32,983 nucleotides of DNA from Clostridia bacterium (GTDB taxonomy: Bacteria > Bacillota > Clostridia > Christensenellales > RUG350): NCBI GenBank assembly GCA_017407285.1, contig JAFQWW010000076.1, positions 1 to 32,983 of the forward strand, in the 5' to 3' direction. Of the stretch, positions 1 to 32,983 are shown one piece after another. A program made the translations under genes and the position numbers. A model generated the notes under the pieces. The model saw nothing but the letters and a program-made list of their open reading frames with translations, made no database searches and was not told the DNA's origin. Positions within the stretch are counted from its first letter, which is position 1, and every line of letters begins with the position of its first letter.

Positions 1-441
1 AACGTACTGTTTGAAAACTTCTTCAAGCTGTTCGTTTACTTCGTCCTGAGCACGATTGCGGTCTGCTTGAGATAAAGTGGTAGGATCAATGCAACCGAGT
101 CCGTTTGCTCCGGCATTGTTCCATTTAATATCAAGTTCGTCTCCGCCAACGTCAAGTTTGATAGCGTCAAGCACGATAAGTTTACGGTTGGCAAGTTGCT
201 CTAATACGTACTCGAACGCCTCTCTCTCCGTCATACCGTAATTTTGAATGTAGGAAGAACCGTAGCTATAGTACTGCTCTACGACTTCAAGTTTGGTAAT
301 CTTGGCAACGTTCCCGCCGTGGGTAACGGTGGCGATTACTTGTTTCATGTCACGCTCGGTGTTAACGGGAAGAAGACAACCCGACAATACGCTTAGGACA
401 AAAGCAAGCACGAGTATTAAACATACTAATTTTTTCTTCAT
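1..441 (-). CDS. PrsA/SurA-like foldase lipoprotein, C-terminus cut by window edge
   Basis: Reading from the ATG at 441 there is no stop before the window edge, so only the first 147 codons are present. The protein starts with a short Lys-rich tip, a hydrophobic stretch and a lipobox-like LSVLSGC, so it should be exported and lipid-anchored at the outer face of the membrane. The following part (about residues 30-147) resembles the N-terminal helical chaperone domain of SurA/PrsA foldases: a substrate-binding loop, then a TEREAFEYVLEQLANRKL segment and a long charged helix. The peptidyl-prolyl isomerase domain, if present, lies outside. The start is supported by AAGGAG about 7 bases upstream and by a separate promoter at 478-506. 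A foldase gene just after mfd is a familiar Clostridia arrangement, which adds some support. It could be another SurA_N lipoprotein without isomerase activity. Confidence 0.75.
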   Translation of the reverse strand, partial: MKKKLVCLILVLAFVLSVLSGCLLPVNTERDMKQVIATVTHGGNVAKITKLEVVEQYYSYGSSYIQNYGMTEREAFEYVLEQLANRKLIVLDAIKLDVGGDELDIKWNNAGANGLGCIDPTTLSQADRNRAQDEVNEQLEEVFKQYV

Positions 442-477
442 GACATAACTCCTTATAAAAGGGTACTTAACCATTGT

Positions 478-506
478 ATTATACATTATTTCAACTTTTA
501 TAGCAA
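478..506 (-). promoter_or_regulatory. Sigma-A-type promoter for the PrsA-like lipoprotein gene
   Basis: On the minus strand TTGCTA (501-506), a 17-base spacer and TATAAT (478-483) stand just upstream of the lipoprotein gene. The lipoprotein can therefore be made independently of the long upstream gene run that ends with mfd. Confidence 0.7.
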
Positions 507-511
507 ACGAT

Positions 512-3500
512 TTATTGCAAATTCTTGCTAGCAAGTTCTAAAAATGTGATAATTTCTTTTATTTTCTCTTCTTTTGACAGTTTTGACACTCTAAACATAA
601 CGGACGGAGGGGTGTTTGCGACTACGCAGTTATCTCCCGTTTGGGCAATAGCGTACAAAATATTTTGTTCCTTGAACGCCGAACTGCCCCTAAATCTTAT
701 ACCCGTACCTCTCTCGTTGGACACAATTTCCGCAACGTTTAGAGCGCTTGATAGGTTGCTCATATAAGATATGTCGAATAAGTTCAAGACCTCTTTAGGC
801 ACTTCTCCGTAAACGTCTTTTAGTTCTTCTCGAAGTTCGGCTATCTCACTACGTGAGGACAAGGATGCTATGCGCTTATAAAGTCTCATACGCTCTCTAT
901 CACTCGATACGTAACTGTCGGGCACTATGGCGCTTATATTGACCTTGACGTCCACGTTTTTATCCCTTATCTTCTCGCCCTTGAGTTCGGCTACGCTCTC
1001 TTCTAAAAGTTTGCAATACAAATCGTAACCGATTTTATCAATATGACCGTGTTGTTCGCGACCTAAAACGTTGCCTGCGCCCCTTATCTCCAAATCTCGC
1101 ATAGCAATTTTGAATCCCGAACCAAGTTCGCTATAATCCATCACGGCTTGCAATCTTTTTCCCGCGTTATCGGTCAACACTCGTCCTTCGGGATAGGTAA
1201 AGTAGGCGTACGCCAATCTATCGCTTCTACCTACCCTTCCTCTTAACTGATACAACTGCGACAAACCGAGTTTGTCCGCCTCTATAACGATCAAGGTGTT
1301 TGCGTTAGGTAAATCGATACCGTTTTCTATAATCGTGGTACACACCAAAACGTCGCCGTCGCCGTTATAAAAAGAGGCTATTCTCTTCTCTAATTCTACG
1401 CTTCCCATCTTGGCGTGCGCCATAATAACGCGAGCCTCGGGTACGGCAGATTGGACTTGGGCGGTAAATTTTTCTATACTCTCCACCCTATTATACAACA
1501 CGAAACTCTGTCCCCCTCTGCCCATCTCACGTTTTATAGCGTCAGATAACAAAGCGTCCGTGTATTCCGTGACGTAGGTTTCAACGGGCAATCTATTCTC
1601 AGGCGGAGTTTCAAGCACGCTAATATCTCGAATACCCGTCAAAGACATATGCAAAGTACGAGGTATAGGGGTAGCGGATAGGCTCAAAACGTTGACGTTT
1701 TCACGCAAAAGTTTGAGTTTTTCCTTGTCCTCTACTCCAAATCTTTGCTCCTCGTCCAAAACGAGTAAGCCAAGGTTTTGGAATTTTACGTCTTTGGACA
1801 AAATTCTATGCGTTCCGCATACGATATTCATCTGTCCAGACTCAACCGCCTCTAATACCTTTGCCGTTTCTTTTTCTCCGTGGAAACGATTCAAGCACGC
1901 TATCTTCAAACCGTAACCTTCAAATCTTTTCAACACCGTTTTGTAGTGTTGTTCTGCGAGTATCGTGGTGGGCGCTAATATGGCAACTTGATACCCTTCA
2001 AGCACGGTTTTAAATACGGCACGCAAAGCAACTTCGGTCTTACCGTAACCAACGTCTCCGCACAAAAGCCTGTCCATAACCTTGCCTTTTTCCATATCGG
2101 ACTTAATCTCTTGTACTGCGGTAACCTGATCTTCTGTCGGATTATGAGGAAATCTATCCTCAAATTCGGTCTGAAACTCGGTGTCGGGAGGATATTTTAC
2201 GCCTTTAGAATTTTCGCGCTTGGAGTATAACTCCAACAAATCGAACGCCATTTCTTTGACTGATTGGCGAACCTTGTCTTTGAGCCTTGCAAATTCCTTA
2301 CCGCCTAACTTGGATAATTTGGGCGTTTCCGCTCCACCCGAATATCTAGACAACATTCCCATTTGATCAACGGGAACGTAAACCTGTCCGTCTGAGTACT
2401 CTATATGAACGTAATCACGCTCGTGGGTGTCCGTTTTAAGTCTAGTAGTACCCTTAAATACACCTATACCGTGAACGTCGTGAACGACGTAATCCCCGAC
2501 TTCGGGTATGGTGAATACGTCCTTTTTCTTGATGCGAACTTGCTTGGTCTTTTTCCTAAGCAATTCCTCTTCGCCAATAACTACGATACCAGACTGATGA
2601 TATATAAAACCGTTTTTTATACCCCACGGGGTACAAGTAATGGTGTCTGGAGCAACGAAACGATCGCAAAGTGCGTTCACTCCTCGCTCCACCATTTCTT
2701 CCGACACAGTTTTTGCCCCATCTAGGTCACGACAACACAAAGCCACGGTATAACCGTTTCTCTGCCAATTCAATAAATCTCCCGTCAAACTCTCACGATC
2801 CAAGTGATAACGAGCAATCGGCGTGGATTTGAAACTAAACACTGCGGTAGGCGTAAATATAGGGTTCATGGTCGTGATTTGCTGAAAAGCTAGCACCGTA
2901 CCCTCGGTGTCGAAAAGGTTTTCTCTCGCTCTCACGCTTTTTAGATGATCAAAACTGACCTCTCCGCGCTCCACGAGTCCAGAAACTCTATTTTTATGCT
3001 CGGCGTACAGTCTATCCGTTCTATCAGACAAAAGTCTACACTCGTCGTACACCACGATTCTGTCCTCTGGCAAGTAGTCGAACAAACAACCTAAATACTC
3101 TGAGCAAAATGGTATTATCCAGTTTATTCCCGTATCTTTTGCGCCCGAATCAAGAACAAGGGTTGCATCTGCCAAAATCTCTTGCAGTCTTGCGTTTGCA
3201 TCCGCACTCAATCCCTTTCCCGTGACTTTGGAAAGTCTTTTTATAGTGGACGCTCTTTCCTCTTCACTAAGCAATATATCGGTAACGGGAAGAATACGGA
3301 GATAAAATAAATTTTCACGTTCGTCTATTACCCTTATTCTCTCCACCGTATCCCCGAAAAATTCCACTCTATATGGCTTTTCTTCCGTAGGTACGAATAT
3401 ATCTACGATATCTCCACGAACGGCAAAAACGCCCTTTTGATCGGCGTATTCCGCTCTTTGATATCCTAAAACGCCTAGTCCTTTAACTAAATCGTCTAGT

Positions 3501-3931
3501 CCGAAATCTTCGTCCACTCTAAGCGTTATTATGCTCTCCACGAAACGATTTTTGTCAGGCGTATAAGCCATCAAGGCTTCGGGAGTAGACACGACTACGT
3601 CCACCTCTCCTGACAATATCTCCCCCAACACCTTTATTCGCCCGTACGCGCCCTCGCTCGAAGAACGCTTAAAAAACAAGGTGTCCTCTTTTTCCGGAAA
3701 ACGCAAGGCGCGAACACCGAAAGCTTGTAGTCCTTCCACCGCTTTCATTGCCTCTAGTCCGTCCGTTACGACGAACAACGCAGTTTTTTCCAAACTTGCC
3801 ACGACGTGGGTTTTATGCGCTCGGTTCATGCCGAAAACCGAGAGTTTTTTGCTCTCGGATAGGGCGGTGAAAAGAGGGGCTAATTCTTCCTCTTTTGCTT
3901 TATTTAGAAGTCTTTTTAAGTCTTCCGTCAA
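512..3931 (-). CDS. mfd: Transcription-repair coupling factor Mfd
   Basis: This 1139-residue protein has the usual length and domain order of Mfd, the ATP-driven translocase that removes stalled RNA polymerase from damaged DNA and recruits UvrA. The N-terminal UvrB-homology module covers roughly the first 300 residues. The CarD-like RNA polymerase interaction domain starts near residue 477 (VGDYVVHDVHGIGVFKG). Walker A is GDVGYGKTE near 624, the DEEQ box near 727 (LVLDEEQRFGV), SATPIPRTLHMSL follows, and the arginine-finger motif LRGRVGRSDR is near 899. The C-terminal TRCF domain ends the protein. The start codon is TTG, sharing bases with the pth stop (TTGA); a GAGGG site lies just upstream. 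The overlap implies translational coupling with pth. Identification is essentially certain; only the exact start is a choice. Confidence 0.98.
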   Translation of the reverse strand: MTEDLKRLLNKAKEEELAPLFTALSESKKLSVFGMNRAHKTHVVASLEKTALFVVTDGLEAMKAVEGLQAFGVRALRFPEKEDTLFFKRSSSEGAYGRIKVLGEILSGEVDVVVSTPEALMAYTPDKNRFVESIITLRVDEDFGLDDLVKGLGVLGYQRAEYADQKGVFAVRGDIVDIFVPTEEKPYRVEFFGDTVERIRVIDERENLFYLRILPVTDILLSEEERASTIKRLSKVTGKGLSADANARLQEILADATLVLDSGAKDTGINWIIPFCSEYLGCLFDYLPEDRIVVYDECRLLSDRTDRLYAEHKNRVSGLVERGEVSFDHLKSVRARENLFDTEGTVLAFQQITTMNPIFTPTAVFSFKSTPIARYHLDRESLTGDLLNWQRNGYTVALCCRDLDGAKTVSEEMVERGVNALCDRFVAPDTITCTPWGIKNGFIYHQSGIVVIGEEELLRKKTKQVRIKKKDVFTIPEVGDYVVHDVHGIGVFKGTTRLKTDTHERDYVHIEYSDGQVYVPVDQMGMLSRYSGGAETPKLSKLGGKEFARLKDKVRQSVKEMAFDLLELYSKRENSKGVKYPPDTEFQTEFEDRFPHNPTEDQVTAVQEIKSDMEKGKVMDRLLCGDVGYGKTEVALRAVFKTVLEGYQVAILAPTTILAEQHYKTVLKRFEGYGLKIACLNRFHGEKETAKVLEAVESGQMNIVCGTHRILSKDVKFQNLGLLVLDEEQRFGVEDKEKLKLLRENVNVLSLSATPIPRTLHMSLTGIRDISVLETPPENRLPVETYVTEYTDALLSDAIKREMGRGGQSFVLYNRVESIEKFTAQVQSAVPEARVIMAHAKMGSVELEKRIASFYNGDGDVLVCTTIIENGIDLPNANTLIVIEADKLGLSQLYQLRGRVGRSDRLAYAYFTYPEGRVLTDNAGKRLQAVMDYSELGSGFKIAMRDLEIRGAGNVLGREQHGHIDKIGYDLYCKLLEESVAELKGEKIRDKNVDVKVNISAIVPDSYVSSDRERMRLYKRIASLSSRSEIAELREELKDVYGEVPKEVLNLFDISYMSNLSSALNVAEIVSNERGTGIRFRGSSAFKEQNILYAIAQTGDNCVVANTPPSVMFRVSKLSKEEKIKEIITFLELASKNLQ

Positions 3932-4485
3932 TTATATTCCCTCATAATGCGCTCAAAATCACGCTTGTCCACGTACTCTTTTACCGCTTCCGCCGCCGTT
4001 TCTATACCACAATTTATATAATCCTTGTTCTCCCCCGTTACGTTCATCAAAACGTAATTCATCAAAGGGATATTTTCAGGCGGTTTGCCTATACCTATTC
4101 TTATTCTCTTGAACTTGTCCGTATTCAAACACGAAACGATATTTCTCATACCGTTATGAGTGCCTGCAGAACCCGACGCTCTCAATCTCAACACGCCGGG
4201 CGCTAAATCTATATCGTCGTAGATAACGACTAAATCCTCTACTTGCGCTTTGAATTTTCCCATCAACTCACGAACGTATTCGCCCGATAAATTCATAAAG
4301 GTATCGGGAAGGGCAAAAACTATTTGCTCTCCTCCTTTATAGGTGGTAGCAATATGACCTTTTCCACTCTTTTTGAGTTTCAAAGAATACAATTCTACCA
4401 ACTTTTGCACCACTTTATAACCAGTGTTGTGATAATTGTCCGCATACTGTTTGCCCGGATTTCCAAGTCCTACTACTATAAGCAT
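3928..4485 (-). CDS. pth: Peptidyl-tRNA hydrolase
   Basis: The 185-residue product matches Pth, which cleaves the ester bond of peptidyl-tRNAs dropped from ribosomes so that the tRNA is recycled. The N-terminus VVGLGNPGKQYADNYHNTG contains the conserved Asn and the catalytic His. FMNLSGEYV supplies the second conserved Asn, and VVIYDDIDLAPG carries the Asp that activates the His. The usual GGHNG loop reads GTHNGMRNI here, a mild substitution. Length is typical. Translation starts at an ATG with AAGGAG upstream. The gene overlaps tadA by 10 bases and mfd by 4, so all three are surely co-transcribed. The pth-mfd pairing is conserved in Firmicutes. Confidence 0.97.
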   Translation of the reverse strand: MLIVVGLGNPGKQYADNYHNTGYKVVQKLVELYSLKLKKSGKGHIATTYKGGEQIVFALPDTFMNLSGEYVRELMGKFKAQVEDLVVIYDDIDLAPGVLRLRASGSAGTHNGMRNIVSCLNTDKFKRIRIGIGKPPENIPLMNYVLMNVTGENKDYINCGIETAAEAVKEYVDKRDFERIMREYN

Positions 4486-4940
4486 TTTTTCTTTCTCCTT
4501 TTGTCTTCAAAGTACGTTCTTATTATCTCGGCGCACTCCTCTTTTAGTACGCCCTTTTCTATCTCGGTAACGTGATTAAATTTTCCTTCGTTCAAGTCGT
4601 ATAACGTTCCGCAACAACCTGCCTTTTTGTCGTCCGCTCCGTATACGAGTTTGGGAATTCTAGCGTTTAATATCGCGCCCATACACATAGGACACGGCTC
4701 TATCGTGACGTACAAGGTTACTCCGTCCAATCTCCAACTTTGGAGTTTTTTGCACGCCTTTTGAATGACTATCATCTCGGCGTGATTCAAGGCGTTTTGC
4801 GTTCTCTCCCTGTTGTTGTGTCCACGCGCTATGATTTTTCCATCCAATACCGCCACGGCACCTATTGGAACTTCGTCCTCATCTTTGGCTTTTTTTGCCT
4901 CAAGTAAGGCTTTTTTCATAAATTTTTCCTCAGTAGTCAT
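4476..4940 (-). CDS. tadA: tRNA-specific adenosine deaminase TadA
   Basis: The 154-residue protein belongs to the zinc-dependent cytidine/deoxycytidylate deaminase fold and most resembles TadA, which converts the wobble adenosine of tRNA-Arg(ACG) to inosine. The zinc site is clear: NHAEMIVI gives the His ligand and proton-shuttle Glu, and EPCPMCMGAIL gives the two Cys ligands. The N-terminal MTTEEKFMKKALLEAKKA helix and the C-terminal basic tail (EDKRRKKK) are typical of TadA. GAGGAG lies upstream of the ATG. The gene overlaps the M14 peptidase by 11 bases and pth by 10. A related guanine deaminase is the main alternative, but length and motifs favour TadA. Confidence 0.94.
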   Translation of the reverse strand: MTTEEKFMKKALLEAKKAKDEDEVPIGAVAVLDGKIIARGHNNRERTQNALNHAEMIVIQKACKKLQSWRLDGVTLYVTIEPCPMCMGAILNARIPKLVYGADDKKAGCCGTLYDLNEGKFNHVTEIEKGVLKEECAEIIRTYFEDKRRKKKCL

Positions 4941-5736
4941 CTAAAAACTCCTCAATTTTATCCAAAACACCCACGTTTTGGGACAATATATCCCCGTACT
5001 CGGTGTACGGATAAGGATGATCAAATCTATCTTGACCTACCTCTACGGTAAAAGCGTCCCCTAGTCCCTTTTTCAAAAACCAATCCTTAAATCCTCCGTG
5101 AGACTGATACGCATACGACAAGTCGTATCCCGTGGTTTGCGCAAGGGCTTTGGCTTTTTTTCTATTTCCTCGCCCCTCGTACGACCAATATATCACTTCG
5201 CCTTTTGCGTGATAACTAACTAATACCTTTATCCCTTTTTTCAAGACGTAATCTACGCTTGATCTAGTCTCCGGCTCGCTCTCCGGCCCCTCCCCAACGT
5301 AGTTTTGATAATTCTCGTAGAATAAGTTGGTTCTGCCTCGTCCCCAACCAGCGTCGTAATTGACGTTTATATCCACTCCTCGCCCGTTGGCTTTCCATAG
5401 TGTAAAATCACCGTTTGGGGCTAATCTCACAATACGTTCTCTATACTCAATAGGCGCAGACTCCACACCCTTTATCACAAGCTCCACACCGTCTGGGTTG
5501 AGCATTGGGATAAAGGCTATTTTGTCTCCCTTGTATAGTTTTGCTAAATCAACTACGAGTTTCGCCGTTATATGTTCGCGCGCATGAGTTGCGCCTACTA
5601 TCAAGGCTTTAGCGCCCTCACCACGCGCAAACGCCGATATACGTCTTGCGTATACCGTTTTGCCTATCTCTTCCTCCTTGTATCCTAAGGAGAACAACTC
5701 TATCCTGTCTTTTTCTAAATCGGAATATGAATACAT
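4930..5736 (-). CDS. M14-family zinc carboxypeptidase
   Basis: The 268-residue protein has the M14 metallocarboxypeptidase signature. HAREH near residue 52 gives the HxxE zinc ligands, VSYHAKGEVIYW gives the third ligand His, and FTVEVGQD near the end carries the catalytic Glu. The MLNPDGVELV and NGRGVDINVNYD segments are also typical of M14 enzymes that trim gamma-D-Glu-mDAP peptides from peptidoglycan. No signal peptide is visible, so it may act inside the cell on recycled muropeptides. The substrate is inferred. No Shine-Dalgarno is seen; a TATAAT at 5742-5747 is placed so that transcription could begin at the ATG. It also lies only 34 bases after the CPBP gene, so read-through is likely. 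Confidence 0.88.
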   Translation of the reverse strand: MYSYSDLEKDRIELFSLGYKEEEIGKTVYARRISAFARGEGAKALIVGATHAREHITAKLVVDLAKLYKGDKIAFIPMLNPDGVELVIKGVESAPIEYRERIVRLAPNGDFTLWKANGRGVDINVNYDAGWGRGRTNLFYENYQNYVGEGPESEPETRSSVDYVLKKGIKVLVSYHAKGEVIYWSYEGRGNRKKAKALAQTTGYDLSYAYQSHGGFKDWFLKKGLGDAFTVEVGQDRFDHPYPYTEYGDILSQNVGVLDKIEEFLDDY

Positions 5737-5741
5737 AGTGT

Positions 5742-5747
5742 ATTATA
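5742..5747 (-). promoter_or_regulatory. Possible -10 box giving a leaderless M14 peptidase mRNA
   Basis: A perfect minus-strand TATAAT ends 5 bases before the ATG at 5736, so transcription would start at or next to the A of the start codon. No clear -35 is present and the gene has no visible Shine-Dalgarno. This is a tentative call. Confidence 0.35.
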
Positions 5748-5770
5748 CACCGATTAGCCTTTTTTCGTGA

Positions 5771-6736
5771 CTATCTAATAAGTCCTACCACGTAACTATA
5801 TACCGTAGTCAAAGAGGATAACGTCAATATCGCCGTCCATAAAAATCGGGATAAAACTTTTTCTCTCTTGCCTTCTTCAACGACGACGGTGGATAATCTT
5901 ATATCCTCCCTCTCTCCCTTTTTCTTGAGGGATAGGAAAAGTAGGACTACGACGAAAACGCTAAGCGCCCACAAAATGAAGAGTATCGCCATTCCCCACC
6001 AAGTATTCATCAAAGCGTATATTCCGGAATAAATAGTCGCAACCAAGCCTTTAGTGTAGTGAGAATATATTCTTATCTGGACTAAGGCGTTATTCACAAA
6101 ATGCGTGAGCATCGCAGGAAATATGCTTCCCGTATACACGGTCAAATACCCCATTACGATACCGCTTATAAAGGTGTAACCCGTTTGCATAATATTCTGA
6201 TGCATCAAAGCAAACAACAAAGCGGACAATATAACCCTTTTGTGCACGTTGCCTCCCGTCATAGAGGTAGCCAAACCACGATGAGTAATCTCCTCGAAAA
6301 AGGCAGGTAGTACTGCGGACGTGAATAAAGCCAAGATTAGACCACCAAAGGTGTTTATAATCTCTCCGTCCGCTACGACGGAAGAATATCCCGTAGACTT
6401 TACGATCATACCCCACACCGTGCTAACGCCACCGTTTATCACGACGTGTATCAGCGCTATGAGTACGGATATGATAATTACCCTTTTGTCTTTCACGGGT
6501 TTTATATACAATCTTTCTTGAAGCGGTCTAAATCCTTCTCCCTTGTCTGCTAATATCCCTATCCCCAATAAGGGTATTATGCCCATACAAAATACTTGGG
6601 CTATAAAGGAGAATAAGAGGTCGGAGTCGTGATTGGAGAGCACTCCGAACCAACCCTCTCGAAAACCAATACGAGTCGTGGTTAAACCTATCATAACTAA
6701 AAGATAGGTCAACAAATAGCCGTTTCGTCTACTCAT
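5771..6736 (-). CDS. CPBP-family intramembrane metalloprotease (first of a tandem pair)
   Basis: This 321-residue polytopic membrane protein has about eight hydrophobic segments. It carries the three CPBP (CAAX protease/bacteriocin-processing, Abi) motifs: FFEEITHRGL with the EExxxR glutamates, FALMHQN with the motif-2 His, and LTHFVNNAL with the HxxxN motif. Such proteins cleave within or next to the membrane; in Gram-positives they are linked to bacteriocin processing, self-immunity or sensing, but most have no known substrate. The gene starts with ATGA overlapping the end of a second CPBP gene, so the two are translationally coupled. The C-terminal cytoplasmic part is charged and short. 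Family assignment is firm, function is not. Confidence 0.88.
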   Translation of the reverse strand: MSRRNGYLLTYLLVMIGLTTTRIGFREGWFGVLSNHDSDLLFSFIAQVFCMGIIPLLGIGILADKGEGFRPLQERLYIKPVKDKRVIIISVLIALIHVVINGGVSTVWGMIVKSTGYSSVVADGEIINTFGGLILALFTSAVLPAFFEEITHRGLATSMTGGNVHKRVILSALLFALMHQNIMQTGYTFISGIVMGYLTVYTGSIFPAMLTHFVNNALVQIRIYSHYTKGLVATIYSGIYALMNTWWGMAILFILWALSVFVVVLLFLSLKKKGEREDIRLSTVVVEEGKREKVLSRFLWTAILTLSSLTTVYSYVVGLIR

Positions 6737-7770
6737 ACAACCCCCGATATCGTGATGACGAAATTATATATAACGAAAGCAAACGCTATCACGACACCCG
6801 CCCAGAAAAATACGTTTTCTTTCTTGTTTTCCAAAAAATCGTAATCTGAATAAGAATTGAATTTTTCCAAACGACGAGAAAGTTTGTCGTCTGAGGAGAA
6901 ATTTTCCTTCTTCTCTCTTTGGCGAAGTAGAAAATATAATAAACCTACGGTTAGAGCCAACCCTATCACGGTGTAAATTACGGCAACGCCAATACCAGAA
7001 AAAGAGGAGAAGAACTCCGAGGCGGTAACCGCGTTCTCCACCACAACTCCACTTGATTTTTGTAAAAAATCTAAAACTACGGCAATAAGATTGTTTAGGA
7101 AATGGAAAATCACGCTATACCACAAAGATTTTCCAACCAACACTAACACGGCGCAAACTATACCTAAAACGAATTGGTGCACGCATTGAGTTACACTACC
7201 GTGCAATAGAGCAAAGGCAAGGGCGGAAAAAATAATGGCGCGATAAGCGGAATATCCTTTCTTTAGTCCGTGTAAAACGCCCCCTCTTATCAAAAACTCT
7301 TCACTCAACGCGGGCATTATGCAAAACGCCAAAACGGTCAACGCAAAGGTCAAGGGGGTAGCGGTGTCGGGCATGGTTGCGCTATTCACGTACCCTAACG
7401 ACTCAAAGAGATAGGAAAATATCGTGCTCGTGCCAAGCCCCATAATAAAGGTGGATATAGTCAACGCTATCGTAAATAGAATAGTTGACAAACTCAACTT
7501 ATTCTTCAATCCGCAGTCTTGGACTATATCGTAGTGTGAAAATTTACAAAAAAGTACGACGGTTAATAATAAAAGGATATGCATAACCACCGTGAACGTC
7601 CAATTACGCCACGGTCCTGTGCCCACGAATGCGGACACGATAAAAGATATAACGTTTAGTACGACGAGAGCCGAAAGCAATAAGGTTCCCGACAAATTAT
7701 TTCTCTTAGTTAACATAATATAATTATTATAACTAAAATAAAAAATAAAGTCAATAAAGAACGATTTCAT
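6733..7770 (-). CDS. CPBP-family intramembrane metalloprotease (second of a tandem pair)
   Basis: A 345-residue membrane protein with the same three motifs as its neighbour: LSEEFLIRGGVLHG, FALLHGS and FHFLNNL. The long C-terminal region ends in a charged cytosolic segment and a last membrane helix. Sequence between motifs differs strongly from the neighbour, so this is an old pair rather than a recent duplication. The start is uncertain. The ATG at 7770 overlaps the upstream gene by 20 bases and has only a weak purine-rich site, while the next ATG at 7716 (MLTKRNN) lacks any Shine-Dalgarno. Its position behind the riboswitch-controlled transport genes suggests B12-dependent transcription, but a role in that process is only inference. 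Confidence 0.86.
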   Translation of the reverse strand: MKSFFIDFIFYFSYNNYIMLTKRNNLSGTLLLSALVVLNVISFIVSAFVGTGPWRNWTFTVVMHILLLLTVVLFCKFSHYDIVQDCGLKNKLSLSTILFTIALTISTFIMGLGTSTIFSYLFESLGYVNSATMPDTATPLTFALTVLAFCIMPALSEEFLIRGGVLHGLKKGYSAYRAIIFSALAFALLHGSVTQCVHQFVLGIVCAVLVLVGKSLWYSVIFHFLNNLIAVVLDFLQKSSGVVVENAVTASEFFSSFSGIGVAVIYTVIGLALTVGLLYFLLRQREKKENFSSDDKLSRRLEKFNSYSDYDFLENKKENVFFWAGVVIAFAFVIYNFVITISGVV

Positions 7771-8281
7771 TTTCTTCGTCTAAAATGGGGATTTTACAAA
7801 GTAGAGGTAGCAAAAAGAACACCGTTATAAAAGCGGATAAAATATGGGTTAGGAAAAAGGATAGTCCCATAAAATAGCGAAGTGCGAAAGTTTGTAAAAA
7901 ATTGGTGTTAAAAGAGTATAAAAGCACCTCAATCAAGGTGGTTTGAAGCCCGAAAACTAGGGTTGTGAGCGTTATGACGAGGGCGTAAATTATGGATTTT
8001 CTAACCTTTTTTCTATACAATAGATAGGTTATTAAAACTATAAAATTCCAATGTAAAACATAGCTTATAGTCCACGCGCCAAAGCCGTATATAAAAACTT
8101 CGACAACGATAAATACGTTGCACGCAAAAAACGCCCTATTTTTACCTAAACATAGGGTGTAGAAAACTAAAAGTAGGGTGACGAGTTCGACGTTTGCAAG
8201 CCACGATAGAGCAAGTTTTACCGCCGTCAAACTCGCCGCCGCCACTCCAATATAGGCGACGTCTTTTGCCGTTTTATTCAT
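7751..8281 (-). CDS. ECF-type transporter substrate-binding membrane component, probably for cobalamin
   Basis: This 176-residue protein has about five or six hydrophobic segments and the size and N-terminal style (VAYIGVAAASLTAVKLALSW) of ECF transporter S components. S components bind a vitamin in the membrane and pair with shared EcfT and EcfA ATPases encoded elsewhere. The substrate is inferred from context: it begins directly at the stop codon of a DUF4430 lipoprotein (TAAATG) and both lie behind a cobalamin riboswitch. No independent ribosome site is seen, so translation is probably coupled. It lacks a motif that would prove the substrate, and it may belong to one of the less-studied cobalamin S-component groups. 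Confidence 0.72.
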   Translation of the reverse strand: MNKTAKDVAYIGVAAASLTAVKLALSWLANVELVTLLLVFYTLCLGKNRAFFACNVFIVVEVFIYGFGAWTISYVLHWNFIVLITYLLYRKKVRKSIIYALVITLTTLVFGLQTTLIEVLLYSFNTNFLQTFALRYFMGLSFFLTHILSAFITVFFLLPLLCKIPILDEENEIVLY

Positions 8282-8725
8282 TTAATACGTAGATATAGCG
8301 AGAACGTAGGTTGCGCCGTTTGATAAAGGTAATTCTGCTATTCCTTTAGTTGCCGAGCCTAAAACTTTATTCTCAACCTCAACCGTACCCCAAGAATTGT
8401 CAAAATATGGAATATCTCCAATTTTTAGGTCGGTATATATTCCCCAAAACTCGTTTTTGGTTGAGTCAGGCGCGTATCCGTTGACCGAACTTATAAATCC
8501 TCCCGATTCGGTATATAAAAGACCTTCCGTTTCTTGCAAATACTCAAGCAAATCGCCCAAGTGCGCCATATCCGTACCCTCGGTATTCACAAGATAGGTC
8601 TTACTCTCCATATCCGTCATGACGACTAATTTTACATAGCCTTGCTCTCCTCCGCAACCAAAGACGAAGGTTAGGGCTAGTAACACAACTAAAACTAATA
8701 CTAAAACTTTGGAAAACTTTTTCAT
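8282..8725 (-). CDS. DUF4430 (transcobalamin-C-like) lipoprotein, putative B12-binding
   Basis: The 147-residue product begins with MKKFSK, a hydrophobic stretch and the lipobox TFVFGC, so it should be an exported lipoprotein. The rest resembles DUF4430, a domain also found as the C-terminal B12-clamping domain of transcobalamin and intrinsic factor. Matching elements are a TDMAHLGDLLEYLQE helix, GGFISSVNGYAPDS, a short EFWGIYTDL strand pair and a closing SNGATYVLA strand. The cobalamin riboswitch immediately upstream gives a strong contextual reason to propose that it captures cobalamin or an analogue and passes it to the membrane component encoded next. GAGG lies upstream of the ATG. Direct binding is not shown by the sequence. 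Confidence 0.78.
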   Translation of the reverse strand: MKKFSKVLVLVLVVLLALTFVFGCGGEQGYVKLVVMTDMESKTYLVNTEGTDMAHLGDLLEYLQETEGLLYTESGGFISSVNGYAPDSTKNEFWGIYTDLKIGDIPYFDNSWGTVEVENKVLGSATKGIAELPLSNGATYVLAISTY

Positions 8726-8741
8726 TTTATCCTCACGTTAT

Positions 8742-8771
8742 AAAAAAAACGCCCTTTGGAAAGAGCGTTTG
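8742..8771 (-). terminator. Intrinsic terminator, expression platform of the cobalamin riboswitch
   Basis: On the minus strand an approximately 11-bp stem (AAACGCTCTTT pairing with AAAGGGCGTTT) is followed by a run of seven to eight T and then by the ribosome binding site of the DUF4430 gene. The order aptamer, terminator, gene indicates transcriptional control, off when cobalamin binds. A second hairpin (GGAGTAGT-TAG-ACTACTCC, about 8786-8805) lies between aptamer and terminator. Confidence 0.82.
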
Positions 8772-8840
8772 CGACAAATAAACACGGGAGTAGTCTAACT
8801 ACTCCTAATTCTGCAATCTCCCACCGAAATTGAGTTGTGA

Positions 8841-8976
8841 CGTATACGGGCAGGTCTCCTGACTCGGATAGCTTTCGCTCGCGGTCTTCCCGGTTTCCCA
8901 GTGACTTATCGCGTTCTCCTACAGTAGCGGGGGCTGTGCTTACGCTTCCCTATTAAGTGTAATACACCCGTATACC
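8841..8976 (-). ncRNA. Cobalamin (adenosylcobalamin-type) riboswitch
   Basis: The minus strand carries the hallmarks of the cobalamin aptamer: GCACAGCCCCCGCTACTG near the 5' part, GTCACTGGG in the middle and the B12 box GAGTCAGGAGACCTGCC near the 3' end. The closing P1 helix is formed by GGTATACGGG and CCCGTATAC. A terminator and the DUF4430 gene follow. The 5' end lies only about 10 bases after the stop of the metal-dependent hydrolase gene, so its promoter must lie within that gene or it is read from the prs promoter. The aptamer call is very secure; the exact ends are approximate. Confidence 0.95.
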
Positions 8977-8986
8977 TATTAAATTT

Positions 8987-9643
8987 TTATTCCTCTTCGG
9001 GTAACTCTAAAACGACTACCCTCGTGTACTCCCCGTCGAATTGAGCGCGGGAAATTTCTATAGTATCGGACTCTGCGTATTCTACGACCTCGTCGTCGAA
9101 TTGACGTAAAAATCCGTCTACCTTATCAATATCGAGCTCTACACCGCGAGTTTTGTAGTGCATAGGAATAACGATATCAGGCATAAGTCTATCGACGTAT
9201 TCCTTTGCTTGTTCCGCATCTACGGTATAGTTTCCGCCAACGGGTATTAAAAGAACGTTTACAGGGCCTATAGCTTCGGCTAAATCAGGAGTACATTCCT
9301 GACCAATATCGCCCATATGACAAACGTCAACACCGTCGATACGGAACTTAAATATAAGATTTCCACCGCGTTTTGCACCGTCTACTTCGTCATGAGAAGA
9401 TCCTATAGCAGATATATGGATACCTTTCACATCAAAAGATCCCGTTTCAGACAAAACTACGGGGTTGCCACTAACGCCTTCCACAAAATTGTGATCGTCG
9501 TGATCGTGGCTCACAGTTACAACGTCCGATTGTACTTTGGGTAATTCTATTCCTATATACGATCGGTACGGGTCGGTTACCACAGAGCTGTCCGTGCTTT
9601 CTTCAAGACGAAAACATGAGTGGCCCAGCCATTGTATTTTCAT
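8987..9643 (-). CDS. Metal-dependent hydrolase, metallo-beta-lactamase fold (UPF0173-like)
   Basis: The 218-residue protein is a compact metallo-beta-lactamase-fold enzyme. It starts MKIQWLGHSCFRLEE, has the metal motif VSHDHDDHNF (HxHxDH), a second His in VCHMGDIGQ, and the late PDIVIPMHYKT His. The overall pattern with IPVGGNYTVDAEQAKEYV is that of the UPF0173/YtkL-type hydrolases, whose substrate is unknown. There is no export signal. AGGAGG precedes the ATG. It lies 33 bases after prs and is probably co-transcribed with it. The cobalamin riboswitch begins directly behind its stop codon. Confidence 0.88.
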   Translation of the reverse strand: MKIQWLGHSCFRLEESTDSSVVTDPYRSYIGIELPKVQSDVVTVSHDHDDHNFVEGVSGNPVVLSETGSFDVKGIHISAIGSSHDEVDGAKRGGNLIFKFRIDGVDVCHMGDIGQECTPDLAEAIGPVNVLLIPVGGNYTVDAEQAKEYVDRLMPDIVIPMHYKTRGVELDIDKVDGFLRQFDDEVVEYAESDTIEISRAQFDGEYTRVVVLELPEEE

Positions 9644-9676
9644 TTTTTCCTCCTATATTTCCCGATAAAGGGTTTA

Positions 9677-10819
9677 TTACTGTTTATAACTATCTAAAAG
9701 TTTGCTAATCTTGTTGGACGGATCCAAAAGAGTGCTTGCCGATCTATTTTGGTTAGAACCGGATACGATGTAAGCGATATATTTACTCATATCTGCTTCA
9801 ATGTACCAAGGCTCGTCTTTGAGTTCGGGTTTGGTGTAAGTGAGGTTAGTTCCAATAACCGCAGTAATCATACCGTCCTCGTAAGCTTTACGGAATTTTT
9901 CTATACCCTCCGTAAATATGGTATAGGTAGCAGTCAAGAATATGCGGTTTGCTCCTGCGTTTTTCAAGTCTTTAGCAAGACCTAGAGCGGAGTCACCAGA
10001 TGCTATTATATCGTCTGCTACGAAAACGTCCATTCCCATAACGGGACCACCTAAATATTCGTGCGCGATAATGGGGTTACGTCCGTTTACTATAGTGGTG
10101 TAGTCACGGCGCTTGTAGTACATACCAAGGTCTACGCCTAATACGCTAGAGTAATATTTGTTTCTGCTCATAGCGCCCTCGTCGGGACTGACTACCATAA
10201 AGTTGTTTTTGTCAAGTTTGATGTCTTTGAATCTCTTCAACAAAGCTTTCAATACCTGATAGGTGGGCATAAAGTTGTCAAAACCCATCAAAGGTACTGC
10301 GTTTTGTACTCTAGGATCGTGTGCGTCGAAGGTAACGATATCTTTAACGCCCATAGCTTCGAGTTCTAAAAGCATTTGCGCTGCGTCCAAGGACTCTCTC
10401 ATGCTTCTCTTGTGCTGACGACCGCCGTACAAAGTAGGCATAATAACGGTAAGTCTTTCCGCTTTACCACCGATAGCCGAGATAATTCTCTTCAAATCTG
10501 CGTAGTGATCGTCCGGACTCATTCTATTTTCTATGCCGAACATAGAGTAGGTGCAACCGTAGTTACCTACGTCTACGATAACGTAAGCGTCACGTCCTCT
10601 AACGCTCTCGTTAATAACCGCTTTACCGTCACCAGAGGAAAATCTCGGGCAACGTAAAGAAATTTGGAAGGTGTCTATTTTCTCACCGGTATCTTGCTCG
10701 TACCATTTGGTGAGATAATAATCTATCTTATTAGTGAGGTCCACCGCGCCGGGGGCTGCAAGAAGGGCTATCTTACTGTGGGGTTGTCCTACGAATATCT
10801 TATCTCCGGGTGCTTTCAT
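9677..10819 (-). CDS. prs: Ribose-phosphate pyrophosphokinase (PRPP synthetase)
   Basis: The 380-residue protein has the two phosphoribosyltransferase-like halves of PRPP synthetase, which transfers pyrophosphate from ATP to ribose 5-phosphate to supply nucleotide, His and Trp synthesis. Recognisable elements are PTLYGGRQHKR (ATP/flexible-loop region), VTFDAHDPRVQNAV (divalent metal and R5P site), VSPDEGAMSR (ribose-phosphate side) and VFVADDIIASGDSALG (the PRPP loop). It is longer than the classic approximately 315-residue enzyme and the PRPP loop reads ASGDS rather than DTAGT. This fits the longer form seen in some Clostridia. GGAGG lies upstream of the ATG and a good promoter at 10879-10907 is seen. 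Confidence 0.88.
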   Translation of the reverse strand: MKAPGDKIFVGQPHSKIALLAAPGAVDLTNKIDYYLTKWYEQDTGEKIDTFQISLRCPRFSSGDGKAVINESVRGRDAYVIVDVGNYGCTYSMFGIENRMSPDDHYADLKRIISAIGGKAERLTVIMPTLYGGRQHKRSMRESLDAAQMLLELEAMGVKDIVTFDAHDPRVQNAVPLMGFDNFMPTYQVLKALLKRFKDIKLDKNNFMVVSPDEGAMSRNKYYSSVLGVDLGMYYKRRDYTTIVNGRNPIIAHEYLGGPVMGMDVFVADDIIASGDSALGLAKDLKNAGANRIFLTATYTIFTEGIEKFRKAYEDGMITAVIGTNLTYTKPELKDEPWYIEADMSKYIAYIVSGSNQNRSASTLLDPSNKISKLLDSYKQ

Positions 10820-10878
10820 TTCGGGTTCCTCCGTCTTCTCTTATTTTAGTTTTGACTATAACAGTCTTATACGCTTAT

Positions 10879-10907
10879 ATTATAACACAAGGGAAAACAA
10901 ATCGCAA
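10879..10907 (-). promoter_or_regulatory. Sigma-A-type promoter for prs
   Basis: Minus-strand TTGCGA (10902-10907), a spacer of exactly 17 bases and TATAAT (10879-10884). The -35 box lies in the loop, and most of the spacer in one arm, of the 13-bp perfect inverted repeat at 10888-10921. Confidence 0.75.
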
Positions 10908-10921
10908 CTTGTTTTCCCTTG
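10888..10921. terminator. 13-bp perfect inverted repeat between the glycosidase-like gene and prs
   Basis: CAAGGGAAAACAA (10888-10900) pairs perfectly with TTGTTTTCCCTTG (10909-10921) around an 8-base loop. It follows the stop codon of the glycosidase-like gene, so it probably ends that transcript, although the T-run after it is short and interrupted. It also contains the -35 region of the prs promoter. Confidence 0.6.
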
Positions 10922-10936
10922 CTCAATTAGTTATTT

Positions 10937-13012
10937 TTAATATTTTGCGCCTTTTCTATACATATCGAGTTCGACGTCTATCATATAGTTGACCTGTTTG
11001 ATTTTCCAAAGTATGGCTTTTTCGTCACTTTGATAAAGCATACTGGGCTCATAACCAAGCATAGAGTCACGTCTAACCAAAGGTATAGCAGCCTTTGCGT
11101 TCTCAATTTCACGGCGTGCAAGTTTCTCAATCTTGTCACAAATGGACAAAATCTTCTGAGGAGTTTTTGCATTCAACAACTCAATACGATAGTTGTAGAG
11201 ATATTTTGCGTTGATGGTCGTGATAAGCGTTCTTCTTATGAATTCGCCAAGGTTGATGAAACGCAATAAATCGTCGTTTTTCTTCTTTATGGATTTAGCT
11301 ATTTTCAAGCCTTGCTCCATAAGTTTTAACATTTTCTTAAATCCTTTGATTTCTTCGGGCGCACGGAGAGAATATACGCTAGCACGTCCTAAGTCCTCAA
11401 TTTTGTAAAGTCCGTTCCAAATTCCGCTACCGAAATGCGCTTCGGGGGGTTTGGGGAGTTTTACGTCCTTTATCAAACACATAGGATAAGCAGGTCCTAC
11501 ACGGCACGGTCCGTACTGATCTTCGTCCGTTGCGTTGTAGTAGGTAATACCCTCGCTCCAAAGAGCAAATACTTCTTTTATCTTCTCGTACTCTTCTTCA
11601 GACAAGGATTTTGCTATCAAATCAATCTCTTCTTCACTACTATGACCGTTTACGGTGTAAGAGTTCTTAACTTGGCGCGCGATGATAGAGGGATAGAAAC
11701 CAAAGTGATGGTTTTCCATAAGTCCGCAAAGACCGTACTTTTCTCTGCACTCTTCAATAGCGTCAAGACGCGCTTGCCACTGATAAGGGAAGGGCTCGTA
11801 GGGAGCAGTACCAAAGTCCCACGTTCTACCCGCAGTCTGCACCATAGCGTAAAGACGGATATTTCTCTCTTTTGCGATCTTCGCCTCGGACAAGAAATAC
11901 TGACCGGGGCCCGCAAAGGAGAGGGTGTAGTCCATAATAATCTCCATAGCCTTGCCTATCTTGCGCTTTTCGAACATTTCGAAGGTAACTTGCAAAGATA
12001 CGTCGGTGGGGAGAGTTTTTAGTAGTTTTATACGCGCCTCTTCGTCAACGTAACCAAAGTTGTAGGTCCAGAATACGATATCTGCATCGGGTTTTATAGC
12101 GCGAATGGTGTCGCGAACGAGCTCCAACCACTCCTTGAAGTCGTAACAGGGATACCAACCGGGAGAATGTTTCTCCATGGATTCGGGGATATTGTCCGCG
12201 GGTTTGTCGTAATAATGACGAGGAGAAACGTGAGGATCACGAGAGGGAAACTCAATGGACTCTCCTACGAATACTATACCCTTAAATCCGGGATGCTCGC
12301 GGAATACGGGTCCGTAGATAGAATCAAAGGTCTCTTTTGCTCCCTCATCCAAAGGATGATTGAAATTTTTGAGATAGCTATATGCGTAGGTGTCGATACC
12401 GTAGGCTTTAGCGCGGTTTATAATGTCGGTAAAGTCGCACTCTCCTACCGTGGTGTGCTTGGAGTCTTTAACGAAAAGCAAAATAGCGTCGAAACCGTAA
12501 TGCGCGCATACGTTTAAGTACTCGTCGGGATATTCGTCACAACCGTAACCGGAGTGAATCATACGCGGAGTGTACTTTGCACGTTGCTCTAATACGCCTT
12601 TGGTAAGATAGGGCGCTTTTTTGTCACCCAACTCAAACTCCATAGAGAATAACGCTTGTTGGAAACCTCTATCGTCAAACGCCTCAATCAAAATACCTTT
12701 ATCCGATACGGTGCGACGTCTACCCATATAGCCTTCGCCGTCGCCAAGGTTTTTACCTAAAGTACCGAATATATCAGCGTTTTTATCGTTTTTAACTATA
12801 GTAGCCTTTATGCCGAAGGCAACCTTCAAATAGTCCTTAAAATCTTTAAGCGCGTTGTCCGCTACTACGCTATCGAAATCCTTAGATATAGTGATTTCCA
12901 TAGGAATTGCGTACTCGTCTGCAGAAGGCAAAACGGATTTGTCCCATTTAACCTTGTGATGAAGCTTGCACATTCTTTTTCTAAAGTCGTAATTCTGCTC
13001 TAATTTTAACAT
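10937..13012 (-). CDS. Cytosolic glycoside hydrolase-like protein (hexosaminidase/alpha-glucuronidase-type architecture)
   Basis: The 691-residue protein has no signal peptide. Residues about 40-130 look like the small alpha/beta domain that precedes the catalytic barrel in GH20 and GH67 enzymes (DNALKDFKDYLKVAFGIKATI, then a GILIEAFDDRGFQQALFSME end). A barrel-like region follows from YTPRMIHSGYGCDEYPDEYL to about residue 480, containing GIVFVGESIEF, VFWTYNFGYVD and GLMENHHFGFYPS. The C-terminal third is helical. Acidic residues that could be catalytic (the Glu in FVGESIEF, the Glu in LMENHH) are visible, but I cannot fix a GH family. AAGGAG precedes the ATG and a promoter is seen at 13042-13070. 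It is transcribed alone. Confidence 0.7.
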   Translation of the reverse strand: MLKLEQNYDFRKRMCKLHHKVKWDKSVLPSADEYAIPMEITISKDFDSVVADNALKDFKDYLKVAFGIKATIVKNDKNADIFGTLGKNLGDGEGYMGRRRTVSDKGILIEAFDDRGFQQALFSMEFELGDKKAPYLTKGVLEQRAKYTPRMIHSGYGCDEYPDEYLNVCAHYGFDAILLFVKDSKHTTVGECDFTDIINRAKAYGIDTYAYSYLKNFNHPLDEGAKETFDSIYGPVFREHPGFKGIVFVGESIEFPSRDPHVSPRHYYDKPADNIPESMEKHSPGWYPCYDFKEWLELVRDTIRAIKPDADIVFWTYNFGYVDEEARIKLLKTLPTDVSLQVTFEMFEKRKIGKAMEIIMDYTLSFAGPGQYFLSEAKIAKERNIRLYAMVQTAGRTWDFGTAPYEPFPYQWQARLDAIEECREKYGLCGLMENHHFGFYPSIIARQVKNSYTVNGHSSEEEIDLIAKSLSEEEYEKIKEVFALWSEGITYYNATDEDQYGPCRVGPAYPMCLIKDVKLPKPPEAHFGSGIWNGLYKIEDLGRASVYSLRAPEEIKGFKKMLKLMEQGLKIAKSIKKKNDDLLRFINLGEFIRRTLITTINAKYLYNYRIELLNAKTPQKILSICDKIEKLARREIENAKAAIPLVRRDSMLGYEPSMLYQSDEKAILWKIKQVNYMIDVELDMYRKGAKY

Positions 13013-13041
13013 AACCTTTCTCCTTACGGAATGATAATGTT

Positions 13042-13070
13042 ATTCTACCCTACCTAACCCTAAAAGTCAA
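13042..13070 (-). promoter_or_regulatory. Sigma-A-type promoter for the glycosidase-like gene
   Basis: Minus-strand TTGACT (13065-13070), a 17-base spacer and TAGAAT (13042-13047), about 30 bases before the ATG at 13012. Confidence 0.7.
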
Positions 13071-13212
13071 TATAAAATATTAAAATAAATGTACACAATC
13101 TTTCAAGTTTGGAAGATAATGAGAAATATATACACCCACTTACCGTCGCCGTAAAAAAGCATAAGTGATAGGCTAAAAACGGTGATAGACACGAGCTAGG
13201 GTGAAAATAAAA

Positions 13213-13258
13213 ATCACTCTCAAACGCGCGTACTGTGTCGTACGTAACCCGATGAGAG
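13213..13258. repeat. Palindromic repeat unit A (GTAC-N6-GTAC core)
   Basis: A core CGCGTACTGTGTCGTACG followed by TAACCCGA is enclosed by an outer CTCTCA/TGAGAG stem, so the unit can fold into a two-tier hairpin on either strand. It matches unit B at 13342-13398 over roughly 26 bases with few differences. It lies in the 419-base gap between mnmA and the glycosidase-like gene, in which no gene is seen. Confidence 0.6.
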
Positions 13259-13298
13259 CCTTAATATTTTTTCGTATATCGAAGTGTCTACCCCTCCT

Positions 13299-13443
13299 GT
13301 CATCGAGGTAAAAAGGGATATTTGCGAGAGAGACGAAATAGCAAAACTGCCCCAAGGGGCGCGTACTAAGTGGTACGTAACCCGAAGGGGCAGTTTTTGA
13401 TATTGAAGTATGTCGACGCAAATATCCCTTTTTACCCGATGAC
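13299..13443. repeat. Nested inverted repeat overlapping the 3' end of mnmA, containing repeat unit B
   Basis: A 28/27-base inverted repeat with a single unpaired base has arms at 13299-13326 and 13417-13443; 19 bases (13308-13326 and 13417-13435) are perfectly complementary. The right arm includes the last codons and stop of mnmA, so the left arm is an inverted copy of the gene end. Inside is a second hairpin with 11-bp arms AAAACTGCCCC (13343-13353) and GGGGCAGTTTT (13387-13397), and inside that a GTAC-TAAGTG-GTAC core that repeats unit A. On the minus strand the structure could act as an mnmA terminator, but no T-run follows. Confidence 0.75.
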
Positions 13444-14493
13444 ACCGCCACCAAGACAAACCTCCCCCTTATACAATACGCAATATTGCCCTTCGGCAAT
13501 CGCTCTCTGGGGAGAAGAAAAGTCTACTTGGACTAAATTGTTGGGTAGAATGGTGTAGGTTGCGTCTTGTAGGGGTTGACGATGACGGATACGAGCGGTT
13601 ACGGTATCCGTTTTTTGGGTGGGAGTGCCGTTTATCCAGTTGAAAGACTCGCAAGTGAGGGTGGACTTGAATAGACAATCGTCCTCGCCGTGGGAAACGA
13701 AAAGGATATTGTTTTGAACGTCTTTGCCGGTGACGAACCAACGCTCGCCCTCGCCACCTATACCTAAGCCCTTTCTTTGACCTAGGGTATAGAAAAACAC
13801 GCCTTGATGACGTCCAACGACCTTACCGTCACAGACGATATCGCCCTCTTGCATGGGGATATACTGGGATAAAAACTCGCGGAATTTTCGCTCGCCTATA
13901 AAGCAAATGCCCGTGGAATCTTTTTTGTCTGCGGTAACAAGGGATAGTTTTTCGGCAATTCGTCTAACCTCACTTTTGTCGGATATATCTTGAAGAGGGA
14001 ACAAAACGTCCTTGATTTGCTCTTCGGATAATTGGTTCAAAAAGTAGGTTTGGTCCTTGTTTTCGTCCTTTGCGCGAGTCAAGTAAGTTCTGCCGTTTTC
14101 TCGTTTTACACCACAATAATGTCCCGTGGCTACGTAGTCCGCACCCGCTAACTTTGCACGCTCTAAAAAGGGCTTAAATTTTATCTCGCGGTTACACAAA
14201 ACGTCGGGGTTAGGAGTTCTACCCTTTTTGTACTCTTCCACGAAATGGAGAAAGACTCTTTCCCAATATTCTTTGGAAAAATCGGCAGTATAGAACGGAA
14301 TATCCAAAGTTCCACAAACGCGCAAAGCGTCTGCGTAATCGGCTTCGGCGGTACAGTGTCCCATATCGTCCTCTTCTTTCCAATTACGCATAAAAAGCCC
14401 GACTACGTCATAGCCTTGCTCTTTTAATAGGTAGGCGGCAACCGAACTGTCCACGCCACCAGATATTCCAACCACTACTCTCTTTTTACTCAT
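13432..14493 (-). CDS. mnmA: tRNA-specific 2-thiouridylase MnmA
   Basis: The 353-residue enzyme places sulfur on U34 of tRNA-Lys, tRNA-Glu and tRNA-Gln. The PP-loop GISGGVDSSVAAYLL is at the N-terminus and VGLFMRNW follows. The two catalytic cysteines are in NPDVLCNREIKF and STGICFIGERKF. YVATGHYC, DQTYFLNQL and the C-terminal beta-barrel segment (TVTARIRHRQ) are typical. Length is standard. The start ATG overlaps the end of cysK by 8 bases, giving translational coupling with little Shine-Dalgarno. The last codons and stop lie in an inverted repeat (see 13299-13443). A tRNA-Gln gene, one of its likely substrates, lies in this window. Confidence 0.96.
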   Translation of the reverse strand: MSKKRVVVGISGGVDSSVAAYLLKEQGYDVVGLFMRNWKEEDDMGHCTAEADYADALRVCGTLDIPFYTADFSKEYWERVFLHFVEEYKKGRTPNPDVLCNREIKFKPFLERAKLAGADYVATGHYCGVKRENGRTYLTRAKDENKDQTYFLNQLSEEQIKDVLFPLQDISDKSEVRRIAEKLSLVTADKKDSTGICFIGERKFREFLSQYIPMQEGDIVCDGKVVGRHQGVFFYTLGQRKGLGIGGEGERWFVTGKDVQNNILFVSHGEDDCLFKSTLTCESFNWINGTPTQKTDTVTARIRHRQPLQDATYTILPNNLVQVDFSSPQRAIAEGQYCVLYKGEVCLGGGVIG

Positions 14494-15394
14494 ACAACTT
14501 TGTCGAAAGATATCTCATGCCAGTGTCTGGGAGAATGACTACGATATCTCCTTTTTCCTCTTTAGATAACTCAACTGCCGCCGCCAAACTAGCGCCCGAC
14601 GTGATACCTGCTAAAATGCCTTCTTCTTTTGCCAAACGCCTTGCATAACGATAGGCGTCCTCGTCTTTTACTTTGAAAATCTTATAAAAATCGTCCAAAT
14701 TCACGATGTCGGGAATAAAACCTGCGCCTATACCTTGAAGATTATGCGCGCCTTTCTCCTCTCCCGACAAAACTGCGGAAGAATAGGGCTCGACTGCGAT
14801 GATTTTGGCGTTTTTTCCTTGCTTTTTTATATAATCGGCTATACCGCCTAACGTACCACCCGTTCCTACTCCGCCTACGATAAAAGCAGTGGTCGGAAGA
14901 TCGTCAAATATCTCGGGCGCAGTGGTAACCTCGTGTGCGTAACGGTTGTCAAGATTGGTAAACTGGGAGGGAATAAAAGAGTTTTTTATCTCACGGCTCA
15001 ACTCTTCCGCTCTCTTTATAGCGCCTGCCATACCAAGTTTACCCTCGGTCAAGACTATTTCCGCCCCGTATGCGGATAAAATCTTTCTTCTCTCCACGCT
15101 CATAGTGTCGGGCATGGTAAGTACGAGCCTACGTTTCTCAACGGCACAACGAACGGCTAGTCCGATACCCGTGTTTCCGCTCGTGGGCTCTATGATAACG
15201 GTGTTTTGGTCGATTTTACCCCTCTTTATCGCGTTTTCTATCATGTAAAACGCCGTACGATCCTTGATAGAACCGCCGGGATTGAAAAGTTCGACTTTGG
15301 CGTAAATTCGTCTTTCTCCGTCGCTTGCCACGATATTATTCAATCTAACCAAAGGGGTTTTTCCTATGGTTTGTAAAAGGTTTTCTTTGAACAT
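14486..15394 (-). CDS. cysK: Cysteine synthase A (O-acetylserine sulfhydrylase)
   Basis: The protein makes cysteine from O-acetylserine and sulfide using pyridoxal phosphate. Starting at the ATG at 15394 it is 302 residues: MFKENLLQTIGKTPLVRLN is a textbook CysK N-terminus, and GTGAGG lies just upstream. A longer reading from 15439 adds 15 residues without a good site and would overlap the promoter. The PLP lysine is in GGSIKDRTAFYM. SGNTGIGLA is the substrate loop and GVGTGGTLGG the phosphate-binding loop. TSGASLAAA and VVILPDTGMRYLST close the fold. It is read together with mnmA, a sensible pair because cysteine is the ultimate sulfur donor for tRNA thiolation. Confidence 0.95.
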   Translation of the reverse strand: MFKENLLQTIGKTPLVRLNNIVASDGERRIYAKVELFNPGGSIKDRTAFYMIENAIKRGKIDQNTVIIEPTSGNTGIGLAVRCAVEKRRLVLTMPDTMSVERRKILSAYGAEIVLTEGKLGMAGAIKRAEELSREIKNSFIPSQFTNLDNRYAHEVTTAPEIFDDLPTTAFIVGGVGTGGTLGGIADYIKKQGKNAKIIAVEPYSSAVLSGEEKGAHNLQGIGAGFIPDIVNLDDFYKIFKVKDEDAYRYARRLAKEEGILAGITSGASLAAAVELSKEEKGDIVVILPDTGMRYLSTKLYE

Positions 15395-15411
15395 AACTAC
15401 CTCACGGGATA

Positions 15412-15439
15412 ATTGTAACACACCGAGAGGATTTTTCAA
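15412..15439 (-). promoter_or_regulatory. Promoter for cysK-mnmA
   Basis: Minus-strand TTGAAA (15434-15439), a 16-base spacer and TACAAT (15412-15417), giving a very short leader before the ATG at 15394. Confidence 0.6.
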
Positions 15440-15462
15440 AGTCTTTTTTTGAAAATTTTATA

Positions 15463-15491
15463 TTGACAAAGGTCACTTTGTATGATAAAAT
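15463..15491 (+). promoter_or_regulatory. Promoter for the TM1266-ABC transporter operon
   Basis: A perfect TTGACA (15463-15468), a 17-base spacer and TAAAAT (15486-15491). The predicted start near 15498 leaves a leader of about 115 bases before the first gene. Confidence 0.75.
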
Positions 15492-15497
15492 TTTATA

Positions 15498-15610
15498 TAT
15501 CGGAAATCGATGATACGTTCGGAGATGATGAGAAAAGAATAATTAGACCTTACCGTACGCAGTACGGCTCTTTTCCTATCATTTTCGTGATAGGAATTTT
15601 TTTTAGGAGT
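15498..15610 (+). promoter_or_regulatory. Attenuator-like 5' leader ending in an intrinsic terminator
   Basis: The leader contains a perfect CCGTAC-GCA-GTACGG hairpin (15553-15567). It ends in a perfect 9-bp terminator stem TTCCTATCA/TGATAGGAA (15573-15596) followed by eight T, directly before the AGGAG of the first gene. Two upstream GATGAT segments (about 15508-15533) could pair with the 5' arm of the terminator (CTATCAT) as an antiterminator. The layout is that of a riboswitch or other attenuator. I do not recognise the aptamer: no TPP, cobalamin, SAM, purine or guanidine-I motif is present. Confidence 0.6.
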
Positions 15611-15614
15611 AAGT

Positions 15615-15872
15615 ATGGAAAACTCGGAAAGAATAGGAATTATAGGAATAATCGTGGAAGAAAAAGAGGTAGGCGGAGAAGCCCCCTTGAAGATACAATC
15701 CGTTTTGTCGGATTACGCTAAATGCATAGTTGCACGCACGGGTGTCCCCGTGCACGATATGGGGGTATCCGCTATCTCCGTAATAGTTCGTGGAAAGGTG
15801 GAAACTTTCTCTGCAATCACGGGCAAACTCGGACGAATAGCGGGCGTATCCGTAAAATCTTTGATAAAATAA
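15615..15872 (+). CDS. TM1266-family small regulator-like protein
   Basis: The 85-residue protein resembles the TM1266 family, described as the iron-only hydrogenase system putative regulator, with an ACT/NikR-C-like alpha/beta fold. The features are the opening RIGIIGIIVEE, the central CIVARTGVPVHDMGVSAISVIVRG and the ending GKLGRIAGVSVKSLIK. Family members lack a clear DNA-binding segment and probably act by binding a small ligand. Here it is the first gene of an ABC transporter operon, not next to hydrogenase maturation genes. A ligand-sensing role for the transported compound is possible but unproven. AGGAG precedes the ATG. Confidence 0.8.
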   Translation: MENSERIGIIGIIVEEKEVGGEAPLKIQSVLSDYAKCIVARTGVPVHDMGVSAISVIVRGKVETFSAITGKLGRIAGVSVKSLIK

Positions 15873-15891
15873 TTTTTTAAGGAGTAGACTT

Positions 15892-16848
15892 ATGAAAAAA
15901 TTACTTGCAATCATCCTAACTATAGTACTTTTGTTATCCCTATTTTCGCTCACTGCGTGTGGAGAACAAGCAGACGTGGTAAACGTCTACGTTCCCGACG
16001 GCGCGCCCGCGCTCTCCGTGGCGTCTTTGATGGAAGAAGGAGCAACGGTGAACGGACACTCACTCAACGTAGTCGTAACTACGGGAGCAGGAGTGAAAGT
16101 AGCAGTGGAAAAGGGAGATGCAGATATTGCTATCCTTCCTATGAACGCTTGCGTTGCGCTCTACAACGGTGGCGCAGATATAAAGCTTTTGTCCGTACAA
16201 ACTTGGGGCAACTTGTTTTTAGTTGGTAAAGGCGGAAATTCTTTGTCCGACGCAAAAGGTAAGGTCGTTCACTGTATAGGTCAAAACGACGTTCCGGGCA
16301 AGATATTCCGTGGGCTTTTGTCCTATCACGGCATAGAATACGTAGAGAACAGTCAAACTGCGGTGAGTGACAAGGTCTCAATCGTATATCACGCAGACGC
16401 AACCACTATAATCCCCGGACTAAAGCAAGGTAAAATCGAGTACGCAGTAATCGCAGAACCTGCCGCAAGCAAGGTAATAGGAGCACCCAGCAAGGTAGTT
16501 GCAAACTTGCAACAAGTTTGGCAATCCGCGTACAACACGGAGAACGCAGGCTATCCCCAAGCAGGTATGGTAATAGGTAAAGATTATTACGGTAACGAAG
16601 CGTTTTTGACTGATTTGCTCCAAAAACTATACGAAAACGATAGATTTATCACGGAAAATCCGACTAGAGCGGACGAACTTTTGACCTTGCGCGGTAGCAC
16701 GACGGCGGCAAGTTCGGACTTAAATCGTTTCACTATCGCTAGATGCGGTGTCAAAACGATAAAAGCAACAGAGGCTAAAAGCCAGATAGAGGCAATTTTA
16801 CCCGTATACGGTGTAAAGAAATTGCCCGATCTTAAGTTTTATCTATAA
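15892..16848 (+). CDS. NMT1/THI5-like ABC transporter substrate-binding lipoprotein
   Basis: The 318-residue protein starts MKKLLAIILTIVLLLSLF and then the lipobox SLTACG, so it is a membrane-anchored binding protein on the cell surface. The mature part has the pattern of the NMT1/SsuA/TauA family: VYVPDGAPALSVASLMEEG, KGDADIAILPMNACVALYNGG and KQGKIEYAVIAEPAASKV. Family members bind thiamine precursors, sulfonates, nitrate, riboflavin and similar small molecules; the ligand cannot be read from sequence. AAGGAG precedes the ATG. The stop codon shares one base with the permease start (TAATG), so the two are coupled. Confidence 0.88.
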   Translation: MKKLLAIILTIVLLLSLFSLTACGEQADVVNVYVPDGAPALSVASLMEEGATVNGHSLNVVVTTGAGVKVAVEKGDADIAILPMNACVALYNGGADIKLLSVQTWGNLFLVGKGGNSLSDAKGKVVHCIGQNDVPGKIFRGLLSYHGIEYVENSQTAVSDKVSIVYHADATTIIPGLKQGKIEYAVIAEPAASKVIGAPSKVVANLQQVWQSAYNTENAGYPQAGMVIGKDYYGNEAFLTDLLQKLYENDRFITENPTRADELLTLRGSTTAASSDLNRFTIARCGVKTIKATEAKSQIEAILPVYGVKKLPDLKFYL

Positions 16849-17624
16849 TGAAAAATAATAAAAACAAAAAAATATTAATAATACTCGTTAGCATCGTTGT
16901 CTTAATCGCCTTGTGGGGCGTGGTGGCGTTGCTCGTTGGCTCTAATTTTCTCTTGCCCACGCCTTGGAGCGTGGCGGGAGAATTTATCGCCCTTTTAGGT
17001 GAAGGAGAATTTTATTTTGCAATATTCTCCACGACTTTGCGTGCATTGATAGGCTTTGGAATATCCTTCGTACTTGCTATGATATTTGCAATAGTCGCCT
17101 ACTTAAAACCTACATTCTACACCGCTTTTGCTCCATTTATGACGGTGATAAGAGCCACGCCCACTATGAGTTTGCTTTTGCTTGCCTTTGCGTGGTTTTC
17201 AGAAGAATCACGACCAATATTCATAGGTTTTTTAGTGAGTTTTCCCCTTTTGTACGAGGGAATCCACAACGCTTTAGCAGGAGTAGATATAAAACTCGTA
17301 GAAATGGCAAAAGTGTACGACGTTGCCCCTAAAACTATGATAAAAAAACTCTACCTTCCTCTTTCTAGAAACGGAGTTTTGTCGAGCGTAAAGAGCGGTA
17401 TAGCCCTCAACCTCAAAGTAGTAATATCGGCAGAGGTCATGGTAAACACCCTAAAGAGTATGGGTTGGTATATGAACGTTGCTCAACTCGATCTCGCCAC
17501 GGCAAGACTCTTTGCCTGGACGCTGTCTGCAATACTATTATCCTTTTTATTCGAGGGCTTGGTAGAACTGTTACGCTACCTCACCCGCCCCAAAAAAAGA
17601 AAGTGTGTGATTCCTTGTGAATAA
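16848..17624 (+). CDS. ABC transporter permease (TauC/SsuC-type)
   Basis: The 258-residue membrane protein has six predicted helices and the binding-protein-dependent permease signature. The EAA-like loop EGIHNALAGVDIKLVEMAKVYDVAPKTMIKKLYLP contacts the ATPase. The helix with RATPTMSLLLLAFAWF is typical of the nitrate/sulfonate/thiamine-precursor group. It begins one base within the stop of the binding protein. No ATP-binding subunit follows: the operon ends at a terminator four bases after the stop. The transporter must therefore borrow an ATPase from elsewhere in the genome, or has lost it. Confidence 0.88.
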   Translation: MKNNKNKKILIILVSIVVLIALWGVVALLVGSNFLLPTPWSVAGEFIALLGEGEFYFAIFSTTLRALIGFGISFVLAMIFAIVAYLKPTFYTAFAPFMTVIRATPTMSLLLLAFAWFSEESRPIFIGFLVSFPLLYEGIHNALAGVDIKLVEMAKVYDVAPKTMIKKLYLPLSRNGVLSSVKSGIALNLKVVISAEVMVNTLKSMGWYMNVAQLDLATARLFAWTLSAILLSFLFEGLVELLRYLTRPKKRKCVIPCE

Positions 17625-17627
17625 AGA

Positions 17628-17656
17628 AAACGAGTTCGTAAACCGAACTCGTTTTT
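17628..17656. terminator. Bidirectional intrinsic terminator between the ABC operon and the small-gene array
   Basis: AAACGAGTTCG (17628-17638) pairs with CGAACTCGTTT (17644-17654) around a 5-base loop. T-rich tails are present on both strands: TTTTT on plus, and TTTTCTTTAT on minus. Confidence 0.85.
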
Positions 17657-17658
17657 AA

Positions 17659-18228
17659 CTATTCTTTGAACTTGTCTAAATCCTCTTTCGTAGTTTTAAT
17701 AAGAGGATTTTTAGTGATTTTTTTAGGTTTCACTACTATATTAGTTTTGACTATTTTATTCTCAAAAAGCTTTTCAAATTCCTCTATCGTACCTTCGACC
17801 AACAAATCTTTCTGACACACGAAAGACCATTTTGAAGAAATTTCCACGCTTCTATCGTAAAAGTCCCCACCAAATCTAAACAAATAACAATCACCTGCAT
17901 CAATAACGCGCTTTACGGACGAAACAGTCCTAACGTACTTAAAATTCTCGCCCTCTGAAACAATTTTTCCGTCTTTTATCGTGAGGTCGTTAGGAAAATT
18001 TTTAGGCTCACGTAAAAGAAAATAAAGCACTATCAAGAAAACCAACGGCGCTTGTACTCCTAAAAATATCATTGACGATATATAATCAAAAAATGATAGA
18101 CCACCTAACACCAAAACCACAAGCTCGCAAATTAACAAAATAATACGCCCCCAAAGCATACCGTCTTTTGCGTTCTTTTTCATCTTATCTTTTACGCTTT
18201 CAGTCAACTCGCCTTGAAATCTAATCAT
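17659..18228 (-). CDS. Small membrane protein of unknown function (array gene 1)
   Basis: I do not recognise this 189-residue protein with certainty. Residues about 25-45 and 53-70 form two closely spaced membrane helices (GRIILLICELVVLVLGGL and MIFLGVQAPLVFLIVLYFLL). They are followed by a soluble domain of beta strands (DLTIKDGKIVSEGENFKYV...) and a Lys-rich tail. This layout resembles YcxB-like proteins. It is the last unit of an array of four minus-strand genes, each with its own terminator and near-identical promoter; its copy is at 18253-18281. GGTGG lies upstream of the ATG and the leader is only about 18 bases. A membrane-located immunity or accessory role is possible but only suggested by the neighbours. 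Confidence 0.65.
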   Translation of the reverse strand: MIRFQGELTESVKDKMKKNAKDGMLWGRIILLICELVVLVLGGLSFFDYISSMIFLGVQAPLVFLIVLYFLLREPKNFPNDLTIKDGKIVSEGENFKYVRTVSSVKRVIDAGDCYLFRFGGDFYDRSVEISSKWSFVCQKDLLVEGTIEEFEKLFENKIVKTNIVVKPKKITKNPLIKTTKEDLDKFKE

Positions 18229-18252
18229 TTTCCACCATTCGTTTTTTATTAG

Positions 18253-18281
18253 ATTTTACCACACCAGCTCCATTTCGTCAA
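18253..18281 (-). promoter_or_regulatory. Array promoter copy 1
   Basis: Minus-strand TTGACG (18276-18281), a 17-base spacer AAATGGAGCTGGTGTGG and TAAAAT (18253-18258). The spacer is nearly the same as in the three other copies, not just the boxes. Confidence 0.8.
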
Positions 18282-18288
18282 GATAGAA

Positions 18289-18320
18289 AAAAGGTTCGGT
18301 AGGAAAGTACCGAACCTTTT
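18289..18320 (-). terminator. Terminator of array gene 2
   Basis: AAAAGGTTCGGTA (18289-18301) pairs perfectly with TACCGAACCTTTT (18308-18320). The minus-strand T-run runs directly into the next promoter, so terminator and promoter abut. Confidence 0.85.
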
Positions 18321-18347
18321 TGATGATGATTAAATTTCTGTTTACTT

Positions 18348-18426
18348 TTATTGTATGTTTTCTGCTAACACACAATCAACGTTCTTTACGTCGTATAATC
18401 TAAATTCAAAACCTTTTCCGTTATTA
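18348..18426 (-). pseudogene. Displaced C-terminal coding tail of array gene 2 (frameshift)
   Basis: In the frame one base away from array gene 2, coding continues past its stop as YDNNGKGFEFRLYDVKNVDC, then VLAENIQ and a stop at 18348-18350. The shift lies at a run of four C just before the stop codon. Removing one C would fuse the two into a 171-residue protein reading EGFVPYDNNGKGF. The tail has ordinary protein-like composition and nothing else explains it. It may be a real mutation or a homopolymer sequencing error. Confidence 0.55.
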
Positions 18427-18864
18427 TCATAGGGGTACGAAGCCCTCATCCCAAATGCTTTCGAAATCATCTACGCGAATTCTATCTAAATAAAATTCAT
18501 CAGGATATTTTTTACCGAATCGGGTTTTAGTTTTGTATCTTTCCAGTGCCTTTACCGCATCTTTTTTGTATCTATAGTATCCACAATGTGTCCAACACAA
18601 ATATTCCTTCCCGTCCTCTTCAAGTTCATACATATGGTCTATCCAATACAAGCTTTTTCCGCTTATTTTCTCTCCCTTGGAAAAATCTTTTACTGCTTTC
18701 TTTTCTATAATGAAACACTCTTTCGGATAATCACGAAAACCAACGGTGTCTTTTACCTGTTCAATTTTTTGTAAAGCATTTTTCTTAGTGGAAAATACGC
18801 CTAAATCAAAATTGTATCCCCCTTTCTCCTTAGCAAAGAACAAAAAATGTACGTATCGGTGCAT
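18427..18864 (-). CDS. Tandem DUF7336-like protein, apparently frameshifted (array gene 2)
   Basis: The 145-residue product contains two copies of one short module. The first runs from YVHFLFFAKEKGGYNFDLGV through STKKNALQKIEQVKDTVGF to DYPKECFIIEKKAV. The second runs from IDHMYELEEDGKEYLCWTHC through YRYKKDAVKALERYKT to KYPDEFYLDRIRVDDF. The pattern (display strand, GxYS-like turn, helix of about 15 residues, then GF.dyP..F.id) is that of DUF7336-type small proteins, often found beside polymorphic-toxin immunity genes. AAGGAG precedes the ATG. The leader is part of a 93-base repeat shared with array gene 4. The C-terminus seems cut by a one-base frameshift (see 18348-18426). Function unknown. 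Confidence 0.7.
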   Translation of the reverse strand: MHRYVHFLFFAKEKGGYNFDLGVFSTKKNALQKIEQVKDTVGFRDYPKECFIIEKKAVKDFSKGEKISGKSLYWIDHMYELEEDGKEYLCWTHCGYYRYKKDAVKALERYKTKTRFGKKYPDEFYLDRIRVDDFESIWDEGFVPL

Positions 18865-18872
18865 AAAAATCT

Positions 18873-18965
18873 CCTTTCGTCTTTATCCAAAGCGTTTTTT
18901 TAATAAAATGCACAAGTTGTATCATTATCTTACCACACCAACCCCATTTCGTCAAGATAGAAAAA
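18873..18965 (-). repeat. 93-base repeated promoter-leader block, copy in front of array gene 2
   Basis: This block carries the ribosome-site side, a 5' leader and the promoter. It matches 20075-20166 with only about four substitutions. It ends on the left near the AAGGAG of array gene 2 and on the right at the terminator of array gene 3. Confidence 0.88.
18927..18955 (-). promoter_or_regulatory. Array promoter copy 2
   Basis: Minus-strand TTGACG (18950-18955), spacer AAATGGGGTTGGTGTGG and TAAGAT (18927-18932), 17 bases apart. It gives a leader of about 55 bases. Confidence 0.82.
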
Positions 18966-18987
18966 GGGCTACTTAGTAGCCCTTTTT
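18961..18987 (-). terminator. Terminator of array gene 3
   Basis: AAAAAGGGCTAC (18961-18972) pairs with GTAGCCCTTTTT (18976-18987) around a 3-base loop, with a T-run on both strands. It abuts array promoter copy 2. Confidence 0.87.
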
Positions 18988-18992
18988 TAAAA

Positions 18993-19520
18993 TTAATCAA
19001 GACTTAAAACATATCTAAAATACTCGTCTAAAATTGAATCTGTTTCAAAAAGTTCTTTTACTGTTTCTACGTGCAATTTTGTTCCATTTCTATCAAGCCA
19101 AAAGTGAGCCATCTCATTGATTCTTCGATCATTTGCGTTTTCAATACAATATTTTAACAGTTTTTTGCCATAATTCTCGTACTGCTCGCCCAAATACATC
19201 CAATGAAGATCAATTATATATCCCATAATACACACTATTCTTTCATCGTTATGAAATTTTTCTAATCCTAAATTAACGTATTCTTGAAATTTTGATTCAA
19301 AAAACCTCCAATCATAGCTTATAGGAATTTGATTTATATCTCCTTCCACCAAATAATACCAAGAATATGCAAGCAACGTAAGAAAAATTTGAGAGGAAGG
19401 CTTTTCAATATACAATTGCTCCAAATATTTATACTCAGAAATGAAATCTAAATTGCGCTCATACTCTTGCATTTTTTCATCAAAATAAAACAATCTCATC
19501 GCTATCTTCAATTTATCCAC
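18993..19520 (-). CDS. Helical protein of unknown function, immunity-type context (array gene 3)
   Basis: The 175-residue product is acidic, largely helical and rich in aromatic residues. It has LLAYSWYYLVEGD followed by a YDWRFFESKFQEYVNLGL helix and IVCIMGYIIDLHWMYLGEQY. I recognise the style of hypothetical Firmicutes proteins found in toxin-immunity neighbourhoods, but not a named family. The start is unsure. GTG at 19520 has a weak site; ATG at 19499 (MRLFYFDEK) has GAAG upstream and may be the real one. A leader of over 130 bases separates it from its promoter at 19655-19683 and may hold decayed coding sequence. Base composition is more AT-rich than the flanking housekeeping genes. Confidence 0.65.
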   Translation of the reverse strand: MDKLKIAMRLFYFDEKMQEYERNLDFISEYKYLEQLYIEKPSSQIFLTLLAYSWYYLVEGDINQIPISYDWRFFESKFQEYVNLGLEKFHNDERIVCIMGYIIDLHWMYLGEQYENYGKKLLKYCIENANDRRINEMAHFWLDRNGTKLHVETVKELFETDSILDEYFRYVLSLD

Positions 19521-19654
19521 ATATCACTTATTCTTATTAGTTCATCAACAATCACATACGTTACTTGAGTACTTGCGCGTGACCATATAATAGAACTTAC
19601 TTTTTTATGACAATTACACGAATTTCTCTTACACTCATCATCGTCCTTTAGTAA

Positions 19655-19683
19655 ATCTTACCACACCAACCCCATTTCGTCAA
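19655..19683 (-). promoter_or_regulatory. Array promoter copy 3
   Basis: Minus-strand TTGACG (19678-19683), spacer AAATGGGGTTGGTGTGG (identical to copy 2) and TAAGAT (19655-19660). Confidence 0.8.
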
Positions 19684-19694
19684 GATACAAAAAA

Positions 19695-19717
19695 GGTTCG
19701 GTATCTTACACCGAACC
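19695..19717 (-). terminator. Terminator of array gene 4
   Basis: GGTTCGGT (19695-19702) pairs with ACCGAACC (19710-19717), followed on the minus strand by TTTTTT and then array promoter copy 3. The stem sequence is shared with the terminator at 18289-18320. Confidence 0.8.
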
Positions 19718-19738
19718 ATTTAAATTTTTCTGATTCAA

Positions 19739-20035
19739 CTACAATGTTTTAAAATCGAATCGATCCTTAAATTCTTCGAAACACTTTTCACAAACCCACC
19801 ATTCCTGACCAGTTTTTTCGTATATCGTACAGTATCCACTTCTCAATATTTCTTCATCTTTTATGTCTAAATCAGTGATTGTCGTATTACAAAACGTACA
19901 ATGGTCGTGATCGTTGGTTTCGCTTGACACAAAATCTTTGTAATGAAACGTATGCCCATTCAAGCGTCCTCCGTATCCTACCAAACGCCAATCTTGTGAA
20001 ATTTTCTCGTCTTTTTTACGCTTAAACAATCTCAT
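19739..20035 (-). CDS. Small CxxC zinc-binding-type protein, immunity-type context (array gene 4)
   Basis: The 98-residue protein begins with a basic tip (MRLFKRKKDEK). It has two cysteine pairs, DHDHCTFCNTTI and WWVCEKCFEEFKDRF, with a GYCTIYEKTGQEW stretch between them; this suggests a zinc ribbon. Short proteins with the same HC..C / GYCT / W.C..C layout occur beside toxin-immunity and SMI1/SUFU-type genes in Firmicutes, but their function is not known to me. GGAGGG lies just upstream of the ATG. The leader of about 87 bases is shared in part with array gene 2. It is the first unit of the array in the direction of transcription. Confidence 0.72.
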   Translation of the reverse strand: MRLFKRKKDEKISQDWRLVGYGGRLNGHTFHYKDFVSSETNDHDHCTFCNTTITDLDIKDEEILRSGYCTIYEKTGQEWWVCEKCFEEFKDRFDFKTL

Positions 20036-20074
20036 TTTGCCCTCCGATAAAATCTATATAATCTCCACCTTATT

Positions 20075-20166
20075 CCTTTCGTCTTTATCCAAAGCGTTTT
20101 TTAAATAAAATACACAAGTTGTATCATTATCTTACCACACCAAACCCCTTTCGTCAAGATAGAAAA
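20075..20166 (-). repeat. Repeated promoter-leader block, copy in front of array gene 4
   Basis: Matches 18873-18965 at about 96 percent by eye. After the shared block this copy has about 40 extra bases before the start codon of array gene 4, so the homology breaks off at the ribosome-site side. The rest of the 321-base gap 20036-20357 holds only this promoter and the opposing plus-strand promoter. Confidence 0.88.
20129..20157 (-). promoter_or_regulatory. Array promoter copy 4
   Basis: Minus-strand TTGACG (20152-20157), spacer AAAGGGGTTTGGTGTGG and TAAGAT (20129-20134), again 17 bases apart. No terminator precedes it, consistent with it being the first unit. Confidence 0.8.
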
Positions 20167-20271
20167 AAATAGGTTGCTTTGCGTTTATTGCAATTTTTGT
20201 TTTGGAGGAATCTTTTCTTGTAAAATCTTGCACAAATTTACGATTGTGTAAAAAAAATTGACTATTTTCTA

Positions 20272-20300
20272 TTGCATTACGCGCGTGCGCGTTGTATAAT
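20272..20300 (+). promoter_or_regulatory. Promoter of the creatinase-like/ASRT/deacetylase operon
   Basis: TTGCAT (20272-20277), a 17-base spacer and TATAAT (20295-20300). The spacer holds a GC-rich inverted repeat ACGCGC-GT-GCGCGT that could be an operator. Confidence 0.72.
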
Positions 20301-20357
20301 GGGGTTATAAAATAAATTATTATACTCGTTTTGAGTTATGTTAAGGAGGATTTTACA

Positions 20358-21527
20358 ATGAACAGAGTTTGTATTCCTGATTATGAGTACAAAGAGCGTA
20401 TTCAAAAAGCCGCTCAACTTGTCAAAGAGCGCGGTTTGGACCTCATGATCGTTTCCGGTACGGAGAGCGATTACGCTAACACCCGTTATTTCAGTGGCTT
20501 CTGGCCCCTTTTCGAGCGTTGCGGTGTTGCTATTTCTGCTAACGGTGACGCAGCACTCATGGTTGGTCCTGAGTCCAAAATCTTTGCTGCAGATTTTGCT
20601 AAAATCGACAAAATCTTCGTTTTGAAAGAATTCAGAGAGTCTGCTGACCCCGCTTATCCTGAGCTTATCCCCGATCATTTCTCCGACGTTTTCAAAGCTA
20701 TCGGCGTTACCGGTGAAAACCTCAAGATCGGTCTTGGTAGCTACATAGACTGCACCTTGCCTATCTACGAAGGTCTTAAGAACGATTTCCCCAAAGCTGA
20801 GATCGTACAGTGTGCTGATATCATGGTTACTCTTAGAAAAATCAAGAGTATCAACGAGCTTGCTTGTATCAGAGAAGGTTTCAGAATCGTTGAACTTGCT
20901 ACTGACGAAGTTATCCGCAAACTCCGCCCCGGTGTAACCGAACTCCAGATGGTTGGTGTAGCACAAAGCGTTATTTACGAGAACGGCGCAGAGTACGAAG
21001 GTCTTCCTATGTACGTATTTAGCGAGAAGAGCACTTCTCACGCAATCTCCCGTTCTTCCTACCGTGAGATCAAGAAAGGCGATATCGTTCAGTTGAACTT
21101 GTCCGCTAAAATCGACGGTTACTCCCCTGCTATCGGTCTTCCCGTTTCTATGGGTAAACTCGTTGGCGAGAAGAAGAGAATCGTTGATTTCTGTTTGGAT
21201 TGTCATAACTGGACTACCGATCAGATCAAAGCTGGTAAAATGGCTTCCGACGTTGCTAAAGGTTTCTACAAACTCTTCGAAGACGCTGGCATGACCAAGA
21301 ACTTCGTATACGGACCTTGCCACGGTACTGGTATGATCGAGGTAGAAGCTCCTTGGATGGAAACTTCTAGTGATTACATATTGGAACCCAACATGACCTT
21401 CCAGGTTGACACCTTCGTTTCCGGTGACGGATTTGGTGTAAGATGGGAAAAAGGTATCGCTGTTACCGAAAACGGTTGCGAATCCATGACCGATTACTTG
21501 AAAGGTATCGTAGAGGTTGACGCATAA
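20358..21527 (+). CDS. Creatinase-like M24-fold protein lacking canonical metal ligands
   Basis: From the ATG at 20358 (AAGGAGG upstream) the protein is 389 residues, close to creatinase and prolidase. An upstream ATG at 20331 lies before this site and is rejected. The N-terminal creatinase domain includes GTESDYANTRYFSGFWPLFE. The C-terminal pita-bread domain holds KSINELACIREG, GLPMYVFSEKSTSHAISR, CHGTGM and the final RWEKGIAVTENG. In M24 metallopeptidases the metal ligands are D, D, H, E, E. Here the first two Asp positions read LNLSAKIDGYSPAIG and carry no Asp at the expected places, while the CHGTG His and last Glu remain. Dinuclear metal is therefore unlikely; a metal-free hydrolysis like creatinase or a binding role is more probable. 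Codons are strongly biased toward C-ending forms. Confidence 0.85.
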   Translation: MNRVCIPDYEYKERIQKAAQLVKERGLDLMIVSGTESDYANTRYFSGFWPLFERCGVAISANGDAALMVGPESKIFAADFAKIDKIFVLKEFRESADPAYPELIPDHFSDVFKAIGVTGENLKIGLGSYIDCTLPIYEGLKNDFPKAEIVQCADIMVTLRKIKSINELACIREGFRIVELATDEVIRKLRPGVTELQMVGVAQSVIYENGAEYEGLPMYVFSEKSTSHAISRSSYREIKKGDIVQLNLSAKIDGYSPAIGLPVSMGKLVGEKKRIVDFCLDCHNWTTDQIKAGKMASDVAKGFYKLFEDAGMTKNFVYGPCHGTGMIEVEAPWMETSSDYILEPNMTFQVDTFVSGDGFGVRWEKGIAVTENGCESMTDYLKGIVEVDA

Positions 21528-21895
21528 TGAAAGCTTTAGGCAAAAAGTATTGGATCATTCCCGACTGCGAACTTCCCCCTGAGGGCGAAGGCGAGATGAA
21601 GGGACACGAATCCGTTATTATCGTAAACGACTCTAACAAAGAGGCTTTGATTAACGTTACTTTGTTCTTCACTGGCTCTCCCGCGTACGAGGGCATCGTT
21701 TGGACCGTTCCTGCTAAAGAGGTTCGTTGCTTTAGAATGAATCAGCCCGAACATATGTCTGGTTACGTTGTTCCTTTGGAAACTCAGTACGCTATGAAAG
21801 TCGTATCTAACGTACCTATCGTATTGCAGTACGGCAGACTTGACAATCGTCAGGTTAACCTTGCTTACTACACCACTTTAGGTTATAACGAATAA
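21527..21895 (+). CDS. ASRT-family (sensory rhodopsin transducer-like) beta-rich protein
   Basis: The 122-residue product matches the family of Anabaena sensory rhodopsin transducer (PF07100). The signs are GKKYWIIPDCELPPEG, GHESVIIVNDSNKEALINVTLFF, a VPAKEVRCFRMNQ turn, and the closing VVSNVPIVLQYGRLDNRQVN. Family members form small beta tetramers. Outside cyanobacteria no rhodopsin is present, and ligand or carbohydrate binding has been proposed. The start overlaps the stop of the creatinase-like gene (TAATG), so the two products are made together. Codon use is as biased as in its neighbours. A partner or ligand-sensor role for the operon enzymes is an inference. Confidence 0.82.
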   Translation: MKALGKKYWIIPDCELPPEGEGEMKGHESVIIVNDSNKEALINVTLFFTGSPAYEGIVWTVPAKEVRCFRMNQPEHMSGYVVPLETQYAMKVVSNVPIVLQYGRLDNRQVNLAYYTTLGYNE

Positions 21896-21910
21896 TTAAG
21901 GAGCACTAAA

Positions 21911-22804
21911 ATGGCTAAATTTACAGTACTTTTCGGCGTAGACACTGAAACCGACGTTGGTAGCTTTACCCCGTTCTACGAGAGTATTCCCGTAGGCGTA
22001 CCTATCCTTCTCGATATCTTTGACGAGAAAGGCGTAGGCGCTACCTTCTATTTCACGGGCGAGTGTGCTAAAATGAATCCCGATATCGCAAAACTCGTAA
22101 ACCAGCGTGGTTACGAGGTAGGCGGACACTCTTTGTATCACGAAACCGTTGGCGACGAGTTGTTCCCTATCCCCGGAGTTAAACCTTTACTCCCCCACGA
22201 AGTTGAACCTAGACTCAAGATCGCAACCGAATGGATCGAAGAGGCTGCAGGCGTTCGCCCCACTTCTTTCCGTTGTCCCAGACTTTGGGGTAGCACCGCA
22301 GTTGTAAACGCTCTTGAAAACTTGGGTTACACGTCGGATGCAACCTATCCGATGTATTTCTATCGCGAGAGATTCGCACCTTATTATCCTTCTCGTGAAG
22401 ATTGGACCAAAGAGGGCGACAGCACCGTTTTGGAAATTCCCAACTTTGCAGATATGGTAATGGAAAGTAAGGACGGAGATTTGCAACGTGACCGTGACCA
22501 ATGGCCCGAATTCCGTACCAAAGGCGCAAAATTCGTTGCAGACAAAGTAGCAAACTACTTGGAATTTGCAAAAGGCAAGGGTATTGAGAATCCCGTTATT
22601 GCATTCTACATTCATCCTTGGGAGTTCGTTCCCTGCAAAGAGTCTTATCACTTCGGTGAGTCCACCGTATTACCCGACGAGTTCATCATCAGAAATACGG
22701 GCGAAGTTGCTATAAAAGAACTTCGTGACCTTATCGATTTACTTAAAGACATGGGCGCAGAATTCAAGGCTGCTCGCGACATCGTAAAAGATTATCAGAA
22801 ATAA
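21911..22804 (+). CDS. Polysaccharide deacetylase-fold (NodB/PuuE-like) hydrolase
   Basis: The 297-residue protein has the NodB motifs. Motif 1 is FGVDTETDVG, VGATFYFTGE is the first core strand, GGHSLYHET gives the HxxxH metal ligands, SFRCPRLWGS is the motif-3 Arg-Pro region, and FYIHPWEFVP is the late His motif. The HPWEF ending and lack of a signal peptide are more like cytosolic PuuE-type allantoinases or DUF3473-type deacetylases than exported chitin deacetylases. The substrate is unknown. It lies 15 bases after the ASRT gene with AAGGAG upstream of its ATG, and ends at a strong terminator. Pairing with a creatinase-like protein makes a small nitrogen compound a possible substrate. Confidence 0.86.
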   Translation: MAKFTVLFGVDTETDVGSFTPFYESIPVGVPILLDIFDEKGVGATFYFTGECAKMNPDIAKLVNQRGYEVGGHSLYHETVGDELFPIPGVKPLLPHEVEPRLKIATEWIEEAAGVRPTSFRCPRLWGSTAVVNALENLGYTSDATYPMYFYRERFAPYYPSREDWTKEGDSTVLEIPNFADMVMESKDGDLQRDRDQWPEFRTKGAKFVADKVANYLEFAKGKGIENPVIAFYIHPWEFVPCKESYHFGESTVLPDEFIIRNTGEVAIKELRDLIDLLKDMGAEFKAARDIVKDYQK

Positions 22805-22813
22805 TCACTAAAC

Positions 22814-22847
22814 AAAAAGGACTTTGGAAAACCAAAGTCCTTTTTTT
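22814..22847. terminator. Bidirectional terminator after the deacetylase gene
   Basis: A perfect 14-bp stem AAAAAGGACTTTGG/CCAAAGTCCTTTTT with an AAAA loop, followed by T7 on plus and TTTTT on minus. It serves the plus-strand operon and the minus-strand small gene that ends at 22850. Confidence 0.9.
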
Positions 22848-22849
22848 AT

Positions 22850-23083
22850 TTAAAACTTTCTCTCGTAAATTTCACTTGCGATTTTGTAAAATTCCGATCT
22901 CGCTTGACAAAACTCTTTATAAAACTTTCTCTGCCTTTCATCTAAGGTGTTGTATAACTCCCCTTCCGCTACCTCCATGCGACCTCTAGCAATTCTAAAT
23001 TCTAAATCCATCTCGCTTGACACCTGCCTTGCAGTATCCGCAATAAACTTCGCAATATCTTCATTCGTTGCTTTCTTTCTCAT
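22850..23083 (-). CDS. Small helical protein of unknown function
   Basis: The 77-residue product is highly charged and predicted all-helical (NEDIAKFIADTARQVSSEMD, then RQRKFYKEFCQARSEFYKI). I do not recognise a family. AGGAGG lies 6 bases before the ATG, and the codon pattern looks real. A strong terminator hairpin (23105-23128) sits between this gene and the promoter at 23320-23348, so expression needs read-through of that terminator or an unseen promoter. It converges on the deacetylase operon and shares its terminator. Confidence 0.6.
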   Translation of the reverse strand: MRKKATNEDIAKFIADTARQVSSEMDLEFRIARGRMEVAEGELYNTLDERQRKFYKEFCQARSEFYKIASEIYERKF

Positions 23084-23094
23084 AATTTCCTCCT

Positions 23095-23128
23095 AAAATA
23101 AAAAGTGCGTCAACCGAAGCCGACGCAC
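23095..23128 (-). terminator. Intrinsic terminator with TTCG tetraloop
   Basis: On the minus strand GTGCGTC (23122-23128) pairs with GACGCAC (23105-23111), extended inward by GGC/GTT wobble pairs to a TTCG loop, then TTTTTATTTT. It ends the RNA that begins near 23314. Confidence 0.85.
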
Positions 23129-23314
23129 AAAAACGCAAACTCCGATTGTCGCCAAACAAATAGAATATAGAAGAGGGATAAAATCCTTTACGTTCCAATC
23201 CGTGCGGAATTTGCATTTTTACAAAATTCATCACGAACTAGAATGCGCAAAAAGGATATATCTATCCTATAAAAAATATCTCTCTTCTAAATATATATTC
23301 ATTTTTGTTTGGCG
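23095..23314 (-). ncRNA. Candidate rod-shaped structured RNA (6S-like or attenuator leader)
   Basis: A promoter (23320-23348) predicts transcription starting at about 23314. That is exactly where an 11-base arm CGCCAAACAAA begins, perfectly complementary to TTTGTTTGGCG at its far end (23150-23160 in plus coordinates). Between them further matched segments lie in order: GAATAT/ATATTC, AGAAGAG/CTCTTCT, GGATAGA/TTTATCC, ATCCTTT/AAAGGAT, CGTG/CACG and a GAATTTG/CAAATTC tip. Unpaired stretches separate them, the largest about 14 bases on the 5' side. Together they make a single long interrupted rod of about 165 bases, followed by an intrinsic terminator. This is the general shape of 6S RNA, but I cannot match a family consensus. 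A leader for the 77-residue gene, or a MITE-like insertion, are alternatives. Confidence 0.55.
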
Positions 23315-23319
23315 TAATT

Positions 23320-23348
23320 AGTATAACACATAAAATAGTTTTTATCAA
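23320..23348 (-). promoter_or_regulatory. Promoter for the rod-shaped RNA
   Basis: Minus-strand TTGATA (23343-23348), a 17-base spacer and TATACT (23320-23325). The predicted start coincides with the first base of the terminal stem. Confidence 0.7.
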
Positions 23349-23386
23349 GTCGTTTTTTAAGAAAAGTTTGCGCAGTAGTATAGATC

Positions 23387-23455
23387 CGTTTCTTGCCGAT
23401 AAAGACGTGAAACCGCTATTTTTATTGCATATTTTGCCTGTATCGGCAAGAAACG
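23387..23455. repeat. 15-bp perfect inverted repeat upstream of the Fic gene
   Basis: CGTTTCTTGCCGATA (23387-23401) and TATCGGCAAGAAACG (23441-23455) are perfectly complementary, separated by 39 bases. The inner nine bases TTGCCGATA recur a third time at 23485-23493 in the Fic promoter region. The spacing suggests paired operators or a large hairpin. Confidence 0.7.
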
Positions 23456-23476
23456 CAAGATTTTTTGCTTTTTTTA

Positions 23477-23507
23477 TTGATTTTTTGCCGATAGTGTGAT
23501 ACACTAT
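23477..23507 (+). promoter_or_regulatory. Probable Fic promoter with overlapping operator palindrome
   Basis: TTGATT (23477-23482) stands 17 bases from TACACT (23500-23505), which is preceded by TGA as a partial extended -10. A 17-base palindrome ATAGTGT-GAT-ACACTAT (23491-23507) covers the -10, and a TTGCCGATA box lies in the spacer. Repression, perhaps by the Fic protein's own HTH domain, is an inference. Confidence 0.5.
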
Positions 23508-23524
23508 ACATAGGTGATATGATT

Positions 23525-24394
23525 ATGTTAAACGTAAAAGAAACGGCAAAAAAATGGGGAATATCAGAGAGAAGCGTAAGAGATTATTGCAATAAAGGCA
23601 CAATTGAAGGCGCTATTTTAGAAGGAAAAACCTGGCTTATACCTGAAAGTGCACGAAAACCTATGCGCCAAAATGCAAAAATTTCCAATCTTTTGTCTAT
23701 TCTTCGTCAAGAAAGACAGGCAAAAGTCTCAGGTGGTATTTATCATCAAATACAAATCGACTTGACGTATAATTCAAACCATATAGAAGGTTCTACCCTT
23801 TCTCATGACCAAACGAGATATATATATGAAACGAATACGGTGGGAATAGAAAACGTTGCATTAAAAGTGGACGATATAGTCGAAACGGTAAACCATTTTA
23901 GATGCGTAGATTACGTCATAGACAACGCCACTAAACCGCTAAGCGAGTCTTTCGTGAAAGCATTACACAAAATATTAAAATCAGGGACTAAAGACTCTTA
24001 TCAAGATTGGTTTGCAATAGGCGAATACAAAAAACTACCTAATACGGTAGGGGGAAAGGAAACGACGTCTCCTTCTGAGGTAAAAAACGCGTTAAAAGAA
24101 CTCATTAGCTCCTACAATGCTAAACCACAAAAAACTTTAGACGACCTATTAGATTTCCATTATAAATTTGAGCGCATACATCCATTCCAAGACGGTAACG
24201 GAAGAGTTGGAAGGCTTGTGCTTTTTAAAGAGTGCTTAAAGCACAAAATTGTGCCGTTCATAATAGATGAAAACCTCAAAATCTTCTATTATCGTGGATT
24301 AAACGAGTGGAGCAATGAACGAGGCTTTTTAAGAGAAACTTGCTCGTTTGCACAAGACAAGTTTAAAAACTTACTCAACTATTTCAACTTATAA
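23525..24394 (+). CDS. Fic domain protein with N-terminal HTH and inhibitory helix (class II)
   Basis: The protein is about 289 residues from the ATG at 23525, preferred over 23519 because AGGTG is then at a good distance. Residues 1-45 form a MerR/excisionase-type DNA-binding domain (LNVKETAKKWGISERSVRDY, then TWLIPESARKP). A helix with TYNSNHIEGSTLS follows, carrying the SxxxEG-type inhibitory motif that blocks ATP binding in class II Fic proteins. The catalytic motif HPFQDGNGRVGR is complete, so it should transfer AMP, or a related group, to a target Ser/Thr/Tyr hydroxyl once relieved. IGEYKKLPNTVGG is the target-positioning flap. No Doc-type antitoxin gene is adjacent, as expected with an internal inhibitor. 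Autoregulation through the HTH and upstream palindromes is plausible. Confidence 0.93.
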   Translation: MLNVKETAKKWGISERSVRDYCNKGTIEGAILEGKTWLIPESARKPMRQNAKISNLLSILRQERQAKVSGGIYHQIQIDLTYNSNHIEGSTLSHDQTRYIYETNTVGIENVALKVDDIVETVNHFRCVDYVIDNATKPLSESFVKALHKILKSGTKDSYQDWFAIGEYKKLPNTVGGKETTSPSEVKNALKELISSYNAKPQKTLDDLLDFHYKFERIHPFQDGNGRVGRLVLFKECLKHKIVPFIIDENLKIFYYRGLNEWSNERGFLRETCSFAQDKFKNLLNYFNL

Positions 24395-24395
24395 A

Positions 24396-24420
24396 AAAGG
24401 ACGAGAATTTCTCGTCCTTT
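24396..24420. terminator. Terminator shared by the Fic gene and the ceramidase-like gene
   Basis: AAAGGACGAGA (24396-24406) pairs with TCTCGTCCTTT (24410-24420). The minus strand then has TTTTTTATAA, so it is best for the minus-strand gene ending at 24423; on plus the T-run is only three bases. Confidence 0.82.
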
Positions 24421-24422
24421 CG

Positions 24423-25760
24423 TTATATATTTTCTTTTGCGTAGTTTACTAATAACTCCGCTACGCCCTTTTTGAGCGTGGAACTACGGGCTTCATAACC
24501 CCCTTCGTCGTACGCCTCATTCGTTGGGAAATACGCCGCGTTGTCATTTGCACAGCATACGGGGAAAATAAGTCCTTCCTCTTTTAACTCTTTGACTGCT
24601 CGACCGATCCCAGTAAATGGTTCACCGGGGAAACCAATGATGTTAATATCCCCTAGTTTCAAAATCGTCATAAAAAGGTTAAAATAATCAGGTCCATTCT
24701 CTAAGTTCACCATTCTTTTCGCTTCAGCTACTACAGTCGTGAGCATCATACCATTATATGGTATCTCCTCGTCTTTGCCTGCTAGATGTAGAGCGTGGTA
24801 TTTTTTAGCAAGAATTAGTTCTTCCGAGCTTGCTTTATTGGATGGAATCTTCATATCCACTATCTTTCCATCCACGCTATCCACTTCTATATAATTTACT
24901 TTATCATAGACCTGCATCACTGCTCCTGCGACCACTCGACCTATGTGGCGCGCGTGTCCGTAACCGCGAGAACAACCGTCAAAATCCATAAAAAGATCGT
25001 TAAAATCTCCCCCTTTTGGATGTACGTTTACATGATTGACGTCCCCTTGCGCTCCGTTTAGAAAAATGCATTTAGTATTTTCTATGCTATTTTCCACAAA
25101 CTTTCTCGAAAACGAGGGCCAATCTCCCGATATTTTACTACCACCTACGGTGTCGGGATGATTGCCGAAATTTACAATAACTATGCTCTCTCCGCCCTCT
25201 CTATCCACTCTTATAACGTTCACTCTCTCGTCAACCTCACCTATGGGGCTTACGATATCGGGATTATTAACGCCGGGATTTGTCATAACCGATCCGTCTT
25301 TCATGCGAAAACGTCTAACGAAAGCAACATTAGGCGCTTTGCCTACTCCGTAACCCATTCTTGCAGGTTTTAAGTCGCTTAAAGCGGATTTTGCTACTTG
25401 AACTAACTTATCAGACAAAACGGCGTAGTATTCTTTTAGCGCTTTGTTTTCTCCAAAGGTCAAACTTGGACCCGGTCCCGTATGAGTATGGGTAGAGTGG
25501 ATAAGTATTTTATCCGCACTAACTCCCGTCTCTTTTTGTATAGTTTGACGAATTGGATCTAGTTTTTCTCTTGTAAGTTCACAGTTATCAACTGCTATCA
25601 AAAGTACGGTGTTTTCTCCTTTTTTAAAGGCTGTGGCAATTGCTTCGAGTTCGTCCAAAACCCCTTCGGCAAATCTATCTATATAGTATCCTATCATAGA
25701 TACACCTAAAGACGGCGTGATATTTATTTTAGCGTATCCTGCAAAAAAATCAGTTTTCAT
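24423..25760 (-). CDS. Neutral/alkaline ceramidase-like hydrolase
   Basis: The 445-residue protein matches the N-terminal catalytic region of neutral ceramidases (PF04734), zinc enzymes that cleave N-acyl amide bonds. It shows FFAGYAKINITPSLG at the start, a DNCEL segment, the zinc-site motif HSTHTHTGPG near residue 90, NFGNHPDTVGG with another metal-ligand His, and NGAQGDVN. No signal peptide is present, whereas true bacterial ceramidases are usually exported, so an intracellular amidase on another substrate is likely. It begins one base after the proS stop codon (TAATATG) without its own promoter. It is thus part of the T-box-controlled transcript. VIGFPGEPFTGIG and the Asn/Tyr-rich end (CANDNAAYFPTNEAYDEGGYE) are also family-like. 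Confidence 0.85.
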   Translation of the reverse strand: MKTDFFAGYAKINITPSLGVSMIGYYIDRFAEGVLDELEAIATAFKKGENTVLLIAVDNCELTREKLDPIRQTIQKETGVSADKILIHSTHTHTGPGPSLTFGENKALKEYYAVLSDKLVQVAKSALSDLKPARMGYGVGKAPNVAFVRRFRMKDGSVMTNPGVNNPDIVSPIGEVDERVNVIRVDREGGESIVIVNFGNHPDTVGGSKISGDWPSFSRKFVENSIENTKCIFLNGAQGDVNHVNVHPKGGDFNDLFMDFDGCSRGYGHARHIGRVVAGAVMQVYDKVNYIEVDSVDGKIVDMKIPSNKASSEELILAKKYHALHLAGKDEEIPYNGMMLTTVVAEAKRMVNLENGPDYFNLFMTILKLGDINIIGFPGEPFTGIGRAVKELKEEGLIFPVCCANDNAAYFPTNEAYDEGGYEARSSTLKKGVAELLVNYAKENI

Positions 25761-25761
25761 A

Positions 25762-27483
25762 TTATTTTAGATCATCTAAAGCCTTTTTGACGTAGTTTAC
25801 AGCGGTGTCAAGCGCGATATCAAGCGCTACGCTTTCTTTGTAGCTCTTATCTCTAGAGGACATCTCGACTACGCCGTTTTTCATATTTCTAGGTGAAACT
25901 ATTATTCTCAAAGGCGCACCGATAAGGTCTGCATCCGAGAACATTACGCCTGCAGATACGTTTCTATCGTCATATATAACCTCGATACCCTTATCTTGCA
26001 AATCTTTATAGAGTTTATTAGCGTACGCTTTGACCTCTTCGTCGTCCGATCTAACGGCGCACAACTGAACTTGCCAAGGAGCAACGCTCATAGGCCATAT
26101 AGGACCGTAATCGTCGTGATGCGCCTCACAAATAGATGCGGCGAGTCTGCCTACGCCTATACCATAACAACCCATAATAGGATATTGTTCCTTGCCGTCA
26201 CGGTCTACGTAGGTCATATTCATAGAGGTGGTGTACTTGGTGCCAAGTTGGAAAATGTTTCCTACCTCTATACCACGAGATATGGTGATAGCTTTCTTTC
26301 CACAAACAGGACAAATACCTCCCTCTTTGATTTTAGCAAAGTCGTAGTACTGTACACCCTTTATATCACGAGCCATATCAAGACCGGTGTAGTGATAATC
26401 AACCTCGTTTGCACCACAAACCAAGTTGTTCATGTTCTCCAAAGACTTGTCGTACAACAAAATAGCGTCCGCGCTAAAGCCTACGGGGCCGATAAATCCG
26501 GCGTTTATTCCGCTCTCTTCCGTAATAACGGCAGGGTGAATATCAAAGCCTAAGTGATTGGTTAGTTTGGTTTCGTTAACCTCTAAATCCCCACGTAGGA
26601 ACAAAACTATATACTTGTCGTCTGCGTTTCTCTGATAAACCACGGCCTTACAAGATTTTTTAGCGTCTGCATTCAAGAACTCGCAAACCTCTTCTATGGT
26701 GTGTTGATTAGGAGTGGACACTTTTACGAGTTCCTCGCTTACCTCGTCACGAACTTCGTCCAAAATATTGTCCGCTGCTTCCATATTTGCTCTATAATCA
26801 CACTCTTGACACAAAACGATAGAGTCCTCGCCAATAGGAGTTAGAAGCATAAACTCGTGAGACACCTTACCACCCATCATGCCGGAGTCGGATTTTACGG
26901 ATACGACTTCGGGAAGTCCTACTCTTTGATAAATTTTCTCGTACGCTTTGTGACACTCGTCGTAATAGTTTTCCAAATCTTCTTGAGAGGTGTGGAAAGA
27001 ATAAGCGTCTTTCATAGTGAACTCACGCACACGAATAAGACCGGATCTAGGACGAGCCTCGTCACGGAATTTAGTCTGGATTTGATATATCATAAAGGGG
27101 TATTTTGCGTAACTTTGAGCGTACTCACGCACAAGTTGTACCGCTGCCTCTTCATGAGTCATACCAAGGACTAAAGGAGAATCGTTACGATCGGAAAATC
27201 TTACGAGTTCCTTACCAATACTTTCATATCTACCGGACTCCGACCAAAGTGATCCCGGCATAACTACGGGAAAAGCCACTTCCTGTCCGTCTATTTTATC
27301 CATCTCCTCGCGCATAATCTGCTCGATTTTTTTGGTTACCCTCTTCAAGGGCATAAAGGACGAATAAATGCCGTTTGCAACGTACTTCATATATCCGCCA
27401 CGAACCATCAATGCGTGACTGTCTACAACGCAATCAGACGGTCTTTCCTTAAATCTCTCGCCAACGAGTTTGTCAATCTTCAT
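25762..27483 (-). CDS. proS: Prolyl-tRNA synthetase, bacterial type with editing domain
   Basis: This class II aminoacyl-tRNA synthetase of 573 residues charges tRNA-Pro. The start at 27483 (MKIDKLVGERFKE) has GGAGG 5 bases upstream; a longer reading from 27612 runs through the T-box leader and is rejected. Motif 1 lies around GIYSSFMPLKRVTKKIEQIM. Motif 2 is FRDEARPRSGLIRVREFTMKDAYSF. Motif 3 is in MGCYGIGVGRLAASI. Between motifs 2 and 3 is the INS editing domain (about residues 220-400) that removes mischarged alanine, including NVDCLCQEC-like cysteines in LCQECDYRAN. The C-terminal anticodon-binding domain (VAPWQVQLCAV) is complete. Regulated by the T-box at 27497-27713. Confidence 0.97.
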   Translation of the reverse strand: MKIDKLVGERFKERPSDCVVDSHALMVRGGYMKYVANGIYSSFMPLKRVTKKIEQIMREEMDKIDGQEVAFPVVMPGSLWSESGRYESIGKELVRFSDRNDSPLVLGMTHEEAAVQLVREYAQSYAKYPFMIYQIQTKFRDEARPRSGLIRVREFTMKDAYSFHTSQEDLENYYDECHKAYEKIYQRVGLPEVVSVKSDSGMMGGKVSHEFMLLTPIGEDSIVLCQECDYRANMEAADNILDEVRDEVSEELVKVSTPNQHTIEEVCEFLNADAKKSCKAVVYQRNADDKYIVLFLRGDLEVNETKLTNHLGFDIHPAVITEESGINAGFIGPVGFSADAILLYDKSLENMNNLVCGANEVDYHYTGLDMARDIKGVQYYDFAKIKEGGICPVCGKKAITISRGIEVGNIFQLGTKYTTSMNMTYVDRDGKEQYPIMGCYGIGVGRLAASICEAHHDDYGPIWPMSVAPWQVQLCAVRSDDEEVKAYANKLYKDLQDKGIEVIYDDRNVSAGVMFSDADLIGAPLRIIVSPRNMKNGVVEMSSRDKSYKESVALDIALDTAVNYVKKALDDLK

Positions 27484-27496
27484 ATTTACCTCCAAA

Positions 27497-27713
27497 TAAA
27501 AAAAGCCCTGACCTAAGTCAGGACGAAATAGTTTCCGTGGTACCACCTGTGTTCGGATTGCTCCGCACTCTCTGCGCTTTAACGGGCGCACCCGACGTGC
27601 TCTCGCACGCAAGCTCCAAGACGGGAATGAGTAAAGACTTTGAAAACTCGCACCTACCGTTTTCTCTCTGAAAAAGCTGATTTACTCTCTTTCTTATCAA
27701 CGCTTATCAAATT
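27497..27713 (-). ncRNA. T-box riboswitch for proS
   Basis: The minus-strand leader contains the T-box AGGTGGTACCACGG (about 27533-27547), whose TGGT can pair with the ACCA end of uncharged tRNA-Pro (A73). A terminator hairpin GTCCTGAC/GTCAGGGC with T7 follows (27497-27524), then the proS ribosome site. Upstream is a long stem I, with GAGTAAA pairing to TTTACTC. The triplet CCC at 27623-27625, on the 3' side of stem I, is a suitable proline specifier. Uncharged tRNA-Pro would prevent termination and turn on proS and the ceramidase-like gene. Confidence 0.93.
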
Positions 27714-27719
27714 TTTCTC

Positions 27720-27748
27720 ATTATAACACAAAAATATATCCTAGTCAA
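27720..27748 (-). promoter_or_regulatory. Promoter of the T-box/proS transcript
   Basis: Minus-strand TTGACT (27743-27748), a 17-base spacer and perfect TATAAT (27720-27725). It lies immediately after the stop codon of the TtcA-family gene. Confidence 0.82.
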
Positions 27749-27753
27749 ATAAT

Positions 27754-28491
27754 TTATTCTTCCCCGTTTTCTTTGGGTGGGAAAAGATTGTATCTTTCAG
27801 GATGGGTAATAGCCGAAGTCATTCTATCCCTTGCAATAGGTATTTTATCCGTTATCTCCTTAACCAAGGTCTTCATATACTCACGCTCGGTGTTGTGATC
27901 AGCAGGGCAAGGATTTTTGTAGGTTGGGAAAGAAAGTCTTCTCTCGGCCCCCTTTATATCCCCCTCGTTTACGTACACGAAAGGTCTAATGACCGTAACG
28001 TCCGTTTTGTCAAGATAGGTCTTGGGCTTAAAGGTGGAGAGTCTACCTTCGTATATCATGGAAAGCAAGAAAGTGTCCAACACGTCGTCCACGTGATGAC
28101 CGAGCGCTACTTTATTGCAACCTAATTTAACTGCAACGGTATTTAACGCCCCTCTTCGCATTTTGGAACACAAAGAACAAGGATTGCTCTCTCTCCTTTC
28201 CTCAAATACGATTTGCGCGATATCCGTTTTCTCAATATAAAAAGGAGTACCCAAGGACTCGGAGTATTCTTTGACCTTTTTTAGTCCCTCTTCCCCCTCA
28301 GGAAAACCCACGTCTATGGATATTCCCACTAAATCAAACTTTTCGGGAGCAAAACGCTTGTATAACGATAGCGCGGTCAAAAGCGCGAGTGAATCCTTTC
28401 CACCCGATACGCCTACCGCTACCTTGTCTCCGTCTTGAATGAGTCCAAAATCTTTAATTGCTCTGCGCATAGCGCCTATGATCTTCTGCAT
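27754..28491 (-). CDS. TtcA/TilS-superfamily tRNA thiolation protein
   Basis: From the ATG at 28491 the protein is 245 residues (MQKIIGAMRRAIKDFGLIQD). A longer reading up to 29091 is only the antisense of the COG2426 gene. The PP-loop AVGVSGGKDSLALL binds ATP. NPCSLCSKMRRGAL supplies the CxxC pair and NPCPADHNTERE a third conserved Cys, as in TtcA-family enzymes that use an iron-sulfur cluster to thiolate tRNA. In E. coli TtcA makes 2-thiocytidine at position 32. The target here is not certain because Clostridia have several TtcA paralogues. No Shine-Dalgarno is visible and the promoter places the RNA start at the ATG, so the mRNA may be leaderless. Confidence 0.87.
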   Translation of the reverse strand: MQKIIGAMRRAIKDFGLIQDGDKVAVGVSGGKDSLALLTALSLYKRFAPEKFDLVGISIDVGFPEGEEGLKKVKEYSESLGTPFYIEKTDIAQIVFEERRESNPCSLCSKMRRGALNTVAVKLGCNKVALGHHVDDVLDTFLLSMIYEGRLSTFKPKTYLDKTDVTVIRPFVYVNEGDIKGAERRLSFPTYKNPCPADHNTEREYMKTLVKEITDKIPIARDRMTSAITHPERYNLFPPKENGEE

Positions 28492-28497
28492 AAACCT

Positions 28498-28527
28498 ATT
28501 ATAGCAAACAATAATTGACTTTTGCAA
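28498..28527 (-). promoter_or_regulatory. Promoter of the TtcA-family gene, overlapping a divergent promoter
   Basis: Minus-strand TTGCAA (28522-28527), an 18-base spacer and TATAAT (28498-28503). The expected start is at about 28491, the A of the ATG. Confidence 0.6.
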
Positions 28528-28543
28528 ACGAATATAATATAAT
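28515..28543 (+). promoter_or_regulatory. Promoter of the COG2426 gene
   Basis: TTGACT (28515-28520), a 17-base spacer and TATAAT (28538-28543). Its -35 region overlaps that of the divergent TtcA-family promoter, so the two may compete for polymerase. Confidence 0.72.
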
Positions 28544-28561
28544 ATTTTTTGGAGGACGAAA

Positions 28562-29200
28562 ATGGCTGAAACTATTGTAGAATTTTTCCGAAATCTTTTC
28601 GGTAACGATATTATTACTATATTTTTCGTGTCCGCTATACCTTTCGTGGAACTTCGTGGCGCAATACTTATAGGTATCGGTGGCGGAATGATGGTCAATC
28701 CTTGGCTCGTGTGGCTTTTGTCTTGGCTAGGTTCAACCGCACTCGGCGTGATATTGTTCTTTATTTTGCGCCCCGTCTTAAACCTTTTGAAGAAAATCAA
28801 AGGCTTTGGTAGATTCGTAGAAAAGGTGGAAAACATTATCAACGAAAAAGCCCAAAAGGTAGGTAAAAAAACGGAAGGCGTGGATAATAAAAAACACGCA
28901 GACAAGATAAAAACTATAGGCGTTGCAGGCTTTATAGCAATACCGCTCCCCTTGACCGGCACTTGGACGGGTACGGGAATTGCCGTATTTTTAGGAATGA
29001 GCTTTAAGCAAACTATAACCGCAGTTGCTATCGGTAACGCTATAGCATCTACCATTATCTTTACCTTGGGAATGTTATTTAAGGAATACATCGATATTAT
29101 ACTCTACGCATTGTGCGCTCTTATTTTACTCGTGGTCATATTCTACGTTATTAAAATCGTAAAAAAAGGCAAAAAAGCTGACGCTAAAGAAAACGAATAA
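28562..29200 (+). CDS. COG2426 small multidrug export-family membrane protein
   Basis: The 212-residue protein has about four to five hydrophobic segments and the family's conserved FFVSAIPFVELRGAILIGIG start, with the PxxELRG motif. A cytoplasmic charged linker (FVEKVENIINEKAQKVGKK) and the second signature FIAIPLPLTGTWTGTGIAVFLG follow, then a Lys-rich tail. Members (PF06695) are annotated as putative small multidrug export proteins, but transport is poorly documented. GGAGG stands upstream of the ATG and the promoter is at 28515-28543. The gene is single, and the next element is the tRNA-Gln promoter 24 bases after the stop. Confidence 0.9.
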   Translation: MAETIVEFFRNLFGNDIITIFFVSAIPFVELRGAILIGIGGGMMVNPWLVWLLSWLGSTALGVILFFILRPVLNLLKKIKGFGRFVEKVENIINEKAQKVGKKTEGVDNKKHADKIKTIGVAGFIAIPLPLTGTWTGTGIAVFLGMSFKQTITAVAIGNAIASTIIFTLGMLFKEYIDIILYALCALILLVVIFYVIKIVKKGKKADAKENE

Positions 29201-29224
29201 TCTCAAAAATTTAGTTAAAACCGC

Positions 29225-29253
29225 TTGCATTTTTGAAAAGAATGATATATAAT
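29225..29253 (+). promoter_or_regulatory. Promoter of tRNA-Gln
   Basis: TTGCAT (29225-29230), a 17-base spacer and TATAAT (29248-29253), about 18 bases before the tRNA. Confidence 0.8.
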
Positions 29254-29270
29254 TGTTTTCGTTGCAGCGA

Positions 29271-29344
29271 TGGAGTATGGTGTAGTGGTAGCACGTTGGC
29301 CTCTGACTCCAACGGTGTTGGTTCAATTCCGACTACTCCTGCCA
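29271..29344 (+). tRNA. tRNA-Gln (anticodon CTG)
   Basis: A full cloverleaf can be drawn with CCA encoded. The acceptor is GGAGTA/TACTCC with an unpaired U1-U72, the D-arm GTGTAGTGGTAGCAC, the anticodon loop CTCTGAC (CTG, reading CAG), and the T-arm GTTGGTTCAATTCCGAC. The U1 and discriminator G73 fit glutamine tRNA. In Clostridia it is normally charged with Glu and then amidated by GatCAB. U1-U72 instead of U1-A72 is unusual but keeps the weak first pair used in recognition. Confidence 0.93.
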
Positions 29345-29350
29345 ACAAAA

Positions 29351-29382
29351 AAGAACTTTTGGTAAACAAAAGTTCTTTTTTT
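29351..29382 (+). terminator. Terminator of tRNA-Gln
   Basis: AAGAACTTTTG pairs with CAAAAGTTCTT around GTAAA, followed by TTTTT-G-TTT; it begins 6 bases after the CCA end. Confidence 0.9.
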
Positions 29383-29388
29383 GTTTAT

Positions 29389-29574
29389 CCATTGCGAAAG
29401 CAATGGTATATCATCACGTTTTAGCGTGTATATCATCCGCCTTGTCGAGAATATCTCGACAAGGCGAGTATCTCATCAACCGTAGGTTGTATTCCTTTCG
29501 CAATGATGATATACAAAACTGCATTTTGATGATATACCGCAACAAGTTGCGGATGATATACAAGGCTTTGCCTT
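29389..29574. repeat. Array of short hairpins joined by GATGATATA-type linkers
   Basis: Perfect hairpins of unrelated sequence include CCATTGC/GCAATGG (29389-29406), CGCCTTGTCGAG/CTCGACAAGGCG (29438-29466), CCGCAAC/GTTGCGG (29537-29552) and AAGGC/GCCTT (29562-29574). They are separated by a constant linker, TATATCATC on the left side and its complement GATGATATAC on the right side of the block. The linker flips orientation about the middle, so the whole block is roughly symmetric. No gene is present. From 29345 to 29965 (620 bases) only repeats, hairpins and the attachment-like scar are seen. Confidence 0.75.
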
Positions 29575-29612
29575 GATTTATTAAAGTTAAGTAAAAATCG
29601 ACAAGGGATTTA

Positions 29613-29640
29613 GTGAAAAGTGAAAAGTGAAAAGTGAAAA
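29613..29640. repeat. Tandem GTGAAAA repeat, four units
   Basis: Four exact 7-base units GTGAAAA in a row, a likely slippage tract in noncoding DNA. Confidence 0.9.
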
Positions 29641-29643
29641 AGT

Positions 29644-29681
29644 AAAAATCGACAAGCTTCTGTCGAAACTTGTCGATTTTT
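29644..29681. terminator. 13-bp perfect hairpin with T-run
   Basis: AAAAATCGACAAG (29644-29656) pairs with CTTGTCGATTTTT (29669-29681). It looks like an intrinsic terminator usable in both directions. The right arm touches the tRNA-Ala-like fragment. Confidence 0.65.
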
Positions 29682-29701
29682 GGTGGAGATGAGCGGGATC
29701 G
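29681..29701 (-). repeat. Duplicated 3' end of tRNA-Ala (attachment-site-like)
   Basis: Twenty-one bases, TGGTGGAGATGAGCGGGATC plus G, are identical to the 3' end of the tRNA-Ala gene including CCA (29966-29986), in the same orientation and 285 bases away. The rest of the tRNA is absent here. The copy lies on the 3' side of the tRNA gene, as expected for the outer end of an element integrated into a tRNA 3' end. Confidence 0.6.
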
Positions 29702-29927
29702 GGGAGCATCGCGTTGTGAACGAAGTGAACCACAGTTTCGTTGCCCGCTCAGCGGAACAAAAAAATACGACGAGCAGGGCGTTAGCCAGTGTCGTCGTGA
29801 ATATAGGGGGGGGGAGATATCTACGCGTTGCTACGATATCTCCTGTACTCGTTCGCAAATACGCATGATAATGCGTATTTTTTTATTTCCCATTTTCGCA
29901 AACGAACAAGTTGTTGCTCAAGGAAAA
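29702..29927. other. Noncoding remnant between the two tRNA-Ala 3'-end copies
   Basis: No convincing gene is seen. The stretch holds several palindromes: CGACGA/TCGTCG (about 29769-29798), GAGATATC/GATATCTC (about 29813-29842) and a terminator-like AATACGCAT/ATGCGTATT with T6 (about 29860-29886). It may be the residue of an excised or decayed element. Confidence 0.4.
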
Positions 29928-29957
29928 TAAAAAACAAGCACGCATTTTGCGTGCTTG
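29928..29957 (-). terminator. Terminator of tRNA-Ala
   Basis: On the minus strand CAAGCACGCA pairs with TGCGTGCTTG around AAA, followed by TTTTTTATT, about 9 bases after the tRNA CCA. Confidence 0.9.
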
Positions 29958-29965
29958 CTCTCTCG

Positions 29966-30041
29966 TGGTGGAGATGAGCGGGATCGAACCGCTGACCCCC
30001 TGCTTGCAAGGCAGGTGCTCTCCCAGCTGAGCTACACCCCC
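29966..30041 (-). tRNA. tRNA-Ala (anticodon TGC)
   Basis: The minus strand begins GGGGGTGTAGCTCAGCTGGG and folds into a full 76-base cloverleaf with encoded CCA. The anticodon loop is CTTGCAA (TGC), the T-arm AGCGGTTCGATCCCGCT. The G3-U70 wobble pair, the identity element for alanyl-tRNA synthetase, is present. Confidence 0.97.
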
Positions 30042-30057
30042 ACGTGAGTACCTTTTT

Positions 30058-30086
30058 AGTGTAGCACATTTTTTAGTCTTTCGCAA
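30058..30086 (-). promoter_or_regulatory. Promoter of tRNA-Ala
   Basis: Minus-strand TTGCGA (30081-30086), a 17-base spacer and TACACT (30058-30063), about 17 bases before the tRNA. Confidence 0.72.
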
Positions 30087-30127
30087 ACGTTTTTATGCGA
30101 TTTTTCAAAATTTTCAACAACAAACTA

Positions 30128-30152
30128 AAAAGCACGCATTTTGCGTGCTTTT
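30128..30152 (-). terminator. Terminator of the first SGNH gene
   Basis: AAAAGCACGCA pairs with TGCGTGCTTTT around TTT directly after the stop codon at 30154. The stem core GCACGCA is the same as in the tRNA-Ala terminator at 29928-29957. Confidence 0.85.
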
Positions 30153-30153
30153 A

Positions 30154-30747
30154 TCACAAATTCTCTTTTATAAACTTTGCAACGGCGGTGGCGAGTATTT
30201 CGTAGCCACTCTCTTTATAATGCGTACCGTCTACGTGGCGGTCGGATTTTGAGATATTCATACTTACCGTGTACAAGTCGTCTATTGGGTATCCTTTGTC
30301 TTGAGAGAGTTCGCTCATTACTTCGTTTCTCTCTTTTACCCTTTTTTGCCATGCGGTATCAAAGCGTTTGTTCCCCTCTTTATACACGCAAGTGGACAAT
30401 GCCAAAGTCGTTTTAGTAGTATCAGGAATAAAGGACAACATTTTTTGCAAAAGTTTTTTGTAACTTCTCTTTTGTATATGTATGCCGTGAAGTCCGTTAT
30501 TGAAGTGAATAAGGGCGTAATCAGTGTCTTGAATAAAAGACTTTACTAAGTTTTCGTAGATTTTAGAATCTATTGCGTACGCAGTCGAAACGTAGTCTAC
30601 GTAACATATATCTTTGAGTTTTTCCCTTACCTTTTCTTGATAATTGTGCGTAATAGAATCTCCAACGAGCAAAACTCTCGGTTTGTCCGTAAAATTTACG
30701 TCTTCGCACCAACTATGTATCCATTCCCATCTTTCCTTCTTTCTCAT
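30154..30747 (-). CDS. SGNH/GDSL-family hydrolase
   Basis: The 197-residue protein has the four SGNH blocks. VLLVGDSITHNY provides the nucleophile Ser, a Gly-containing block II is weak, IHFNNGLHG provides the Asn, and DGTHYKESGYEIL provides the Asp-His pair. Such enzymes remove acyl groups from lipids or glycans. There is no signal peptide, so the protein is probably cytosolic and acts on a small acylated substrate that is unknown. It starts MRKKERWEWIHSWCED at an ATG with GAGG a few bases upstream. It lies downstream of, and in the same direction as, the metallo-hydrolase gene at 30809 with a gap of 61 bases. Confidence 0.87.
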   Translation of the reverse strand: MRKKERWEWIHSWCEDVNFTDKPRVLLVGDSITHNYQEKVREKLKDICYVDYVSTAYAIDSKIYENLVKSFIQDTDYALIHFNNGLHGIHIQKRSYKKLLQKMLSFIPDTTKTTLALSTCVYKEGNKRFDTAWQKRVKERNEVMSELSQDKGYPIDDLYTVSMNISKSDRHVDGTHYKESGYEILATAVAKFIKENL

Positions 30748-30808
30748 TTTTCACCTCTATTGTGTTATTAAATATTTGCGTAAAAGGGTTTCCCTATTTT
30801 AATATTAC

Positions 30809-31579
30809 TTAAATATCTATTTTTAGTCCGTCGTAAGCAACTTTTGCACCGAATTTCTCGCAAATTTTCACGGTTTCGTCGTGGCTTTTATGCAAGGAGG
30901 GCGCAAGGTGGGACAAATAAACTTGGGTGTCCGCCGTTATCATGCGAACCGTTTTCATACTTGGTAGCATTAAACGTATCAAAGGTATGCTATTGTGCTC
31001 GCAAAGCCTATAATCTCCCTCGTAATCTCCCGTCGTGCAGTCCAACACTAACGTATCAAACTCTTTTTCCACCAATGCGTAATACGTTTGGTGTAAAAAT
31101 AGCGCACCGTCCAAAGCGTAGAAGATTTTTTTGCCCGATTTTTCAAATAAGTAATGCTGTGGCGCAGTTTCTTGTCTGTGATTTGCAGGATAACTCGTAA
31201 CCGTCATATCCTCACAACAATACGGCGTGAAAGTCTTCATTTTTATAATCTCGGCGTTTTGGATATTGATATCGGCGTTTTCGTTTATATAAATGCGTAA
31301 ATTCGGCACGGTATCCACGAGTTCTTGCACGTTTTTCTCGTCAAAATGGTCGTCATGAGTATGCGTTATAAACAAAGCAGTTAAATTTGTACGCTCTACC
31401 CCTGCAATACGCAAAGAATCCAAGGTATGCGGACCACAATCCACCAAATATTTTCCGTCTATAATGATAGACGATGAACGCCTTGCATCTTTGTCGAATT
31501 TGTCCTTGTATTCCTCTTTGAGTTTGGGAGAATAATCACACGCACACGTTCCTAAAAACAATAGGTTAAATATACTCAT
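30809..31579 (-). CDS. Metallo-beta-lactamase-fold hydrolase (PhnP-like)
   Basis: The 256-residue protein starts FNLLFLGTCACDYSPKLKEE. It has YLVDCGPHTLDSL, the metal motif THTHDDHFDEKN (HxHxDH), ANHRQETAPQHYLF with a third metal His, and FYALDGALFLHQ with the bridging Asp. The C-terminal half contains VYLSHLAPSLHKSHDET. This is the pattern of the PhnP/phosphodiesterase-like branch of the fold. The substrate is unknown. The gene overlaps the GNAT gene by four bases (ATGA), so the two are coupled. The overlap suggests that the acetyltransferase and hydrolase are made in a fixed ratio. Confidence 0.88.
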   Translation of the reverse strand: MSIFNLLFLGTCACDYSPKLKEEYKDKFDKDARRSSSIIIDGKYLVDCGPHTLDSLRIAGVERTNLTALFITHTHDDHFDEKNVQELVDTVPNLRIYINENADINIQNAEIIKMKTFTPYCCEDMTVTSYPANHRQETAPQHYLFEKSGKKIFYALDGALFLHQTYYALVEKEFDTLVLDCTTGDYEGDYRLCEHNSIPLIRLMLPSMKTVRMITADTQVYLSHLAPSLHKSHDETVKICEKFGAKVAYDGLKIDI

Positions 31580-32040
31580 AATATCTTCTCCATTCCAACC
31601 TTTTGCACAAAAAGACCTAAAGACTTATAAAAAGCCATAGCGGAATCGTTTTTGTTCCAAACGTTAAGGGTAAGGTTATAGCAACCCTCTCTTTTTGCAA
31701 AATCTAAAACGTACTCGTACAACGCCCTCCCTATTCCTTTTCCCCTTGCTCCTTCGTCTACGCACAAATCGTCTATATAAAGAGTTTTTAGGTCAGTAAA
31801 AAGGGTGCTATTCTCGTGTCGTTGAAAGACGCAAAAAGCGTATCCCAATACACCTAATTCCACGTCCTCGTACACAAAAACGGGAGTATCGTTACAATCA
31901 AGTATTTTTTGAACCTCTCCCCTTTCGTATTTCGTGCCGATTTTAAATATATCGGGACGAGCTAGGTGATGAACGAGGTTAACCTGTCTTAATAAATCTA
32001 AAATCTTGTCAATATCTTGCTCTTTTGCTTGTCTTATCAT
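31576..32040 (-). CDS. GNAT-family N-acetyltransferase
   Basis: Starting at the ATG at 32040 (MIRQAKEQDIDKILDLL, GAGG upstream) the protein is 154 residues; an upstream start at 32067 lies before this site and is rejected. The acetyl-CoA-binding loop is CVDEGARGKGIGRALYEYVL (R/Q-x-x-G-x-G/A). The downstream LTLNVWNKNDSAMAFYKSLG gives motif B with the usual Asn and Tyr. The N-terminal IRQAKEQD strand-helix is typical of the family. The acceptor is unknown; small amines or protein N-termini are possible. It lies first in a two-gene unit with the metallo-hydrolase. Confidence 0.9.
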   Translation of the reverse strand: MIRQAKEQDIDKILDLLRQVNLVHHLARPDIFKIGTKYERGEVQKILDCNDTPVFVYEDVELGVLGYAFCVFQRHENSTLFTDLKTLYIDDLCVDEGARGKGIGRALYEYVLDFAKREGCYNLTLNVWNKNDSAMAFYKSLGLFVQKVGMEKIL

Positions 32041-32104
32041 AATACGCCTCAAGATATTATAACTCAAAAATTCAACTATTGCAATACCTTTCTCTCAGTT
32101 CAAC

Positions 32105-32329
32105 AAAAAAAAAAGCGACTAGACGCTCTTCTCTTAGGGATTTTTTGAAACAATGAAAACGGATAGCAAAATTTTTGCTATCCGTTACTTTTTTGCTCTG
32201 CAAAACACACTACTTTGCTTACAAAGTATAGTGTGCTATACTTTACAAACTCTTTATAAAATTTTACTCATCATGCATTGACTTTTTGTTCGTGTTTGTT
32301 ATTTTGTCATAAGAATCTATAAAAGTCAA
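32105..32329 (-). ncRNA. Hairpin-rich 331-base gap; possible small RNA
   Basis: The gap 32041-32371 has no gene. On the minus strand a weak promoter TTGACT (32324-32329), 17 bases, CAAAAT (32301-32306) is followed by two stable hairpins. These are CACACTA/TAGTGTG (about 32206-32234) and the 13-14-bp AACGGATAGCAAA/TTTGCTATCCGTT (32158-32186). Then comes a short AGCG/CGCT stem with about ten T (about 32105-32124). The order would give a transcript of roughly 180 bases. It could equally be a series of terminators for the SGNH gene upstream. Confidence 0.3.
32158..32186. terminator. Strong symmetric hairpin in the gap after the second SGNH gene
   Basis: AACGGATAGCAAA pairs with TTTGCTATCCGTT around a 3-base loop. 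The plus strand continues ACTTTTTTG and the minus strand TTCATTG, so termination would be better on plus, although no plus-strand gene ends here. Confidence 0.55.
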
Positions 32330-32371
32330 TAGTCAGGTGTACACGTTCTTGTACATCTGCCTATTTTTTCT

Positions 32372-32926
32372 TTAATATGTAAAAAGTATTTTCAATATGT
32401 TGTAAATTGGTTTTCTTTTGCAATATTTTCTAACACCCATTGTTTGCACAAAAGACGTAATGTTTTTTAATGCTTGCGGATTCCAAACTTTGATAGACGA
32501 TAAATCCCCAAATTCGCATTTAGTCGAATCAGCAATATTTTTTAACTCTTGGTTGATAGTTTTATTATCAATAGATACAACAACGATACGGCATTTTTTA
32601 TCCATTGTTTTAATATGTTCAATTAAAGAGATATACTTTTGCTCGAAAGCAACTTTATTTTCATTGAAAAAATCAAGGTCGTTTGTGCCAATATGTAACA
32701 AAACCGTATCGGGTATTAAATTTTTAATACAACTATCATACAACGCAATAGAATTTTCCAAATTTAAACCTAAAAAACTTCTATTATATACGGGATAATC
32801 AAGTTCAAAAGATTGCGCCAATTCGCTCGCGGGAATGTCCGTGTCAACATCTTCCCCAAAAAGTACAACACAGTTTTTTAATGCAAAATCATTTAACTTT
32901 TGATATTTTTTTATTTGCGTTTCCAT
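32372..32926 (-). CDS. Degenerate SGNH/GDSL-like protein lacking the usual Ser
   Basis: From the ATG at 32926 (AAGGAG upstream; METQIKKYQKLNDFAL) the protein is 184 residues. The SGNH fold is suggested by VVLFGEDVDTDIPASEL at the block I position, YNRSFLGLN at block II and LLHIGTNDLDFF at block III, which is a perfect GTND. At block I the usual GDS reads GED, so the nucleophile Ser is missing. No DxxHP block V can be found in the C-terminal part (KVWNPQALKNITSFVQTM). It may be catalytically dead, use another residue, or be a binding protein. The upstream ATG at 32944 overlaps the Shine-Dalgarno and is not preferred. The promoter probably lies beyond the window edge. Confidence 0.68.
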   Translation of the reverse strand: METQIKKYQKLNDFALKNCVVLFGEDVDTDIPASELAQSFELDYPVYNRSFLGLNLENSIALYDSCIKNLIPDTVLLHIGTNDLDFFNENKVAFEQKYISLIEHIKTMDKKCRIVVVSIDNKTINQELKNIADSTKCEFGDLSSIKVWNPQALKNITSFVQTMGVRKYCKRKPIYNILKILFTY

Positions 32927-32983
32927 AATTCTACTCCTTTTCATTTGCTTTTTTATCTAAATGATAATTTCTAAAATACACGA

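Follow-up and report, generated by a model that had tools for sequence, protein, structure and literature searches.

T-box leaders (RF00230) precede genes in Firmicutes and carry a long 5′ rod, followed by a tail that decides whether antiterminator or terminator forms. In riboswitches of the preQ1 and c-di-GMP types, which use a pseudoknot or long-range helix, mutually exclusive helices gate an intrinsic terminator and copies may stand in tandem; c-di-GMP riboswitches serve surface genes too. 6S RNA (RF00013) is rod-shaped with a length near 200 nt, and Clostridiales-1 (RF01699), like other catalogued orphan RNAs, is a conserved structured RNA of gut Clostridia. Each of these resembles in some respect the element at 23095-23348 in the stretch of 32,983 nucleotides analysed here (the window). 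The original prediction had described it as a rod-shaped RNA like 6S RNA or, as second choice, as a riboswitch-like leader of the adjoining 77-residue gene. Comparison with its homologues now argues, with high probability, for a transcription attenuator acting in cis: a portable leader that would set the level of downstream transcription.

Promoter, rod and terminator at the locus

The features of the element lie on the minus strand. The predicted promoter, TTGATA-17-TATACT, is present at 23348..23320, with the -35 hexamer TTGATA at 23343..23348 and an extended -10, TGT-TATACT, at 23320..23328. Five nucleotides past the -10 is the first base of the 5′ arm of helix P1 (23304..23314), which is the predicted transcription start within ±1 nt; the proposed coincidence of start and helix base thus holds. 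This 11-base arm (23314-23304) pairs perfectly with the P1 3′ arm at 23150..23160 (23160-23150), its first base lying 164 nt from the last base of the partner. Several of the further helices expected in one interrupted rod were confirmed, together with a side hairpin that branches from the 5′ strand of the rod (23253..23268), a feature of the long subtype described below. The rod is capped by the apical hairpin P2, GAAUUUUGUAAAAAUGCAAAUUC (23207..23229). It is followed by the TTCG terminator, GTGCGTCGGCTTCGGTTGACGCAC-TTTTT, at 23100..23128, in which the stem (23128-23105) with its UUCG loop precedes the U tract.

The original prediction had missed that the tail between rod and terminator (23149-23129) has two complementary partners, the loop and 3′ arm of the terminator on the one hand and, along 15 bp, the apex of the rod on the other. 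The latter pairing, P3, is formed by AAAAAUGCAAAUUCC from the 3′ side of the apex (23206..23220) with the switch strand GGAGUUUGCGUUUUU directly after P1 (23129..23143). The former, the antiterminator, joins CAAUCGGAG (23140..23148) to CUUCGGUUG (23111..23119), which comprises the terminator loop and part of the terminator 3′ arm; its 5′ strand overlaps the switch strand. A triple helix at the apex was considered and discarded, as both U-rich strands are antiparallel to the A strand and hence compete.

A Shine-Dalgarno sequence AGGAGG (23089..23094) precedes the gene that the element would control (22850..23083), which encodes a 77-aa protein from an ATG at 23083, about 17-20 nt past the terminator on this strand. 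The unit is closed by a nearly symmetrical terminator hairpin at 22814..22845, called on the plus strand for the convergent gene 21911-22804 and probably used on the minus strand too. The minus-strand element folds at -80.9 kcal/mol, against -48.0 ± 4.4 for shuffled sequences (z -7.5). The plus strand scores similarly, since the element is an inverted repeat, and the strand was therefore assigned from the promoter, the terminator, the G-U pairs and the gene.

The window also holds a cobalamin riboswitch (RF00174) at 8832-8986 on the minus strand and, on the same strand, a T-box leader (RF00230) at 27516-27709, directly upstream of a prolyl-tRNA synthetase-like gene (25762-27612). At 23387-23500 the sequence TTGCCGATA occurs three times, and two of these copies make up a longer inverted repeat (TTTCTTGCCGATA / TATCGGCAAGAAA). 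The repeats look like an operator; shortly downstream lies a Fic-like gene whose product has a DNA-binding domain at its N terminus (23519-24394).

A family of leaders in Clostridia

A BLAST comparison with 60 relatives turned up similar elements in some ten genomes. All have the promoter, rod, conserved tail and terminator, most often also a ribosome site and start codon, and the genes that follow differ. A covariance model (R1) was built from 14 copies, with P1, the apical hairpin and the terminator as its sole helices. It had matches in 84 of the 396 genomes searched within the order and in 88 of 391 within class Clostridia. In a sample of the phylum, searched under strict filters by which weak matches may be lost, the window's own genome alone was matched (1/398), and the covariance model found no homologues in the genomes sampled outside class Clostridia. 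About 150 distinct copies were collected, which fall into a long form of ~190-240 nt and a short form of ~150-185 nt. In fuller scans, five genomes from other parts of the class each had 12-14 copies and the window's genome had a single one; a second copy was sought there and none found. The named records with the element are mostly metagenome-assembled genomes from ruminant and rabbit gut, plus Pumilibacter intestinalis CLA-AA-M10; the hosts are gut Clostridia, uncultured apart from at least one species.

Every homologue has its own sigma-A-type promoter. The extended -10 TGn is found in 121 of 148, and in 142 of 148 the -10 and the helix are separated by 4-6 nt. Of the 125 homologues with a -35 matching at least 4 of 6 bases, 110 have a spacer of 17.

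Helix conservation was counted in an alignment (A3) of 100 distinct copies. P3 and the antiterminator were absent from model R1, and the alignment was thus not fitted to them. P1 was paired in 99.5% of cells with two-sided changes in 9 of 10 pairs, and the apical hairpin P2 in 90.6% with two-sided changes in all six. The two parts of P3 were paired in 91% and 98%. Together P1 and P3 held 124 two-sided cells against 22 in shuffles, a control that here and below takes no account of relatedness; a control with slid register favours the true register in every case. Most changes in P3 are one-sided (for example A-U to G-U) and it has fewer two-sided changes than P1, but the helix is kept despite quite different sequences in divergent copies (L138, L083_444, L277, L310). 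In the antiterminator the tail CnAUCGGAG pairs with CUUCGGUnG of the terminator loop and 3′ arm. It was paired in 96.8% of cells, with 38 two-sided cells against 8.8 in shuffles and matched changes between copies such as CAA/UUG, CUA/UAG, CAG/CUG and CGA/UCG; one of its pairs is G-U in 96 of 100 copies. The terminator was paired in 97.3%, with 56 two-sided cells against 13.7. The covariance search proposed at the outset has thus recovered a large family with compensatory changes, and these support a real structured RNA very well. A short reading frame starting from GUG in the terminator stem was set aside, the frame not being preserved between copies by eye.

The homologues stand before genes. 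In 92 of 132, an open reading frame led by a Shine-Dalgarno sequence begins no more than 110 nt downstream; the upstream control gave 4 and the shifted one 11. The start codon follows the element at a median of 19 nt. Among leader genes of at least 150 codons, a crude hydropathy rule found an N-terminal signal or membrane segment in 50 of 74 (30 of 225 control frames), and a lipobox was present in 23 of 74 (2 of 225). Pfam assigned BspA-type leucine-rich repeats to 18 of 103 downstream proteins; zinc ribbons, DUF4236, an EcoRI-type methylase, S-layer, collagen and other matches were less common. The genes are diverse and without a shared pathway, with lipoproteins, BspA-type proteins and other envelope proteins enriched. 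Just a few downstream proteins match defence models, and the reading as a defence island was dropped. The 77-aa product of the window has no Pfam match; its relatives in two other genomes (G266, L073; G367, L083) are likewise behind a leader of the family. Tiny cysteine-rich proteins (ITGIxLTPGNxGKDCxGN...CCCNECDYL) recur behind the leader in several genomes (L308, L311, L314, L299).

The proposed attenuator and its alternatives

An intrinsic terminator lies between promoter and start codon, an antiterminator exclusive with it is kept by compensatory change, and a third helix exclusive with the antiterminator is kept in the same way. Both P3 and the antiterminator draw on GGAG and neighbouring bases of the tail, and the latter also takes up the terminator loop and 3′ arm, so that the full forms are mutually exclusive. 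As the tail is unable to pair fully with both partners, the element is very probably a transcription attenuator. The module would consist of its own sigma-A-type promoter, a switch RNA of ~215 nt, the terminator and a ribosome site. RNA polymerase would start at the first base of P1, the rod would fold and the tail would then have two competing partners. In the off state, pairing of the tail with the apex (P3, 15 bp) would block the antiterminator, allowing the terminator to fold and a rod RNA of ~215 nt to be released. In the on state, the apex would be closed as P2, leaving the tail to pair with the terminator loop and 3′ arm and RNA polymerase to read through into the gene. The off state (open apex, P3 and terminator) was calculated to lie ~9 kcal/mol below the on state (P2 and antiterminator), a figure that excludes the pseudoknot penalty and geometry; from such simple energies the two states are estimated to be near balance.

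Comparative evidence supports the family itself, its helices (P1, P2, P3, antiterminator and terminator) and its placement before genes. From these we infer that the RNA is transcribed, that the alternative folds exclude each other in cells, that off is the default, and that a shared trigger stabilises or opens the apex. The second choice of the original prediction, a riboswitch-like leader of the 77-residue gene, is therefore upheld as regards the leader and applies to the whole family. A trans-acting protein or RNA at the apex is slightly favoured as trigger over a small-molecule ligand, because pairing accounts for nearly all conserved positions.

A metabolite-binding riboswitch would be a sub-case of the attenuator, with the same off and on pairings and a different trigger alone, here a small molecule that binds to the apex of the rod, to the P3 pseudoknot or to the AAUA bulge above P1. 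The architecture is that of a riboswitch expression platform with a pseudoknot, tandem copies occur as in known riboswitches, and a DAATA motif near nt 14-16 is present in 38 of 50 short forms (15 in shuffles) and in 43 of 99 long forms (20 in shuffles). However, conserved sequence lies almost wholly within the pairing strands, with little strictly conserved unpaired sequence elsewhere, which makes a classical aptamer less obvious; the rod interior is free to vary and the downstream genes have no pathway in common. We regard a small-molecule trigger as possible but doubtful.

Tandem and orphan copies bear on whether the terminated rod is itself the product. Tandem leaders, each with promoter and terminator, were seen at five loci (L083, L111, L150, L280, L315), an arrangement that counts against the attenuator, being odd for a simple cis switch, and that also fits small-RNA genes. 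Several copies without a clear downstream gene count against it as well. Four such copies (L277, L286, L288, L290) are suggested to be decayed or free-standing RNAs. One genome (G367; L083 and L150) has at least five tandem leaders over two contig ends, the last preceding a 77-aa gene related to that of the window. A trans-acting small RNA, with the downstream gene read by leakage only, would agree with these tandem copies without genes between them and with the orphans, as well as with the strong promoter of the element and a 5′ end sealed in a helix. It is nevertheless an unlikely explanation: most copies have a Shine-Dalgarno-led gene at tight distance, a covarying antiterminator would be purposeless in a pure small RNA, and rod interiors differ between copies.

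Exchange between copies was examined by comparing boundaries in four pairs. Two 242-nt elements from different genera (L099/L105) differ at a single base, in the terminator; the DNA upstream of them is less alike and the genes are not the same. In two different families most of the element is in common and the gene is not (L145/L147). Two adjacent paralogous small genes, ~90% alike, have clearly different leaders, one short and one long (L314/L316); leader and gene therefore evolve or move separately. The near-identical copies before different genes (L099/L105, L145/L147), and the dispersal of copies generally, could also point to a DNA-level element (a MITE or recombination site), in which the rod would represent a cruciform or a pair of terminal inverted repeats. 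Such an origin is very improbable, as the conserved unit runs past both arms to include promoter, tail, terminator and ribosome site, wobble pairs are kept on one strand only, and the window's genome has a single copy. A phage or plasmid origin was also rejected: the mobile-DNA search gave one short partial match, to an unannotated faecal phage contig (MT835503.1, 468-539), a pattern search found the element in three viral contigs (whole elements include L050 and L051), and the plasmids searched gave no match. The copies on phage and viral contigs may be either prophage or mis-binned host DNA.

A 6S RNA or 6S-like polymerase decoy, suggested by rod shape and length alone, is hardly credible for a leader that adjoins Shine-Dalgarno-led genes, reaches 14 copies per genome and has no match to RF00013 even at permissive thresholds, the more so as five of nine host genomes tested (G367, G411, G454, G584, G590) have a separate 6S gene above the Rfam cut-off.

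Comparison with known RNA classes

Scans of the element against Rfam at curated and permissive thresholds gave chance matches alone and no family that fits, and the T-box model RF00230 matched at no copy scanned. A partial literature search found no paper describing the family; with Rfam as the catalogue compared, it is apparently undescribed, though priority is uncertain. The switch family appears in gut Clostridia before a wide range of genes, most of which encode cell-surface and secreted proteins, and may thus control the encounters of these bacteria with their host and neighbours; the trigger, once identified, would show which input the envelope repertoire has in common. Tentatively, since the case falls somewhat short of an even one, these leaders may form a portable switch of a new class, restricted to Clostridia, by which many unrelated envelope, adhesin-like and secreted proteins would answer one common signal. 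The switch could be swapped independently of the coding region and stacked in tandem, and would work by strand exchange between apex, tail and terminator in place of a conventional aptamer core.

Against the described systems, the element differs from Clostridiales-1 and the other catalogued orphan RNAs in matching no Rfam family, and from 6S RNA in being a multicopy cis leader with a terminator and a gene. Compared with preQ1- and c-di-GMP-type riboswitches, its long-range helix spans the whole rod, no ligand pocket is recognised and no Rfam riboswitch matches. Unlike T-box leaders, which it does not match in Rfam, it stands before genes for envelope and accessory proteins rather than tRNA or amino-acid genes, and its tail pairs with the apex of its own rod instead of a tRNA end.
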